Shown piece after piece: positions 1 to 64,000 of a stretch of DNA of 64,000 bases. A model generated the notes under the pieces. It saw nothing but the letters and a program-made list of their open reading frames with translations. It ran no database searches and was not told the origin of the DNA. The translations under genes were made by a program, and so were the position numbers. This stretch comes from Paracidovorax avenae (GTDB lineage Bacteria > Pseudomonadota > Gammaproteobacteria > Burkholderiales > Burkholderiaceae_C): the NCBI RefSeq assembly GCF_040892545.1, contig NZ_CP156079.1, positions 3,383,501-3,447,500 of the forward strand, in the 5' to 3' direction. Within the stretch, counting starts at the first letter, position 1, and each line of letters begins with the position of its first letter.

Positions 1-719
1 TCGTGGTGGGGGAATTGCAGGTCCGCGCCGCCGCCGTGGATGTCGAAGCTCTCGCCGAGCGTGGCGCAGCTCATGGCCGAGCACTCGATGTGCCAACCCG
101 GCCGGCCGGTGCCGAAGGGGCTGTCCCATTTCGCCTCGGGTGGCTCGCCGGGCTTGGCGGCCTTCCAGAGCACGAAGTCGAGCGGATCCTGCTTGTCGTC
201 CTGCACGGCCACGCGTTCGCCCGCGCGCAATTCGTCCAGGGACTTGCCCGAGAGCTTGCCGTAGCCCTCGAACCGGCGCACGGCGTAGTTCACGTCGCCG
301 CTGCCGGCGCGGTAGGCCAGGCCCTTGCGCTCCAGCGTGCCGATGAGCGAGAGCATCTGGGGCACGTATTCGGTGGCGCGCGGCTCGACCGTGGGCGGCT
401 CGATCGCCAGGGCGCCGATGTCCTCGTGCATGGCGGCCGTCATCTCGTCCGTGAGCTGGCGGATGGTGATGCCCCGCTCCACCGCGCGGCGGATGATCTT
501 GTCGTCGATGTCGGTGATGTTGCGCACATAGGTGACGCGCAAACCGCTGCTGCGCAGCCAGCGCTGCACCACGTCGAATGCCATCATCATGCGGGCGTGG
601 CCGATGTGGCAGAGGTCGTAGATGGTCATGCCGCAGACGTACATGCGGACATGGCCGGGCTCGAGCGGGGAAAAGTCCTCCATCGCACGCGACAGCGTGT
701 TGTAGATGCGCAAACTCAT
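1..719 (-). CDS. cysS: Cysteinyl-tRNA synthetase, N-terminal part (cut by window edge)
   Basis: Class I aminoacyl-tRNA synthetase charging tRNA-Cys in the cytoplasm. Reading the minus strand from the ATG at 719 gives [20 protein letters not shown] followed by [18 protein letters not shown], which carries the zinc-binding Cys and the HIGH signature, and later [22 protein letters not shown], both typical of CysS. About 239 codons are present; the C-terminal half with the KMSKS loop lies outside the window. It is divergent from the TPR gene at 942, with about 220 bp between them. Confidence 0.97.
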
Positions 720-878
720 GGAATATCAGTGAAGAGGGGGTGTTGGACTGCAGGCCGACGGCCCCGGCCGCAGCGGACCGTGGCGCCGGACGGGCCGGCG
801 TGCGAGGCATGCGCAGCATCTGCGCGACACGCGAATCAGGAGCGGCAACAGCACACCGGCATGGCAAAACCCCTCGGC

Positions 879-884
879 TACAAT
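879..884 (+). promoter_or_regulatory. Candidate -10 box upstream of the TPR gene
   Basis: TACAAT stands about 58 bp before the ATG at 942, in the divergent region shared with cysS. No convincing -35 hexamer is visible at the usual spacing, so this is a weak call from sequence only. Confidence 0.25.
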
Positions 885-941
885 CCGCCGCAGTATAAGG
901 CCCGTTACCGATCGACACTTTCATACCCGTTGCCACCACCC

Positions 942-2066
942 ATGACGCACGCCCGCCGCCCACTCCCCCATCTCCTGCGACTGCTGGTGCTGTCGGCCTT
1001 GCTGGGGGCGCCGCTGGCCCACGCGGACGACTATGCCGAGATCACCCAGCTGCTCAAGTCCGGCAAGAGCCAGGAAGCGCTGGCCAAGGCGGACCAGCGC
1101 CTGCTGGCCAACCCGCGCGATCCCCAGTTGCGCTTCCTGCGCGGCGTGGCGCAGGCGGATTCGGGCAAGCAGGCGGATGCAGTGGCGACGTTCACCAAGC
1201 TCACCGAGGACTACCCCGAGCTGCCCGAGCCCTACAACAACCTGGCCGTGCTCTACGCGAACCAGAACCAGCTCGACAAGGCGCGCACCGCCCTCGAGAT
1301 GGCGATCCGCACCAACCCGAGCTACGCCACGGCCCATGAGAACCTGGGCGACATCTACGCGAAGCTCGCCAGCCAGGCCTACAACAAGGCCCTGCAGCTG
1401 GACGCCTCCAATGCCAACACGCTGCGCCCCAAGCTGGCCCTGATCCGCGACCTGTTCTCGGGCGACGCCGGCAAGTCCGCCGCGGCGAAATCGGCCACCC
1501 CGGTGGCGACCACGACGGCCCGCGCTGCCGCACCTGCGCCGTCGCCGGCGCCGGCGGCATCTCCGGCGCCGGCCCCCACCCGGGCCGCCGCACCGGCTCC
1601 CGCACCTTCCACGCCCCCCGCTCCGGCCCCTGCCAACCTGCCTGCCGCATCGCCGGCCCCGGCGGCATCTCCGGCACCTGCGCCCGCTCCTGCTCCGGCG
1701 CCTGCCGCAGCATCGTCCTCGGCCACGGCCGAGAAGGAAGTCGCGGCTGCCGTGCGCGCATGGGCGAGCGCCTGGGAAGGCCAGGACATGCATGGCTACC
1801 TGGGTGCCTACGACCCGTCCTACACGCCTTCCGGCAAGCAGAGCCGTGCCGCCTGGGAGAAGGAGCGCCGCGACCGCATCGTGGGCCGCGCCAAGATCAA
1901 TGTCAGCATCAGCGACCTGCAGGTCACGGTCAAGGACAAGAAGGCCCAGGCACGCTTCCGCCAGGGCTACAGCTCCGGCTCCTACAGCGTGAACAGCCGC
2001 AAGACCCTCGACCTGGTGCATACCGGCGGCCGCTGGCTGATCGTGCGCGAGTCCACCGGCGGCTGA
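942..2066 (+). CDS. Secreted TPR protein with Ala/Pro linker and NTF2-like C-terminal domain
   Basis: 374 residues. A signal peptide (basic start, hydrophobic run, cut after AHA near residue 29) points to the periplasm. Residues about 30-165 form roughly three TPR units. Residues about 185-265 are a low-complexity Ala/Pro-rich linker built from APAPSPAPA-like units. The last about 105 residues resemble an NTF2/SnoaL-like fold also seen at the end of the L,D-transpeptidase encoded next. Start chosen at ATG 942 because the signal peptide begins there; the open frame extends upstream only as the antisense of cysS. Likely a partner or scaffold in cell-wall metabolism, inferred from the neighbour and the shared tail; no catalytic motif is visible. 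Confidence 0.8.
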   Translation: MTHARRPLPHLLRLLVLSALLGAPLAHADDYAEITQLLKSGKSQEALAKADQRLLANPRDPQLRFLRGVAQADSGKQADAVATFTKLTEDYPELPEPYNNLAVLYANQNQLDKARTALEMAIRTNPSYATAHENLGDIYAKLASQAYNKALQLDASNANTLRPKLALIRDLFSGDAGKSAAAKSATPVATTTARAAAPAPSPAPAASPAPAPTRAAAPAPAPSTPPAPAPANLPAASPAPAASPAPAPAPAPAPAAASSSATAEKEVAAAVRAWASAWEGQDMHGYLGAYDPSYTPSGKQSRAAWEKERRDRIVGRAKINVSISDLQVTVKDKKAQARFRQGYSSGSYSVNSRKTLDLVHTGGRWLIVRESTGG

Positions 2067-2197
2067 TGGCGGTCCGGCGGGCGCCCCGGCCCTATTTCCT
2101 CCAGGCACCGTGCGGCGGTGCCGGCCCCGGCCTGCCGCCGGCCTGCGCGGCGCGGCCGTGGCGTGCCGTGCCCTGGCACTCCCTCCGCTGAGCGCCG

Positions 2198-3511
2198 ATG
2201 TCGATCGCGATTCCCTTCCGTAGCCGCGCGCTCGCGGCGGCAACCGCTTTGTCCGTGGTCTGCGGCGCGTTCGGCGCGCCCGCGGCCCTGGCCCAGGGCG
2301 ACAAGGAGCGAGCCCTCGTCCGCGACAAGCGCACCGTCGCCAAGCCGGTGCCGCGCGGCCAGCCGGCGCCCCTGCGCGACGGCCAGGCGGAGCAGCGCCT
2401 GATGGAGGTCTATCGCCTCACGGGTGAAGGCCGCAGCCGCGAGGCGCTCGCCAAGGCCGAAAGCCTGGCGCGCGACTACCCGAATTTCCAGCTGGCGCAA
2501 CTCGCGCTGGGCGACCTGCTGTCCGCCCGCACCCGGCCGGTGCGCCAGCTCGGCGACGTGCCGGCAGGCCAGGGCGATGCGCCCCAGCCCCCCTCGCCCA
2601 ACGCCGCGGAGGCGCTGGCCGAACTGCGTGCGGAATCCCGGCAGCGCTCGGACGCGCTGCGCGTCCGCCCCGGGGCCCGCGCGATTCCCTCCCAGTTCAT
2701 CGAACTCTCGGCGCGGTCCCGCCATGCCATCGCCGTGGATGCCTCGCGATCGCGCCTGTACCTGTTCCAGAACACCGAACAGGGCATGGAGCTGATCGCC
2801 GACTATTACGCCTCGGTCGGCAAGCTCGGCATCGAGAAGGCGCTGGAAGGCGACCAGCGCACGCCGCTGGGCGTGTACTTCATCACCAGCCGGCTCGATC
2901 CCGCCACGCTCAAGGATTTCTACGGTGCCGGCGCACTGCCCATCAACTACCCCAATCCGCTGGACGTGAGCCGGGGCAAGACGGGCAGCGGCATCTGGCT
3001 GCACGGCACGCCGCCCGAGCAGTTCTCGCGCGCGCCACTGTCCACCGACGGCTGCCTGGCGCTGGCCAATCCCGACCTGGAGCGCATCCTGCGCACCGTG
3101 GAGCCCCGCTCCACCCCGGTGGTGATCGCACGCCAGATCCAGTGGGTGCAGCCGCAGGCGGTGCAGGCCGAGCGCCGGCAGTTCGAGGCCGTGCTCGATG
3201 CATGGCGAGCCGCCAAGTCGCAGGGCGACGTGCGCCGCCTGCTGTCGTTCTATGCGCCCGATTTCCAGAGCTACGGCAAGATGGCGATCACCGATTACGC
3301 CAGGAGCCTCGAAGCCGAGGTCCGCGCGCTGCGCGGCCGTCCGCTGAACCTCAAGGACCGGACGCTGCTGCGCTGGACGGATGCCACCGACACCATGGTG
3401 GTAACGTTCGGCGAAGTCGCAGAAGGTGCCCGCACCGGCCCCGTCAAGCGCCAGTACTGGACGCGCAAGGGCCAGCAATGGCGGATCTTTTTCGAAGGAG
3501 TGATTGGATGA
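2198..3511 (+). CDS. L,D-transpeptidase (YkuD) with TPR-like N-terminus and NTF2-like tail
   Basis: 437 residues, exported by a Sec signal peptide (ends around ALAQG, residue 33). The YkuD catalytic core spans about residues 170-315, with His269 in LHGTPPEQ and the nucleophile Cys286 in STDGCLAL. The family cross-links peptidoglycan (3-3 links) or attaches proteins to it. The N-terminal part (residues about 60-105) is helical and TPR-like, and the C-terminal about 110 residues resemble an NTF2-like domain. The next gene, a periplasmic cyclophilin, starts inside the stop codon (ATGA overlap), so the two are translationally coupled. Substrate specificity cannot be read from sequence. Confidence 0.92.
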
Positions 3512-4101
3512 CGACCCTGATTTCCAGACGATTCGCCGCCCTGGCACTGGCCGGCGCCGCATTCGCGGCGCTCGCGCCCGCCGCCTCCGCGCAGACCGCC
3601 GCGGCCGCGCCGAAGGTCAAGCTGGCGACCAGCCTGGGCGACATCGTGCTGCAGCTCGACCCCGCCAAGGCACCGAAGACGGTGGAGAACTTCCTGCAGT
3701 ACGTGAAGGACAAGCACTACGACGGCACGATCTTCCACCGCGTCATCGACGGCTTCATGATCCAGGGCGGCGGCTTCACGCCCGACATGCAGCAGAAGCC
3801 CACGCGCCCCCCGATCCCGCTGGAAGCGGGCAACGGCTTGAAGAACGATGCCTACACCATCGCCATGGCCCGCACCGGCAACCCCGACTCGGCCACCTCG
3901 CAGTTCTTCATCAACGTGAAGGACAACGCCGCGCTGAACGCACCCAACCCCGATGGCCACGGCTACGCCGTGTTCGGCAAGGTCGTGAGCGGCAAGGACG
4001 TGGTGGACAAGATCAAGGCGGTGGAGACCGCCAACCGCGGCATGCACCAGAACGTGCCCTCGACGCCGGTCGTGATCAAATCCGCCACCGTGGTGCAGTG
4101 A
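3508..4101 (+). CDS. ppiA: Periplasmic peptidyl-prolyl cis-trans isomerase (cyclophilin)
   Basis: 197 residues. A signal peptide ending near ASAQT (residue 29) sends it to the periplasm, unlike the next gene. The cyclophilin core shows [23 protein letters not shown] and GYAVFGKVV, which include the catalytic Arg and Phe/Gln positions of the family. The start ATG overlaps the stop of the L,D-transpeptidase gene. It catalyses prolyl isomerisation during folding of exported proteins. Assignment as PpiA rather than PpiB rests on the signal peptide. Confidence 0.93.
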
Positions 4102-4157
4102 GCCACCCTCGCACGCATCTCCCACATCCCCACCCGGGATCCCCATAAGGAAACGCA

Positions 4158-4664
4158 ATGAGCAACCCGCAAGTCGAACTCCACATCGCCGGCCACGGCG
4201 TGATCGTCCTCGAACTCGACGCCGACAAGGCGCCCAAGTCCACGGAGAACTTCCTCGCCTACGTGAAGAAGGGCCACTACGACAACACGATCTTCCACCG
4301 CGTGATCCCCGGTTTCATGATCCAGGGCGGCGGCTTCGAGCCCGGCATGAACCAGAAGGGCACCGACGCGCCCATCGAGAACGAGGCCCAGAACGGCCTG
4401 AAGAACGACAAGTACACCGTGGCCATGGCCCGCACCAGCGATCCGCACTCGGCCACCGCGCAGTTCTTCATCAACGTGGCCGACAACGGCTTCCTGAACC
4501 ACACTGCGCCGTCCGCCCAGGGCTGGGGCTACGCCGTGTTCGGCAAGGTGGTCAAGGGCACCGAGATCGTGGACACCATCAAGGGCGTGAAGACGGGCCG
4601 CAAGGGCTTCCACGACGACGTGCCGAAGGACGACGTCATCATCGAAAAGGCCGTGGTGGCCTGA
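4158..4664 (+). CDS. ppiB: Cytoplasmic peptidyl-prolyl cis-trans isomerase B
   Basis: 168 residues with no signal peptide, so a cytoplasmic cyclophilin. Core motifs are [32 protein letters not shown] and [10 protein letters not shown]. It is closely related to the preceding gene and lies 56 bp downstream, which suggests a local duplication with one copy retargeted to the periplasm. An AAGGAAACGC ribosome-binding site precedes the ATG. Confidence 0.95.
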
Positions 4665-4840
4665 GTTCCCCCTGAGTCGCTTCGCGCCTTCCTCCCCTGG
4701 GGGGACGACGCCAGCAGTCCGGCAAAGCCGGTTTTTGCGGCGTCTGCTGGCGTGGCCTGCTCCGCGGCCTTTCGATTCGCGAACGCCGCGGGGATGCCCT
4801 GAGCCGCAGGCTGGGCACGAAGCACTTCTGAATCCCGTAC
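4665..4840. repeat. Structured intergenic repeat with terminator-like hairpin
   Basis: This stretch between ppiB and lpxH contains nested palindromes. CGCCAGCAG at 4709-4717 pairs with CTGCTGGCG at 4744-4752, and inside lies CCGGC-AAA-GCCGG (4719-4731) directly followed by five T (4732-4736), an intrinsic-terminator shape for ppiB. The flanking text (CCCCCTGAGTCGCTTCGCGC, CCTGGGGGGACGACGCC) matches my memory of a dispersed element in Comamonadaceae intergenic regions; that identity is not provable from one copy here. Confidence 0.55.
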
Positions 4841-4844
4841 TGTC

Positions 4845-5639
4845 ATGAGCCTGTCTGCGCCCGACATCCGGGAGTTCGTTGCGCCCGGCGCGTGGCGCAC
4901 GGTGGATTTCATTTCCGACCTGCACCTGGAGGCGGACCACCCGGCCACGATGGATGCCTTATCGCATTACCTGGACACCACCCCCGCCGACGCCGTGTTC
5001 CTCCTGGGCGACCTGTTCGAGGTCTGGGTGGGCGACGACGCCATCCAGGAGCCAGGCAGCTTCGAGGCTGCGCTCTGCGCGCTGCTGCGCCGCGCCGCAT
5101 CCGGCAAGGCCCTGTATTTCATGCATGGCAACCGCGACTTCCTGGTGGGTACGGGGTTCACGGAAGCGACGGGCATACCGGTGCTGCAGGACCCCACGGT
5201 GCTGGTCTTCGCCGGCGGCCGCTGGCTGCTGAGCCACGGCGATGCGTTGTGCCTGGAGGACGTGCCCTACCAGAAATTCCGCGCCATGGCGCGCGACTCG
5301 CAGTGGCAGGCGCAACTGCTCGCACTGCCCCTGGCCGCGCGCCGCGCCCAGGGCCGCAGCGCGCGCGCCGAGAGCGAATCCCGCAAGCAGTCGGGCACCG
5401 CCTTCTACGGCGACGTGGACCATGCCGCGGCGGTGCAGTGGCTGCAGGCCGCGCAGGCGCGTGCCCTGATCCACGGACACACCCACCTGCCCGCGGACCA
5501 TGTGCTGCAGGGGACCGGCGACACCGCCCTCGCACGCCACGTGCTCACCGACTGGGACCTGTCCGCACGGACGCCGCGCGCGGAGGCATTGCGCCTCACG
5601 GCGGCGGGCTTGGAACGCATCTGCCTCGTCCCCAGATAG
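4845..5639 (+). CDS. lpxH: UDP-2,3-diacylglucosamine diphosphatase
   Basis: 264 residues. Calcineurin-like phosphoesterase that hydrolyses UDP-2,3-diacylglucosamine to lipid X in lipid A synthesis, at the inner-membrane face. Metal-ligand motifs visible are FISDLHLE, LLGDLFEVWVGDD, MHGNRDFLVG, LLSHGDALC and IHGHTHLPA, in the order of the family. Residues EAALCAL..SRK..GTAF fit LpxH rather than other phosphoesterases. The next gene starts 4 bp after its stop. Confidence 0.95.
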   Translation: MSLSAPDIREFVAPGAWRTVDFISDLHLEADHPATMDALSHYLDTTPADAVFLLGDLFEVWVGDDAIQEPGSFEAALCALLRRAASGKALYFMHGNRDFLVGTGFTEATGIPVLQDPTVLVFAGGRWLLSHGDALCLEDVPYQKFRAMARDSQWQAQLLALPLAARRAQGRSARAESESRKQSGTAFYGDVDHAAAVQWLQAAQARALIHGHTHLPADHVLQGTGDTALARHVLTDWDLSARTPRAEALRLTAAGLERICLVPR

Positions 5640-5643
5640 CGGC

Positions 5644-6498
5644 ATGGCCCCTGCCTCCGCTTTCACGCGCCTGGTGCGCAAGTTCTCCCGCCACGTGCGC
5701 TCGGCGATCGCCCCGGTGCCCGACATCCCCGCCACGCTGTGGCTGCAGACGGTATCGCGCTACCGCTTCCTCGCGGAACTGCCGCTGCACGACCAGGCCA
5801 AGCTGCGCGCGCTGAGCGCCCTGTTCCTGCAGCGCAAGGAGTTCACCGGCGCCCACGGGCTGGAGGTGACCGATGCCATGGCGGTGGCCATCGCCGCGCA
5901 GGCGTGCCTGCCGCTGCTGCACTGGGGAGAGCCCGCCGAGGCGCTGGCCTGGTACGACGATTTCGTTGGCATCGTCGTCCACCCCGGCGAGGCCGTGGCG
6001 CGCCGGCAGTCCGTGGACGAGGCCGGCGTGGTCCACGACTACGACGAGGTGTTGCTGGGCGAAGCCATGGACCGCGGCCCCGTGATGCTGAGCTGGCCCG
6101 CGGTGGACGGCGCCGGCCGGCCCCTGGCGGACGGCGACCAAGGCAGCGGCACGAGCGTGGTCGTGCACGAGTTCGCGCACAAGCTGGACATGCGCAACGG
6201 CGGCGCGGACGGCTACCCTCCCCTGCCCGCGGGCTTCCTCGGCACACACGGCACACGGGCGGCGCGCGAGCAGTGGCGCGCGGCCTGGGAGCCCGCCTAC
6301 CGGGACTTCCGCGAGCGCGTGATCATCGCCCAGCGCTTCGGCGGCGAGCGGCCCTGGCTCGATGCCTACGGCGCCACCGCGCCGGCGGAATTCTTCGCCG
6401 TGGCCTGCGAGGCCTACTTCGTCAGCCGCGAGCGCTTCGCGCACGAGTTCCCGACGCTGATGCCCGTGCTGGACGCCTATTTCCGGCCGGGCGGCTGA
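5644..6498 (+). CDS. mtfA: MtfA-like zinc metallopeptidase (M90)
   Basis: 284 residues. The zinc motif HEFAHKLD (HExxH) sits at about residues 176-183 within VVVHEFAHKLDMRNG, and a conserved downstream Glu region is AEFFAVACEAYF. In enterobacteria MtfA is a cytosolic peptidase that also binds the repressor Mlc and so affects the glucose PTS; whether that partner exists here is unknown. Start ATG 5644 is chosen because it lies just after lpxH and gives the family's usual length of about 265-285 residues; the frame is open further upstream but inside lpxH. Confidence 0.9.
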   Translation: MAPASAFTRLVRKFSRHVRSAIAPVPDIPATLWLQTVSRYRFLAELPLHDQAKLRALSALFLQRKEFTGAHGLEVTDAMAVAIAAQACLPLLHWGEPAEALAWYDDFVGIVVHPGEAVARRQSVDEAGVVHDYDEVLLGEAMDRGPVMLSWPAVDGAGRPLADGDQGSGTSVVVHEFAHKLDMRNGGADGYPPLPAGFLGTHGTRAAREQWRAAWEPAYRDFRERVIIAQRFGGERPWLDAYGATAPAEFFAVACEAYFVSRERFAHEFPTLMPVLDAYFRPGG

Positions 6499-6516
6499 GC
6501 GGCCGCAGGCACGGGC

Positions 6517-7083
6517 TCAGAACGCAGGCACGATGATCGCAACGCGCCGGTTCTCGCGGCGGCTGGCGGCGGACGTGCCCTGCACGACGGGGCGGGAAGC
6601 CCCCAGCCCGACCGTGTCGATGCGGGCCGCGGGCAGGCCCGCGTCGGCCAGCACCCGGGCCACGGCCTGGGCGCGCCGCAGCGACAGGCGCTCGTTGTAG
6701 GCGCGGGCACCCTGCTCGTCGGCATGGCCCTCCACGCGCAGGGTCTCGATGCCCACTGCCACAAGCGCCTGTCCCATGCGCAGCACGCTGTCATGGCTCT
6801 CGGCATTCAGTTCCACCGAGTCGAAGTCGAACAGCAGCTTGCCCGACATCTGCAGCTCCCAACCCGCTTCAGTGGGCTCGAAGCCGTACTGCCGGAGCAC
6901 GGCGGCCTTGCGCTCCGAGGCGGTGGGCGCCGCGGGAGCCTCCGGGGCGGGAGGCGGCGCGGGCGGCGCCTGGCAGGCCGCGAGCAGCGCCGTGAACGCC
7001 AGGGAAAGAATGACGCCCGCCACGCGCCCTTGCGCCACACCGCTCCCGTGGGCGCCATCAACATCCGTATCGAAAATCGCCAT
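6517..7083 (-). CDS. yfiB: OmpA-family outer-membrane lipoprotein, YfiB-like
   Basis: 188 residues. The N-terminus is a lipoprotein signal with lipobox ALLAAC, a Pro/Ala-rich stretch, then an OmpA-like peptidoglycan-binding domain (KLLFDFDSVELN, VEGHADEQGARAYNERLSLRRA, RRENRRVAI). Start ATG 7083 is preceded by GGAGGG five bases upstream. It follows yfiN and yfiR on the same strand, the order known for Pseudomonas aeruginosa yfiRNB, where YfiB sequesters YfiR and so frees the cyclase YfiN. Function here is inferred from that arrangement. Confidence 0.88.
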   Translation of the reverse strand: MAIFDTDVDGAHGSGVAQGRVAGVILSLAFTALLAACQAPPAPPPAPEAPAAPTASERKAAVLRQYGFEPTEAGWELQMSGKLLFDFDSVELNAESHDSVLRMGQALVAVGIETLRVEGHADEQGARAYNERLSLRRAQAVARVLADAGLPAARIDTVGLGASRPVVQGTSAASRRENRRVAIIVPAF

Positions 7084-7110
7084 GCAAACCCTCCAGGCGC
7101 ACATCCACCA

Positions 7111-7156
7111 GACTATCGATAGATGCTATTTAATAGTTAATTTATTATAGCTATCG
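7111..7156. repeat. AT-rich palindromic element with candidate yfiB promoter
   Basis: A 45-bp AT-rich patch in GC-rich surroundings. Arms CGATAG (7117-7122) and CTATCG (7151-7156) enclose a second palindrome CTATTTAATAG (7126-7136). On the minus strand a perfect TATAAT occupies 7149-7144, placed to serve as a -10 box for yfiB. The end of yfiN, including its TAG stop, lies inside the right arm. Confidence 0.45.
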
Positions 7157-8383
7157 AGACCTCAGGCCGCCGCGCCGCTCGGCTTTCACCCGGTACATCG
7201 CCATGTCGGCGAACCGCATCAGCGCACCCATGTCGCCGGCATGCAGGGGAAACACCGCCACGCCGATGCTGACGGCGGGTTGCAGCTCCAATCCACCTTC
7301 CAGCGCGACCGGATCGCGCATGGCTTCCTGCACGCTGGCGACCATCCGCTCGGCATCGCGCGGGCCGCCCACCGGCGCCATCACGATGGCGAACTCGTCG
7401 CCGCCCAGCCGCGCCACCAGATCGGTCTCGCGCGCCTGCGAGCGCAGGCGCTGCGCCACGGCCACCAGCAGGGCATCGCCGGCCGCATGGCCGTGGGTGT
7501 CGTTGACGGCCTTGAAATGGTCGTTGTCCAGGAACAGCAGCGCCAGCGATGTGCCGGCGCCGCGCGCCTCCTCCAGGCAGGACTGCAGATGCTGCTCGAA
7601 GTGGGAGCGGTTGGACAGGCCGGTCAGCCCGTCGTGCAGGGCCTGGTGGGTCAGCGCGACGTTGCGCTGCTCCAGCAGCGCCTCGCGGCGTTCCAGCTCC
7701 GCCAGGAGCGCATTGAAATCGTCGCCGAGCGCGTCCAGCTCCGCGATGCGCGCCGGGGGCACCCGCAGACCGTGGACGTGGTCGCGGCGCACCGACCGCG
7801 CGACGGTGGCCAGCGCCTGCAGCGGCACCACCATGTCGCGCAGCATGCGCCGGGACAGCACCAGGCCCACGGCGCCGCTCACGGCCAGGCACAGCGCGAG
7901 GGCCGCCATGCCGGTGCCGATGAAGTACAGCAGGCCCAGGCCATCGCTGCGCAGCATGACCGCGCCGCTGTCCTCGCCTTCGTGGCGGATGGGCACGGCG
8001 ACGGGCGCGAGCCCCACCAGGGAAGCCACCGCCGGGGCCAGCCGGCCTTTCAGGCCGCCCAGCTCCGCATGCCATTCGGCGAAGACGGCGCCGTGGGCAT
8101 CCGTGACGCGCGCCTCGGCCACGCCCTCGTCCGCCACCATGCGGCGCAGCGTCTCGGACGCATCCTCCCGGTCGCCGAACACCACCGCTGCTTCCACGGT
8201 GTAAGCCAGGGATCGCGCCACCAGCTGCAGGTTGTTCATTGCGTACACGCGCAACGCAACCAACCCGGCCACGAGCAGCAGCACCCCGGCCAGCGCCACC
8301 GCCAGCAACGCCATGCTCAGGTGCGCCCGCTGCACGACGGCGCGCAGGGTATCGCCGGGACCGGCCGTGCCGGCCTGCCTCAT
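7151..8383 (-). CDS. yfiN: Membrane diguanylate cyclase, YfiN/DgcN-like
   Basis: 410 residues. Transmembrane segments at about 24-45 and 153-177 flank a periplasmic sensor of about 105 residues (CHASE8-like), followed by a HAMP-like region and a GGDEF domain. The active-site GGDEF is intact (residues 327-331), and RETD at 318-321 is a canonical product-inhibition I-site. It makes cyclic-di-GMP. Its ATG overlaps the stop of yfiR (ATGA), so repressor and enzyme are co-translated. In the family, periplasmic YfiR holds the enzyme off. Expected outputs are biofilm and loss of motility. Confidence 0.92.
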   Translation of the reverse strand: MRQAGTAGPGDTLRAVVQRAHLSMALLAVALAGVLLLVAGLVALRVYAMNNLQLVARSLAYTVEAAVVFGDREDASETLRRMVADEGVAEARVTDAHGAVFAEWHAELGGLKGRLAPAVASLVGLAPVAVPIRHEGEDSGAVMLRSDGLGLLYFIGTGMAALALCLAVSGAVGLVLSRRMLRDMVVPLQALATVARSVRRDHVHGLRVPPARIAELDALGDDFNALLAELERREALLEQRNVALTHQALHDGLTGLSNRSHFEQHLQSCLEEARGAGTSLALLFLDNDHFKAVNDTHGHAAGDALLVAVAQRLRSQARETDLVARLGGDEFAIVMAPVGGPRDAERMVASVQEAMRDPVALEGGLELQPAVSIGVAVFPLHAGDMGALMRFADMAMYRVKAERRGGLRSR

Positions 8384-8955
8384 GGCGCGGCCTTCCTGCG
8401 CGAGAGTTGCAGCACGCGGGGATTCACGCGCACTCCGCTGCGGGCCACCGAATCCAGGTTGCTTTCGAAGCCGACGCCGTCCTGGCGCACCTCCAGGCAG
8501 AACATGCAGCCGATGCGGCAGAGTTCGCGCCGCTCGCTGATCGACAGCAGCGGTCGCGTTCCCATCTTCTCGAGAAGTTGCCGCCATTCGGCGTCCTCCA
8601 GGTGGCCCGCGTAGACGCCGTCGCATGCCGTGGGGAGCGCGGCATCGCCCAGCCGCATGCGGCGCACCTCGATGCGGCGGGTGGGCGTCGGCTCCGCGCC
8701 CTGCAGGAGTTCGTCGGCGAATTCGGTCGGTCCGACCACGCAGAGCCGGAGTGTCTGCGGCTCTTCCGGCCAGCGGGTGTAGCCCAGGATGCCGAACACC
8801 GTCTGGGCCACGGCGCGGGATTTCGCATCCACGGCCACCAGGCTTTCCGGAAGCGCGGTGCCTGGCCAGGCGGCCAGCCATGCCGCCAGGCATCCGGCCG
8901 CCCAGGCCCATGCGCGGCGCCTGCCAGCCGGCAGGCGGGGCAGGCAGCGGCGCAT
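8380..8955 (-). CDS. yfiR: Periplasmic repressor of the diguanylate cyclase, YfiR-like (DUF4154)
   Basis: About 191 residues with a signal peptide ending near GTALPES. The mature part has the YfiR pattern: VFGILGYTRWPEE, LRLCVVGP, and the cysteine cluster LCRIGCMFCLEVRQDGVGFE, then ARSGVRVNPRVLQLSR. In Pseudomonas, YfiR senses redox through disulfides and binds the YfiN periplasmic domain. The start is uncertain: ATG 8955 lacks a clear ribosome-binding site, while GTG at 8988 has GGGAG five bases upstream and would add 11 residues. Confidence 0.88.
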   Translation of the reverse strand: MRRCLPRLPAGRRRAWAWAAGCLAAWLAAWPGTALPESLVAVDAKSRAVAQTVFGILGYTRWPEEPQTLRLCVVGPTEFADELLQGAEPTPTRRIEVRRMRLGDAALPTACDGVYAGHLEDAEWRQLLEKMGTRPLLSISERRELCRIGCMFCLEVRQDGVGFESNLDSVARSGVRVNPRVLQLSRRKAAP

Positions 8956-9049
8956 CCAGAAAAGCAGGTGAAGCGGCGATGGGGGCACGGCGACTCCCGC
9001 GGCGCGCGGGACCGGGTCGGACAAGGAGATGCGGCCGAGTTTAGCGGCC

Positions 9050-10684
9050 TCAGGCCACGGCCGTGCGGTAGGCCACCCCGTCGCGCCCGGGATCGGCACC
9101 GCCATGCAACCGCCCGTCCTCGCCGATCTGCACGCCGTGCACCCAGCCGATGGTGTAGTTGTACGGGTTGCGGAACACCTCGCAGCCGTCCGCCTGCAAT
9201 GCGCGCGTGACGTGGCGCGGGATGCGGTTGCACACGTCGATGGAATTGCTGGTGGACGAGAAGCGCGGCGCCGAGACGGCCTCCTGCATGCCCATGCCGT
9301 GGTCGATCATGTTGAGCAGCACCTGCAGCACGCCCATGGCGATCTGCGTGCCGCCCGGCGCGCCCAGCACGATTTCCGGCCTGCCGTCCCGCAAGACGAT
9401 GGTCGGGCACGACGACGTGAAGCGGCTCTTGCCCGGCTGGATGCTGCCCGCGCGGCCCGGCCGCGGATCGAACACGCCCATGCAGCCGTTGTAGAAGAAC
9501 CCCATGCCCGGCGTGATCACGCCCGAGGGCATGGCCAGGGAATGCGTCATCGACACGCAGTTGCCGTCGCCGTCCACCACGCTCAGGTGGGTGGTATCGC
9601 GCGGCACCGGAGCGCCCGGGTTCACGCGCTCCACGCGGTGGCGCTTGCCCGCACGGATGTCCTCGGCCACGCGCGCCGCGGCCTCCTTCGAGAGCAGCGC
9701 ATCCAGCGGCACCTCCACGAAGGCCGGATCGCCGATGTGCAGGTCCTTGTCCGAGGTGGCCTTCTTCATCGCTTCGCTGAGCAGGCGCAGGTAGGCCGGG
9801 CCGTTGTGCTCCATCTCCGCCAGCGGGAAGTTCTCCAGGATGTTCAGCATCTGCAGCAGCATGGCGCCGCCGCCCGGAGGCTGGTTGGTCGTCACGGAGC
9901 GACCGCGGTAGCTGCCCACGAGCGGAACCGTGCGGCGCACGGCATGGCCCTGCAGGTCATCGAGCGACAGCAGGCCGCCCAGCGACTGCACATGCTCCAC
10001 CATGCGGCGCGCCAGTTCGCCTTCGTAGAACGGCGCGATGCCCTCCTGCGCGACCTGCGCCAGCACATCCGCCATTCCGGCATTGGCGAGCGGGGCCCCG
10101 ATGGGCTTGGGCGAGCCGTCCGGGCGGCAGTAGAGCGCTCGGCCTTCGTCGCTGTAGCGCAACCGGTCGAGGTTGCTCACACGGCCCATGGTGGGCTCGT
10201 CGATCCAGAAGGCGTGCATGCCGGGCCGCACGAAAAAGCCCTCGCGCGCCCAGGCGATCGCGGGCGCCATCACCTCCTTCCACGGCATGCGGCCGTGGGC
10301 GCGGTGCATGGCCTCCAGCCCTTTGAGTGTGGCCGGCGTGGCGATGGACTGCGGGCCGATGTCGTTGACGCGGCCCTTCAGGATGAAGCCGAAGCCGTCC
10401 CGGGTCTCGCCTTCGAGCAGGCCGGCCCACATGTCTTCGCGGCAGGCGAGCGGCGCGGGGGCGTGGAAGTCGAAGTATTCGTGGGCCGCCGGCCCGTTCG
10501 CGCCCTGCATGTACACGGCCGCCGTGCCGAAACCGGCGATGCCGCACATCAGCGGGTCCACCACGGTCTGTGCCAGCGCGGTGGCGACGGCGGCATCCAC
10601 CGCGTTGCCGCCCGCGCGCAGGATTTCGATGCCCGATTCGGCCGCCTCGGGTTGCGGGCAGGACACCATCGCTTCGTGGGTCAT
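9050..10684 (-). CDS. ggt: Gamma-glutamyltransferase family protein
   Basis: 544 residues, homologous to gamma-glutamyltranspeptidases of the Ntn-hydrolase class. Motifs: GGNAVDAAVATALAQTVVDP near the N-terminus, the autoprocessing/nucleophile region PRDTTHLSVVDGDGN with the expected Thr, and a C-terminal LGAPGGTQIAMG. No signal peptide is visible, so it is probably cytoplasmic, unlike classical periplasmic GGT. It sits 8 bp downstream of a Bug-type receptor gene in a likely two-gene operon facing a divergent LysR gene, which suggests use on an imported gamma-glutamyl or amide-type compound. The substrate is not readable. Confidence 0.88.
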   Translation of the reverse strand: MTHEAMVSCPQPEAAESGIEILRAGGNAVDAAVATALAQTVVDPLMCGIAGFGTAAVYMQGANGPAAHEYFDFHAPAPLACREDMWAGLLEGETRDGFGFILKGRVNDIGPQSIATPATLKGLEAMHRAHGRMPWKEVMAPAIAWAREGFFVRPGMHAFWIDEPTMGRVSNLDRLRYSDEGRALYCRPDGSPKPIGAPLANAGMADVLAQVAQEGIAPFYEGELARRMVEHVQSLGGLLSLDDLQGHAVRRTVPLVGSYRGRSVTTNQPPGGGAMLLQMLNILENFPLAEMEHNGPAYLRLLSEAMKKATSDKDLHIGDPAFVEVPLDALLSKEAAARVAEDIRAGKRHRVERVNPGAPVPRDTTHLSVVDGDGNCVSMTHSLAMPSGVITPGMGFFYNGCMGVFDPRPGRAGSIQPGKSRFTSSCPTIVLRDGRPEIVLGAPGGTQIAMGVLQVLLNMIDHGMGMQEAVSAPRFSSTSNSIDVCNRIPRHVTRALQADGCEVFRNPYNYTIGWVHGVQIGEDGRLHGGADPGRDGVAYRTAVA

Positions 10685-10692
10685 GTCGTTCC

Positions 10693-11685
10693 TCACTTGC
10701 CGCTCAGGTTCAGCGCGTCGAGCGTCGGACCCCATGCCCGGGTGTCGCGGCGCGCCACTTCCATGAGCTGGCTGGCGGGGCCGGCCATGGGAATCGCGTT
10801 CATGGCGCGCAGCCTGGCCTGCACCTCGGCGCTGGCGTGGAAGGCGCGCGTGCCCTCGTGCAGCTTGGCAATGATCGCTGGCGGCGTGCCGGCCCTGGCG
10901 ACGATGCCGCTCCAGCCCATGGTGTCGAAATCCTTCACGCCCAGTTCGTTGGCGGCCGGCACATCGGGCAGTTCGGCGAGGCGCGAAGGCGCCAGCACCA
11001 CCAGCGGCACCACCTTGCGGTTCTTGATGTGCGGCAGCGCGGTGCCGGCCACCGGGGCCATCACCTGGGTCTGGCCGCCGATGGTCGCCATGAGCCCATC
11101 GGGTTCGCCCTTGAAAGGCACATGCGTCATCGAGATGCCGAGCTTCTTCTGCAGCAGTTCCACCGCCAGCTGCGTCGAATTGCCCAGGCCGGAGGACGAG
11201 AAGTTCAGCTCGCCCGGGTGCGCCTTGGCGTACTTCACCAGGTCGTCCAGCGACTTGAAGCCCGTGGCAGGGTTGGCCACCAGCACGAAGGGCACGGTGC
11301 TCAGCATGCCCACGCCGGTGAAATCCTTCTCGGGGTCGTATGGCAGCGGCTTGTACACGAACTTGTTGAGCACCATCTGCGACACCCCGCCGAACATCAG
11401 CGTGTAGCCGTCGGCCGGCTGGCCGAGCACCTGCTGCGCCGCGATGATGCCGCCCGCGCCGGGCTTGTTCTCCACGACGATGTTGGCGCCCAGCGCCTTG
11501 CCGGCGTGTTCGGCCCACAGGCGGGCCACCGTGTCGGAGCTGCCGCCGGCCTGCTGGGACACCACGAGGCGGATGGGACGGGTGCCGGGGTAGCCCGCGG
11601 CATCCTGCGCCAGTGCCGGGGCGGCGGCCACGGCCCAGGTGAGGGCCACGGCAGCCCACCGGGCCAGCCAAGAAGTTTTGTTCAT
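10693..11685 (-). CDS. Tripartite tricarboxylate receptor (Bug/TctC family) binding protein
   Basis: 330 residues with a signal peptide (ends AAAPALAQD). Family motifs include PIRLVVSQQAGGSSDTVAR, VVENKPGAGGIIAAQQV, ADGYTLMFGG and PFVLVANPATGFKSL. Bug proteins bind carboxylates or amino-acid-like ligands in the periplasm; most are orphan receptors, as here, with no tctAB transporter genes nearby. ATG 11685 is chosen over an in-frame TTG nine bases upstream because GGAGA precedes it suitably. Co-directional with the downstream ggt gene. Confidence 0.92.
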   Translation of the reverse strand: MNKTSWLARWAAVALTWAVAAAPALAQDAAGYPGTRPIRLVVSQQAGGSSDTVARLWAEHAGKALGANIVVENKPGAGGIIAAQQVLGQPADGYTLMFGGVSQMVLNKFVYKPLPYDPEKDFTGVGMLSTVPFVLVANPATGFKSLDDLVKYAKAHPGELNFSSSGLGNSTQLAVELLQKKLGISMTHVPFKGEPDGLMATIGGQTQVMAPVAGTALPHIKNRKVVPLVVLAPSRLAELPDVPAANELGVKDFDTMGWSGIVARAGTPPAIIAKLHEGTRAFHASAEVQARLRAMNAIPMAGPASQLMEVARRDTRAWGPTLDALNLSGK

Positions 11686-11808
11686 GGTATGCAATCTCCG
11701 AAGAAACAGGTTGCAGCCGTGCCCATGCCGGCCTTCCTGGAGCGATTATTCGGAGGTGCATGCCCCGGGACCAGCGAATTCGCCCGATGAATCCATTAGC
11801 ATTTACTC

Positions 11809-12738
11809 ATGTCTCTTGAACACGTGGCCTGGGCACGCCGATTGAAAATCCGGCACCTCGAATCCTTTCTCGTGCTGGACGAGGCCGGCACGCTGACCGA
11901 GGCGGCCGCGCGCATGCACATGACGCAGTCGGCCATGTCGCACTGGCTGGCGGACCTGGAGGAACTGGTGGGCATGCCCCTGGTCACGCGCGGGCGGCGC
12001 ATCCAGCTCACGCCGGCCGGGGTCATCATGAAGCGGCTGGCCGTGGGCGTGCTGGGCGACATCTCGCGCACGCAGCTCGAACTGGGCGCGGTGGCCGCGG
12101 GCCGCAGCGCGCGCCTGCACATCGGCAGCGTGTGGGCCGGCGTGGCGCGCGGGGTGCCGCAGGCGCTGGCGCGGTTCCAGGCCCTGCACCCGTACATCTC
12201 GGTCACCGTATCGGAGAGTCCGTTCGGGAACCTGCTCGAAGGATTGGAGAACCGGCAGCTGGACGTGGTGGTCGGCTCGCTGGATGCGCGCGCCTGGCAG
12301 GGGCGGCTGGACCACCGCGAGCTGTTCGAGGACACCGTCTGCCTGGTGGTGGGACGTGCCAGCCGCTTCTGGGATGCGCCCGGGCCCGTGCGCCTGGCGG
12401 ACCTGCTGCAGGAGGACTGGATCATGCCGCCCAAGGGCACGCTGATGCGTTCGCAGCTGGACACGGCCCTGCTAGACAGCGGTGCGTCTTGGCTGCTGCC
12501 CAGGGTGGAGACCGCCGCCATCACCACGCTGCAGGCCCTGCTGCACCAGGGCGACTACGTGGGCGTGTGCTCCGGGGCCATGGCCGAGTACCAGGCCACG
12601 CTGGGCAACCTGCGCATGCTGCCGCTGGACCGCGTCATCCCCTTCGGCCCGGTGGGGGTGGTCTGGAGCCGCGACCATGCCTCGGAGGCCGTGCGGCTTT
12701 TCGTGGAGCACATCACCGAGGCCACCATGGCGAAGTAG
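11809..12738 (+). CDS. LysR-family transcriptional regulator
   Basis: 309 residues. The N-terminal winged helix-turn-helix lies at about residues 13-75 (LTEAAARMHMTQSAMSHWLADLEELVGMPL) and a substrate-binding domain follows. It is divergent from the Bug-ggt operon with 123 bp between starts, so it most likely controls that operon. Its last 26 bases overlap the end of the convergent E1 dehydrogenase gene. Confidence 0.93.
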   Translation: MSLEHVAWARRLKIRHLESFLVLDEAGTLTEAAARMHMTQSAMSHWLADLEELVGMPLVTRGRRIQLTPAGVIMKRLAVGVLGDISRTQLELGAVAAGRSARLHIGSVWAGVARGVPQALARFQALHPYISVTVSESPFGNLLEGLENRQLDVVVGSLDARAWQGRLDHRELFEDTVCLVVGRASRFWDAPGPVRLADLLQEDWIMPPKGTLMRSQLDTALLDSGASWLLPRVETAAITTLQALLHQGDYVGVCSGAMAEYQATLGNLRMLPLDRVIPFGPVGVVWSRDHASEAVRLFVEHITEATMAK

Positions 12739-15403
12739 TGTGCAGCAGGCTGCGCGCGGCCCCGGCCACGCTGGCGGCATCCACGCCGAAATGGCCGCGC
12801 AGCGCCGCGCGCGTGTCGCTGCGGCCGAAGCCGTCCGTCCCCAGGGTGAGGTAGCGGCGGCCTTCCGGTACGAAGGCGCGCACGCTCTCGGGCACGGCGC
12901 GCACATAGTCCGTGGCGGCCACCACCGGGCCCTGCGTGCCTTGCAGCACCTGCGTGAGCCAGGGCGTTCCCGGCCGGGCTTCGCCCTGCAGCAGGCGCTG
13001 CTCGCAGGCCACGCCGTCGCGCGCCAGTTCGCTCCAGCTGGTCACGCTCACCACCGTCACCTGCACGCCCTCGGCCGCCAGGGCCTGCGCGGCCTTGACC
13101 ACTTCGGTAAGGATCGCGCCGGAGCCCAGCAGGGTGACCGCGGGCGCGTCGGCCGGGCCTGGGGATGGCGTGGGGCCGCTGAACACATAGCAGCCGCGCA
13201 GCACGCCTTCTTCCACGCCCGCCGGCAGGTCGGGCTGGGCGTAGTTCTCGTTCATGAGCGTGACGTAATAGAACACGTCGCGCTGCTCCACCAGCATCTC
13301 GCGCATGCCGGCATCCAGGATGACTGCCAGCTCGCCCGCGTGCGCCGGATCGTAGGCCTTGCAGTTGGGAATGGTGGCGGCCACGAGGTGGCTGGAGCCG
13401 TCCTGGTGCTGCAGCCCTTCGCCGCCCAGCGTGGTGCGGCCCGAGGTGGCGCCCAGCAGGAAGCCGCGCGCGCGCTGGTCGGCCGCGGCCCAGATGGCGT
13501 CGCCCACGCGCTGGAAGCCGAACATAGAGTAGTAGATGTAGAACGGCAGCATCGCCAGGCCATGCACGCTGTAGCTGGTGGCGGCGGCCGTCCAACTGGC
13601 GATGGCACCGGCCTCGCTGATGCCCTCTTCCAGTATCTGGCCGTCCAGCGCCTCGCGGTAGCTGAGCACCGAACCGATGTCCTCCGGCGCATAGCGCTGG
13701 CCCAGGCTGCTGTAGATACCCACCTGCTTGAAGAGATTCGCCATGCCGAAGGTGCGTGCCTCGTCGGCCACGATGGGCACGATGCGCGGGCCCAGCTGCG
13801 CGTCCTTCAGCAGGGAGCCCAACATGCGCACGAAGGCCATGGTGGTGCTCATCTCCTTGCCCTGGGCCTGCAGCGCGAACTGGGCGTACTGCCCCACGGG
13901 CGGCACGGGCACCGCGTCGCAGGCGGTCTCGCGGCGCGGAAGCGTGCCGCCCAGCGCGGCGCGGCGCTCGCGCAGGTAGCGCATCTCGGGACTGTCCTCG
14001 GCCGGACGGTAGAAGGCCAGACCCGTGGCCTGCGCGTCGGTGAGCGGCAGGTTGAAGCGGTTGCGGAATTCCAGCAGGTCGGACTCATCCAGCTTCTTCT
14101 GGCTGTGCGTGGTCATCTTGCCCTGCCCCGCCGTACCCATGCCATAGCCCTTCTTGGTGTGGGCCAGGATCACCGTCGGCTGGCCACGGTGGGCAGCAGC
14201 AGCGGCATAGGCGGCGTGGATCTTCACCAGGTCGTGGCCGCCACGCTTGAGGCGGTCGATCTGCTCGTCGGTCAGGCCCTGGGCCAGCGCCACCAGTTCC
14301 GGCGACTGGCCGAAGAAGTGGTCGCGGTTGTAGCGCCCGTCCTTGGCGGCGAAGGTCTGCATCTGCCCGTCCACCGTGCCACCCAGCGTGCGCGCCAGCG
14401 TGCCGGTCAGGTCCCGCGCGAAAAGGCCATCCCAGTCGCTGCCCCAGAGCAGCTTGACCACGTTCCAGCCCGCGCCGGCGAAGAGGCGCTCCAGCTCATC
14501 GACGATGCGGCCGTTGCCGCGCACCGGGCCGTCGAGCCGCTGCAGGTTGCAATTGACCACCCACACGAGGTTGTCCAGCCCCTCGCGCGCGGCGAGCGTC
14601 AATGCGCTCATGCTTTCGGGTTCGTCCATCTCGCCGTCGCCGAACACGCCCCACACTTTGCGCCCCTGGCAATCCAGCAGGTTGCGGTGCGTGAGGTAGC
14701 GCATGAAGCGCGCGTGGTAGATGCTGCTGATCGGCCCGATGCCCATGGAGCCCGTGGGGAACTGCCAGAAGTCGGGCATGAGCCAGGGGTGCGGATAGCT
14801 GGAGAGGCCCTGCGCGCCCGCCGCGGGCGCGGTGATCTCCTGGCGGTAGTGCTGCAGGTCGTGCTCGGTCAGCCGGCCTTCGAGAAAGGCGCGCGCATAG
14901 ACACCCGGCGCGCTGTGCGGCTGGAAGAACACGAGGTCGCCCCGGTGCTGGCCGGGGCCCGTGCCCTCGCGGGCGCGGAAGAAGTGGTTGAAGCCGGCTT
15001 CGAACAGGTCGGCCGCGCTCGCGTAGCTGGCGATATGGCCGCCCAGCTCGCCATAGGCCTGGTTGGCGCGCACCACCATGGCGAGGGCATTCCAGCGCAT
15101 GAGGGAGGCCAGCCGCTCCTCGATGGCCAGGTCGCCGGGGAACACCGGCTGCGCCTCCACGGCCACGGTGTTGACGTACGGCGTGTTCAGCGTGGGCTGC
15201 CAGCCGGTGTGCTGCTGGCGCGCCAGGGCCGCGAGTTCGTCCAGCACGAAGCGGGCACGCTCCGGCCCCTGGGTGGCGACCAGGGCCAGGAAGGCGTCGC
15301 GCCATTCGGCGGTTTCCTGCGGATCGGCATCGGCAACGGGCATGCCGGAGGACGTGGCGGCGGCCTGGGCACCCAGAGCATGGAGCGGCAGCGGAGCATT
15401 CAT
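12713..15403 (-). CDS. Pyruvate dehydrogenase-type E1 (homodimeric, AceE/MdeB-like)
   Basis: 896 residues, full length for the homodimeric 2-oxoacid dehydrogenase E1 family. Thiamine diphosphate motif: GDG at 255-257 in FGDGEMDEPESM with NCN near 284 in WVVNCNLQRLDGPVRGN. It decarboxylates pyruvate or a related 2-oxoacid and passes the acyl group to a lipoyl E2. No E2 or E3 gene is adjacent, and the gene is divergent from an Lrp regulator. That setting recalls mdeB of Pseudomonas putida (2-oxobutyrate in methionine breakdown) rather than the housekeeping aceEF operon, but the true substrate cannot be told from sequence. Confidence 0.85.
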   Translation of the reverse strand: MNAPLPLHALGAQAAATSSGMPVADADPQETAEWRDAFLALVATQGPERARFVLDELAALARQQHTGWQPTLNTPYVNTVAVEAQPVFPGDLAIEERLASLMRWNALAMVVRANQAYGELGGHIASYASAADLFEAGFNHFFRAREGTGPGQHRGDLVFFQPHSAPGVYARAFLEGRLTEHDLQHYRQEITAPAAGAQGLSSYPHPWLMPDFWQFPTGSMGIGPISSIYHARFMRYLTHRNLLDCQGRKVWGVFGDGEMDEPESMSALTLAAREGLDNLVWVVNCNLQRLDGPVRGNGRIVDELERLFAGAGWNVVKLLWGSDWDGLFARDLTGTLARTLGGTVDGQMQTFAAKDGRYNRDHFFGQSPELVALAQGLTDEQIDRLKRGGHDLVKIHAAYAAAAAHRGQPTVILAHTKKGYGMGTAGQGKMTTHSQKKLDESDLLEFRNRFNLPLTDAQATGLAFYRPAEDSPEMRYLRERRAALGGTLPRRETACDAVPVPPVGQYAQFALQAQGKEMSTTMAFVRMLGSLLKDAQLGPRIVPIVADEARTFGMANLFKQVGIYSSLGQRYAPEDIGSVLSYREALDGQILEEGISEAGAIASWTAAATSYSVHGLAMLPFYIYYSMFGFQRVGDAIWAAADQRARGFLLGATSGRTTLGGEGLQHQDGSSHLVAATIPNCKAYDPAHAGELAVILDAGMREMLVEQRDVFYYVTLMNENYAQPDLPAGVEEGVLRGCYVFSGPTPSPGPADAPAVTLLGSGAILTEVVKAAQALAAEGVQVTVVSVTSWSELARDGVACEQRLLQGEARPGTPWLTQVLQGTQGPVVAATDYVRAVPESVRAFVPEGRRYLTLGTDGFGRSDTRAALRGHFGVDAASVAGAARSLLHTTSPWWPR

Positions 15404-15508
15404 GCCGAAGCACTTTACCGGTCCCGGCGCGGCATGGGCGGCTGTTCACCATCCTGGGAAACCCCGAATGGCAGCATTTCATGCCGGCAATCTTCTAAAC
15501 TGCCGCAC

Positions 15509-15976
15509 ATGAAGCTGGACACGATCGATCTGCGCATCCTGGCCGAGCTGCAGGCCGACGGCTCGCTCTCCAACGTGGAGCTGGCGCGCCGCGTGCATCT
15601 CTCGCCGTCCCCTTGTCTCGCGCGCGTCAAGGCGCTGGAGGCCTCGGGGGTGATCGCCCGCTATGTCGCCCTGGCGAACCCGGCCGTGCTGGGCCTGGGG
15701 CTGAACGTGTTCATCAGCATCAGCCTGAAATCGCAGGCCAAGGAGGCGCTGGCGCAGTTCGAGCGCCGCATCGCCGAGCATGACGAGGTCATGGAGTGCT
15801 ACCTGATGAGCGGCGATTCGGACTACCTGATCCGCGTGGCCGTCGCCGACATCGGCGCGCTGGAGCGCTTCATCCTGGAGCAGCTCACGCCGATTCCGGG
15901 CATCGAGAAAATCCGCTCCAGCTTCGCGCTCAAGCAGGTGCGCTACAAGACCGCCCTGCCGCTGCCTGCCGCCTGA
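15509..15976 (+). CDS. Lrp/AsnC-family transcriptional regulator
   Basis: 155 residues: helix-turn-helix at about 5-55 (ILAELQADGSLSNVELARRV, SPSPCLARVKALE) followed by an RAM-type effector domain (YLMSGDSDYLIRVAVADI). Such proteins sense amino acids and form octamers. It is divergent from the E1 dehydrogenase gene with 105 bp between starts, so local control of that gene by an amino acid is the simplest reading. The ATG at 15509 is the natural start; a long open frame upstream is only the antisense of the E1 gene. Confidence 0.92.
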   Translation: MKLDTIDLRILAELQADGSLSNVELARRVHLSPSPCLARVKALEASGVIARYVALANPAVLGLGLNVFISISLKSQAKEALAQFERRIAEHDEVMECYLMSGDSDYLIRVAVADIGALERFILEQLTPIPGIEKIRSSFALKQVRYKTALPLPAA

Positions 15977-16002
15977 CGGCGCAGTGCGCGGCTACCGCGG
16001 CC

Positions 16003-16311
16003 TCACCACGCAGCGTCGAACAGTTCCAGTTGCGGCGGGCCCAGGTAGATGTCACGCTTCTGGCCGGCGTTCGCATGCGCGGCGCGGAAGGCATCCGAGC
16101 GCGTCCAGTCCTCGAAGTGCGCGCGAGACTCCCACACCGTGTGCGAGACGAACAGCGTGTGCTCCGCCGTGGTCTCGCCGCGCAGCAGGTGGAACGACTG
16201 GAAGCCGGGCACCTGCGCGAGGTGGCTGTCGCGCTGGCGCCAGATCTCGACGAATTCGTCCTCGCGGCCGGGGACGATGCGGAAACGGTTCATGGCGATG
16301 AAAAGAGGCAT
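16003..16311 (-). CDS. Antibiotic-biosynthesis-monooxygenase (ABM) domain protein
   Basis: 102 residues forming a single ABM dimeric ferredoxin-like domain (MNRFRIVPGREDEFVEIW, FVSHTVWESRAHFEDWTRSD). The group includes small haem-degrading monooxygenases and quinone-modifying enzymes. Start at ATG 16311 gives MPLFIAMNRF; ATG 16293 is also possible. It ends 26 bp from the convergent Lrp gene and follows the DUF3014 gene by 20 bp, probably in one transcript. Confidence 0.8.
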   Translation of the reverse strand: MPLFIAMNRFRIVPGREDEFVEIWRQRDSHLAQVPGFQSFHLLRGETTAEHTLFVSHTVWESRAHFEDWTRSDAFRAAHANAGQKRDIYLGPPQLELFDAAW

Positions 16312-16331
16312 GGCGGGGCGTGGTGGGTGGA

Positions 16332-17312
16332 TCAGGGTGCGGCGCTCGCGGCCACCGACGGTGCTGGCACCGCCGTGGCCTGGGCAGGCGCATGGGCCGA
16401 CACCAGCTGGCGGCGCAGGTCGGCCAGCACGGCCTTGACCCGGCGTGCGTTCTCCGGTCCGATGCGCAGCATCATCTTCTGGCCGCTGGACAGCGCCTGC
16501 AGGTGCGGATCGGCGAACTCGTAGCGCACCCAGGGCCGGGTGGACGGCACCTCGCCCTGCACGCGTGTGAGCTGCAGGCGCAGGGGCCCGCGCGGCTCGG
16601 GCGTTTCCTGCAGGTGGCCCAGCACGGCCACGAGCCGGTCGTTGAAGTAGCCCTTGGGATAGCCCAGGTCCACATAGGTCTGCTGGAACAACGGGTAGAG
16701 CTGCCGGTAGAGGGCGACCGCGCGATCGCGCGGTACCGCTTCCACCAGGGCGACCAGGGCCTGGTAGCGCGCGGCATTGGCCGGGGCGATGGTGGCGTGC
16801 AGTGGTGCACCGTTCTCGTCCACCGCGCTGCCGGGCTCGGCCTGCACCGCCAGGTGCTGCGGCGCCGGCTGCACGGGCCACAGGCGCGACGGCGCCTGGG
16901 TTCTGGGCAGGTTGTCCACGGTGACCACGATGCGCCGCACGATGTCGTCGAGGTGCAGCAGGGCGGCGATGCGATCGCTCCCCAGCCACTCGCCCAGCGC
17001 CTGTGTGATGAAGGCGTCGGAGTCCTTCATCGCGGGCGGCGGCGGCGCCTGCGCAGAGTCCACGGGGTGCTGCGGCCCGGAGGCCACGGGCTCCGGCACG
17101 GATGCCGGCGCCTCGGCCACGGGAGGCTCGAGCGACTGGGCGGCCGGCGGCGCCCCTGCCGTGCGCGCGGACGGCGGAATCCACCCGAACCACCAGGCAG
17201 CCCCTGCCAGCACCGCGGCGCCGGCCACGCCCGCCAGCACCCAGCCCGCGGGCGATGCGCGGCGCGGCAAAGAGGACGGCGGGCGGAAATCCTGGGGATC
17301 GGAATCGGGCAT
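16332..17312 (-). CDS. DUF3014 domain membrane-anchored protein
   Basis: 326 residues. One transmembrane helix at about 22-45 (SPAGWVLAGVAGAAVLAGAA) and a Pro/Ala-rich periplasmic linker are followed by a DUF3014-like domain of about 200 residues (VTVDNLPRTQAPSRLWPVQP, FQQTYVDLGYPKGYFNDRLV). The function of this family is unknown. Start ATG 17312 is chosen because it gives a short cytoplasmic tail before the helix. Confidence 0.8.
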   Translation of the reverse strand: MPDSDPQDFRPPSSLPRRASPAGWVLAGVAGAAVLAGAAWWFGWIPPSARTAGAPPAAQSLEPPVAEAPASVPEPVASGPQHPVDSAQAPPPPAMKDSDAFITQALGEWLGSDRIAALLHLDDIVRRIVVTVDNLPRTQAPSRLWPVQPAPQHLAVQAEPGSAVDENGAPLHATIAPANAARYQALVALVEAVPRDRAVALYRQLYPLFQQTYVDLGYPKGYFNDRLVAVLGHLQETPEPRGPLRLQLTRVQGEVPSTRPWVRYEFADPHLQALSSGQKMMLRIGPENARRVKAVLADLRRQLVSAHAPAQATAVPAPSVAASAAP

Positions 17313-17467
17313 GCGGGTGTCTTTCGCGAACGGAAACGCGGCGCGCGCCGCGGCGGAATGCAGGGCCAGCGAAAGCAGCCCCGCCACCGGCCATTGTGGA
17401 GCCGCGCCGTGCCCGGCGCGGTAAGCGCATGTGACCGGATGCGCAGGCGGCCGCCACCGCGGCGGCG

Positions 17468-18175
17468 TCAGCGCGCGAGCGCCTCGGCCGCACCCAGGGC
17501 GGCCAGCCAGTCCATCGCCTCGCGCAGTTCGCCGGGGCGGATCTCGTGCATGCCGGGATACTCCCGGTAGGTCAGGGCCAGCGGCAGGCCGCGTACATGG
17601 TCGCGAAGGGCTCGGGCACTCGCCAGCGGAATCACGTTGTCCTGCTCGCCGTGGCTCACCCACAGGGCCCGGCCCCGCAGCGCGGCAGGTTCGACCGCAT
17701 GGGGCAGCACCTGGGGCAGCAGCCGGCTGTGCCAGACCATGGCGGCCTGCAGCAGTTCGGGCCGGGTGAGCAGCAGGGACAACGCCATGATGCCGCCCTG
17801 GCTGAAGCCGCCCACCACCACGCGCTCCGGCGGCACCCCGAGCTGCGAGGCGGCACTTTCCACGGTGCGCGCCAGCAGGCTGCGGCTGGCGATCTCCTGG
17901 GCTTCATGGATGGTGCGGCTGCCGTCGGGCTCCACCGAGAACTCGAACCAGGTGTTGGCCCCCGGCCCCATGGCATAGGGCGCGCGCAGGCTCAGCACGT
18001 GGAAGTGCCCGGGCACGGCGGGCGCGAGCGAGAAAAGGTCTTTTTCGTGGCTGCCCACGCCGTGCATGAGCACCAGCAGCCAGGGCTGCGCCGTATCCGG
18101 CGCGGCACGGCGGCCGAGAAAGGCGAGCGGCAAATCCAGCAAGGGGAGAAGCGCAGAGGAAGTGGTCTGGGTCAT
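17468..18175 (-). CDS. Phospholipase/carboxylesterase family alpha/beta hydrolase
   Basis: 235 residues. Catalytic Ser lies in VVGGFSQGGIMAL (about residue 125), the Asp in HGEQDNVIPL, and His in YPGMHEIRPGEL. An early MHGVGSHEKDLF provides the oxyanion hole. The group includes small cytoplasmic carboxylesterases and acyl-protein thioesterase relatives. It is 32 bp downstream of the dioxygenase gene on the same strand. The natural ester is unknown. Confidence 0.88.
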   Translation of the reverse strand: MTQTTSSALLPLLDLPLAFLGRRAAPDTAQPWLLVLMHGVGSHEKDLFSLAPAVPGHFHVLSLRAPYAMGPGANTWFEFSVEPDGSRTIHEAQEIASRSLLARTVESAASQLGVPPERVVVGGFSQGGIMALSLLLTRPELLQAAMVWHSRLLPQVLPHAVEPAALRGRALWVSHGEQDNVIPLASARALRDHVRGLPLALTYREYPGMHEIRPGELREAMDWLAALGAAEALAR

Positions 18176-18207
18176 CGGGACTTGGAGCGGCTGGCCGCCC
18201 CGGAGTT

Positions 18208-19077
18208 TCACGCGGCCGCGGCTTCGGGCCCGAGGGCGAAGGCGTCCATGGCGAGCGAGCCATGCATCACCTCCCGGCTCAGGTAGGCCGGCGCACGGTC
18301 TTCGCCGGCCGCGCCGAGCGCGAAGAACAGCGGCAGGAAATGGTCGTCGCCGGGATGCGCGCGCACGGCGTGCGGGGCCCGGCTGCGGTATTCCAGCAGT
18401 TCCTCCACGTCGCCCCGCTGCAGCGCACCTTCCACCCACCGGGAGAACTCGGTCACATAGGGCTGCGCACCGCGCGCACCGCCGAAGAACTCGGAGAGGT
18501 TGTGCGTCATGCTGCCGGAGCCCATCACCAGGACGCCCTGCGCACGCAGGCCGCGCAGCGCCGCACCCAGGTGGTACACCTCGCGCGGGCCTGCATCGGC
18601 GGGCAGCGCGACCTGCACCACCGGCAGGTCCGCCGCCGGGAAGAGGTGCATCAGCGGCACCCAGGCGCCGTGGTCGAAGGGCCGCTGCGCATCACCCTGC
18701 GCGTCGAAGCCGGCCGCCTGCAGCAGCGACAGCACCTCCCCGGCCAGGCCGGGCGCGCCGGATGCCGGATAGCGCAGCGCATAGAGCGGCTCCGGAAAGC
18801 CCCCGAAATCATGCCAGGTGGCCGGCTGCGCGCCAGTCATGACGCGCACGCCGCGCGCCATCCAGTGCGGCGACATCACCACCACGCCGCGCAGCGCGGG
18901 GAAGCGCTGGCGCAGACCGTCCGCCCAGGCGCGCAGGGCCGGGCCGGTTTCCCCGGCTTCCAGCGCGAACATGGGCGAGCCGTGCGAAACGAACAGTGCG
19001 GGCACCTCCCGGCCCGCCGCGGATACGGGCGAGGCGGAAGACGAAGGCATGGCGGAGAGCGGTACGGGCGAAGACAT
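18208..19077 (-). CDS. DODA-type (LigB superfamily) extradiol ring-cleavage dioxygenase
   Basis: 289 residues. Histidines expected as metal ligands and acid/base residues stand in FVSHGSPMFAL, PFDHGAWVPLMHLFP, GSGSMTHNLSEFF and SREVMHGSLAMDAF, the pattern of YgiD/DODA enzymes. These non-haem enzymes open catechol rings such as DOPA; many bacterial members have no assigned substrate. Start at ATG 19077; a second ATG ten codons later is also possible because the first residues are Ser/Pro/Ala-rich. Confidence 0.88.
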   Translation of the reverse strand: MSSPVPLSAMPSSSASPVSAAGREVPALFVSHGSPMFALEAGETGPALRAWADGLRQRFPALRGVVVMSPHWMARGVRVMTGAQPATWHDFGGFPEPLYALRYPASGAPGLAGEVLSLLQAAGFDAQGDAQRPFDHGAWVPLMHLFPAADLPVVQVALPADAGPREVYHLGAALRGLRAQGVLVMGSGSMTHNLSEFFGGARGAQPYVTEFSRWVEGALQRGDVEELLEYRSRAPHAVRAHPGDDHFLPLFFALGAAGEDRAPAYLSREVMHGSLAMDAFALGPEAAAA

Positions 19078-19230
19078 GGCGGTTCGGTCGGCGTGGCAGG
19101 ACAACGGAATATGGAACGGGACAGTGTCCCGTCCTGAATGTATGCGCGCCCGGCCGCGAACCCAAGGCCCGTGCAGCAAACACATCGTTGCAGCCGTTGC
19201 ACCAATCCGGGCGCAGCCGCGGCCGGAGGA

Positions 19231-19677
19231 TCAGCCCGCGTCCCGCACCCGGCCCCGCAGCGCCTTGGTGCCGGAGCGCTCGCGCTTGTCCTGCAGGCGG
19301 CGCTGCCGCTCGCCGTAGGAGGGCTGCGTGGCCTTGCGCACGCGGGGTGGCCGGGCGGCGCGCGCCACCAGGGCGTCGAGCCGCTGCAGCGCATCCAGCC
19401 GGTTGGCTTCCTGCGTGCGGAACTGTTGCGCCTTGATGACCACCACGCCCGCCTGTGTGATGCGGGCATCGGGCAGGGCCAGCAGCCGGGCCTTGACGTC
19501 TTCGGGGAGCGACGAGGCCGGGATGTCGAAACGCAGTTGCACTGCGCTCGACACCTTGTTCACGTTCTGGCCGCCCGGCCCCTGGGCCCGCATCGCAGTG
19601 AAGACGACCTCGCGCTCGTCCACCTGCAGCGGCGCGCGGCCCGCCATGGAGGACATGCGGGGCGTACCGTCCGCCAT
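19231..19677 (-). CDS. arfB: Peptidyl-tRNA hydrolase ArfB (ribosome rescue)
   Basis: 148 residues. The release-factor GGQ motif is present as RAQGPGGQNVNKVSSAV, and the C-terminal basic tail (RKATQPSYGERQRRLQDKRE, then SGTKALRGR) is the part that enters the empty mRNA channel. It frees stalled ribosomes lacking a stop codon. Its ATG is 4 bp after the stop of the upstream hydrolase gene, in the aroQ operon. Confidence 0.94.
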   Translation of the reverse strand: MADGTPRMSSMAGRAPLQVDEREVVFTAMRAQGPGGQNVNKVSSAVQLRFDIPASSLPEDVKARLLALPDARITQAGVVVIKAQQFRTQEANRLDALQRLDALVARAARPPRVRKATQPSYGERQRRLQDKRERSGTKALRGRVRDAG

Positions 19678-19681
19678 GGCT

Positions 19682-20584
19682 TCAGGCGCCACGGGCAGCC
19701 GCGGCACCGGCGTGCAGCGCGGCCCGCAGCGCGTCCTCGAAGGGACCGGGGCGCTCGAACTGCACCCAGTGCCCGGCATCCGGCACCAGGGCAAAGCCCC
19801 GGAAATCCGGCGCGGCGGCGCGGTAGGCGCCTTCCAGCGCGGCGATCCACTCGCGGTAGAGCGTGTCGCGCGCGCCATAGATGGCATGCACGGGGCAGCG
19901 CACGGCCGGCAGGGCCCGGGCCAGGGCGTCGGTATGGGCCAGGCGCCGGCGCGGCATGCGGTCGCGCACGACATTGGCCTGGTGCAGGTCCAGCGCGAGC
20001 CCGTCGATCAGCGACGTGTCGTGCAGCATCAGCTCGGCCAGGTTGTGGCGGTGCGCTGCCTCCTGCGCCGCCGGGGACGCCAGGTGGCGCCAGCCCTTGA
20101 GCGTGATCTGGCGTTCCGGAACCACGCCCATGGCGGGCGCGCCCACCAGCACCAGTTGGCGCGCCAGCGACGGCTCGGCCGCGAGCAGCAACCCGGCCGT
20201 GAGCCCCCCGAAGGAGAAGCCCACCAGATCGCAGCGCGTATCGCCCCACAGCGCGCGCATGCCCTGCGCGAGCGGTGCCACCAGCGCGTCGGCATCGGCA
20301 CCGCCCGGTGGCACGGCCGAATCGCCGAAGCCCGGCAGGTCGGGCACCCAGACCGTGCGCCCCCAGGAGCGCAGGGTATCGATGTTGCGCACCCAGTGCG
20401 TCCAGCTGCCGCTGCCGCCGTGCAACAGCACCAGCGGCGGCGCTGCGGCCTCCGGCTGGCCGGTCGCCTGCCAGACGTGCCAGACGATGGCCCCGTCGCC
20501 ACAGGGCGTGGTGCGGATATCGGCCTGCGCGGCGAGCGCGGCCGCCTCCGCGGGCATGGGGGGCATCGGCAAGGCAGCGGCCAT
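19682..20584 (-). CDS. Alpha/beta hydrolase
   Basis: 300 residues with the canonical fold: oxyanion LLHGGSGSWTHW, nucleophile elbow LVGFSFGGLTAG, acid in IYGARDTLYREW, and His in PDAGHWVQFERPG. No export signal. It overlaps the aroQ stop by one base (TGATG), and arfB follows 4 bp later, so the three form an operon. Substrate unknown. Confidence 0.9.
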   Translation of the reverse strand: MAAALPMPPMPAEAAALAAQADIRTTPCGDGAIVWHVWQATGQPEAAAPPLVLLHGGSGSWTHWVRNIDTLRSWGRTVWVPDLPGFGDSAVPPGGADADALVAPLAQGMRALWGDTRCDLVGFSFGGLTAGLLLAAEPSLARQLVLVGAPAMGVVPERQITLKGWRHLASPAAQEAAHRHNLAELMLHDTSLIDGLALDLHQANVVRDRMPRRRLAHTDALARALPAVRCPVHAIYGARDTLYREWIAALEGAYRAAAPDFRGFALVPDAGHWVQFERPGPFEDALRAALHAGAAAARGA

Positions 20585-21036
20585 CACCAGCCGGCCACCG
20601 CGTCGATCGCCAGGGCGTAGCCCGGCACTCCGAACCCGCACATCACGGCCCGTGCCGCGCTGGCGATATGGGAATGGTGGCGGAAGCTCTCGCGCGCATG
20701 CACGTTGCTGATGTGCAGCTCGACCAGCGGCACCCCCGTCCCCTTCACGGCATCGAGCAGGGCCACGCTGGTGTGGGTGTAGGCCGCCGCGTTCAGCACC
20801 ACGCCGGCCAGCCGGCCCGCGGCGTGCAGGCGGCCGGCCTCGTGGATCCAGTCCACCAGGTCGCCTTCGTGGTTGCTCTGGCGGAACTGCAGCGCCAGCC
20901 CGTGGCGGGCGCAGGCGGCTTCGCAGAGCTGCTGCACGTCGGCAAGGGTCTGCGAGCCATAGACGGCGGGCTCGCGGGTGCCGAGCAGGTTCAGGTTGGG
21001 GCCGTTGAGGACGAAAACGGAACGGGGCGTGGTCAC
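20584..21036 (-). CDS. aroQ: 3-dehydroquinate dehydratase, type II
   Basis: 150 residues, third step of the shikimate pathway in the cytoplasm. Signature [17 protein letters not shown], active-site Tyr in [41 protein letters not shown] and [18 protein letters not shown] are all present. The start is a GTG at 21036, which matches the conserved N-terminus and has GGAG ten bases upstream; an ATG further upstream would add a non-conserved extension. Confidence 0.96.
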
Positions 21037-21126
21037 GGGGGCTTTACTCCAGGGACGGGCACCGGCGCCCTGCCGACTCCGGCACGGCCCGCCGCGCGCA
21101 TCCGTCGTCATTCATTATCCATGCCG

Positions 21127-21157
21127 CGAAAAAAGAAGGGCCCCCTTGCGGGGGCCC
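21127..21157 (-). terminator. Intrinsic terminator after the Pro/Tyr-rich protein gene
   Basis: An 8-bp perfect stem, GGGCCCCC (21138-21145) with GGGGGCCC (21150-21157) and a TTGC loop, is followed on the minus strand by a TTCTTTTTT tract. It lies between the 21210 gene and aroQ and separates their transcription. Confidence 0.85.
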
Positions 21158-21209
21158 AAGTGGGCGGCCGTGGCGAACGGGCCGCCCGGGGAGGATTCGC
21201 AGGCCGGGC

Positions 21210-21572
21210 TCAGCGCCAGTAGCCGCCGCGGTGCCAGTGGGGGGGACGGTTGTAGTAGCCGTACCCGCCGTACACCACCGGAGGGGGCGGCGCGTAGTAC
21301 ACCGGGCGCGGGGGCGGCACGTAGGCCACGGGCGGCGGTGCGTAGTACACGGGCGCTGGGGGCGAGTAATACACGGGCGGCGGGGCCACGTAGGTCACCG
21401 GGGGGCTGTAGATGACACCCGGGCCGGTGCCCACGCCCACCGAGACGCCGGGGGAATTGACGCCGATGGACCAGAACACGTCGCGCGCCTGCGCGGCACC
21501 CGAGGCGGCCAGCAGGGCCAGCCCGACGCCGGCCGCGGCGACGATGGCTGCGAAGGAACGACTTTTGGTCAT
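21210..21572 (-). CDS. Secreted Pro/Tyr-rich low-complexity protein
   Basis: 120 residues: signal peptide (cut after AAQARD region, residue 30), a short conserved part (VFWSIGVNSPGVSVGVG) and then about 65 residues of repeats of the type PPPVYYAPPPVAYVPPP, ending YNRPPHWHRGGYWR. Such proteins are common in Burkholderiales and are presumed periplasmic or surface-exposed; function unknown. AGGAG precedes the ATG and a strong terminator follows, so it is a single-gene unit. Confidence 0.85.
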   Translation of the reverse strand: MTKSRSFAAIVAAAGVGLALLAASGAAQARDVFWSIGVNSPGVSVGVGTGPGVIYSPPVTYVAPPPVYYSPPAPVYYAPPPVAYVPPPRPVYYAPPPPVVYGGYGYYNRPPHWHRGGYWR

Positions 21573-21717
21573 GGAAGTTCTCCTTGGAAACGGGCCCGGC
21601 GCCGCCGGGAAGGCGGGGACGAGCCCCATGCGCTCTGTAACGCGCCACATGCCCCGCAGGATGGCACAAATGCCGAACAATCTTGTTTCCGGACGTAGCG
21701 GCGTTTGTTGCAGGGGG

Positions 21718-21744
21718 TTACCGGCAGGGGCGGCACCCTAGAAT
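21718..21744 (+). promoter_or_regulatory. Candidate glnS promoter placing the transcript start at the ATG
   Basis: TTACCG (21718-21723) and TAGAAT (21739-21744) are 15 bp apart. Seven bases after the -10 box is the A of the glnS ATG at 21751, and no ribosome-binding site is seen, so the mRNA could be leaderless. Suggestive only. Confidence 0.35.
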
Positions 21745-21750
21745 GCGTCC

Positions 21751-23565
<1,815 letters not shown>

Positions 23566-23600
23566 CCCCGGCGATACCCGCGCAACGCAGGAGCCCCACC

Positions 23601-24008
23601 ATGCTGGCCAACCTCACGCCCTTCCTGCTCCACTGGGCCATCACGGCGTTCGCGCTGTGGGTGGCCAGCCATGTGTTCAAGGGGCTGCGCTTCGGCAGCA
23701 CCGGCGCCCTGGTGGTCGCCGCCCTGCTGCTGGGCCTGGCCAATGCCGTGGTGCGCCCGCTGCTGGTGGTGCTGACGCTGCCGCTCACGCTGCTGACCTT
23801 CGGGCTCTTCCTGCTGGTCATCAATGCGCTGGTGCTGATGCTGGTCGGCAAGCTGGTCAGCGGCTTCCATATCGACGGCTTCTGGACCGCTTTCTGGGCC
23901 AGCATCTTCATGTCGCTGCTGAGCCTGCTGCTGGGCAGCTTCGTGCTGGGTGGATCGCCGGAATTCACGATCCAGAAGGGGCCGGCGGCAGGGCCGTTCT
24001 GGCTGTAG
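23601..24008 (+). CDS. YvlD/phage-holin-4 family small membrane protein
   Basis: 135 residues with four predicted transmembrane helices (about 5-25, 33-55, 58-82, 95-118) and the family phrase ANAVVRPLLVVLTLPLTLLTFGLF. The family is widespread and of unknown function despite the holin name. It lies 35 bp after glnS with an AGGAG site. Confidence 0.88.
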   Translation: MLANLTPFLLHWAITAFALWVASHVFKGLRFGSTGALVVAALLLGLANAVVRPLLVVLTLPLTLLTFGLFLLVINALVLMLVGKLVSGFHIDGFWTAFWASIFMSLLSLLLGSFVLGGSPEFTIQKGPAAGPFWL

Positions 24009-24057
24009 CCCCGGGCGGGGCACGCGCCCGCGCGCCATGCGGGAGGTGTGCGGAAAA

Positions 24058-24073
24058 CGACTATGCATAGTCG
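24058..24073. promoter_or_regulatory. Perfect 16-bp palindrome upstream of the tetra-rhodanese gene
   Basis: CGACTATGCATAGTCG is a perfect palindrome 81 bp before the ATG at 24154. Twelve bases of it (TATGCATAGTCG) recur with one change upstream of the cupin-rhodanese fusion gene (42652-42663). It is placed like an operator; the regulator is unknown. Confidence 0.45.
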
Positions 24074-24153
24074 AAACCGTTCTGCCGCGCCGTGGGGCTG
24101 GGCGGCGGTTCGGCCCTATGGTCGGCGGTTTGCCCTTTCTTCACGCAACCGCC

Positions 24154-25782
24154 ATGCCCGCACCGACCCAGTCCGCTCCCGTACCGCCCCCGACCGTTGA
24201 CGCCGCCACCGTGCGCACCTGGCTGAACGACGGCCAGGAGATCGCCCTGCTGGACGTGCGCGAAGCCGGCCAGTTCGGCGAAGGCCATCCGTTCTTCGCC
24301 GTACCGGCGCCCTACAGCCGCCTCGAACGGGACGTGCCCCGGCTGGTACCCCGCCGCGGCACGCGCTCCGTGCTGATCGACCAGGGCGATGGCGTGGCCG
24401 CGCGCGCTGCCGGCCGCCTGGCCGGGCTGGGCTACACCGACCTGCACGTGCTGGACGGCGGAGCGCCAGGCTGGGCGGCCGCCGGCTACACGCTGTTCCA
24501 GGGCGTGAACGTGCCGTCCAAGACCTTCGGGGAACTGGTGGAGCATGCGTTCGGCACGCCGCACATCGGCCCGGCCGAGCTGCAGCGCCGCCAGCAGGCG
24601 GGCGAGCCGCTGGTGCTGCTGGATGGCCGCACGGTGGAAGAGCACCGCAAGATGACCATCCCGGGGGCCCTGCCGGTGCCGAACGGGGAGCTGGCACGCC
24701 ACTGGAGCGCACTCGCCCCGGATCCGGCCACACCCATCGTCATCCATTGCGCCGGCCGCACGCGCAGCATCGTCGGGGCGCAGATCCTGCGCAGCCTGGG
24801 CGTTCCCAATCCGGTGCTGGCCCTGGAGAACGGCACCCAGGGCTGGGCTTTGTCCGGACTGGCGCTGGAGCACGGCAGCGACCGCGCGCCGGCCGGTCCG
24901 CCCGAAGCACGGGCCGCGGACCGTGACCGGGCCGCCCGTGTCGCCGCGGAGGCCGGCGTTCCCAGGCTGGATGCCGCCGGAGCACAGGACTGGATCGACG
25001 ATCCGGGCCGCACCACCTACGTGCTCGACGTCCGTACGGCGGGCGAGTTCGCGGCCGGCACGCTCGCCGGAGCACGCCACGCACCGGGCGGCCAGTTGCT
25101 GCAGGCGACCGACCAGGTCATCGGTGTGCGCCGCAGCCGCATGCTGCTGCTGGACGACGATGGCGTGCGCGCGCCGGTCGTGGCCGCCTGGCTGCGTCGG
25201 CAGGGGCATGAGGCGGCCACCGTGGAAGGCGGAATACATGCCCCGCTGAAGCTGCCGGCCCCGGCCGGCGTGGCGTTGCCGCCCTCCGTGCCGCAGATCG
25301 CGCAACAGGCCCTGCCGGCCTGGCTGGCGGCCGAGCCGGCGCCGCCGCTGCTGCTGGACGTGCAGCCCTCGCTGTCCTACCGCCGGCAGCACGCCCGCGG
25401 AGCGCGCTGGTCGGTGCGCCCACGCGTGGCCGCAGATCTGCGGGATGCCGCGCAGGCACTCCGCCCGCCGCTGCTCATCCTGGCGGCCGACGCCGAAAGC
25501 GCCGCGCTGGCAGCCAGCGAGGTCACGCCCGGGGATGCGTCCAGCGTGCAATGGGCGCTGGCGTCCGACTGGGTGGCCGCGGGGCTGCCGGTGGAAAGCT
25601 CGCCCGGCGTGCCGGCCGACGGGGACGCGATCGACTATCTGTTCTTCGTGCACGACCGCCATGACGGCAACCTGGAGGCGGCCCGCCGCTATCTGGCCTG
25701 GGAGACCGGCCTGATTGCCCAGTGCGCCCCGGACGAGTTGTCCGGCTTCCGCCTGCCCGCCGCCGTACCGCACGGCGGCTGA
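24154..25782 (+). CDS. Tetra-rhodanese sulfurtransferase-like protein
   Basis: 542 residues made of four rhodanese-like domains (about 14-115, 135-240, 265-370, 385-470) and a conserved C-terminal segment ending in YLAWETGLIAQ. Only domain 2 keeps the active-site loop, Cys199 in IHCAGRTRSIVGA; the same loop positions in the other domains lack Cys. It aligns along its length with residues about 205-738 of the cupin-rhodanese fusion at 40318-42534. It heads the sulfur amino-acid locus. A role in moving or oxidising sulfane sulfur is inferred. ATG 24154 chosen for its fit with the paralogue. Confidence 0.85.
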   Translation: MPAPTQSAPVPPPTVDAATVRTWLNDGQEIALLDVREAGQFGEGHPFFAVPAPYSRLERDVPRLVPRRGTRSVLIDQGDGVAARAAGRLAGLGYTDLHVLDGGAPGWAAAGYTLFQGVNVPSKTFGELVEHAFGTPHIGPAELQRRQQAGEPLVLLDGRTVEEHRKMTIPGALPVPNGELARHWSALAPDPATPIVIHCAGRTRSIVGAQILRSLGVPNPVLALENGTQGWALSGLALEHGSDRAPAGPPEARAADRDRAARVAAEAGVPRLDAAGAQDWIDDPGRTTYVLDVRTAGEFAAGTLAGARHAPGGQLLQATDQVIGVRRSRMLLLDDDGVRAPVVAAWLRRQGHEAATVEGGIHAPLKLPAPAGVALPPSVPQIAQQALPAWLAAEPAPPLLLDVQPSLSYRRQHARGARWSVRPRVAADLRDAAQALRPPLLILAADAESAALAASEVTPGDASSVQWALASDWVAAGLPVESSPGVPADGDAIDYLFFVHDRHDGNLEAARRYLAWETGLIAQCAPDELSGFRLPAAVPHGG

Positions 25783-25934
25783 CGGGTGCGAGCGGCTGGC
25801 GCGCCCGCCGCATATCGATCCTCGGAAACGTTTGTTGCCGCATGCCGCGTGGCGCCAGAAGATCGGGACCTGTTCGCTTTCCCACGGGCGCCCCTTCCGG
25901 CTCCGCTTCCCTCCTGCCAACGATACTCCACTCC

Positions 25935-26786
25935 ATGCGCCACGCTCCCGCCGCCCTCAGCCCCCACGCCCCGCTCCTGGCCGGCATCGCCGCCGTGCTG
26001 ACCCTGACGGCCGCAACGGCCCATGCCGACGCCACGCTCGACAAGATCCGGCAGCGCGGAAAAGTCACCATCGGCGTGCTGGTCAACGGCGGCCCTTTCG
26101 GCTCCATCGATCCGGCCACCCAGCAGCTGGTGGGCTGGAACCCCGAACTCGCCCGGGCGCTGGCCAAGGGTCTGGGGGTGGAGGCCGACCTGGTGCAGGT
26201 GCAGACGCCGACGCGCGTGCAGTTCCTGCAGGCCGGCAAGGTCGATCTGCTCATCGCCGCCATGGAGCTGAACCCCGAGCGCGCCGCCATCCTGGGCTAT
26301 GCGCCCACGCCCTTCTACCGCGTGGGAGGCACGGCCGCAGTGCGCAAGGACAGCGGCATCCAGAAATGGGAAGACCTGCGCGGCAAGCCGGTGTGCCTGT
26401 CCCAGGGCAGCAGCTATGCCAGGCCGCTCACCGCCGAATACGGTGCGCAGGTGCAGGGCTTCAAGAGCGCTTCCGATTCGCTGCTGGCGCTCAAGGGCGG
26501 CAATTGCGTGGCCGCCGTGCACGACAGCACGCTCATCCATCCGCTGCTGCGCACCAACGCGGAGTGGAGCCAGTACGCCGCCCCGATCACCACCGAACTG
26601 CTGCCCGCGCCGTCCGTGGCCTGGACCCGCAAGGGCGAGGCAGACACCATCGCCGCGGTGGACAAGGTGGTCCAGGACTGGCACCGCACCGGCTGGCTGA
26701 TCGCCACCGAGAAGCGCCTCGGCATCGAGCCGCCCAACCCGCTGCTGCCCGAGCTGCAGGCGAAGTTCCAGGCCCCGGCCCACTGA
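25935..26786 (+). CDS. Amino-acid ABC transporter substrate-binding protein 1
   Basis: 283 residues with a signal peptide (cut near ATAHAD, residue 33) and the solute-binding family 3 fold: LDKIRQRGKVTIGV, GWNPELARALAKGLGVE, VQFLQAGKVDLLIAAMELNP, KWEDLRGKPVCLSQGSSY. Polar amino acids are usual ligands. It is a paralogue of the next gene, and the two share the permease/ATPase genes further on. A 150-bp leader separates it from the rhodanese gene. Confidence 0.92.
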   Translation: MRHAPAALSPHAPLLAGIAAVLTLTAATAHADATLDKIRQRGKVTIGVLVNGGPFGSIDPATQQLVGWNPELARALAKGLGVEADLVQVQTPTRVQFLQAGKVDLLIAAMELNPERAAILGYAPTPFYRVGGTAAVRKDSGIQKWEDLRGKPVCLSQGSSYARPLTAEYGAQVQGFKSASDSLLALKGGNCVAAVHDSTLIHPLLRTNAEWSQYAAPITTELLPAPSVAWTRKGEADTIAAVDKVVQDWHRTGWLIATEKRLGIEPPNPLLPELQAKFQAPAH

Positions 26787-26887
26787 GGCCGGCGACGCGC
26801 ACGCCTTTTTCCGCCCCGCCCTTCCATCCCTGCTGACCCAGCCCCGCCCTGCGCGGGGCCGGGCAGCGCCTTGCCCGGATTTCCGTC

Positions 26888-27838
26888 ATGCCCTACCGCC
26901 ACCGCGCTCCAATCGCCGCCCTCGTTCCCCTCGCTGCCGCGCTGGCCATCGCCGCCCTCGCGCCCGCCGCGCACGCCGACGCCACGCTCGACAAAGTCCG
27001 GCAGCGCGGCAAGCTGGCCGTGGGCATCGACGGCGCCAGTCCGCCCTTCGGCCGGCTCGATCCCGCCACCGGCAAGACCGGCGGCTACCAGACCGCGCTC
27101 GCGGCCGACATCGCGCGGCGCCTGGGCGTGCCGCTGGAGACGGTGCCCGTCACCGCCTCCACGCGCGTGCAGTTCCTGCAGAGCGGCAAGGTGGACCTGC
27201 TGATCGCCAACATCCAGTGGACGCAGGAGCGCAGCGAGATCCTGTCGTTCGCTCCCACGCCCTACGACCTGGTCGGCGGCGCGGCGCTGGTGGCCAGGGC
27301 CAGCGGCATCACGAAGTGGGAAGACCTGCGCGGCAAGGTGGCCTGCGTATCGCAGGGCAGCAACTTCGCGAAGCCGCTGGCGGAAACCCACGGCGCCGTG
27401 GTCAAGGGCCTGCGCGGCATTCCCGAATCGCTGCTGGCGCTCAAGGGCGGCACCTGCGCCGCGTCGGTGCACGTGCAGCCCGCGCTGTACGAGACCCTGA
27501 ACGGTCCCAATGGCGGCGAATGGAAGGACTTCGCGCTGGTCGGATCGCGCGACCAGCTGATTCCCTCGCCCACCGTGGTGTGGACGCGCCGCGGCGAGGC
27601 CGACACGCAGGCCTTCGTGGACAAGGCCGTCCAGGACTGGCACCGCTCCGGCTTCCTGCTGAAGCTGGCGCGCGAGAACGGCGTGCCCGACGCCTGGATC
27701 GCCGAGCGCCACCAGCGCGCGCTCCAGGGCCGGTTCGACCGCGCGCCGTACGACTTCGCGGTGTACACCGGCGCCCAGGCTGCGGCCTCCGGCGCCGGTG
27801 CCTCGGTCACCGCGGCCGCCGAAGCGGGGAAGCCATGA
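26888..27838 (+). CDS. Amino-acid ABC transporter substrate-binding protein 2
   Basis: 316 residues, paralogue of the preceding protein (LDKVRQRGKLAVGIDGASPP, VQFLQSGKVDLLIANIQWT, KWEDLRGKVACVSQGSNF) with a signal peptide ending AAHAD and an extra C-terminal stretch of about 35 residues. Having two different receptors for one transporter suggests two related ligands. Its stop overlaps the start of the FAD-dehydrogenase gene (ATGA). Confidence 0.92.
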   Translation: MPYRHRAPIAALVPLAAALAIAALAPAAHADATLDKVRQRGKLAVGIDGASPPFGRLDPATGKTGGYQTALAADIARRLGVPLETVPVTASTRVQFLQSGKVDLLIANIQWTQERSEILSFAPTPYDLVGGAALVARASGITKWEDLRGKVACVSQGSNFAKPLAETHGAVVKGLRGIPESLLALKGGTCAASVHVQPALYETLNGPNGGEWKDFALVGSRDQLIPSPTVVWTRRGEADTQAFVDKAVQDWHRSGFLLKLARENGVPDAWIAERHQRALQGRFDRAPYDFAVYTGAQAAASGAGASVTAAAEAGKP

Positions 27839-29346
27839 GCTCCGCCGCGGCATCCATCGTGGACCGCACCCGGGAAGGTGCCGGCACGGCCGAGCCCCTG
27901 CTGGCCGAACTGCGCTGCGCGCTGGGCGATGCCCACGTGCGCACCGGCGCGGATGCAGAGGGCCACCTGACCGACCAACACCGCCGCCTGACGGGCCGCG
28001 CGCTGGCCGTGGTGCGCCCGGCCGACACGGCCCAGGTGGCCCAGGTGGTGCGGCTCGCGCGGCGCCACCGCACGCCCATCGTGCCGCAGGGCGGCAACAC
28101 CGGGCTCATGGGCGCGGCCACGCCGGACGGCAGTGGCCGCGCCATCGTGCTCTCGCTCGCGCGGCTGAACCGCGTGCGCGCCATCGATACCGACAACGAC
28201 ACGCTGACCGTGGAGGCCGGCGCGGTGCTGGCCGCCGTGCAGCAGGCCGCGCGCGAGGCCGGCCGGCTGTTCCCGCTCAGCCTCGGCTCGGAAGGCAGCT
28301 GCACGATCGGCGGCAACCTCGCCACGAACGCGGGCGGCACCCAGGTGCTGCGCTACGGCAATGCGCGCGAACTGGTGCTGGGGCTGGAAGTGGTCACGGC
28401 CGAGGGCGAGGTGTGGAACGGCCTGCGCGGCCTGCGCAAGGACAACACCGGCTATGCGCTGCGCGACCTGTATGTGGGCAGCGAAGGCACGCTGGGCATC
28501 ATCACCGCCGCCACGCTCAAGCTCTATCCGCTGCCGCAGTCGCAGCACACCGCCCTGCTGGCCTTCGGCTGCATCCACGACGCAATCGCCTTCCTCGGCG
28601 CGGCACGTGCGGGCTTCGGTGCCGGCCTGACGGCATTCGAGCTGATGTCGGATACGGCACTGGGCCTGATCGCGCAGCACGTGCCGGAGCAGCCGATTCC
28701 CCTGGCCCTGGGGGCACCCTGGTACGCACTGGTCGAGCTGTCGGACAGCGAAGGCGAGGAGCACGCACGCGAACGCTTCGAGGCCGTGGTGGGCCAGGCC
28801 TTCGAGGACGGGCTGGTCGCCGATGCCGCCATCGCCGAGAGCCTGGCGCAGGGCGAAGCACTCTGGAGCCTGCGCGACGAGGCCCTGGGCGAGGCGCAGA
28901 AGCGCGATGGCCGCAACGTCAAGCACGACGTGTCGGTGCCGATCTCGCGCATTCCCGACTTCCTCGCGGCGACGGCCGCGGCGCTGGAGGAACGATTTCC
29001 CGGCGTGCGGCCCGTGGCCTTCGGGCACCTGGGCGACGGCAACCTGCACTACAACGTCTCGCACCCCGCGGGCGGCTCGCCGTCGGACGTGTTCGCCGTG
29101 GAGGACGCGATCCACGAGACGGTGCACGACAGCGCCCACGCCCACGGCGGATCGATCAGCGCGGAACACGGCATCGGCCAGACCAAGCGCGACCTGCTGC
29201 CCCGCTACAAGAGCGCGGTCGAGCTCGACCTGATGCGGCGGCTGAAGGCCGCGTTCGACCCACTCGGCCTGCTCAATCCCGGCAAGGTCCTGCCACCCGC
29301 AGCCACGCCGCTGCGCCTGCACCCCGAAGAAAGCCCCGCCCCATGA
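27835..29346 (+). CDS. FAD-binding oxidase (D-2-hydroxyacid dehydrogenase type)
   Basis: 503 residues. FAD_binding_4 domain (VPQGGNTGLMG, SLGSEGSCTIGGNLATNAGG, GSEGTLGIITAATLKL) and a C-terminal FAD-oxidase domain with the catalytic-type histidines in FGHLGDGNLHYNVSHP and SAEHGIGQTKRDLL. The family covers D-lactate, D-2-hydroxyglutarate and glycolate dehydrogenases. In this operon, with an aminotransferase, it may convert a hydroxy acid to a 2-oxo acid, for example a thiol-bearing lactate; that substrate is an inference. Overlaps both neighbours by 4 bp. Confidence 0.9.
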   Translation: MSSAAASIVDRTREGAGTAEPLLAELRCALGDAHVRTGADAEGHLTDQHRRLTGRALAVVRPADTAQVAQVVRLARRHRTPIVPQGGNTGLMGAATPDGSGRAIVLSLARLNRVRAIDTDNDTLTVEAGAVLAAVQQAAREAGRLFPLSLGSEGSCTIGGNLATNAGGTQVLRYGNARELVLGLEVVTAEGEVWNGLRGLRKDNTGYALRDLYVGSEGTLGIITAATLKLYPLPQSQHTALLAFGCIHDAIAFLGAARAGFGAGLTAFELMSDTALGLIAQHVPEQPIPLALGAPWYALVELSDSEGEEHARERFEAVVGQAFEDGLVADAAIAESLAQGEALWSLRDEALGEAQKRDGRNVKHDVSVPISRIPDFLAATAAALEERFPGVRPVAFGHLGDGNLHYNVSHPAGGSPSDVFAVEDAIHETVHDSAHAHGGSISAEHGIGQTKRDLLPRYKSAVELDLMRRLKAAFDPLGLLNPGKVLPPAATPLRLHPEESPAP

Positions 29347-30629
29347 CCTCCGCCCCCACCTTTACGCTGTCGCAACGCGTACAGCGCGCACGCCTCTCGC
29401 CCAACGCCGCCGCCAGCGCCCGCGCAGCGGCCCTCGCGGCCCAGGGGCGCGACGTGATCAGCCTGACCACCGGCGAGCCCGACTTCGACACGCCCGAGCC
29501 CATCAAGCAGGCCGCCATCGCCGCCCTGCAGCGCGGGGAAACCAAGTACACGCCCACGCCGGGCACGGCGGCACTGCGCCAGGCCATCCGCGCCAAGTAC
29601 GCGCGCGACTACGCGCTCGACTATTCCGCAGGCCAGATCATCGTGGGCAATGGCGGCAAGCAGGTGATCTACAACGCCTTCGCCGCCACGCTGGACGCGG
29701 GCAGCGAGGTGATCGTGCCCGCCCCCTACTGGCCCTCGTTTCCGGACATCGTGCGCGTGAACGACGGCACGCCCGTCATCGTGCCCTGCGACATCGACGC
29801 GGGCTTCAAGCTCACGCCGGCCGTGCTGGAGGCCGCCATCACCCCGCGCACGCGCTGGCTGGTGCTGAACACGCCGGGCAACCCTTCGGGCGCGCTCTAC
29901 GATGCGGCCGAACTCGCCGCCCTGGCGGAGGTGCTCCGCCGCCACCCGCAGGTGCTGGTGCTGCTGGACGAGCTTTACGAACACATCTGGTTCACGTCCG
30001 AAGCACCGGCGCACTGGCTGCAGGTGGCACGCGACCTGAAGGAGCGCACGCTGCTGGTGAACGGCGCCTCCAAGACCTATGCGATGACGGGCTGGCGCAT
30101 CGGCTGGGGCGCCGGTCCCGCCGCCCTCGTTCAGGCCATGGTGGTGATCCAGTCGCAGGCATCGTCCGGCCCCAATTCGGTGGCGCAGGCCGCCGTGGCG
30201 GCGGCGCTGGAGTCGGCCGACCAGTCGTTTCCCGCCCAGGCGCGCAGTGCCTATGCGCGCCGTGCGGAACTCGTCACGCAGGCCGTCAACGCCGTTCCGG
30301 GCCTGTCGCTGCTGCCACCCGGCGGCTCGTTCTTCGCCTTCGTGCACTGCGGGGGTCTGATCGGCCACGTGCGGCCGGACGGGCAGGTGATCCGGACCGA
30401 CTCGGACCTGACCGAATGGCTGCTCGAATCGGAAGGCGTGGCGGCCGTGGACGGCCCCTCCTATGGCCTCTCGCCCTACTTCCGCATCTCCACCGCGGCG
30501 AGCGACGCGGTGCTCGCGGATGCCACCGCCCGCATCGCCCGCGCCGTGGCCGCGCTGCGCCCGCCGCAGGCTGCGCCGGCGCCCGCCCCCACGGCGGAGC
30601 GCGTGCCGGACGCCGAGGCCGCGGCATGA
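29343..30629 (+). CDS. Class I/II pyridoxal-phosphate aminotransferase
   Basis: 428 residues, AspC-like fold I. Motifs: ISLTTGEPDFDTPEPIKQA, GNGGKQVIYNAF, PGNPSGALYDAAEL, the PLP Lys in NGASKTYAMTGWRIGWGAG, and the substrate-carboxylate Arg in SPYFRISTAAS. It interconverts an amino acid and its 2-oxo acid. The C-terminal 25 residues are Ala/Pro-rich and not conserved. Start and stop overlap the neighbours by 4 bp each. Confidence 0.92.
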   Translation: MTSAPTFTLSQRVQRARLSPNAAASARAAALAAQGRDVISLTTGEPDFDTPEPIKQAAIAALQRGETKYTPTPGTAALRQAIRAKYARDYALDYSAGQIIVGNGGKQVIYNAFAATLDAGSEVIVPAPYWPSFPDIVRVNDGTPVIVPCDIDAGFKLTPAVLEAAITPRTRWLVLNTPGNPSGALYDAAELAALAEVLRRHPQVLVLLDELYEHIWFTSEAPAHWLQVARDLKERTLLVNGASKTYAMTGWRIGWGAGPAALVQAMVVIQSQASSGPNSVAQAAVAAALESADQSFPAQARSAYARRAELVTQAVNAVPGLSLLPPGGSFFAFVHCGGLIGHVRPDGQVIRTDSDLTEWLLESEGVAAVDGPSYGLSPYFRISTAASDAVLADATARIARAVAALRPPQAAPAPAPTAERVPDAEAAA

Positions 30630-31378
30630 GCGACACGAGCCTGCTCGCCCAGGGCGTGGACGCGCTGCGTGGCGTCGGCCTGAACTATGCCTTCGTGCTC
30701 GACGCCGCCGAGCGCCAGGCCTTCGTGCGCGGCATGGGGGTGACGGTGCAGCTGGCACTGCTCACCATTCCCTGCAGCCTGGCGGCCGGGGTGGTGCTGG
30801 CGGCCTGCATGACCTCCGGGCGCGCCTGGCTGGCCGGCCCTGCGCGCGCCTTCGTCGAGGTGACGCGCAACACGCCGACGCTGGTGCAGCTGTATTGCGC
30901 CTTCCTCGTGCTCAACATGCTCATCACGCAGCAGCTGCGCGACTGGGGCGCAGGCCAGAACCCGCTGACGCCGTTCGTGTGGGTGGTCGTGGTCGTCTCC
31001 CTGCACAAGGGCGCATTCCACGCCGAGGCGCTGCGCGCCGGCATCGAGGCCGTGCCCGCCACCACGCTGGAGGCCGCGCGCTCGCTGGGCTTCTCGCAGC
31101 GCCAGCTGCTGGCGCGGGTGCAGCTGCCGCTGGCCGCCCGCTTCGCCCTGCCCTCCCTGGTGAACAACCTCGTGGACCTCGTGAAAATGACGGCCGTGGC
31201 CTCGGCCATCGCCGTGGGCGACGTGACGTACGAATCGATCATGATCTGGTCGCAGCGCGACAACGTGCTCGAACTGCTGCTGCTCATCCTGATCTGGTTC
31301 GGCCTGCTGACCTGGCTGGTGAGCCTGGCGGGCCGCTGGCTCGAAGAACGCTGGAGGATGCCCGGTTATGGCCAATGA
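30626..31378 (+). CDS. Amino-acid ABC transporter permease 1
   Basis: 250 residues, HisM/GlnP type with about five transmembrane helices and the EAA cytoplasmic loop EALRAGIEAVPATTLEAARS, GFSQ. The N-terminal half has VEVTRNTPTLVQLYCAFLVL, a polar amino-acid permease signature. It overlaps the upstream aminotransferase gene and the downstream permease gene. Confidence 0.93.
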   Translation: MSDTSLLAQGVDALRGVGLNYAFVLDAAERQAFVRGMGVTVQLALLTIPCSLAAGVVLAACMTSGRAWLAGPARAFVEVTRNTPTLVQLYCAFLVLNMLITQQLRDWGAGQNPLTPFVWVVVVVSLHKGAFHAEALRAGIEAVPATTLEAARSLGFSQRQLLARVQLPLAARFALPSLVNNLVDLVKMTAVASAIAVGDVTYESIMIWSQRDNVLELLLLILIWFGLLTWLVSLAGRWLEERWRMPGYGQ

Positions 31379-32172
31379 CGCCGTCCTGGGGCCGGTGCCT
31401 GCCGCCCCTCTCCTGCATGCGGTGCGCAGCAGCGCACGCAACCCGTGGCTGCTCGGCGCGGTGGCGGCCCTGGCCGTGGTGGCCGCATGGAATGCCACCG
31501 GCACCACGCCGCGCGCTGTCGGGCACCTGTGGAACTGGCTGCCGGCGCTGCTGCGCGGCCTGTGGGTGAACATCGAGATCAGCGTGCTGGCGGTGGCGCT
31601 GGGCACGGCCGCGGGCCTGGTGGTGGGCGCGCTGTCGCTGTCGCCCGTGCATGCCGTCCGCGTGGTGGCGCGCTGCTACGTGCAGGTGTTCCGCAACGCC
31701 CCCATCCTGGTGCTCATCTACTTCACCACCTATGTGTTCCCGTTCGAGGTGCACCTGGTGCAGTGGACCTTCCCCTTCCCCGACTGGGTGAAGGTGGTGC
31801 TGGGCCTGGCGCTGCCCACCAGCGCCAACGTGGCGGAGATCTTCCGCGGCGCGATCCAGTCCATTCCCGCCGCGCAGTGGGAAGCCGCGCAATCGCTCGC
31901 CTTCCGGCGCAGCCAGATCTTCCGGCTGGTGGTGCTGCCGCAGTGCGTGCGCCGCATGCTGCCGCCGTGGATGAACCTGTACGCCAGCATCACCATGAGC
32001 ACCTCGCTGGCCTCGCTGGTGGGTGTGCACGACGTGGTGGACACGGCCCAGATCGCCAGCAACACGGTGGCGCGCACGGACTTCACCATCCTGGTCTATT
32101 TCACGCTGCTGGCGCTGTTCTTCGCCTACTGCTACCCCATCGCCCGCGCCACGCGCGCCCTGGAAAAACGCC

Positions 32173-32186
<14 letters not shown>
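31368..32186 (+). CDS. Amino-acid ABC transporter permease 2
   Basis: 272 residues with transmembrane helices and the EAA-type loop IFRGAIQSIPAAQWEAAQSL, AFRRSQ. VQVFRNAPILVLIYFTTYVF marks the HisM family. With permease 1 it should form the heterodimeric channel. Starts 11 bp inside permease 1 and ends 14 bp inside the ATPase gene. Confidence 0.93.
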
Positions 32187-33042
<856 letters not shown>

Positions 33043-33074
33043 CCTGCCACCGCCATCCTCCGGAGACCACCACC

Positions 33075-33728
33075 ATGACCACGACCTCCGCTGCCACTGC
33101 AGCCAACCCCACCTCCGCCTCTACCGCCGAACGCCGCCGCCAGGCCGTCGATGCCGCCCTGGCCGACGTGCGCCGCCTCACCGCGCAGGGCACGCCCGAC
33201 CGTGCCGCGCTCTCGGCCATCACCGGGCGGCTGGAGCAACTGGCCGCGCACAGGGACCTGTTCAGCCGCGCGGACTTCCCGCCGCCCGCGGAGACGGCCG
33301 GCGTGGGCGCCTCCACGCGCTACCGCCTCAACCCCGCGGACGGCGACGGCGGCCTGGCGCTGTACCTGAACTCCATCAACCCCGGCAAGACCACCGCGCC
33401 GCACAACCACACCACCTGGGCCGTGATCGTGGCCGTGGAAGGCCAGGAGGTGAACCGCCTGTACGAGCGCACCGACGACCGCAGCGACCCCGCCCGCGCG
33501 CGCATCCACGTGGCGCGCGAATTCACCGTGCAGCCCGGCGCGTCCATCGCCTTCCTGCCCGACGACATCCACAGCATCGCTGTGGTGGGCACCAAGCCCA
33601 CGCTGCATTTCCACCTGTATGGCCAGCCGCTGGAGACACTCACGGGCCGCGTCGCGATCGACCCGGACACCGGCGAAGTCAAGAACTACAACGCCGCCTA
33701 CTTCCGCCCCAGCGAGGCCGTGGCATGA
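33075..33728 (+). CDS. Cysteine-dioxygenase-like cupin (thiol dioxygenase)
   Basis: 217 residues. The double-stranded beta-helix carries His110 and His112 in APHNHTTWAV and His166 in PDDIHSIAV as the probable three-His iron site, and HLYG at 180-183 matches the His-x-Tyr of CDO. The Ser of the CDO Ser-His-Tyr set is replaced by His178, and the cross-linking Cys position is Val. An Arg in TRYRLN stands where the CDO carboxylate-binding Arg would be. Expected reaction: O2-dependent oxidation of a thiol to a sulfinate. Overlaps the next gene by 4 bp. Substrate unproven. Confidence 0.82.
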   Translation: MTTTSAATAANPTSASTAERRRQAVDAALADVRRLTAQGTPDRAALSAITGRLEQLAAHRDLFSRADFPPPAETAGVGASTRYRLNPADGDGGLALYLNSINPGKTTAPHNHTTWAVIVAVEGQEVNRLYERTDDRSDPARARIHVAREFTVQPGASIAFLPDDIHSIAVVGTKPTLHFHLYGQPLETLTGRVAIDPDTGEVKNYNAAYFRPSEAVA

Positions 33729-34993
33729 GCGGCCCCGATATCCGCCAGCACGGCAACCCACACCCCGCGCCGCTCGGCGCCGCCACCCGGCTGCTGCATG
33801 CCGGCGCGCCCGCGCTGCGCGGCGGCTCCGGCCCCGTGAACGTGCCCGTGGTGCGCACCAGCACCGTGCGCTTCGGCAGCACCGCGGACCATGCGGAGCA
33901 CCACCACCGCCGCGCGGCAGGCGAGCGCGTGGCCTCGTACGGCCGCCACGGGCTGGACACGCACCGCGCGCTGGAAGACGCCGTGACCGCGCTGGAGGGC
34001 GGCCACCGCGCCTTCCTCGCGCCCTCGGGCCTGGCCGCCATCACGCTGGTGCTGGTCGCCCTGCTCTCGCCCGGCGACCACGCCCTGGTGGCCGACAGCG
34101 TGTATTCGCCCGTGCGGCGCGTGGACGCCACGCTGCTGCAGCGCCTGGGCATCACGCTTGAATACTTCTCGCCCTCGCAGGGCGACCTCGCCGCGAAGAT
34201 CCGGCCGAACACCCGGCTGATTTACGTCGAATCGCCCAGCTCGCTGCTCTACGAGGTGCTGGACCTGCCCGCCATTACCGCCGTGGCACGCGCGCGCGGC
34301 ATTCCCGTGGCCACGGACAACACCTGGAGCGGCGGATGGTTCTGCCAGCCCCTCCGGCTGGGTGCCAACATCTCGATCCAGGCGGCCACCAAGTACATCG
34401 CCGGCCACTCGGACGTGATGCAGGGCATCGTCGTCACCGATTCGGAAGAGCTCACCGGCAGGATCGCCACCGCCTACGAAGCGCTCGGCCTCACCGTGGG
34501 TGCCGACGACGCCTACCTAGCCCTGCGCGGCGTGCGCACCCTGCCCGTGCGCCTGGCGCAGCACCAGCGCCACGCCACGCGGGTGGCCGAATGGCTGCAG
34601 GAGCAGCCGCAGGTCGGGCGCGTGTTCTACCCGGCCCTGCCCTCCGACCCGGGGCATGCGCTGTGGAAGCGGGATTTCACTGGAGCGAGCGGGCTGGTGT
34701 CGTTCGCGTTCGCGGACGGCAACGGAGGGCATGGCCATGGCGGCGTGGATGCGCGCGGCGCGAATGCGTTCGTGGATGCCCTGCGGTTTTTCGGCATCGG
34801 GGCGTCGTGGGGTGGGTACGAAAGCCTGGCGCTGGTGGCCCAGCCGGAGCGGCTGCGGGAGCACAGTGTGTGGACGGGGACTGCGCCGGTGGTGCGGCTG
34901 CATGTGGGGCTGGAGGATCCGGAGGATTTGATTGGGGATCTGGGGCAGGCGTTGGGGAAGGTGGCGACGCGGGAGTGGTTGGCGGCGGCGTGA
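33725..34993 (+). CDS. Cystathionine beta-lyase-type PLP enzyme (Cys/Met metabolism)
   Basis: 422 residues, Cys/Met_meta_PP family. The PLP Lys is in IQAATKYIAGHSDVMQG, with YGRHGLDTHRALEDAVTALE, FLAPSGLAAI and VATDNTWSGGWF. Closest in pattern to MetC-type beta-lyases, which split a C-S bond to release a thiol, pyruvate and ammonia. The last gene of the sulfur locus. An extra Gly/His-rich loop (GNGGHGHGGVDARG) occurs near residue 340. Downstream, base composition drops sharply at the cassette array. Confidence 0.88.
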   Translation: MSGPDIRQHGNPHPAPLGAATRLLHAGAPALRGGSGPVNVPVVRTSTVRFGSTADHAEHHHRRAAGERVASYGRHGLDTHRALEDAVTALEGGHRAFLAPSGLAAITLVLVALLSPGDHALVADSVYSPVRRVDATLLQRLGITLEYFSPSQGDLAAKIRPNTRLIYVESPSSLLYEVLDLPAITAVARARGIPVATDNTWSGGWFCQPLRLGANISIQAATKYIAGHSDVMQGIVVTDSEELTGRIATAYEALGLTVGADDAYLALRGVRTLPVRLAQHQRHATRVAEWLQEQPQVGRVFYPALPSDPGHALWKRDFTGASGLVSFAFADGNGGHGHGGVDARGANAFVDALRFFGIGASWGGYESLALVAQPERLREHSVWTGTAPVVRLHVGLEDPEDLIGDLGQALGKVATREWLAAA

Positions 34994-35011
34994 AGGGGCG
35001 ACGGCGGCTTT

Positions 35012-35025
35012 GCAGCGATCGCTGC
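35012..35025. repeat. 14-bp perfect palindrome at the array border
   Basis: GCAGCGATCGCTGC lies between the end of the lyase gene and the first attC site. It could be a weak terminator stem or a protein site; no T-run follows. Confidence 0.3.
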
Positions 35026-35094
35026 CGTTCGCATCTCGGTCACGAATGGGTGCTATCGGCTAGGAGCGGCCTGTGGCGGCAGATTGAAGCGAAC

Positions 35095-35142
35095 GCTCAA
35101 CGCCGCGTTCACCGGTTTGTCCGGTGCAACGCTTTGTTAGCC
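35095..35142 (-). other. Integron attC site 1 (48 bp)
   Basis: On the minus strand it runs from GGCTAAC (7-bp left end, one mismatch to RYYYAAC) to the core site GTTGAGC. CGTTGCACCGG pairs with CCGGTGAACG around a five-base loop, with one unpaired G on the left arm only. That extrahelical base on the gene-proximal arm is the hallmark that sets attC orientation, and it points the same way as the TIR gene. The TIR stop codon abuts the site. Confidence 0.85.
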
Positions 35143-35973
35143 TTAAATTAGTTTGTTCATGTCTATTTTGTAGCCCGATTGTTTCATCTCTTTTGCTAGT
35201 TGTAGTTGCCAAGCCGAGCCTTCATCAAGACTAATGTATACAACACCACTAATGTCGTTTGGAAGCTCTAGCTTGCCGTCTACTAGCGCGGAGACATTTT
35301 GGCGACCAAGTCTACCTATAAGATAGCCATGTTCAAAAACCACATTCTGTCTCGCGCGAACATTCAAATTATCGGGCGCTGATTTAACATTACCAACATC
35401 ATCAGGGGTATATAGGACAATCGCGAATCCAACATCTGAATAATGCTCGATTTTTTCAATAATAGTTCTTCCTGAGCTGGATTTTTCATGAAGGATAATT
35501 GCTTCAAAGCCTAATCTCTCCACAAACCTGGCAGCTTTATTTTGAGCGCTTTCATCATGCCCATGAACAATAAATACTCTTTTGGGTTCACCTTCTTTAC
35601 CCTTTTGAGTATTGCCTTTGGTTTCTTGAAGGGCTTTCTTGTATCCGATAGCACCTTCGATAAATTCATCCGTTACATCTGTAGCTCTTCCAATTGCTTG
35701 GTACGTGTAAGATGGACCTCCAATAAAAGCAACTGATGATGCTTGATCCTCAGCTTTAATCTGAGGGATAAAAGACTCAATTGTTCTTTCGCTCTTTGAA
35801 ATTCTTATTCGCTCGAGATCATTTGGTTGAACAGTTTTTCCGTTGATAACAATTGGCGCTCCCTGCTCGTAGGGCTCAACAAATCTTGAAATCAGCTGTT
35901 CTTTGGTGAGATCTGTTTTGTACTCACCGTAGTATTTATCTGATTTCGGTTTAATTATTACGTGATAGAACAC
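35143..35973 (-). CDS. TIR-domain (pfam10137-like) protein in an integron cassette
   Basis: 276 residues. The C-terminal half (131-276) is the TIR-like domain of predicted nucleotide-binding proteins: KRVFIVHGHDESAQNKAARF, VGFAIVLYTPDDVG, and RARQNVVFEHGYLIG with Glu214 as a probable NADase residue. The N-terminal 110 residues are a separate alpha/beta region of unknown role. The start is GTG at 35973 with AAGGAG five bases upstream, just after the core of attC site 2. Low GC and A/T-ending codons contrast with the chromosome. Related TIR effectors work in phage defence with a cyclic nucleotide synthase; none is adjacent here. Confidence 0.85.
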   Translation of the reverse strand: MFYHVIIKPKSDKYYGEYKTDLTKEQLISRFVEPYEQGAPIVINGKTVQPNDLERIRISKSERTIESFIPQIKAEDQASSVAFIGGPSYTYQAIGRATDVTDEFIEGAIGYKKALQETKGNTQKGKEGEPKRVFIVHGHDESAQNKAARFVERLGFEAIILHEKSSSGRTIIEKIEHYSDVGFAIVLYTPDDVGNVKSAPDNLNVRARQNVVFEHGYLIGRLGRQNVSALVDGKLELPNDISGVVYISLDEGSAWQLQLAKEMKQSGYKIDMNKLI

Positions 35974-35989
35974 GACGACTCCTTAAAGG

Positions 35990-36056
35990 GCCTAACACCA
36001 AAGTTGAGGGGCAACGATGCGAAGCATTGTTGTCCCACTCGAACTTACGGTTAGGC
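35990..36056 (-). other. Integron attC site 2 (67 bp)
   Basis: Minus strand: GCCTAAC at one end and core GTTAGGC at the other, both matching the consensus exactly. AAGTTCGAG on the left pairs with CTCAACTT on the right, with one extra base on the left arm, and an imperfect inner stem (GGGACAACAATGC with GCATCGTTGCCCC) closes it. Orientation equals site 1. It separates the TIR cassette from the two-gene cassette. Confidence 0.93.
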
Positions 36057-36146
36057 TGGTGGCCAATGCAAAGGTGATTGAGCGGCGCACAGCGTTGATG
36101 CTGGCGGCAGCTGATATAGCTGACGCCAGTACTGTTCCGCTGGCAT

Positions 36147-36506
36147 TTAGCTGGTGGAACGAAGAATCTTTGCCTTGAAGTCATCGGAAGTGAATTTCAT
36201 CTTTTTCCGAAGAAGTTCGTCTAGATATATTGTCTGTGCGCTCTGCACTCCAACAGCAACAAAGCCTTCAATTTCCGGTAGTTTTTGCAATTGACGCCTA
36301 GCTTCAGCGACTGCACGCTGCACCAGAGACTCATCCTGAACTACTTTGAGCTCCACTACAAAAGTTTCATTGGCTTTGTAGGCCAACAAATCGGCTCGCC
36401 GTCCGGATTGCAATCGTACCTCGGTTTCGACTTGATACTTATTTCGGATGAGGCCTTGAGCAATAGCAAGCGCAACAAACATTTCAGCCTGACGGGTTGA
36501 AGACAT
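36147..36506 (-). CDS. Small PD-(D/E)XK nuclease-like protein
   Basis: 119 residues. The pattern Asp39 in SGRRADLLAY, then Glu52-Leu-Lys54 in FVVELKVVQDES, plus Glu8 in an N-terminal helix, fits a minimal restriction-like nuclease core. It starts 8 bp after the upstream gene with GAGG six bases before the ATG, inside that gene's end, so the two are coupled. Second gene of the cassette; attC site 2 follows. Function in nucleic-acid cleavage is inferred; host or phage target unknown. Confidence 0.65.
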   Translation of the reverse strand: MSSTRQAEMFVALAIAQGLIRNKYQVETEVRLQSGRRADLLAYKANETFVVELKVVQDESLVQRAVAEARRQLQKLPEIEGFVAVGVQSAQTIYLDELLRKKMKFTSDDFKAKILRSTS

Positions 36507-36514
36507 TTAAAACC

Positions 36515-36985
36515 TCATTTAAGAGAAGTCTTGAAGGAATACGCAGAAGCTTGAAAGTGACTCAAGACCTCACCGTAGAGCTTTTTTAGGGTTGATGCAT
36601 TACGTAGGTTGTAGAGTTTGGGAATGGAGTTAAGTGTTGACTGGCTTTCGATCCCACAAATCCAAACCCTCTCCTTATCTCCATCAATTTCAACGCCCGC
36701 CACATAAACCGGAGCTAACCCAGCTTTGGCTCGCGTCACGCAGGTTCCATTAAATCCCGCCTTGAACATCGGACTCGGTTTGACGTGGGATGTCTTGACT
36801 TGAACAAAAAAATGCGGACCGAACGCTTTGCCGGATGGATTGAGCAGGGAGACATGAAAATCTAGCAGTTGAGCCTTCGGTCCAAGGAAGTGAGGCTCAA
36901 ACCCATTGTGTTTTGCCACGGGTTTTACAAAGCACATTGACACTGCGTTCTCGCCGCGATCTCCAATCAAATTTGTGACCAGCAC
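36515..36985 (-). CDS. DUF4365-like PD-(D/E)XK protein
   Basis: 156 residues. LIGDRGENAVSMCF at the start, LLDFHVSLLN (Asp42) and HFFVQVKTSHVKP (Gln62-x-Lys64) follow the G-E-x-A ... D ... QxK order of DUF4365-type nucleases. Start is GTG 36985 with AGGAGG four bases upstream. First gene of the two-gene cassette, right after the core site at 37035-37029. Low GC like its neighbours. It may act with the next gene; whether as toxin/antitoxin, restriction or another defence unit is not clear. Confidence 0.65.
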   Translation of the reverse strand: MLVTNLIGDRGENAVSMCFVKPVAKHNGFEPHFLGPKAQLLDFHVSLLNPSGKAFGPHFFVQVKTSHVKPSPMFKAGFNGTCVTRAKAGLAPVYVAGVEIDGDKERVWICGIESQSTLNSIPKLYNLRNASTLKKLYGEVLSHFQASAYSFKTSLK

Positions 36986-37028
36986 GTCACCTCCTTTTAA
37001 AAATTATGCGGGGTCTTCACTCTCCAGA

Positions 37029-37068
37029 GCCTAACGTGATTTATCCCGCAACCTGCGGAATAAACTGG
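37029..37068 (-). other. Partial or degenerate attC site 3
   Basis: On the minus strand a stem TTTATTCCGCA / TGCGGGATAAA leads into TCAC and the core GTTAGGC (37035-37029). No RYYYAAC-like left end is visible where expected, so the far arm has decayed or was replaced. The core marks the start of the two-gene cassette. Confidence 0.6.
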
Positions 37069-37361
37069 ACCATGCGGCATATTGTGGACACGCATTCCTC
37101 CTGGAAGCCGCTTGTAGCAAAGGTTTCAAGGGATGGTCTGTTCAAACGTCCAGTATAAAAATTTCTATAAAACCCGGCACGCGTAAACTCGGCGAAACTA
37201 TAGCTCGCCAGCCAGCAGACACCGGGATTTCCAACAGCTGCTGCAGCAAGTCAATAGTGGGTTCCGGGTGGCGCTTATGAACGGCGGCTCAGGGCCCACA
37301 GCCGCCGCCTGAGCAGTCCTCATCGAGTGCCTGCAACCAACCTGAGGCTTGTCTATCGAGC
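37069..37361. other. Gene-poor spacer between the cassette array and the IS30 element
   Basis: About 290 bp of mixed composition. A short minus-strand frame ending near 37145 and a 16-codon minus-strand frame behind an AGGAGG site running into attC site 3 are visible, but neither is long enough to call. No integrase gene, no attI site recognised. Confidence 0.4.
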
Positions 37362-37387
37362 GGTCTCAAACCTGAAGTGCAACACCT
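37362..37387 (+). repeat. IS30 terminal inverted repeat, left
   Basis: 26 bp, exact reverse complement of 38445-38470; the transposase stop codon lies inside it (37366-37368). Confidence 0.92.
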
Positions 37388-38422
37388 CGATTGAGAGGGA
37401 GTTTCCGTTTCAGTGAATGGTACTGCGCAATGGCCTGCATGAACTGCTGGAATGCCTGGTAGGGAGATCGCCACTGCAGGGGCTCGTGAGGACGGTTGTT
37501 CATGAGGTCGGCAATGGAGTCGAGCGCCGCTTGGTCGTGGATGCCCAGGTCGGTGCCCTTAGGCAGGAACTGGCGCAGCAGCCCGTTGGTGTTCTCGCAG
37601 CTGCCACGCTGCCATGGGCTGTGCGGATCGCAGAAGTACAAGCGCACGCCCGTGGCCTGGGCGAGTTCGCGGTGGCGGGCCATCTCCTTGCCCTGGTCGT
37701 AGGTGAGCGTCTGGCGCATGGGCCGGGCTACCTGGTTGAGCTTGGACGTGAAGGCTGCCAGGGCCGATTCTGCAGTGGCATCGGGCATGCGGCACAGCAG
37801 CACCAGACGCGTGCTGCGCTCGACCAGGACGCCCACGGCGGGGCGGTTGTTGGCGCCCTTGATGAGATCGCCCTTCCAGTGCCCGGGCATGAGCCGGTCG
37901 TCGGCCTCGGGTGGGCGCACGTGGATGCTGACCATGTCGGAGATCTGTCCACGCCGGTCCTGGCCGGCGGAGCGGGGGCGGCGCCCGCTGCGGCCCTGGC
38001 GCAGCAAGGCGAGCAACTGCTTCTTCAACTCCCCGCGGGGATAGGCATAGATGGCGTTGTAGATGGTTTCGTGGGACACGCTCTGGCGTGGGTCGTCGGG
38101 ATGCATGCGCTGCAGTGTGCAGGCGATCTGCTGGGGCGACCAGCGCCAGAGCAGAAGATCGCAGACGATGCGCCAGAGGCGGCCATGCTGATGCAGCTTG
38201 GGGGCAGGACGCGCTGCGGTGCGGCGGGCCTGGCAGGCAGCCTGGGCGGGCCGCGAGGCATAACCACCATCAGGGGTGCTGTTGCGTGCCAGCTCCCGGC
38301 ACACGGTGCTCGGGCTGCGCCCGAGGGAGGCGGGCGATGGATCGCCCGCTCCATCCCTACTGGACCAGCGAGGCCAGCGTGAGGCGTTCTTCGAGCTGCA
38401 AGTGCGTGTATCGCGAAGTCAT
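37366..38422 (-). pseudogene. IS30-family transposase with stop codon and frameshift near the N-terminus
   Basis: The minus-strand ATG at 38422 begins MTSRYTHLQLEERLTLASLV as expected for IS30 transposases, but codon 22 is TAG (38359-38357), and about 50 bases later one extra C (in CGCCTCCC) shifts the frame before STVCRELARNSTPDGG. From there an intact frame of about 312 codons (38304-37366) holds the catalytic part: MPGHWKGDLIKG, LTYDQGKEMARH and SPWQRGSCENTNGLLRQFLP give the DDE triad. Loss of the N-terminal DNA-binding helix-turn-helix should stop activity unless an internal start is used. Confidence 0.85.
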
Positions 38423-38444
38423 CTGGGCAAGTTACCTGAGGTTC

Positions 38445-38470
38445 AGGTGTTGCACTTCAGGTTTGAGACC
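38445..38470 (-). repeat. IS30 terminal inverted repeat, right
   Basis: 26 bp, exact reverse complement of the left repeat; 22 bp upstream of the transposase ATG at 38422. Confidence 0.92.
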
Positions 38471-38535
38471 ACCCCTCAAGCGGACTACCGCCGCCTCAAC
38501 GAACTGGCTGCCGAGCAACGGCCCTCAAACAAACG

Positions 38536-39246
38536 TCACCCAGCCCGGGTTACCCCTCCATCCACCCGCAAACTCTGCCCCGTGATGTAGCCCGCCCCCT
38601 CCGACGCCAGGAACGCCACCGTCGCCGCCACCTCCTCCACCCGGCCGTACCGCCCCAGCGGGATCGACGCGCGGCGCTCTTCCCACTCGGGCAGGCTGTC
38701 GATCCAGCCCGGCAGGACGTTGTTCATGCGGATGTTGTCGCGCGAAAAGCTGTCCACGAAGATGCGGGTGAACGCGGCGAGGCCCGCGCGCATGACGGAC
38801 GAGGCCGGGAACAGCGCGCTGGGCTCCAGCGCCCAGGCCGAGGAGATGTTGATGATCGCTCCGCCCCGGCCCTGCCGCTGCATGCGCGGCACCACGAGCC
38901 GCGTGGGCCGCACCACGTTGAGCAGGTAGGTGTCCATGCCCTGCAGCCAGTGCTCGTCGGAGAGTTCCAGCAGCGGGGCCCGGGGGCCATGGCCGGCGCT
39001 GTTGACCAGCACGTCGATGCGGCCCCACCGCTGCTCCGCGCGCTCCACCAGGGTGCCGAGGTCTTCCAGCGACTGGTTCGATCCGGTCACGCCCACGCCG
39101 CCGAGTTCCTCGGCCAACGCCTCGCCCTTGCCGGACGACGAGAGGATGCCGATGTGGAAGCCGTCCGCCGCCAGCCGGCGTGCCGCAGCCGCCCCGATGC
39201 CGGATCCGCCCGCGGTGACCAGTGCCACTTTTTTTTCTACTGCCAT
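38536..39246 (-). CDS. Short-chain dehydrogenase/reductase lacking the usual Tyr-Lys pair
   Basis: 236 residues. The Rossmann motif is TAGGSGIGAAAARRLA, with LVNSAGHGP and a C-terminal GYITGQSLRVDGG. The Ser of the catalytic set is present (INISSAWALEPS), but the YxxxK position reads PASSVMRAGL, Ser and Arg instead of Tyr and Lys. It may be a distinct SDR subgroup with altered chemistry. Start ATG 39246 is chosen among four clustered ATGs because GAAGGAG stands six bases upstream. Divergent from a LysR gene 134 bp away. Confidence 0.85.
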   Translation of the reverse strand: MAVEKKVALVTAGGSGIGAAAARRLAADGFHIGILSSSGKGEALAEELGGVGVTGSNQSLEDLGTLVERAEQRWGRIDVLVNSAGHGPRAPLLELSDEHWLQGMDTYLLNVVRPTRLVVPRMQRQGRGGAIINISSAWALEPSALFPASSVMRAGLAAFTRIFVDSFSRDNIRMNNVLPGWIDSLPEWEERRASIPLGRYGRVEEVAATVAFLASEGAGYITGQSLRVDGGVTRAG

Positions 39247-39380
39247 CATCATCTCCTTCGTCATCATGGCCATACTTGCGCACGCCAGTGGGCGCCCACC
39301 GATTGTGGAATCGTGCGGTGCTTTCAGGTCGGGAGATTGCGGCAGCCCAGCTGCTCCGATTCAGTAGAAAATCTACACCC

Positions 39381-40259
39381 ATGACCACTCCCCTGGGCCG
39401 CATGCCCTCGCTCAATGCCCTGCGCGCCTTCGAGGTCGCGAGCCGCCATCTGAACTTCCGGCTGGCCGGGCAGGAGCTGGGCGTGACGCAGGGCGCGGTG
39501 GCGCAGCAGATCCGCGCGCTGGAGGCGGAGCTGGGCATGAAGCTGTTCGAGCGGCATCCCCGCACGCTGGCGCTGACGGCCAACGGGCAGCGCTACGTGG
39601 TCGGCGTGCGCCGCGCGTTCGACCTGATCGCGGAGGCCACGCGGGGCCTGCGGCCCGAGCCCAGGCACCTGACGGTAAGCGTGACGCCGACCTTCGCCAC
39701 CAAGTGGCTCATGCCCCGGCTGGGGGCCTATACGCAGGCCCATCCGGCGACGGAGCTGCGCGTGCTGGCGACCGAGCGGATTTCGCACTTCCAGACGGAG
39801 GCGATCGACCTAGCCGTGCGGTACGGCCGGCCGCCCTTCGGCCCCGGACTCCAGGCCGACCTGCTGTTCGAGGAGTGCCTCGTGGCCGTGGGAAACCCGC
39901 AGGCGCAGGCACGGTGGGCGGGCGCGGGCCGCACCACGCTGCTGCACGATGGGCAGTCGTCCTGGGAGGAATTTTTCGATCGGTGCGCGCCCGCCGGCGC
40001 CCTGCCCGCGGACACGGCGCAGGCGATCCGTTTCAACCAGACGACGCTGGCGATCGATGCGGCGCTGATGGGCCAGGGCCTGGCCCTGGTGCAGGAGCAT
40101 TTCGTGGCACAGGACCTGGCCGCGGGCCGGCTGGTGCAGGCCTGCGCGGAGAAGCTCCGCACCGATGCAGGCTATTACCTCGTGTGCCCGCGCAAGCAGC
40201 GCCACCCGGAGGCGGTGGCACAGGCGAGGCGGTGGTTCCTGCAGCAGACCGGGCCATGA
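39381..40259 (+). CDS. LysR-family regulator, GcvA-like
   Basis: 292 residues. Helix-turn-helix in the first 65 residues (LNALRAFEVASRHLNFRLAG, LGVTQGAVAQQIRALEAELG), with a GcvA-type effector domain (FATKWLMPRL, AIDLAVRYGRPP). Divergent from the SDR gene, which it most likely controls. Convergent with the cupin-rhodanese gene, 58 bp apart. Confidence 0.92.
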   Translation: MTTPLGRMPSLNALRAFEVASRHLNFRLAGQELGVTQGAVAQQIRALEAELGMKLFERHPRTLALTANGQRYVVGVRRAFDLIAEATRGLRPEPRHLTVSVTPTFATKWLMPRLGAYTQAHPATELRVLATERISHFQTEAIDLAVRYGRPPFGPGLQADLLFEECLVAVGNPQAQARWAGAGRTTLLHDGQSSWEEFFDRCAPAGALPADTAQAIRFNQTTLAIDAALMGQGLALVQEHFVAQDLAAGRLVQACAEKLRTDAGYYLVCPRKQRHPEAVAQARRWFLQQTGP

Positions 40260-40317
40260 TGCGGCGGTGACCACGCGGTGACCGCCCGGTGGCGGGCCGC
40301 GCCCCCGCGGGCGCGGG

Positions 40318-42534
40318 CTATGCGGCCGCAGCCACCAGGCGGATGCCCGTCTGCCCTTCCCGCTCCAGCTGCGCCACCAGGCCCAGTTCCCAGTCCAGAT
40401 ACTCGCGGAAGCCCGCGTCCCGCAATGACAGGTCGCGGTGCGCGTACGGGCTGTACCAGTGGTCGTCATCGCCGGTGAGCACGCCGGCATCGCCCGTTTC
40501 CACCGGCAGGCCGGCCGCGGCCCAGGCCGCGGTGCCGCCGGCGATGGCGCGCACGTCGCGCCCGGTGCGGGCGGCCAGCTCGGGCGCCACGGTGCGGGGC
40601 AGCAGGCCGTCGGGCGAGGTGAGCAGCACGGCCTGGCCGGCGGGCAGGTCGGCCACGAAGGCCGCGAGGCGGTCGGGCACGGCGAAGCGCGCGCCGGCGA
40701 TGTGCTGGCGCTCGAAGGCGGCGCGCCGGTCCACGTCGAAGACGGCGGCATGGCCCTGCTCCAGCAGCGCCCGGGCCTGCTGCGGCGAGACCAGCGGCCC
40801 GGCGGGGTGCGACGCGAGCACGCGCACCGGCTCGGGGCCGGCTTCCAGCGTGGCCAGGGGCGGCGGGGCGAACACGAATACCTCGTGGCCGCCCAGCTGC
40901 GCGAGCCAGGCCCCGGTGGTGAGCGCACGCACGCCGTCCCAGTCGGCGAGCACGATGCGGGCACCGCGCGTGCCGGCGTATTCATCGGTGGCCTGCACCA
41001 GCTGGCCGCCGGGGGCCCAGCGCCAGCCTTCCAGGTGGCCGGCCTCGTATTCCTCGCGCGTGCGCACGTCGAAGCGGTAGAGCGTGCGCTCGTGGGCCTG
41101 GGCCTCCAGGCGTGCCAGGCCGGTGGCATCGATGCGCTGCACTCCGGCGCGCTGCGCCACGGCGGCCGCGCGCTCGCGGGCGGCCGCCAGAGTCGCTGGC
41201 GAGGGCTCGGGCAGCGGCGTGCTGCGGCCGTGGGCGAGCGTGCGGCCGGTGAGCAGCCAGTCCATGGTGCCGTTGCGCAGCGAGGCCACGCGGTTGGGGA
41301 TGCCGGCGTCGATCAGCGTCTGCGCACCGACGATGCTGCGCGTGCGGCCCGCGCAGTTCACCACCACGAAGGTCCCGGGGTCGGGCGCCAGCTCGCCGAT
41401 GCGATAGACCAGTTCCGCGCCCGGCACGCTGTGCGCAAAGGGCAGGCTGAAGGCCGCGAATTCCTCGGGCGTGCGGCTGTCCACCACCACGATGTCGTCG
41501 CCGCGCGCGATGCGCTCGTGCAGCTCGCCCGCATCGATCCAGGGCGTGTGTTTCTCATGCTCGATGACTTCGCCGAAGGCCTTGCCGGGCACGTTGGTGC
41601 CGCTGAAGACCTCGTAGCCCGCGGCGGCCCAGCCATCGGTGCCGCCCGCCAGCACGGAGACGTTGCGCCAGCCCAGGCGCACCAGCTTGGCGGCGGCCTC
41701 ATGGGCCAGCGTCCCGTCGCCGTCCACCAGCACGGTGCGCGTGCCGCGGCGCGGCACCAGCCGGTCGATCAGCAGCTCCAGCCGCCACGCCGGCGCGGAG
41801 GCCGCGAACAGGATGTGGCGGTGCGCGAACACGCCGGTCTCTCGCACGTCGAGCACGGCGATCTCTTCGCCGTCGTGCAGCGCGGCCTTGAGCGCCTGCG
41901 GCGTGATGAGCGCATGGCGTATGGACTTCGGGGGGCCGAAAGTGCGGTAGGTGCCGCCCTCGCGCGTCTCGAACACCACGCGGCCGGGCATGCGGTCCAG
42001 CGCGCGGCCGTAGAAGTGCAGGTGCAGGCCGGGCTCGTCGCCCACGAGTTCGATGGTGTGCACGTCGGTGGGCGAGAGCTGCACCGAGACGCCCGGGACC
42101 ACGTCCACGGTTTTCCCGGCCGCGAGCGCGTCGCGCGCCGGATCGGCCGTGGTGCTGCGTTCGTAGAACACGTTGCGTTCGGTGCCCGAGATGCCGGCGA
42201 TGATGGCCCAGGTGGTGTGGTCATGCGGCGGCTGGGCCTTGCCCGGCAGGCCGGCCGAGATGTAGAGCGCATGGCGCCCGCCCGGCTCTTCGCTGAGGCG
42301 GTACACCTGGGCGGGGTTGTCCTCCGACACCGGGAAATGCGCGGCGGGGAACAGTTCGCGCTGCAGGCCGAGCTGCTCCAGGGCCGCGGCCACGGCGCGC
42401 AGCTGGTCGGGCGTGGCGGCTTCGGGGTCGGGCACCAGGCGGCGCGCGGTGGCGATGAAGGCCGCCACGGCGGCAGCGCGGCGGCTGGCGATGTCGCTGC
42501 CGGAGAAGTCGAGGGAGAGGGATGTCTGGGTCAT
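40318..42534 (-). CDS. Cysteine-dioxygenase-like cupin fused to four rhodanese domains
   Basis: 738 residues. Residues 1-195 are a thiol-dioxygenase cupin: His104 and His106 in PPHDHTTWAI, His159 in PTDVHTIEL, His173-x-Tyr175 in LHLHFYG. Residues about 205-700 are four rhodanese-like domains; only the second has the active Cys (Cys394 in VNCAGRTRSIVGA). The C-terminal DWELGLVAQLEREG matches the stand-alone paralogue at 24154. A single chain could oxidise a thiol and handle the sulfur released. Start ATG 42534 yields the same N-terminal layout as the cupin at 33075. Not in a tight operon; divergent from a Bug receptor. Confidence 0.88.
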   Translation of the reverse strand: MTQTSLSLDFSGSDIASRRAAAVAAFIATARRLVPDPEAATPDQLRAVAAALEQLGLQRELFPAAHFPVSEDNPAQVYRLSEEPGGRHALYISAGLPGKAQPPHDHTTWAIIAGISGTERNVFYERSTTADPARDALAAGKTVDVVPGVSVQLSPTDVHTIELVGDEPGLHLHFYGRALDRMPGRVVFETREGGTYRTFGPPKSIRHALITPQALKAALHDGEEIAVLDVRETGVFAHRHILFAASAPAWRLELLIDRLVPRRGTRTVLVDGDGTLAHEAAAKLVRLGWRNVSVLAGGTDGWAAAGYEVFSGTNVPGKAFGEVIEHEKHTPWIDAGELHERIARGDDIVVVDSRTPEEFAAFSLPFAHSVPGAELVYRIGELAPDPGTFVVVNCAGRTRSIVGAQTLIDAGIPNRVASLRNGTMDWLLTGRTLAHGRSTPLPEPSPATLAAARERAAAVAQRAGVQRIDATGLARLEAQAHERTLYRFDVRTREEYEAGHLEGWRWAPGGQLVQATDEYAGTRGARIVLADWDGVRALTTGAWLAQLGGHEVFVFAPPPLATLEAGPEPVRVLASHPAGPLVSPQQARALLEQGHAAVFDVDRRAAFERQHIAGARFAVPDRLAAFVADLPAGQAVLLTSPDGLLPRTVAPELAARTGRDVRAIAGGTAAWAAAGLPVETGDAGVLTGDDDHWYSPYAHRDLSLRDAGFREYLDWELGLVAQLEREGQTGIRLVAAAA

Positions 42535-42651
42535 GGGGGGGCCTTTGGCAAGAGCGACCCATACGTTAGGCACCCAGTGCACCGTTCGCCAACGAAGGAA
42601 ACCGGCTATCGATATACGGCCCGCGCCCCCCCGGCAGGCACGCTGGCGTCA

Positions 42652-42663
42652 TATCCATAGTCG
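42652..42663. promoter_or_regulatory. Near-copy of the rhodanese-gene palindrome half
   Basis: TATCCATAGTCG differs by one base from TATGCATAGTCG in the palindrome at 24058-24073. It lies 118 bp upstream of the fusion gene start and 105 bp upstream of the divergent Bug gene. Confidence 0.35.
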
Positions 42664-42767
42664 CGAATCTTCGTTCCCCCGCGGGGGGTGCAGCCCTAGG
42701 CTGAACGCAGACTCCCGGCCCGTCCGGGCCGTTTCGTTTCCTTGCCATTCGTCCCCAGGTCCGCACC

Positions 42768-43784
42768 ATGCTCCCCTGCCGCAAAACCGTGTTCACCGCT
42801 GCCACGGCAGCCCTCGCGCTGGCCGCCCTGGCCGCCACCACCCTGCACGCCTCCCGTTCGCACGCTGCATCGGACGCGGCAGCCGGGTTCCCATCGAAGC
42901 CCGTGCGCATCATCGTTCCGGTGGCGCCCGGCGGCAGCGCGGACAAGCTCACGCGCACGCTGGCCGACCGGCTCGGCGCATTCTGGGGCCAGAGCGTGAT
43001 CGTGGAGAACGTGGCCGGTGCCAGCGGCACCATCGGCGCGGCCCGGGTGGCCAAGGCAGCGCCGGACGGCTACACGCTGCTGCAGCAGGGCGAAGGGCTC
43101 ACGCTCAACGGCATCCTGTTCCGGGGGCTGCCCTACGACACGGACAAGAGCTTCACGCCCATCATCAAGGCGGTGGTGAATCCGCAAATCCTGGTGGTGC
43201 ATCCGGGCACCGGCATCACCAGCCTGGCCGACTACGTGGCGCGGGCCCGGGCCAGGCCCGAAAGCATCAGCCTCGGGCTGCCGGGCAACGGCGGCATCGC
43301 CCACGTGGCGCACGAAATCCTGTCGCAACAAACCGGCGCCCGGGTGAACTACATCCCCTACCCTGGCGGCGGCCCGGCCACGGTGGACGTGCTGGCCGGC
43401 CACACGGACGCGACCCTGATCACCCTGGCCGCCGTGACCGACCACGTGCGCGCCGGCAAGCTGAGGCCCCTGGCCGTGACCACCAGCTACCGGTCCCCCG
43501 CCCTGCCCGCGGTACCCACCGTGGCCGAAGCCGGCGGGCCGCCCGGGTTCTCGGTGGAAAGCTGGCAAGGCTACTTCGCGCCGGCCGGCACCCCGCCGGC
43601 CATCGTGGAGAAGATCAACCGCGACATCGCTACCGTGCTGCAGGCGGCGGACGTGCGCGCGCAACTGGAATCCCAGGGCTTCCAGGTGGCCGGCGGATCC
43701 CCCGGCGACCTCGCGCAGAGCCTGCGGGCGGAGCAGCCGCGTTATGCGCAGGCCATCAGGACGGCGGGGCTGGCGTTGCGCTGA
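42768..43784 (+). CDS. Tripartite tricarboxylate receptor (Bug/TctC family) binding protein
   Basis: 338 residues with a signal peptide (about 38 residues, cut near SHAAS). Motifs: PVRIIVPVAPGGSADKLTRT, VIVENVAGASGTIGAARVAK, PDGYTLLQQGEG, LPGNGGIAHVAHEIL and FAPAGTPPAIVEKIN. A periplasmic receptor without adjacent tctAB genes. Divergent from the cupin-rhodanese gene, so a thiol or sulfonate-related ligand is possible but unsupported by sequence alone. Confidence 0.92.
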   Translation: MLPCRKTVFTAATAALALAALAATTLHASRSHAASDAAAGFPSKPVRIIVPVAPGGSADKLTRTLADRLGAFWGQSVIVENVAGASGTIGAARVAKAAPDGYTLLQQGEGLTLNGILFRGLPYDTDKSFTPIIKAVVNPQILVVHPGTGITSLADYVARARARPESISLGLPGNGGIAHVAHEILSQQTGARVNYIPYPGGGPATVDVLAGHTDATLITLAAVTDHVRAGKLRPLAVTTSYRSPALPAVPTVAEAGGPPGFSVESWQGYFAPAGTPPAIVEKINRDIATVLQAADVRAQLESQGFQVAGGSPGDLAQSLRAEQPRYAQAIRTAGLALR

Positions 43785-43854
43785 GGCCGGGCACGCATCC
43801 TTCAGGGCGGAGGTACGATCCGACGGTCGTTTTTCTTCCTCCATTTTTCTCAGC

Positions 43855-44181
43855 ATGAATTTCTCCGAGCGCCTGAAGCAACTTCCCTCCGTGGCCCACC
43901 TTTCCGCCCTGCATCTGCTGGGGCCCGACGGCGGGACCGTCGCCACGCTGGAGAACAAGCCCGGCCAGGCCGGCTCGCTGGCCGTGTACCACGCGCTGGG
44001 CCAGCTGTACGGCGGCAGCATCACGCCTGCCGCCGCCACATTGGGACTGGAGTGGTATGCGGAGCACACGGCGGATGCGCAGGCGCATCCCGGCAAGCAT
44101 CCCAACATCGACCGGCTGGTGGAGTGGGCGAAGGCAGACGTGGCTTATGGAGTGCGGCTGGTGCCCACGGCTTCATCCTGA
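43855..44181 (+). CDS. DUF2322 family protein
   Basis: 108 residues matching the DUF2322 pattern of Betaproteobacteria: NFSERLKQLPSVAHL, ENKPGQAGSLAVYHALGQL, YAEHTADAQAHPGKHPNIDR. No signal peptide or membrane segment. Function unknown. Preceded by a T-rich leader (43828-43848) in which no strong ribosome-binding site is seen. Confidence 0.85.
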   Translation: MNFSERLKQLPSVAHLSALHLLGPDGGTVATLENKPGQAGSLAVYHALGQLYGGSITPAAATLGLEWYAEHTADAQAHPGKHPNIDRLVEWAKADVAYGVRLVPTASS

Positions 44182-44256
44182 CGAAGCGACTCGGGCAGCT
44201 ACCCTTCCCTCACTGTGTTCCCGAGGCAAGGCTGCGCGCTCCGGCCGAAGGCTTTG

Positions 44257-44772
44257 TCAGACGAACTTCTGTGGCATGAAAATGAATGCCGTGGCGATAT
44301 TGGAGGCCAGGAGCAGCCATACTGCGGTTGCGAGCGTGGAAAAACGCCAAGCGGAGGCACGCTGCATCAATACCGACCCACGGAAGAAACAAGCCACCAG
44401 CGGAAACATCGCTGTGCTGGCCACCAGCCACACCAGAGCGAAGCTTCCGAACCGCGCAAAACCGGTCTGCAGGCGCATTCCTGTCAGCATGGCTCCCAGA
44501 TAAAACAATATGACCCATGCGGCTGCCTCGATCCACCACAGACGGGTCGCTCCGGCCCAGGTGGGATTTCGACGGGGCAGCAGTCGCAGGCAAATGAAGC
44601 CAAGGCAAACCAAGGCGGCCAGGAGAATCGTCGCACTCGCGATGATCGACAACTCCTGCCACGCACCGATACTGAGATAGAAAAACGGCACGATCGCCAA
44701 GCCGAGCATGGCGGAAGCCAAGCCAAGTGCGCCCCACCGGTTGCAAGAATGTCGTTGCATCATTTCTTTCAT
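44257..44772 (-). CDS. Small membrane protein coupled to the DUF3289-like gene
   Basis: 171 residues with four predicted transmembrane helices (about 14-36, 41-64, 76-99, 105-127) and a fifth hydrophobic stretch near the C-terminus (FSTLATAVWLLLASNIATAF). I do not recognise a family. Its ATG at 44772 overlaps the stop of the upstream gene (ATGA), so the two are made together. Lower GC than the chromosome. An immunity-type role for the neighbour is a hypothesis only. Confidence 0.7.
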   Translation of the reverse strand: MKEMMQRHSCNRWGALGLASAMLGLAIVPFFYLSIGAWQELSIIASATILLAALVCLGFICLRLLPRRNPTWAGATRLWWIEAAAWVILFYLGAMLTGMRLQTGFARFGSFALVWLVASTAMFPLVACFFRGSVLMQRASAWRFSTLATAVWLLLASNIATAFIFMPQKFV

Positions 44773-45602
44773 ACTGCAGGCACTTCGTAGCTTCTGGTCA
44801 ATACCACCCGGGTGACCAACGGAGGGTAGGCGAATTGATGCTGTAGTTGCCACCAAGCCGTGATGCCGACCCTTTGAGCGAAAGAAAAACCACCATCGGA
44901 TTGAGCACCATACTCTCTCAGGTCATCATCATCCAGGCCAAAAACGTCGTACAAGACAAACTTCAATGTTATTTGGTACCGACCTCTCTCACGATCATAC
45001 CCGTAGGCAGTGGCTATCACATAGACATGCTGGACGCCGTTGATCATCAGACCGAGGCCGTTGCCATAGTCCTGGGTTGCGAAAAATTGGCTGCCGGCAT
45101 TAAATGCAGGCACCCCCAAGTCCATCGGCACCTGCAAATTCCTGATGTTCCAGTCAGCATTCTTGAGTGCCTGATGAATGCGAATACTGCCAGGGGTTTT
45201 ATAGGGGGAATTGGGAGCGGACAGCGCTGCACTGCAAAAATACTCCATGTTGGCATGACTGGATACCAACCCAGTCAAACGTGGATCTTCAAAATACTCA
45301 ACGCCCCTCCGATTTTCTCCAAGAAACTCGGAGAATAACGTGCGCGCCACTCCGGTCGTATCTGCCTTGGCAAAAATTCCCAACAATTTTTCCATCTTGG
45401 GTTTCAGCACATCCACAGTGTCCCCGACACTCTGCCGCTGCGGCGCCGACGCTCGGCAGCCATAGGTAATATCCTGTCCATATCGAGGAGCGGGAACGGA
45501 AGGCAGGTGCACACCGTCGGCAAGTGGATGAATGGGGGATAGATATCTGTCCCTGGCAACCGCCACGACTATGGGCTCATTTATTTCGCTGATGAATTTC
45601 AT
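44769..45602 (-). CDS. DUF3289-like protein in an AT-rich patch
   Basis: 277 residues. The C-terminal 120 residues match the DUF3289 style: YQITLKFVLYDVFGLDDDDL followed by ITAWWQLQHQFAYPPLVTRV. The N-terminal part has YGCRASAPQRQSVGDTVDVL and HANMEYFCSAALSAPNSPY. No signal peptide. Start ATG 45602 is chosen as the first Met giving a plausible N-terminus; GTG alternatives exist upstream. Codons ending in A/T are far commoner than in neighbours, suggesting transfer. Function unknown; the family is often near secretion-system genes elsewhere (recollection). Confidence 0.65.
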   Translation of the reverse strand: MKFISEINEPIVVAVARDRYLSPIHPLADGVHLPSVPAPRYGQDITYGCRASAPQRQSVGDTVDVLKPKMEKLLGIFAKADTTGVARTLFSEFLGENRRGVEYFEDPRLTGLVSSHANMEYFCSAALSAPNSPYKTPGSIRIHQALKNADWNIRNLQVPMDLGVPAFNAGSQFFATQDYGNGLGLMINGVQHVYVIATAYGYDRERGRYQITLKFVLYDVFGLDDDDLREYGAQSDGGFSFAQRVGITAWWQLQHQFAYPPLVTRVVLTRSYEVPAV

Positions 45603-45876
45603 TTGCAGTGAATGTGCAAGAGATCTGCACGTCCTCCACAAATATTATTTCTCACCTTTTGTCCAGTCCATCACGCATCGAAGCAAGAGTGCAAAAAATC
45701 AACTCAATCAATCCATAAATTTCATTTATAAATTGACCTCAAACGCAAAATTGGCAAAAAAAACCCCCACCACCCACAATAATCTTCATCAAGGAGATGA
45801 AACAATTTTTTCTCTCAAAATCCAAAATCAATCAAAAAACGTACACAACCATCAAGTCCTTGCATGGAAAACTGAC
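45603..45876. other. AT-rich intergenic region
   Basis: About 270 bp with long A and T runs (for example 45748-45760), the lowest GC in the window. It lies between the divergent DUF3289-like and esterase genes and must contain their promoters. An open plus-strand frame crosses it only because stops are avoided by chance; its residues are Lys/Asn-rich and unlike a protein. No RNA gene recognised. Confidence 0.5.
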
Positions 45877-46845
45877 GTGCCTCCTATATTTACGCCCCCT
45901 GCAACATTCGGGAAACGCGCCGCCCGCCTGGCCGGCCTCCTGGCCCTGGCCGCCGGGCTGAGCGCCTGTTCCGGTGTCGGCACCCTGAACGCACTCGCGC
46001 CGCGCAGCGCCGCCGCGGTGGAGACCGGCGTGGCCTACGGCACCCTGCCCCGCCAGCGGCTGGACGTGTACCGTCCCGCGGCAGCCGCTCCCGAGGGCGG
46101 CTGGCCGGTCGTGGTGTTCTTCTACGGCGGCACCTGGAACAGCGGGGAACGGGGCGACTACCTGTTCCTGGGCCAGGCGCTGGCGTCGCGCGGGGTGCTG
46201 GCGCTGGTGGCGGACTACCGGCTGTACCCGGAGGTGCGGTATCCGGATTTCATCGCCGACAGCGCGCTGGCGGTGGCCTATGGGCTGGAGCACGCAGCGC
46301 AGCTCGGCGGCAATCCGCACCGGGTGTTCGCGATGGGGCACAGCGCGGGCGGGTACAACGCGGCGATGGTGGCGCTGGATCCGCGCTGGCTGGCAGCCAC
46401 GGGGCATGCGCCGCGCGAGCTGGCCGGCTGGATCGGGCTGGCGGGGCCGTACGACTTCTTTCCCACGGACAACCCGGAGGCGCAGCCGGTGTTCTTCCAC
46501 CCGAACTACCCCGCGCGTGCGCAGCCCATCGAGTTCGCACACCCGGCCGTGCCGGCGCAGGTGCCGCGGGCCTTCCTGGGCGCGCCGGAGAAGGACCGGC
46601 TGGTGAGCCCCCGGCGCAGCACGCTGCAGCTGGCGCAGGCACTGCGGGAGGCCGGCGTGCCCGTGGTGCTGGAGCTCTATCCGCGCGCCAGCCACACAAC
46701 GCTGGTGGGTGCGTTCGCATGGCCGCTGCGCTGGGTGGCGCCGGTGCTGGACGATGTGGCCGGGTTCATCGCCTCGGCCCCGCCCGCGGCGCGAGCCCCC
46801 CATCCCCGGGAAGCCCCGCTTGAAGAAGCATCGGCGGGCAGCTAA
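45877..46845 (+). CDS. Esterase/lipase-type alpha/beta hydrolase lipoprotein
   Basis: 322 residues from a GTG start at 45877. Signal with lipobox GLSAC (Cys about residue 31) predicts a lipoprotein. Hydrolase motifs: VVFFYGGTWNSGERGDY (oxyanion-hole equivalent of HGG), nucleophile in AMGHSAGGYNAAM, acid in GAPEKDRLVSP and His in PRASHTTLVGAF. This resembles the BD-FAE/kynurenine-formamidase-like group. The start is uncertain: no strong ribosome-binding site, and the frame stays open upstream into AT-rich DNA. Confidence 0.8.
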   Translation: MPPIFTPPATFGKRAARLAGLLALAAGLSACSGVGTLNALAPRSAAAVETGVAYGTLPRQRLDVYRPAAAAPEGGWPVVVFFYGGTWNSGERGDYLFLGQALASRGVLALVADYRLYPEVRYPDFIADSALAVAYGLEHAAQLGGNPHRVFAMGHSAGGYNAAMVALDPRWLAATGHAPRELAGWIGLAGPYDFFPTDNPEAQPVFFHPNYPARAQPIEFAHPAVPAQVPRAFLGAPEKDRLVSPRRSTLQLAQALREAGVPVVLELYPRASHTTLVGAFAWPLRWVAPVLDDVAGFIASAPPAARAPHPREAPLEEASAGS

Positions 46846-46891
46846 GTTGGCGGCTTTCGCCGTTCTGCGCGCCCTGCGCAAGGAGAGACGC

Positions 46892-47365
46892 ATGCCTGCT
46901 TCCACCCCCGATAGCTCCGCCGGTACCGGCACCGTGACCCTGCACCGCGTGCTGCGCGCACCGGCCGAGCGGATCTACCGCGCCTTTCTGGAGCCGGACG
47001 CGATGGTGAAGTGGCTGCCGCCGCACGGCTTCACCGGCCGGGTGCTGGAGATGGATGCCCGCGTGGGCGGGCGCTACCGCATGCAGTTCACGCACTGGGG
47101 CAACGGGCAGGTGCATGCGTTCGGCGGCGAGTACCTGGAGCTGGTGCCGGGCGAGCGCATCGTGCACACCGACCGCTTCGATGCGACGGGGCTGCCTGGC
47201 GAGATGCGCACCACGGTCGAGTTCCGCGCCGTGTCCGTAGGTACGGAGTTGCTGGTGGTGCAGGAAGGCATTCCCGCGGTGATTCCCACCGAGGCCTGCT
47301 ACCTCGGGTGGCAGGAGTCGCTGCAGTTGCTGGCGCTGCTGGTGGAGCCGGAGATTCCTGGCTGA
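46892..47365 (+). CDS. SRPBCC/AHSA1-family protein
   Basis: 157 residues of a START-like ligand-binding fold: VTLHRVLRAPAERIYRAFLE, MVKWLPPHGFTGRV, VGGRYRMQFTHWGNGQ, HTDRFDATGLPGEM. AAGGAG precedes the ATG. Ligand unknown; members act as lipid or polyketide binders or Hsp90 cochaperone-like proteins. It ends one base before the convergent cardiolipin-synthase gene. Confidence 0.9.
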   Translation: MPASTPDSSAGTGTVTLHRVLRAPAERIYRAFLEPDAMVKWLPPHGFTGRVLEMDARVGGRYRMQFTHWGNGQVHAFGGEYLELVPGERIVHTDRFDATGLPGEMRTTVEFRAVSVGTELLVVQEGIPAVIPTEACYLGWQESLQLLALLVEPEIPG

Positions 47366-47366
47366 T

Positions 47367-48650
47367 TCAGAGTTGCGACCCGAGCAGGCCGCTGAAGCGT
47401 TCGGCGATCCGCTCCCGCAGGGGCCGGTTCAGCCATTCCTGGTGCGTGACCCGGCGGGACTGGCGGATGTCCTGCTCGAAGACTTCGGTCTGGCGGCGGG
47501 CGAAGGCCTCGTCATAGACGTTGAGGTTGGCTTCGTCGTTGAGGCGGAAGGAGCGGTTGTCGAAGTGGGTGGAGCCGACCGAGACGAGGCGCTGGTCCAC
47601 GATCATGACCTTGCAGTGGTACATGGTGGGGCCGTAGGTGTAGATCTCCGCGCCCGCCTCCAGCAGCGGTCCCCAGGTACCGCGCGAGGCGGCCTTGACG
47701 GTTTCGGTATCGGTGTGCTCGCCCGGCGTGACGATGCGCACGCGCACGCCGCGGCGCAGTGCGTCCAGCAGCAGGGTGCGGGTGAGTTCGTCGGGCACGA
47801 AATACGCCGCAGAAAGGTCGATGCTGCGCTCGGCCGCGGTGACGGCCATGTGGTACATGAGCTGCATGCTCTCGCTACCGCTCGATGGCGAGCTGGAGAA
47901 CATCTGCGCGCGCTGCGTGCCGGCGGGCGCGAGCTTCGGGAAATAGGCATCGCCGTGCAGCACGCGGCCGGTGACCTTGAGCCAGTTGTCGAGGAAGGTG
48001 GCCTGCAGGTGCGCCACGGCCGGGCCGCGCACGAGGTAGTGGGAGTCGCGCCAGTGGTCCGGGTCCTGCCCATTGCCGGTCCACTGGGGCGCGATGCCCA
48101 CGCCGCCGGTGAAACCCACCACGCCGTCCGCCACGAGCAGCTTGCGGTGCGTGCGGTTGTTGAGCCGCGCGAGGTTGTACCAGTGGGGCTTGTGGAATTT
48201 CTCGATCTCCACGCCGGCGGCGCGCATCTCGTCGAGGTAGCTGTCCTCCATCTTGGCGCTGCCCACCCAGTCGAGCAGCACGTGCACCTTGACGCCCGCG
48301 CGGGCGCGTTCGCTCAGGGCATCGGCGAATTGCTTGCCGATGTCGCCGGACCAGTAGATGTAGGTTTCGAAGGTGATGGAGCGGCGTGCGGCGCGGATGG
48401 CGGCGAGCATGGGCGGGAAGATGCGGTCGCCGTTCTGCAGGTCCATCACGTCGTTGCCCTCCACGATGGAGGGCCCCAGCAGGTTGCCCATGGCCCGCTC
48501 GAACTGGGGGCTGGAGGTGCCGTACAAGCGCGGCAGCTGCTGGCGGACCTGCGGCTCGCCCGCGGTGAAATTGAGTGCCAGCAGCGCCGCGGCGGCGGTC
48601 GCGATGAAGGTGATCAGCGCTGTGCGCAGCGTGCGGCCGGGTGTCTGCAT
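47367..48650 (-). CDS. Cardiolipin synthase-type phospholipase D protein
   Basis: 427 residues. One N-terminal membrane helix (about 10-28) and two HKD motifs, NNRTHRKLLVADGVVGFTGG and MYHCKVMIVDQRLVSVGSTHFDNRSF, as in bacterial Cls enzymes that join two phosphatidylglycerol molecules at the inner membrane. A single membrane anchor resembles ClsB/C more than ClsA. Other PLD activities are possible. Confidence 0.9.
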   Translation of the reverse strand: MQTPGRTLRTALITFIATAAAALLALNFTAGEPQVRQQLPRLYGTSSPQFERAMGNLLGPSIVEGNDVMDLQNGDRIFPPMLAAIRAARRSITFETYIYWSGDIGKQFADALSERARAGVKVHVLLDWVGSAKMEDSYLDEMRAAGVEIEKFHKPHWYNLARLNNRTHRKLLVADGVVGFTGGVGIAPQWTGNGQDPDHWRDSHYLVRGPAVAHLQATFLDNWLKVTGRVLHGDAYFPKLAPAGTQRAQMFSSSPSSGSESMQLMYHMAVTAAERSIDLSAAYFVPDELTRTLLLDALRRGVRVRIVTPGEHTDTETVKAASRGTWGPLLEAGAEIYTYGPTMYHCKVMIVDQRLVSVGSTHFDNRSFRLNDEANLNVYDEAFARRQTEVFEQDIRQSRRVTHQEWLNRPLRERIAERFSGLLGSQL

Positions 48651-48770
48651 GGCAGGGGATTGTCGAAGCCGCCGCGGGCCGCCCCTGTAGGCCGGCGCCT
48701 CCAGCCGCCTACACTGGCGGGCCTACCCTGACGGGCGCCGCGCGCGCCATCGACCGACCTCCTGCAGACC

Positions 48771-49724
48771 ATGCCTTCGCCATCCTCCCGCTTCGCCGTC
48801 CCTTCCCTGCCTTTCCCGGACACCGCCGGGCCTCCCGGCGTGGCCGCCGGTCCATGGATGCCCTCGCGCCGCGGGGTGCTGGTCGCCGGCGCTGCGCTGG
48901 CGGCCGCCGTGCGGGCGGGTGCGCTGCAGGCGAAGCAGGCCACGAACAATACCGCCGAAGGCGTATGGCCCCGGGCGCTGCAGGTGCCGGGCGGCGTGGC
49001 GCGGCTGTCGCTGGGCCCGGCGGCGCAGCGGCCCCAGGCGCATGCGGGCGAAGTGCCGCTGCTGGTGCTGGGCGATGCCATCGAGTGGACGGCCATCGTG
49101 GGCATCGCGCTGTCGGCGCCCACGGGCACTGCGTCGGTGCGGGCGCAGTCCGGCGGCGAGGCCCCGCGTGACATCACCTACCGTGTGGAGCCCAAGCGCT
49201 ACAAGGAGCAGCGGCTGACGGTGGCGCCGCGCACGGTGGACCTGTCCGCCGAGGACAACGCGCGCTACGAGCGCGAGCGGGCGCACCAGCAGCAGGTGAT
49301 GGCCACCTTTTCCACGCCGCTGCCGCGCGCTGCGGACCTGGCGATGCACCAGCCGGTACCCGGGCGCCGGTCCAGTTCGTTCGGGCTGCGGCGCGTGTTC
49401 AACGGGCAGGCACGCAATCCGCACAGCGGCATGGACATCGCGGCGGCCACCGGCACGCCGGTGGTGGCGCCGCTGCCGGGCAAGGTGATCGACACGGGGG
49501 ACTATTTCTTCAACGGCGGCACTGTCTGGCTCGACCATGGCGGCGGCCTGCTGACGATGTACTGCCACCTGAGCGCGATCGACGTGCAGGTGGGCGATAC
49601 GCTCACCACCGGCCAGCCGTTCTGCAAGGTAGGTGCCACCGGTCGCGTGACCGGGCCGCATTTGCACTGGGGCGTGATGCTCAACCGGACCATGGTGGAT
49701 CCGGCGTTGTTCCTGCCGGCGTGA
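48771..49724 (+). CDS. M23-family metallopeptidase (LytM)
   Basis: 317 residues with an N-terminal export segment (SRRGVLVAGAALAAAVRAGAL, residues about 24-46). LytM zinc residues are visible in NPHSGMDIAAATGTPV and TGPHLHWGVML, with MYCHLSAIDVQ between them. It likely cleaves peptidoglycan cross-links in the periplasm. The N-terminal domain (LVLGDAIEWTAIVGIALSAP) resembles the substrate-occluding part of family members. The active site is intact. Confidence 0.92.
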   Translation: MPSPSSRFAVPSLPFPDTAGPPGVAAGPWMPSRRGVLVAGAALAAAVRAGALQAKQATNNTAEGVWPRALQVPGGVARLSLGPAAQRPQAHAGEVPLLVLGDAIEWTAIVGIALSAPTGTASVRAQSGGEAPRDITYRVEPKRYKEQRLTVAPRTVDLSAEDNARYERERAHQQQVMATFSTPLPRAADLAMHQPVPGRRSSSFGLRRVFNGQARNPHSGMDIAAATGTPVVAPLPGKVIDTGDYFFNGGTVWLDHGGGLLTMYCHLSAIDVQVGDTLTTGQPFCKVGATGRVTGPHLHWGVMLNRTMVDPALFLPA

Positions 49725-49743
49725 GGACCGGAGGGCGCGCCCG

Positions 49744-51111
49744 TCAGGCTTTGGCGCGGCGCGAAGCCCGCATGCCCCAGCGGATGTCTCCCACGGCCTG
49801 CACCGCCTGGTAGAAGTAGCGGGCATCCTGCCGGGTGGCTGGCGACCGGCCGAAGCGGATGGCGCCATAGCGGTCCACGGCTTCCTGCATCCAGCCGCGC
49901 GCCACCGAAGAATCCGTCGGCGCGCCCAGCCAGTGCTCGCGGAGCGATTGCCCCGGCCCGGCCGGATGCCCGGTGCCGCGCAGGCAGGCATCCATGGCGC
50001 GGACCGAGCAACGCAGCGACCAGGCAGGCCGCCAGCCGGCGAGCGCGCTGGCCAGGACCAGCCAGGCCACCCAGGCCATGCGCCGCCGCAATCGCCAGCA
50101 ATACCATGCCACCAGCAGCAACACGGCCATCCACCATGGCGGAGCGGCCATCGCCAGTGCTCTCATCGCCCGCTCCACGACCTCGGCGCCGCTGATCATT
50201 CCCTCGAGGAGTTCCCGTTGCCACACAGGCACCGCCCGGTCTCCGTCCAGATCGGCACGCATCCTGCCGAGCATGTTCCGCCACGCCTCGCCAACGTTCC
50301 CGCCGCTGGAAGAAGGCTGGCCCGCGGAGGCGCCGCGCTGGGCGGCAGCACCGGCTCCCGCCGAGCCCCCGGCACCCGCCGAGCCGCCCGGGCCGCGGCC
50401 TCGTTCGGCGGCTGCGGATCCGTCCGGGCCTGCGGGGGTGCTCCACAGCCCGGTGTCGCCTCCGGGCGGAAGAAAGCCGAAACCCAGCACCGGCGGGCGG
50501 GGCGCGAACAGGAACAGGGCGGATGCGAGCGCGAAAGCCAGGCCGATGAAGGCCATAGTCAACGGCAGTGTGATGCGCCAGGAAAGCCCTCCCCGGGCCG
50601 CATGCTGCCAGGCCAGTGCCAGGCAGCCCAGGCACCAGGCGGGTCCCAGGTACACCCACAGCGTCCAGTTGGCGCTCCAGTGGGAGGCGGCCATGAAACT
50701 CACCGTGAAGATGGTCACCAGGGCAAGGTGGAGGTCGCGTTCGGTGGCCATGCGCGGCGCGCGCACTGCAGTGGCGATCAGCAGGACGAAGCAAACCCAG
50801 CGTGGCATGGCGTACATCAGCAGCCCCATCAGCGCGGCGAGCACGCCCAGCGCGGCCATCGTACGCACCACCCAGGTGGCCCGGGACGGACCGCCCGCAT
50901 GCTGCCGCGCCCCGGTGCCGAAGCCCAGCAGCGCCCACCCCAACCACAGCATCGACGCAAAGCCGAAGCCGCCATGGCGCCGGTCGAGATAGGAAAAGGC
51001 CCAGGCCACGCACAGGAAGCATCCTCCGGCGAGGACGATGGGCGCGGCGCCCGCGATCGGGGGCGAGGCCGGCACGGAGGGTCCGGAAGCCGCTTTGCGC
51101 GCGCCGCTCAT
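49744..51111 (-). CDS. Multi-pass membrane protein with DUF4129 C-terminus (TgpA-like without transglutaminase)
   Basis: 455 residues with about seven transmembrane helices, mostly in the first 210 residues (TgpA/DUF3488-like), a Gly/Ser/Ala-rich loop of about 60 residues (AERGRGPGGSAGAGGSAGAG..) and another helix near 350 before a DUF4129-like tail (YGAIRFGRSPATRQDARYFY). The transglutaminase core normally between these parts in TgpA is missing. Its start overlaps the DUF58 stop (ATGA). Third gene of a moxR-DUF58 operon. Confidence 0.75.
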   Translation of the reverse strand: MSGARKAASGPSVPASPPIAGAAPIVLAGGCFLCVAWAFSYLDRRHGGFGFASMLWLGWALLGFGTGARQHAGGPSRATWVVRTMAALGVLAALMGLLMYAMPRWVCFVLLIATAVRAPRMATERDLHLALVTIFTVSFMAASHWSANWTLWVYLGPAWCLGCLALAWQHAARGGLSWRITLPLTMAFIGLAFALASALFLFAPRPPVLGFGFLPPGGDTGLWSTPAGPDGSAAAERGRGPGGSAGAGGSAGAGAAAQRGASAGQPSSSGGNVGEAWRNMLGRMRADLDGDRAVPVWQRELLEGMISGAEVVERAMRALAMAAPPWWMAVLLLVAWYCWRLRRRMAWVAWLVLASALAGWRPAWSLRCSVRAMDACLRGTGHPAGPGQSLREHWLGAPTDSSVARGWMQEAVDRYGAIRFGRSPATRQDARYFYQAVQAVGDIRWGMRASRRAKA

Positions 51112-52289
51112 GCGGCCTCCGCCATCGCCGCGCCGAAGCCGGCACGCCGCACGGCAGCGCGCAGCAGTCCGGCACGCGACGCGCTGTGCGCGGCCGCCGC
51201 ATCCGCTCCAGCGGCGCGGGACGTGGCAATGCACACGACCAGTGGACAGCCGGCATGCGCGAAGGCTGCGAGGGCTTCCATCGCCGTATCGACGGGCGTG
51301 CCTGCAGGCAAGAGGACCGCAACCTGCTCGCCCGCGCGCACATCCCGGGCCAGGGCCTGCGCTGCGTGGACCCAGCCGGGACCGGCATCCACGGCTTCGG
51401 CAAGCACGTCACGGACATGGCTGCTGTCCCGGATCACCAAACGATCTTCGCCGCGGCCCAGCACCACCTGCACCCCATGGTGCAGGGCGGCATCGCACAG
51501 GCCCACCGCCATGCGGACGGCCTGCTCCGCTTCGCTGTCCGGATCGGCCAGTTCCTGCGCCGTGGGCAGGGCCAGCAGGAGCCGGAGCCGGATGGACGCC
51601 GTGTGGAGGAATTGCTGTATGACCAATTCGCCGGCACGCGCGGATGCAGGCCAACTCACCCGCGTCACCAGTTCACCAGGTTGGCAGATGCGCAACCCGC
51701 CCAGTTCATGCGACGGGCCGACGGACCGCAGTGTGTGTTCGCCAAGGGGGTCTTCGACGGTGATCCAGGGCAGCGGCCAGCGCACGGGGACCGCACGCGG
51801 GCGCACCCGCACCGATATATCGCCCACGGCGGCGCGATGCCCCGCGCGCACCAGGCCCAGGGGAAAACTGCTGGACAGCCGCACGGCCACCAGCCGGTAG
51901 CGCCCGCGGACGTCGAAGCCGCTCGCGCCGTCCTCCACGGGGCGGCCGGAACGGAGCACGGGCACGAGGTGGCGCCGCACGATGCGCCGGCCCGCCCATT
52001 CCCACTCCGTCTCGACTTCCACCATGAACGCCGGCCAGGGCGCCGCGCGCTCCAGCCGCAGCCCCAGGCGGCAGGGCTCGCCTTCCGTCAGTTCCAGTGC
52101 CTGCGCCGCAGGCATGTGGATCCGCGTGGAGAGCAGCGACAGCCAGGGCAGCGCGAAGCCCAGCAGCGTGACCATGGCCAGGAACAGGAACATGCCATAG
52201 AACATGGGGTCGTGCCGGTTGAGCGCGCCCACCAGCAGCGCGGCCGACAGCGCGATCAGTACGCGCGGGCGGGAAAGCCAGCGTTCCAT
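51108..52289 (-). CDS. DUF58 domain protein
   Basis: 393 residues. Two membrane helices in the first 60 residues, a beta-rich middle (YRLVAVRLSSSFPLGLVRAG) and the DUF58 signature region around LGEHTLRSVGPSHELGGLR, RVSWPASARAGELVIQQF, with a vWA-like C-terminal part. Partner of MoxR ATPases, probably in assembling or activating periplasmic proteins. Start 52289 is 3 bp after the moxR stop. Confidence 0.88.
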   Translation of the reverse strand: MERWLSRPRVLIALSAALLVGALNRHDPMFYGMFLFLAMVTLLGFALPWLSLLSTRIHMPAAQALELTEGEPCRLGLRLERAAPWPAFMVEVETEWEWAGRRIVRRHLVPVLRSGRPVEDGASGFDVRGRYRLVAVRLSSSFPLGLVRAGHRAAVGDISVRVRPRAVPVRWPLPWITVEDPLGEHTLRSVGPSHELGGLRICQPGELVTRVSWPASARAGELVIQQFLHTASIRLRLLLALPTAQELADPDSEAEQAVRMAVGLCDAALHHGVQVVLGRGEDRLVIRDSSHVRDVLAEAVDAGPGWVHAAQALARDVRAGEQVAVLLPAGTPVDTAMEALAAFAHAGCPLVVCIATSRAAGADAAAAHSASRAGLLRAAVRRAGFGAAMAEAA

Positions 52290-52291
52290 GC

Positions 52292-53230
52292 TCAGCGAGG
52301 CGTGCGCTGGTTCCGCAGGACGTCTTCGACCAGCGAGGCCGCCGGCTGCCCGGGCGCCCCCTGGTTCTGCAGCACGAGGCGGTGGGCAAGCACGGCGGGC
52401 GCGGCTTCGCGCACGACGGAGGGATCCACGTAGTCGCGGCCGCGGATGCAGCTCAGGGCCCGGGCCACGCGGGCCAGGCCCAGGGTTCCGCGCGGGCTGG
52501 CGCCGGCACGGATGCCGGGGTGCTGCCGCGTCGCGGAGACGATGCCCGCGATGAAGCCGGCCATCTCGGGTGTGAGGGCCACCTGCTGGGCCTGGACGGC
52601 GAGCCGCGCGAACGCGGCTGCATCGCAGACGGGCTGCAATTGCTGGATGGGGTGGGTGAACTGCTGGTCGTGGATGAGGCTGGCCTCCGTCTGCGCATCC
52701 GGGTAGCTGAGGGACAGGCGGACGAGGAAGCGGTCCAGTTGTGCCTCGGGCAGCGGATAGGTACCCGCCATGTCGATGGGATTCTGCGTGGCGATCACGG
52801 CGAACGGCGCGGGCAGGCGCAGGGTCTGGCCGTCCAGCGTGACCTGTCCCTCTTCCATGCACTCGAGCAGTGCGGACTGGGCACGGGGATTGGCACGATT
52901 GATCTCATCGGCCAGCACCACGTGGCTGAAGACCGGGCCGGGCCGCAGGGCGAAGCTGCCATCCTTCGGGTTGTAGACCGGCCCGCCCAGGATGTCGGAG
53001 GGCATGAGGTCCGCGGTGAACTGGATCCGCTTGTACGACAGGCCGATGGAAATCGCCAGCGCACGCGCCAGCATGGTCTTGCCCAGGCCGGGCACATCCT
53101 CGATCAATACGTGGCCGCCCGCGACTACCGCGGCGAGTGCCAGCTCGATCTGCGCACGCTTGCCCTTCAGGACCCGTTCAATGTTGTCGATCACCCGCTG
53201 CGCCAGCGCCGCCTCTTCTTTGCCCTGCAT
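52292..53230 (-). CDS. moxR: MoxR-family AAA ATPase
   Basis: 312 residues. Walker A in IEDVPGLGKTMLARAL, Walker B in VVLADEINRANPRAQ, sensor 1 in VIATQNPIDMAGTYPLPEAQ, arginine finger in LDRFLVRL. MoxR ATPases act as chaperones for metallo- or multi-subunit complexes and almost always sit before DUF58 genes, as here. Confidence 0.94.
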   Translation of the reverse strand: MQGKEEAALAQRVIDNIERVLKGKRAQIELALAAVVAGGHVLIEDVPGLGKTMLARALAISIGLSYKRIQFTADLMPSDILGGPVYNPKDGSFALRPGPVFSHVVLADEINRANPRAQSALLECMEEGQVTLDGQTLRLPAPFAVIATQNPIDMAGTYPLPEAQLDRFLVRLSLSYPDAQTEASLIHDQQFTHPIQQLQPVCDAAAFARLAVQAQQVALTPEMAGFIAGIVSATRQHPGIRAGASPRGTLGLARVARALSCIRGRDYVDPSVVREAAPAVLAHRLVLQNQGAPGQPAASLVEDVLRNQRTPR

Positions 53231-53339
53231 GCTTTTTTCCGCCCCTTGTTGACGGCCGCGATTCTAGGGGCGCGGCGGACCGGCGGGAGCCAAGTCTCTA
53301 CACTGCGGCCGACACGCTGCCTCCGCCCCTCACGCAACG

Positions 53340-53975
53340 ATGCCTCACCCCACGCCCCGGCGCAGTCATGCGCGTCCCGTCTCCGCCCTGCCCTCGCGCC
53401 TGCTGCGCTTCCACAAGCCCTACGGCGTGCTGAGCCAGTTCACGCCCGAGGGCCGCTGGCGCGGGCTGAAGGATTTCATCGACCTGCCGGGCGTGTACGT
53501 GGCGGGTCGGCTGGATGCCGACAGCGAAGGCCTGCTGCTGCTGACCGACGACGGCGGGCTGCAGGCGCGCATCGCCGATCCGCGGTTCAAGATGGAGAAG
53601 ACCTACTGGGTGCAGGTGGAGGGCGTGCCGGATGCGGCGGCCCTGCAGGCGCTGGAGCGCGGGGTGCAGCTGAACGACGGCCCGACGCTGCCGGCGCGCG
53701 CCCGGCGCCTGGATGCGCCGCCGCCCGTGGGCGAACGCGAGCCGCCGATCCGCGTGCGGCAGCACATTCCGGACACCTGGATCGAGCTGGTGATCCGCGA
53801 AGGCCGCAACCGGCAGGTGCGTCGCATGACGGCGGCGGTGGGGCATCCCACGCTGCGGCTGGTGCGCGCGGCGATCGGCCCCTTCGCGCTCGACGGGCTG
53901 GCACCCGGCACCTGGGCAGAGGCGGAGATTCCGGCGGCGCTGGCGGCCCGGCGGCCCGGCACCCACCGGACGTGA
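53340..53975 (+). CDS. rluE: 23S rRNA pseudouridine synthase, RluE/RsuA family
   Basis: 211 residues. Core motif with catalytic Asp: YVAGRLDADSEGLLLLTDDG, plus LLRFHKPYGVLSQFTPEG and REGRNRQVRRMTAAVGHPTL. No S4 domain is present, the layout of RluE (U2457 in Escherichia coli numbering). The specific site is inferred from domain layout. Confidence 0.9.
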   Translation: MPHPTPRRSHARPVSALPSRLLRFHKPYGVLSQFTPEGRWRGLKDFIDLPGVYVAGRLDADSEGLLLLTDDGGLQARIADPRFKMEKTYWVQVEGVPDAAALQALERGVQLNDGPTLPARARRLDAPPPVGEREPPIRVRQHIPDTWIELVIREGRNRQVRRMTAAVGHPTLRLVRAAIGPFALDGLAPGTWAEAEIPAALAARRPGTHRT

Positions 53976-54097
53976 CGCCGGGCGGCTGCGGCCCACGGCA
54001 ACCCGGGCGATGGCCGCGCAGGCGGCTCCGCAGGAGAGACAATCGCGGCCATTCCACCGCGCAACCGCCGCGGCAACGCCACCCGCAAAGGACGCAC

Positions 54098-55108
54098 ATG
54101 GCACCAGGCCCCTCTTCGCCCGCAGAACCCCGCCGCACGCCCGCGGAGCGCACCGGAACACTGCCGGCGATGGAGGAATGGTCGCTGGTGCCGATCGATG
54201 GCGCTCAGGAGGCCATGCCCCCCGCGGCGGCCCTCGCGCCCGGATCCGCGCCCGCACCGTCACGCGCTTCGTCGCTGGCCACTGCGGCAGCCGCCCCTAC
54301 GGTCAGGACCGTGCCCCGCGCTGCCGGGATGCCGTCGCGCCCATCCCGCGGCGCGCGCGACTGGCCCTGGACCTGGCTGGTGCTGGCCGGCGGCGTGGCC
54401 TTGCTGGCCGGCCTGCTCGCCTGGAAGTCGGTCCACGACCGGGCACGGGCCGCCGAGCGTGCGGCGCGGCTGGAGGCGGATGCCCGGGCCGCGCACATCG
54501 CGCAGGCGGGGCAGGCGCAGGACACGGACGCGCGCATCGACGCGATCCACGGTGCCTGGCTGCGCGGCCAGGGCGCGGCGGAACTGCCCGCGGTACGGGC
54601 CATGGCGCAGGGCGGCAACACCCGGGCCATGGTGCTGCTGGGCACCATGCTGTCCGAAGCGCACGGCATTCCGAAGGACCGCCCGGAGGCGGTGCGCTGG
54701 CTGGCGCAGGCGGCGGACAGTGGCTCCGCGCTCGCGGCGGTGCGGCTGGGGGCGATGTACGAGCGCGGTGGGGACAACGAGCCGCGCCAGCTGTCGGCCG
54801 CGGAGAACTGGTACCTGCGCGCTGCGCGCCAGGGCGATGCCGCCGGGCTCTACAGCCTGGGCACGCTGTATGCGCGCGGCGGCGACACCGTGGTGCAGCG
54901 GCCCATCACCGCCTGCATGCTGATGGAGCTCGCGGCCCGCGCCCATGCGGCATCGGGCCGGGACGACGTGCTGCTGCCGGCGGGCCACAGCGCCCTGGCA
55001 GCGCGGGCCGCCCAGATGCGGCTGGCAGGCGCCCTGGGCGCGCAGGACGCGGCGGAAGCGCAGCGGCGCGCCGACGCGTGGAAGCCGGGCCAGCCGCTGG
55101 ATCTCTGA
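54098..55108 (+). CDS. Sel1/TPR-like repeat membrane protein
   Basis: 336 residues. A cytoplasmic N-terminal Ala/Pro-rich region of about 88 residues, one transmembrane helix (about 90-110, TWLVLAGGVALLAGLLAW), then three or so Sel1-like repeats in the periplasm (AMVLLGTMLSEAHGIPKDRP, AAVRLGAMYERGGDNEPRQL, GLYSLGTLYARGGD). These act as protein scaffolds; partner unknown. Start ATG 54098 is preceded by AAAGGACGC. Confidence 0.8.
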   Translation: MAPGPSSPAEPRRTPAERTGTLPAMEEWSLVPIDGAQEAMPPAAALAPGSAPAPSRASSLATAAAAPTVRTVPRAAGMPSRPSRGARDWPWTWLVLAGGVALLAGLLAWKSVHDRARAAERAARLEADARAAHIAQAGQAQDTDARIDAIHGAWLRGQGAAELPAVRAMAQGGNTRAMVLLGTMLSEAHGIPKDRPEAVRWLAQAADSGSALAAVRLGAMYERGGDNEPRQLSAAENWYLRAARQGDAAGLYSLGTLYARGGDTVVQRPITACMLMELAARAHAASGRDDVLLPAGHSALAARAAQMRLAGALGAQDAAEAQRRADAWKPGQPLDL

Positions 55109-55139
55109 ACGCGCGGGCCGGCAGGTCAGCGGGAACGCA

Positions 55140-55805
55140 TCACCGCCTGCGCCACCAGAGGAACAGCGCCAGGAACGTGAGGCCGAAGAACAGCGGAATC
55201 CAGGCCATGAAGGTTTCCAGCAGCGACGAGGGGCGCATGCCGGACCAGACCTCGATGCGCACCCGGTCGATGCGCAGGTTGCGGGCCGCAGCGAATTCCG
55301 CCACGGGCGCGAGCTTGCGGTCGGTCTTGAAGCTCACGGGCGGCGCGGCACCGGCCATTTCCACCGGCTGGCCGGCACGCAGGCCCTTGGCCACGATCTC
55401 CGGCACGACGTTCAGGCGCGCGCCGTTGTCGATGGACCAGCCCGCCATCCAGCGCGAGCCGGCCTCGCCGTCGGCCAGGGCGACGCCCGAGATGCGCAGC
55501 ACCACGGTGTAGGGGTTGCCGCTGGCGGGCAGGTCGATCTCCTGGCCCGTATAGGACTGGGTGTCGGCGAACGGCATGCCGCCGGGTGGCAGTCCCGCGG
55601 CGGCGACCACCCCCTTCTTTTCCTGGAACCGTGCCAGCCTGGCCAGCGCATCGGGAGGCATTTCCTGGGTGGCGACCACGCGCCGGCCCCAGGCCTCTTC
55701 TTTCGCGTGCGCGCACGGTGGCACCAGCAAGGCGGCGAGGAGCAACAGTGCGGCAGCGAGGCCACGGGAGACCGGGAGGACGGCAGGGATCGGGAAGGGT
55801 TGCAT
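55140..55805 (-). CDS. Secreted membrane-anchored hypothetical protein
   Basis: 221 residues: signal peptide (cut after CAHAK, about residue 33), a periplasmic part (FADTQSYTGQEIDLPASGNP, WSIDNGARLNVVPEIV) and a C-terminal transmembrane helix (SLLETFMAWIPLFFGLTFLA) followed by WWRRR. I recognise no family. The Arg-rich cytoplasmic end and single anchor suggest a sensor or accessory protein. Divergent from the MFS gene by 109 bp. Confidence 0.65.
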   Translation of the reverse strand: MQPFPIPAVLPVSRGLAAALLLLAALLVPPCAHAKEEAWGRRVVATQEMPPDALARLARFQEKKGVVAAAGLPPGGMPFADTQSYTGQEIDLPASGNPYTVVLRISGVALADGEAGSRWMAGWSIDNGARLNVVPEIVAKGLRAGQPVEMAGAAPPVSFKTDRKLAPVAEFAAARNLRIDRVRIEVWSGMRPSSLLETFMAWIPLFFGLTFLALFLWWRRR

Positions 55806-55914
55806 GGTGCGGCGCCTGGAGCGGGATCGGTGCGGCAACGCGGCCGCGGCGGGGAGTGTATCCAGGCGAGGCCCGGCGGCGGATTCCGGGCGGCGGCGCG
55901 CGCGAAGCGGTAGC

Positions 55915-57231
55915 ATGCGGGCCGTGCCTGTCCCACCGTCCCCCCCGCCCTCCCCCGCCCCGTCCGTCCCGGCGCCCCGCTCCTCCAGCATCTACCAGCA
56001 TCCCGGTTTCCTCGCGTTCATCGTGGCGCGGGTGGCCGCCATGTTCGCCACGCAGGTGCAGGCGGTGGTGGTGGCCTGGCAGGTGTACGACCTGACCCGC
56101 GAACCCATGGCGCTGGCCTGCGTGGGGCTGGCGCAGTTCCTGCCCATGCTGGCGCTGCTGCTGCCCGCCGGGGACCTGATCGACCGCGTGCAGCGCAAGC
56201 GCATTCTTTGCGCGAGCTGGGCCGTGGGCGCCGTGTGCAGCGCCGCGCTGTGGTGGCTCGCCGGGCACGGCGCCGCGGGGGTGGCGGGTATCTATGCGGT
56301 GCTGGTGCTGTTCGGCGCCTCGCGCGCGTTCTCGGCCCCTGCGCTGCAGAGCCTGCTGCCGCAGGTGGTGCCGCGGGAGCGGCTGGCCTCGGCCATCGCG
56401 GCCAATTCCATGCTGATGCGCACGGCGGCCATCGCCGGCCCGTTCCTGGGCGGCCTGCTGTATGCGGCCGGCGGCGGCGAGCTGACATATGCCGTGTGCC
56501 TGGTGGCGTTCGCCGTGGGGGCCGCGCTGATGCTGCGGGTGCCGGTGGCGCATGCGGCCCCGACGGGGCCGGTGCTGGGCACGATGCGCGAGCGCTTCGG
56601 CGAAGGCATCCGCTTCATCCGGTCGCGGCCCATCATCCTGGGCACGATCTCGCTGGACCTGTTCGCCGTGCTGCTGGGCGGCGTGATCGCGCTGCTGCCC
56701 ATCTACGCGCACGAGGTGCTGCACGTGGGACCGGAAGGCCTGGGTGCGCTGCGCAGCGCCATGGCCATGGGCGAGGTGGGCATGGGCTTCTACCTGAGCA
56801 TGCGGCCGTTCAACCGCCGGGTGGGCGCGACGATGTTCATCGCGGTGGCCGTATTCGGCGTGGCCAACCTGGTGTTCGCCTTCTCGACCGTGTTCTGGCT
56901 GTCGTTCGCGGCGCTGGTGGTCGCGGGCGCGGCGGACATGGTGAGCGTGTACATCCGCGGCTCGCTGGTGCAGTTCTCCACGCCCGACGCCATGCGCGGC
57001 CGGGTGAGCGCGGTGAACATGCTGTTCATCGGCTCATCCAACGAACTGGGGGAATTCCGCGCCGGCACCAGCGCCGCCTGGCTGGGCACCGTGCCCGCGG
57101 CCGTGGTGGGTGGCCTGTGCACGCTCGGCGTGGTGGGGGCCTGGGCCTGGATGTTCAAGCCGCTGCGGCGGGTGGACCGCTTCGAGGAGGCATCGCCCCA
57201 GGCGGGTGCCGAGCCTCCCCATCGCCACTGA
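55915..57231 (+). CDS. MFS transporter, EntS-like
   Basis: 438 residues with about twelve hydrophobic helices. The A motif is LPAGDLIDRVQRKRIL, and QSLLPQVVPRERLASAIAAN, FLGGLLYAAGGG and TPDAMRGRVSAVNMLFIG are typical of the MFS_3/EntS exporter group. Substrate unknown. ATG 55915 comes after a Pro/Ser-rich N-terminal stretch of about 25 residues, so an internal start is possible. Confidence 0.9.
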   Translation: MRAVPVPPSPPPSPAPSVPAPRSSSIYQHPGFLAFIVARVAAMFATQVQAVVVAWQVYDLTREPMALACVGLAQFLPMLALLLPAGDLIDRVQRKRILCASWAVGAVCSAALWWLAGHGAAGVAGIYAVLVLFGASRAFSAPALQSLLPQVVPRERLASAIAANSMLMRTAAIAGPFLGGLLYAAGGGELTYAVCLVAFAVGAALMLRVPVAHAAPTGPVLGTMRERFGEGIRFIRSRPIILGTISLDLFAVLLGGVIALLPIYAHEVLHVGPEGLGALRSAMAMGEVGMGFYLSMRPFNRRVGATMFIAVAVFGVANLVFAFSTVFWLSFAALVVAGAADMVSVYIRGSLVQFSTPDAMRGRVSAVNMLFIGSSNELGEFRAGTSAAWLGTVPAAVVGGLCTLGVVGAWAWMFKPLRRVDRFEEASPQAGAEPPHRH

Positions 57232-57255
57232 TTCCCAATAACCCTTTTGCGAGTG

Positions 57256-57269
57256 TGGTATTTTTACCA
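57256..57269. promoter_or_regulatory. Short inverted repeat upstream of the chemoreceptor gene
   Basis: TGGTA-TTTT-TACCA stands 25 bp after the MFS stop and about 90 bp before the chemoreceptor ATG. Either a small operator or a weak end signal. Confidence 0.3.
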
Positions 57270-57360
57270 ATTCACGGCTGCGGCCTTTCGCGGAAATAGG
57301 GCTTCTACCGAAATGCGAGACCATCGTTCTCTGATGGAATCAATTTTTCGGGAGAACCCA

Positions 57361-58980
57361 ATGAACAAAGACGCAAAAGTGCGCACCCAGCTGACGGTGG
57401 CTTTCGGCACGATGGGGGTGCTGATCCTCTTCATGTCGCTGTTCGGCCTCACGGCGCTGGGCGACGCGACCACGCGCTTCCAGGACTATGTGCATGGCAT
57501 CGGAGCGCGCACGGCGATCACGGCCCAGTTGCGCACCGCCATCGACGAGCGCGCCATCGCCGCGCGCAACATCGTGCTGGCGACCACGCCGGCCGAGGTG
57601 CAGACGGAGAAGTCGCGCGGCGAGCAGGCCCATGCCCAGGTCCAGAAATCGATGGCGGAGCTCAAGCAGCTGATGGCGCAGGCCACCAACACCTCCGACA
57701 AGGCGCGCGCGCTGGTGGCGCAGATGGACCGGATCGAACAGAGCTATGCGCCCGTCGCGCTCGGGATCATCGACCTGGCGGCGCGCGGCGAGCGCGAAGC
57801 CGCCATCACCAAGCTGAACCGGGAATGCCGTCCGCTGCTCGACCAGTTCGCGGCGGTCACCTCCGAGTACGCACAGCTGTCCCAGAGCAAGGCCCACGAG
57901 CTGGCCGACGACGCCGAGAGCCGGCTCGGGACGGAACGGGCCGCGCTGATCGCTGCCGCCGTACTGGCTTTCGTCATCGCCACCGTGGCAGGCCTCGTCA
58001 TCACGCGCCGGCTGACCGGTGCGCTGGGCGGCGAGCCCGCGGAACTGCGGCAGATCGCCGAGCAGGTGGCCAGCGGCGATCTCTCCCCCATGCAGCGCCA
58101 GGGCGCGATCGTGCCCGGCAGCGTGCTGGCCTCGCTGGCGAGCATGCATTCGACGCTGGCGCATATCGTGACCGACGTGCGGCTCGCCTCGGATTCGATC
58201 AATACAGGGTCCAGCGAGATCGCCACCGGCAACGCGGACCTGAGCCGGCGCACGGAGCTGCAGGCCAGCGCCCTGCAGGAAACGGCATCGGCCATGGACG
58301 AGCTGAGCGCGACGGTCCGCCACAACGCGGACAACGCCCGCGCCGCGAGCCAGCTGGCGACCGGCGCCACCGACGTGGCGAACCGCGGCGGCCGGATCGT
58401 CGAGCAGGTGGTGGACACCATGCAGGAGATCAGCGCCAGCTCCCGCCAGATCACGGACATCACCGGGGTGATCGACAGCATCGCGTTCCAGACCAACATC
58501 CTGGCGCTGAACGCGGCCGTGGAGGCGGCGCGCGCGGGCGAGCAGGGGCGCGGCTTCGCCGTGGTCGCCGCCGAGGTCCGCACGCTGGCGCAGCGCAGCG
58601 CGCAGGCGGCCAAGGAGATCCGGGCGCTGATCCTGGGCAGCGTGGAGAAGGTGGACCGGGGGGCCAGCCTGGTTTCCCAGGCGGGAACCACCATGGCCGA
58701 GATCGTGACGGAGATCCGCCGCGTGAGCGAAATCGTGGGCGAGATCAGCGTGGCGAGCGCCGAGCAGAGCGACGGCGTGCTGCAGGTGGGCCAGGCCGTG
58801 GCGCAGATGGACCAGGCCACGCAGCAGAATGCCGCGCTGGTGGAGGAAGGCGCCGCGGCGGCGGCCAGCCTGCGCGACCAGGCCCGGCGGCTGGACCAAT
58901 CGGTGTCGGTCTTCCGCGTGCCGGGCGTCGCGGGTGCCCTGGGCGGCGCGGCGTCCGCACACCGGCTGGCGATGTCCTGA
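57361..58980 (+). CDS. Methyl-accepting chemotaxis protein (4HB sensor)
   Basis: 539 residues. Transmembrane helices at about 14-32 and 196-216 enclose a four-helix-bundle ligand domain of about 160 residues. Then come HAMP-like and signalling domains with the highly conserved hairpin tip [40 protein letters not shown]. The Tsr/Tar type without a C-terminal pentapeptide. Ligand unknown. GGGAGAACCC precedes the ATG. Confidence 0.95.
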
Positions 58981-59086
58981 CCGGGCGCGGGGTACGGCCC
59001 GCGCCGGCGCCTCCGGGGGCATCGATCGGTGGACTGCGCACTAGAATCCGCGCCACCCTTCCCTCCCCCTCGACGCGCTCTTGTCC

Positions 59087-60457
59087 ATGCACTCCGCCAC
59101 GGCCCGCGGCCCAGCCGCCCTTTTCCGCTCCCACCGCAGGCCGGCACGGGGCGCCGGATGGATGGCCGGGCTGCTGCTGGCCACCTGGGCCGCCGCGGCC
59201 ACGGGCGCGTCGCCCATCAAGGCACGGGAAGCAGCCCGGCCCGCACCGCGGGCGGCCGACACCTCGGTACTGCATGTCTGGCACTGCTGGGCCTCGCCCG
59301 GCGAGCACCAGCGCAGCGCGGTGCTGGCGCGGCATCTGGCGCGGCACGGCCTGCACTGGACGATCGAGGAACCGGTGTGCGGCAACGGCAACAGCGCGCT
59401 GTCGGTGTTCACCCAGCGTTTCCAGCACCGGCTGCCGCGTCCCGCCGCGGTGATGACTGCGGGCGAAGGCGCACCGCCGCTGGCCGCCAAGGGCCTGCTG
59501 CTGCCGCTGGATGCGGTCGCGCGCGAGCAGGAGTGGGAAGAGGTGGTGCCCCACGCGCTGCAGGAATGGGCGCGCTTTCGCGGGCACTGGATCGCCGCGC
59601 CGCTGTCCGTGCATTCCACCAACCTGCTGTGGTTCAACAAGCCCCTGCTCGACCGCCTGGGCGGCACCGTGCCCGACACCTGGGACGAACTGCTGGCGCT
59701 GCTCGCCCGCGCGCAGGAAGCGGGCATCGTGCCGGTGGGGATCGGCGCCGATGCGTGGGAATACTCGTTCTGGTTCGAGTCCGTGGCGGCCGGCGCGGGC
59801 GGCGCGGAGTTCTACCGGCGGTTCTTCCTGGAGCACGACCGGCGCGCCTATGACGAAGCCGTCGTGATGCGGATCTTCGCGCGCATGGCGCAGCTGCGGC
59901 CCTACCTGCGTGCCAACGCAGCCTCCCGCGACTGGAGCAGCGCCAGCGGCCTGGTCGAACAGGGCAAGGCGCTGCTGCAGATGCAGGGCAGCTGGCTGAA
60001 CGGCGAACTGCGCCAGCGCGGGATGGAGGCCGGGCAGGACTACCTGTGCCCGCGCTTCCCGGACACGCAGGGCATGGTGCTCTACATCGGCGACCAGATC
60101 GGCTTCGTGCGCGGCGCGCAGGTGGACCCGGCCGCGCAGCGTACGTTCATGCGCATGGCGATGGACCCGGATTTCCAGCGCGAGATGGGCATCGCCAGCG
60201 GCGCGGCACCCGCGCGCGTGGACGTGCCCGACACCGGCGCCGATGCGTGCGGCCGCCAGGCCATCCGGGACCTGCGCAGCGCCAACATGCGGCGCACCGT
60301 GCTCGCGTCCTTCTCGGCGCTGTCACCGCGCTCGGTGCAGCAGCACATCAACGACATCGTCATGCAGCACCTGCAGGGACGCATCGACGATGCGCGCGCC
60401 ACGCAGCGGCTCAAGGACCTGATCCTGGGCACCGGGCCGGTCGGGCCCGAGCGCTGA
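59087..60457 (+). CDS. Extracellular solute-binding protein, sugar type (family 1)
   Basis: 456 residues. N-terminal export segment (GWMAGLLLATWAAAATGASP) and a family 1 solute-binding fold: VLHVWHCWASPGEHQRSAVL, APLSVHSTNLLWFNKPLLDR, VPDTWDELLALLARAQEAG, and GMVLYIGDQIGFVRGAQ. No permease or ATPase genes follow, so it is an orphan receptor or works with a remote transporter or sensor. A TTG two codons earlier is an alternative start. Confidence 0.85.
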   Translation: MHSATARGPAALFRSHRRPARGAGWMAGLLLATWAAAATGASPIKAREAARPAPRAADTSVLHVWHCWASPGEHQRSAVLARHLARHGLHWTIEEPVCGNGNSALSVFTQRFQHRLPRPAAVMTAGEGAPPLAAKGLLLPLDAVAREQEWEEVVPHALQEWARFRGHWIAAPLSVHSTNLLWFNKPLLDRLGGTVPDTWDELLALLARAQEAGIVPVGIGADAWEYSFWFESVAAGAGGAEFYRRFFLEHDRRAYDEAVVMRIFARMAQLRPYLRANAASRDWSSASGLVEQGKALLQMQGSWLNGELRQRGMEAGQDYLCPRFPDTQGMVLYIGDQIGFVRGAQVDPAAQRTFMRMAMDPDFQREMGIASGAAPARVDVPDTGADACGRQAIRDLRSANMRRTVLASFSALSPRSVQQHINDIVMQHLQGRIDDARATQRLKDLILGTGPVGPER

Positions 60458-60480
60458 GGGGCGCCGGCACGGCGCCGCCC

Positions 60481-60540
60481 ATTTGCTATCACTCCAATAG
60501 CACTCCATCCATTGCAGGCAGCGGATAGAGCGCTTTTCTC
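60481..60540. repeat. AT-richer palindromic intergenic element
   Basis: GCTAT (60485-60489) and ATAGC (60497-60501) form a small stem, followed by GCGGATAGAGCGCTTTTCTCC. Similar in style to 7111-7156 and to elements I recall from Acidovorax-type genomes. The rest of 60458-60663 shows nothing else. Confidence 0.35.
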
Positions 60541-60663
60541 CTGATGAGATGGACGGCACGCGGCGATACATCTGTGTCCGCCGGGTAAAACCTCGCGCAC
60601 CCCCTTGCAGGGCCCTGCGCGGCGGCGCACCATGCGCCCCACAGCCACTCTTCCTCCAACACC

Positions 60664-62313
60664 ATGCTGTCCTTCGTGAACGCCGCTGCTGCCCGTGCCG
60701 CGTCCCTGCGCGGCCCCGAAGACCCCGAGCCCGGGCACCCCGTTATCGGGCGCCGCCAATGGCTCGCCACCGCCGCCGTGGGTCTGTGCGGTGCCGCAGG
60801 GCTCACGCTGGCCGCGCCGCCCGGAGCCTTCGCCGCCGAAAGCGACCGCGATGCGCCCCGCTCCCCCGCGGAGGGCGCGCGCCTGCTGGACCGGCTCACC
60901 TGGGGCGCCAATGCCGCGGCGCTGGAGGGCCTGCAGCGCATCGGACCGGCGGCCACGGTGGCGGCGCTGCTGCGCCCCGGGCCCAACGCCCCGCTGCCGC
61001 CCGAGGCGCAGGCGCAGATCGACGCCATGGCCATCACCCGCACGCCGATGGAGTCCCTGGCCATCGACATGCAGGCCCGCCAGCAAGCCATCAGGAACGA
61101 ACCCACCGAGGACGCCCGCAAGGCCGCCCAGGACGCCTACCAGCGCGACATGCGTGCGCTGCAGCGCGAGGCCGAGCGGCGCTTCGTGCTGCGGGCCGTG
61201 TACTCCCCGGCGCAGCTGCAGGAGAAGATGACCTGGTTCTGGATGAACCATTTCAACGTGTTTGCCGGCAAGGCCGACATCCGCGCCATGGTGGGCGACT
61301 ACGAGGACCGCGCCATCCGCCCGCATGCACTGGGGCGCTTCCGCGACCTGCTGGGCGCCACGGTGCGGCATCCGGCCATGCTGCGCTACCTGGACAACGC
61401 GCAGAACGCCGCCCGCCGCATCAACGAGAACTACGCACGCGAGCTGATGGAGCTGCACACGCTGGGCGTGGATGGCGGCTACAGCCAGCACGACGTGCAG
61501 GAGATGGCGCGCGTGCTCACCGGCCACGGCGTGTCGCTGCGGCCGCTGGACGAACCGCCACCGAAGCTCAAGCCCGAATGGGCGCGCCAGTACGTGCGCC
61601 GCGGCCTGTACGAGTTCCATCCGCAGCGCCACGACTGGGACCCGAAGGAGCTGCTCGGCCAGCCGCTGCAGGGCCAGGGCATGGCCGAACTGGACGAGGC
61701 GCTGGACCGGCTCGCCCGCGCACCGGCCACCGCGCGCTTCGTGACCCGCAAGATGGCCGCCTACCTGGTGGGCGACGCACCGCCGCCCGCCCTGCTGCAG
61801 GCGATGGCCGAGCGCTTCCAGCAGACCGACGGCCATATCGGCGCGGTGCTGCAGACGCTGTTCATGAGCGAGGCGTTCCAGGCGTCGCTCGGCACCCGGC
61901 TGCGCGACCCCGTGCAGTACGTGATGGCCGGCCTGCGACTGGGCTACTCCGACCGCGTGCTGGCCAATCCCGATCCGGCGCTCTCGTGGCTGCAGCGCCT
62001 TGCCGAGCCGCTCTACGGCCGCGTCACGCCGGACGGCTATCCGCTGGATGCCGCCGCCTGGACCAGTTCCGGCCAGATGGCCGTGCGCTTCGAGATCGCG
62101 CGGGCACTGGGCGGGGCCGGGACCGGCGCGCTCTACCGCCCGGAAGGGGCGCCGCCGCCGAAGGTGCAGCCCCCCGCGATCGCGCAGAACGCCGCCTTCC
62201 GCGCCATGGAGCCGCAACTGGCGCCGGCCACGCGCGTGGCGCTGGCGCGTGCCGGTTCGCCCACGGAATGGAACACTTTCTTGCTGTCCGCCCCCGAATT
62301 CATGTACGCCTGA
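60664..62313 (+). CDS. DUF1800 family protein
   Basis: 549 residues with a Tat-like leader (GRRQWLATAAVGLCGAAGLT), so likely exported folded. DUF1800 signatures: RLLDRLTWGANAAALE, MTWFWMNHFNVFAGK, RINENYARELMELHTLGVDG and YSQHDVQEMARVLTGHG, then HDWDPKELLGQPL. Function is unknown, but the family is nearly always paired with a DUF1501 gene, as here, 65 bp downstream. Confidence 0.92.
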   Translation: MLSFVNAAAARAASLRGPEDPEPGHPVIGRRQWLATAAVGLCGAAGLTLAAPPGAFAAESDRDAPRSPAEGARLLDRLTWGANAAALEGLQRIGPAATVAALLRPGPNAPLPPEAQAQIDAMAITRTPMESLAIDMQARQQAIRNEPTEDARKAAQDAYQRDMRALQREAERRFVLRAVYSPAQLQEKMTWFWMNHFNVFAGKADIRAMVGDYEDRAIRPHALGRFRDLLGATVRHPAMLRYLDNAQNAARRINENYARELMELHTLGVDGGYSQHDVQEMARVLTGHGVSLRPLDEPPPKLKPEWARQYVRRGLYEFHPQRHDWDPKELLGQPLQGQGMAELDEALDRLARAPATARFVTRKMAAYLVGDAPPPALLQAMAERFQQTDGHIGAVLQTLFMSEAFQASLGTRLRDPVQYVMAGLRLGYSDRVLANPDPALSWLQRLAEPLYGRVTPDGYPLDAAAWTSSGQMAVRFEIARALGGAGTGALYRPEGAPPPKVQPPAIAQNAAFRAMEPQLAPATRVALARAGSPTEWNTFLLSAPEFMYA

Positions 62314-62378
62314 TGGCCGCTCCGGGCGTTGCGAATGCGACCGCCCCCAGCTCCCCGATGACCCAGGAAAGGCCTGCC

Positions 62379-63677
62379 ATGACGCACCCCGCTTCCCCCC
62401 GACCCTCTTCCCTGCCCCGCGATGCGGCCGATGCCGTGACGGGCCTTGCCGGCATCGCGCCCACGCGCCGGCGCTGCCTGCAGGCGCTCGCCGCGCTGGC
62501 CGCACCGGGCGTGCTGCAGGCCAGCCTGGCGGCCACGCCGCAGGGTGCCACGGACGCGCGCTTCCTGCTCGTCTTCCTGCGCGGCGGCTACGACTGCGCG
62601 AGCCTGCTGGTCCCCACCTCCAGCGACTTCTACTACGAGAGCCGCCCGAACATCGCCATTGCCCGCCCCGGCGCCGAGGGCGGCGCCCTGCAGCTCACCG
62701 CCGACTGGGGCCTGCACCCGGCGCTGGCCGGTTCGCTGCAGCCGCTCTACGCGAAAAAACAGGTCGCGTTCGTGCCGTTCTCGGGCACCGACGATCTCAC
62801 GCGCAGCCACTTCGACACGCAGGACAGCATCGAGCTGGGCCAGCCCGTGGGCGCGCGGCGCGACTACCGCTCGGGCTTCCTGAACCGGCTGGCACTGGAG
62901 CTCGGCGCCCAGCCGCGCTGGCACGACCATCTCTCGCCCATGGCCTTCACCGACACGCTGCCGCTGGTGCTGCGCGGCGGCTACGACGTGCCCAACACCG
63001 CCCTGGCCGCGGCCGGCGTGTCCAAGCCGGGCATCGACGAACGGCAGGCGGGACTGATCGCCTCCATGTACCAGGGCACGCCGCTGGCCGCGCCCGTGGC
63101 CGAGGGTTTCCAGACGCGCGACGAGGTGGCGCGCACCATGCAGGGCGAGATGGATGCCGCCAGCCGCAACGCCCTCAGCACCAAGGGATTCGAGGGCACG
63201 GCGCGGCGCATGGCCCGCCTCATGCAGTCGCGCTACAACCTGGGCTTCGTGGACGTGGGCGGCTGGGATACGCACGTGGGCCAGGGCAATGCCACGGGCG
63301 CGCTGGCCAACCGCTTCGAGGAACTGGGCCGGGGCCTCGCCGCCTTCGCCGACGAGATGGGCCCTGCCTGGGACCGCACCACGGTGGTCGTGGTGAGCGA
63401 GTTCGGCCGCACCTTCCGCGAGAACGGCAACCGCGGCACGGACCACGGGCACGGCAGCGTGCTGTGGGTGCTGGGCGGCGGCATTGCCGGCGGGCGCATC
63501 GCGGGCGAGCAGCAGGCGCTGACCGCGACCACGCTGTTCCAGAACCGCGACTACCCCGTGCTCAACGACTACCGCGGCGTGCTGGGCGGCATCTTCGGGC
63601 GCATGTACGGGCTGAACGGGAATGCGCTGGCCCGGGTGTTCCCGGGCGCGAAGCCGAAGGATCTGCGGCTGGCGTGA
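62379..63677 (+). CDS. DUF1501 family protein
   Basis: 432 residues with a twin-Arg-like leader (APTRRRCLQALAALAA). Sulfatase/alkaline-phosphatase-like fold: FLLVFLRGGYDCASLLVP, GLHPALAGSLQPLYAKKQ, DVGGWDTHVGQGN, VVVVSEFGRTFRENGNRGTD, HGHGSVLWVLGGG. Partner of the DUF1800 protein. The start ATG 62379 is chosen because the leader begins shortly after; an ATG at 62312 would add 22 residues. Confidence 0.92.
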   Translation: MTHPASPRPSSLPRDAADAVTGLAGIAPTRRRCLQALAALAAPGVLQASLAATPQGATDARFLLVFLRGGYDCASLLVPTSSDFYYESRPNIAIARPGAEGGALQLTADWGLHPALAGSLQPLYAKKQVAFVPFSGTDDLTRSHFDTQDSIELGQPVGARRDYRSGFLNRLALELGAQPRWHDHLSPMAFTDTLPLVLRGGYDVPNTALAAAGVSKPGIDERQAGLIASMYQGTPLAAPVAEGFQTRDEVARTMQGEMDAASRNALSTKGFEGTARRMARLMQSRYNLGFVDVGGWDTHVGQGNATGALANRFEELGRGLAAFADEMGPAWDRTTVVVVSEFGRTFRENGNRGTDHGHGSVLWVLGGGIAGGRIAGEQQALTATTLFQNRDYPVLNDYRGVLGGIFGRMYGLNGNALARVFPGAKPKDLRLA

Positions 63678-63723
63678 CGGATGCCGGGCGGGCCCCGGCC
63701 TGGAACCGTGGCCGCGCCGTGTC

Positions 63724-64000
63724 TCAGCCCTGTGCCGGCGTATCGGACTGGAACACGCCAGCCAGCAACTCCGGCAACCGATCCCGGCCCATGCGGAACC
63801 CGCACGCCTGCGCGTGCCCTCCGCCGCCCATGCGGGTGGCGAGCACCGAGCAGTCGTAGCCGCGCTGCGAGCGCAGGCCGACCTTGACCTGCCCGTCCTT
63901 GCCGACGGTCCACATCAGCGCGAAGGTGCCGGACTGCTGGGAGAGCATCTCGCCGATCAGGCTGTGGAACGCACCCGGTGCGTTGACCATCAGGCCCTGT
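63724..64000 (-). CDS. DHH/DHHA1 phosphoesterase, C-terminal end (cut by window edge)
   Basis: About 92 codons of the C-terminus. The DHHA1 RNA/DNA-binding motif is visible as MGGGGHAQACGFRMGR, preceded by VKVGLRSQRGYDCSVLA. This is the tail of a NrnA/RecJ-like DHH hydrolase acting on short oligonucleotides or cyclic dinucleotides. The catalytic DHH half lies outside the window. Confidence 0.85.
   Translation of the reverse strand, partial: QGLMVNAPGAFHSLIGEMLSQQSGTFALMWTVGKDGQVKVGLRSQRGYDCSVLATRMGGGGHAQACGFRMGRDRLPELLAGVFQSDTPAQG

Follow-up and report, generated by a model that had tools for sequence, protein, structure and literature searches.

Arrays of attC sites that lack an integrase (CALINs) are defined in IntegronFinder as two or more attC with no intI (PMC9024848). 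CALINs lying far from intI are reported from Xanthomonas, and CALINs are stated to be mobilizable in trans (PMC12444791); cassettes may also enter chromosomes at attG sites (PMC12901181, PMC12444791). Little has reportedly been described of attI sites other than those of class 1, and they go undetected by IntegronFinder, such that platforms of the type reported here would be filed as CALINs. The open-licence literature, represented mostly by titles and the beginnings of abstracts, yielded no description of a dispersed, integrase-less platform bearing an attI.

We analysed a 64,000-nucleotide stretch of the Paracidovorax avenae chromosome (NZ_CP156079.1; hereafter the window). Positions 35057-37306 very probably represent an integron platform that has lost its integrase gene, comprising attI and its leader, two cassettes that are oriented away from it, and a distal end. 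The features of this region are as follows.

35057..35101, no strand assigned: L end, the conserved distal platform end (42-50 nt conserved), which starts inside the last attC, core GTTGAGC
35095..35142, minus: attC 1, terminal attC of the TIR cassette
35101..35995, minus: cassette 1, 895 bp between G|TT cut points
35143..35973, minus: TIR-domain protein of 276 aa (start codon GTG), a phage-defence candidate of type PDC-S35 (Pfam, PADLOC and fold)
35990..36056, minus: attC 2, terminal attC of cassette 2
35996..37034, minus: cassette 2, two genes, 1039 bp (sequence and cut points)
36147..36506, minus: 119-aa PD-(D/E)XK nuclease-like protein (Pfam)
36515..36985, minus: 156-aa protein, distant relative of DUF4365 (PF14280) by family alignment
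37029..37035, minus: core GTTAGGC at the junction of cassette 2 and attI, where attI homology starts
37035..37166, plus: attI and intI leader, intI lost
37167..37181, plus: remnant of intI codons 1-5, ATA AAA CCC GGC ACG
37215..37306, no strand assigned: E segment, the conserved end on the side of the lost intI, 90% identical to a consensus composed from copies
37362..38470, minus: IS30-family insertion sequence adjoining the platform, transposase 37366-38304 (NCBIfam transpos_IS30, E 3.8e-86; ends read from the sequence)

Array structure and the remains of an integrase gene

Rfam gave no gathering-level match in the window and therefore could not judge the attC sites. A covariance model was trained on 20 non-redundant sites from arrays beside intact intI in the same family, giving E-values that are rough. 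Twenty regions were fetched for training, a 582-base contig end was left out, and seven of the 19 regions used held no candidate; since candidates were restricted to canonical cores, the model favours such cores. With filters off, it scored 35990-36056 at 29.7 bits (E 7e-6) on the minus strand versus 14.0 bits on the plus strand, which sets the array orientation as minus. The match at 35095-35141 on the minus strand reached 13.4 bits (E 0.17), alone not significant, and the core at 37029-37035 yielded no match. At both sites the cores are conserved and the arms are complementary, with one base of the 5' arm left unpaired. A search of the whole genome with the model found at least four further hits scoring higher than 13.4 bits (16.1-20.1 bits, E 0.24-2.7) among the 150 of 5648 candidates that were scored; the 29.7-bit site of the window was missing from these, and so the search provides no attC count for the genome.

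These results bear on the first-pass annotation of the locus, which had proposed two minus-oriented attC sites and a covariance search of the block. The proposed positions and orientation agree with the cores, arms, unpaired bases and strand-specific scores described above, although the search, run with our own model as opposed to that of IntegronFinder, was persuasive for attC 2 and just 13.4 bits for attC 1. Its description of the genes as all running on the minus strand is borne out by all three cassette genes, and the TIR stop codon does abut attC 1 (35143-35145). The statement that each gene begins just after a core holds except for 36147-36506, which comes second of the two genes in its cassette. 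The two kilobases concerned have a GC content of 43-48%, against mostly ~70% elsewhere, as the annotation had noted from the chromosomal contrast. Its report of no intI in the window likewise stands, given that tblastn with four IntI proteins found none at E 1e-6. Its report of no attI, in contrast, was mistaken, because the third core adjoins one. The proposal of a third core with half a stem at 37029-37068 was right as to the GTTAGGC core, but the feature is an attI/cassette junction in which the model finds no attC.

The identification of 37035-37181 as attI, leader and intI vestige follows from alignment with four intI-bearing loci (L196-L199). These loci read ATGAAACCCGGCAC(A/G)CCTGTTTTGCGC, and the vestige aligns to their ATG AAA CCC GGC ACA/ACG with ATA in place of the start codon ATG. 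The window and nine other copies keep the leader and start region (in the window, ATAAAACCCGGCACG) and then switch to sequence like CTCGGCAAACTATAGCTTGCC. An attI sequence of this type adjoins intI or its start in G019, G314 (twice), G224, G058 and G110, the loci outside G110 being L163, L164, L168, L173 and L179. The attI described here is identified by its sequence homology and its G|TT junction. A degenerate LexA-box-like palindrome, CTGTTCAAACGTCCAG, was also observed at 37138-37153, where the four aligned intI-bearing loci read CTGT-N8-ACAG; its degeneracy is as expected once intI is lost. Transcription of the cassettes would proceed from the attI side. A simple scan for consensus promoters across 34950-37400 returned one promoter-like site, away from attI.

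Elsewhere in this genome, an IntI profile gave seven matches, all outside the window and none over the cut-off. Among them is a recognised intI remnant (C1:298.4-298.9 kb) consisting of two short pieces with the C-terminal part missing, and the remaining matches were taken for other tyrosine recombinases. As the sole recognised remnant is broken, the cassettes would not be moving in this genome at present. A second, broken integron was observed in this region (L008 8336-10830; C1:298.3-300.8 kb), with an attI that does not resemble the one in the window, the same L end and a long attC-like site scoring 17.9 bits. Fragments of intI were found at E 1e-30 in two of 17 genomes of the same genus, and a match at E 1e-60 was present in 89 of 200 genomes of the family, indicating that possible helpers are common.

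In four relatives (G002, G003, G006 and G014), different cargo occupies the chromosomal site of the platform, which is delimited by 33725-34993 and 38536-39273. By eye these differ from one another, and none carries the window cargo there, with the exception of the IS30 element in G006. The interval 35028-38474, between a cystathionine beta-lyase-like gene and an SDR gene, has the appearance of a hotspot. A second block of lower GC content (51-58%) was observed at 44257-45602, where two ORFs, of 171 and 277 aa, lie on the minus strand.

The two cassettes and their genes

Breakpoints at the core sites in relatives, which the first-pass annotation had proposed as a check, were seen for the TIR cassette. 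Cassette 1 DNA is 91.5% identical over 899 bases to a sequence in Marinospirillum insulare (L021) and 77% identical over 901 bases to one in a Kangiellaceae metagenome-assembled genome (L022). Identity starts at the GTTAG core, with 24/30 matching positions inside versus 10/30 outside in L021, 21/30 versus 7/30 in L022 and 21/30 versus 9/30 in a third locus, L025. It ends after the terminal GTT in L021 (28/30 inside versus 7/30 outside) and L022 (29/30 versus 4/30). Since these limits coincide with the core and with the integrase cut point, 35101-35995 behaves as an integrase-moved cassette. The TIR homologue in L022 is followed by a homologous 48-nt site scoring 28.5 bits, and comparison with the L021 and L022 breakpoints settles the assignment of attC 1, a predicted site that is weak when taken by itself. 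Of 322 loci with TIR relatives, 80 were kept and the 11 closest (L021-L031) examined. Among these best 11 of 80, L022 alone had an attC by the model at E 0.5, and attC sites were also discerned by eye in L021 and L027. The three Pseudomonas loci with TIR relatives showed no such flanks. A more distant TIR cassette, ~41% identical, was observed in a Hydrogenophaga metagenome-assembled genome (L067 4604-6933). Its attC scores 38.2 bits, and the integron that holds it has a truncated intI, the L end and 26 bases of the E segment.

The TIR protein is 94% identical to one in Marinospirillum. It matched Pfam CAP12-PCTIR_TIR at 130.1 bits (gathering threshold 24.7) and, over residues 1-275, the full length of the PADLOC profile PDC-S35 (E 1e-96), a profile that carries no curated cut-off. 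Against the NCBIfam Cap12 equivalog it scored 39.2 bits, below the cut-off of 450. A TIR-like fold spans residues 128-276, and a conserved NVVFE-G motif in this C-terminal TIR domain aligns with Cap12; its Glu is presumably catalytic for NAD cleavage. The protein is probably an NAD-cleaving phage-defence effector, in which the N-terminal part would act as a sensor. No cyclic-nucleotide synthase was recognised among the three cassette genes.

Cassette 2 probably encodes a nuclease-fold pair. The 119-aa protein passed two Pfam thresholds narrowly, PDDEXK_9 at 25.9 bits (cut-off 25.5) and MmcB-like at 23.1 bits (cut-off 22), and has one homologue beyond itself, at 54%. A Pfam search with the 156-aa protein itself gave no match. 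Of the seven proteins in its family alignment, five matched DUF4365, with E-values no higher than 0.1 and 5e-6 for the best. A search of solved structures with this protein gave no match, and its structure model (pLDDT 45) was set aside.

Integrase-less copies in other genomes

Within the genus (17 genomes), positions 37038-37365 matched one other genome, G010, over most of their length at 75% identity. Both array flanks, 50 bases on the left and ~270 on the right, surround other cassettes there at a different locus. No exact empty counterpart of the G010 copy was found: G015 matches the left flank up to the platform start and then continues into other DNA. At this locus G015 (L207 2720-3400) was observed to carry a short block of ORFs whose edges look similar to the L and E ends on visual inspection, and the block is possibly another relative of the platform. 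In an order-wide sample of 399 genomes, two matched at 1e-8, namely the window's own and G058, which has two matches, one belonging to the intI-start type. When the joined flanks were searched against the family, at least 28 places in at least 20 of 399 genomes were identified, an undercount given that two candidates were scored per genome. None of the 28 places listed is an empty platform spanning the joint, and plasmids gave no platform match at 1e-5.

Junction scoring covered 25 attI matches; four of the 28 places (L171, L172, L176 and L178) have no entry in it. Fourteen of the matches, the window included, have the integrase-less junction (scores 22-39 of 39), five have an intI start, one of them (L173) on the basis of a protein match only, and six have neither. 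With G010 added, there are at least 15 integrase-less copies in at least 11 genomes of at least four genera, again counting the window.

Eight elements, of 341-2723 bp, carry both the L end and the E segment, those outside the window being L153 and L182-L187. The L end is also found at the far end of broken chromosomal integrons in this genome (L008) and in G013 (L132). A search with the E segment by itself matched two of 200 family genomes, one being the window's own, and intI was not found near the segment in the second. No convincing inverted repeats were found at the ends of the eight elements, their scores being reached by 22-104 of 300 shuffles. Matches between the two flanks were eight bases in L186, five in L187, four in L153 and L185 and fewer than four in the other four elements, and such uneven lengths indicate no consistent target duplication.

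The eight elements have unrelated flanks, save for short repeats common to L182 and L187. Their interiors also differ: seven were compared, the shortest (L186) not included, and no common DNA was detected at E 1e-3. At the distal junction, six of seven elements have GTTGARCG and L187 has GTCGAGCG, with a GTCGAGC core. Of six attI junctions, five are exactly G|TT and that of L185 is G|CT, with one base changed; L187 has no attI. An attC was detected at E 0.5 in six of the seven other elements, the exception being L186. The overlap between L end and attC amounts to exactly the 7-base core in five of these six, and in L182 the attC was detected elsewhere.

Origin of the platform and its relation to known systems

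The most likely history, reconstructed from these comparisons, is that intI was lost once and cassettes were subsequently loaded in trans. One ancestral deletion of intI would have preceded the divergence of the copies, and integrases from elsewhere in the cell, acting as IntI in trans, may then have loaded cassettes into the orphan attI. If intI was lost once and different cassettes later arrived at the same cut points, the recombinase must have come from elsewhere. Whether the copies further constitute a non-autonomous integron family, in which intI was lost once, the platforms then spread to numerous chromosomal loci in at least four genera and the orphan attI went on being loaded in trans, much as MITEs rely on transposases encoded elsewhere, is to our judgement evenly balanced. 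The chief competing account has old chromosomal integrons decaying separately at fixed positions, with cassettes gained whilst intI was still present and no loading in trans. Broken intI genes are indeed found repeatedly in this group, and two further copies, L191 and L194, occupy one locus. Nevertheless, separate deletions would hardly repeat a derived junction such as that shared by 14 of the 25 attI matches, in which the intI start gives way to sequence like CTCGGCAAACTATAGCTTGCC, and the two copies in G338, like the two in G239 (compared on one side), have unrelated flanks. We therefore consider separate decay unlikely.

Direct entry of cassettes at an attG site, with no integron platform ever present, would accord with a described insertion route, with the absence of intI nearby and with a distal core (GTTGAGC) unlike the internal GTTAGGC. 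It is nonetheless quite improbable, as the proximal flank is homologous to attI, the intI leader and its start codons, and the two flanks are found again elsewhere, enclosing different cassettes. Least credible of all is acquisition through a generic genomic island or hotspot without integron recombination. Different cargo at the same site in four relatives and the adjoining IS30 element fit such a process, yet homology stops at core cut points, in contradiction of it for cassette 1, and the attC and attI structure is likewise against it. The first-pass annotation had also preferred a cassette array to a generic island, and on this point we concur.

A common platform with cassettes that differ among the copies compared suggests that an integron without a recombinase can remain a landing site, in which case cassette traffic need not depend on a local intI. 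For loading in trans the copies offer a ready-made set of test cases, and the one described here carries a probable phage-defence gene.

Compared with CALINs, the locus is alike in having two attC-bounded cassettes and no integrase nearby; the two attC are the 29.7-bit site and the weak 13.4-bit site backed by breakpoints, as scored by our model, not IntegronFinder's. It differs in its attI and intI-start vestige, in two outer ends common to other copies and in having one weak attC. The CALIN label of the first-pass annotation thus holds for a cassette array without integrase but overlooks the attI, leader and first codons, and 'integrase-less integron' is a more fitting name for the locus than 'bare attC cluster'. 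Intact sedentary chromosomal integrons of the same family (e.g. G019) share a homologous attI, the intI leader, attC consensus and polarity, whereas here intI is cut to about five codons, the E segment stands in its place and there are two cassettes only. Relative to a complete integron, an attI is present by homology and by its G|TT junction, and this five-codon vestige is all that lies beside it of intI. Insertions at attG sites are similarly chromosomal cassettes without an adjoining intI, but the flank here is an attI as opposed to an arbitrary, ordinary chromosomal site. Finally, the TIR protein resembles PDC-S35 and CAP12-type proteins in its full-length PADLOC match and its C-terminal TIR domain, where NVVFE-G aligns to Cap12, and is unlike the CAP12 type in falling well below the Cap12 equivalog cut-off and in having a different N-terminal part.
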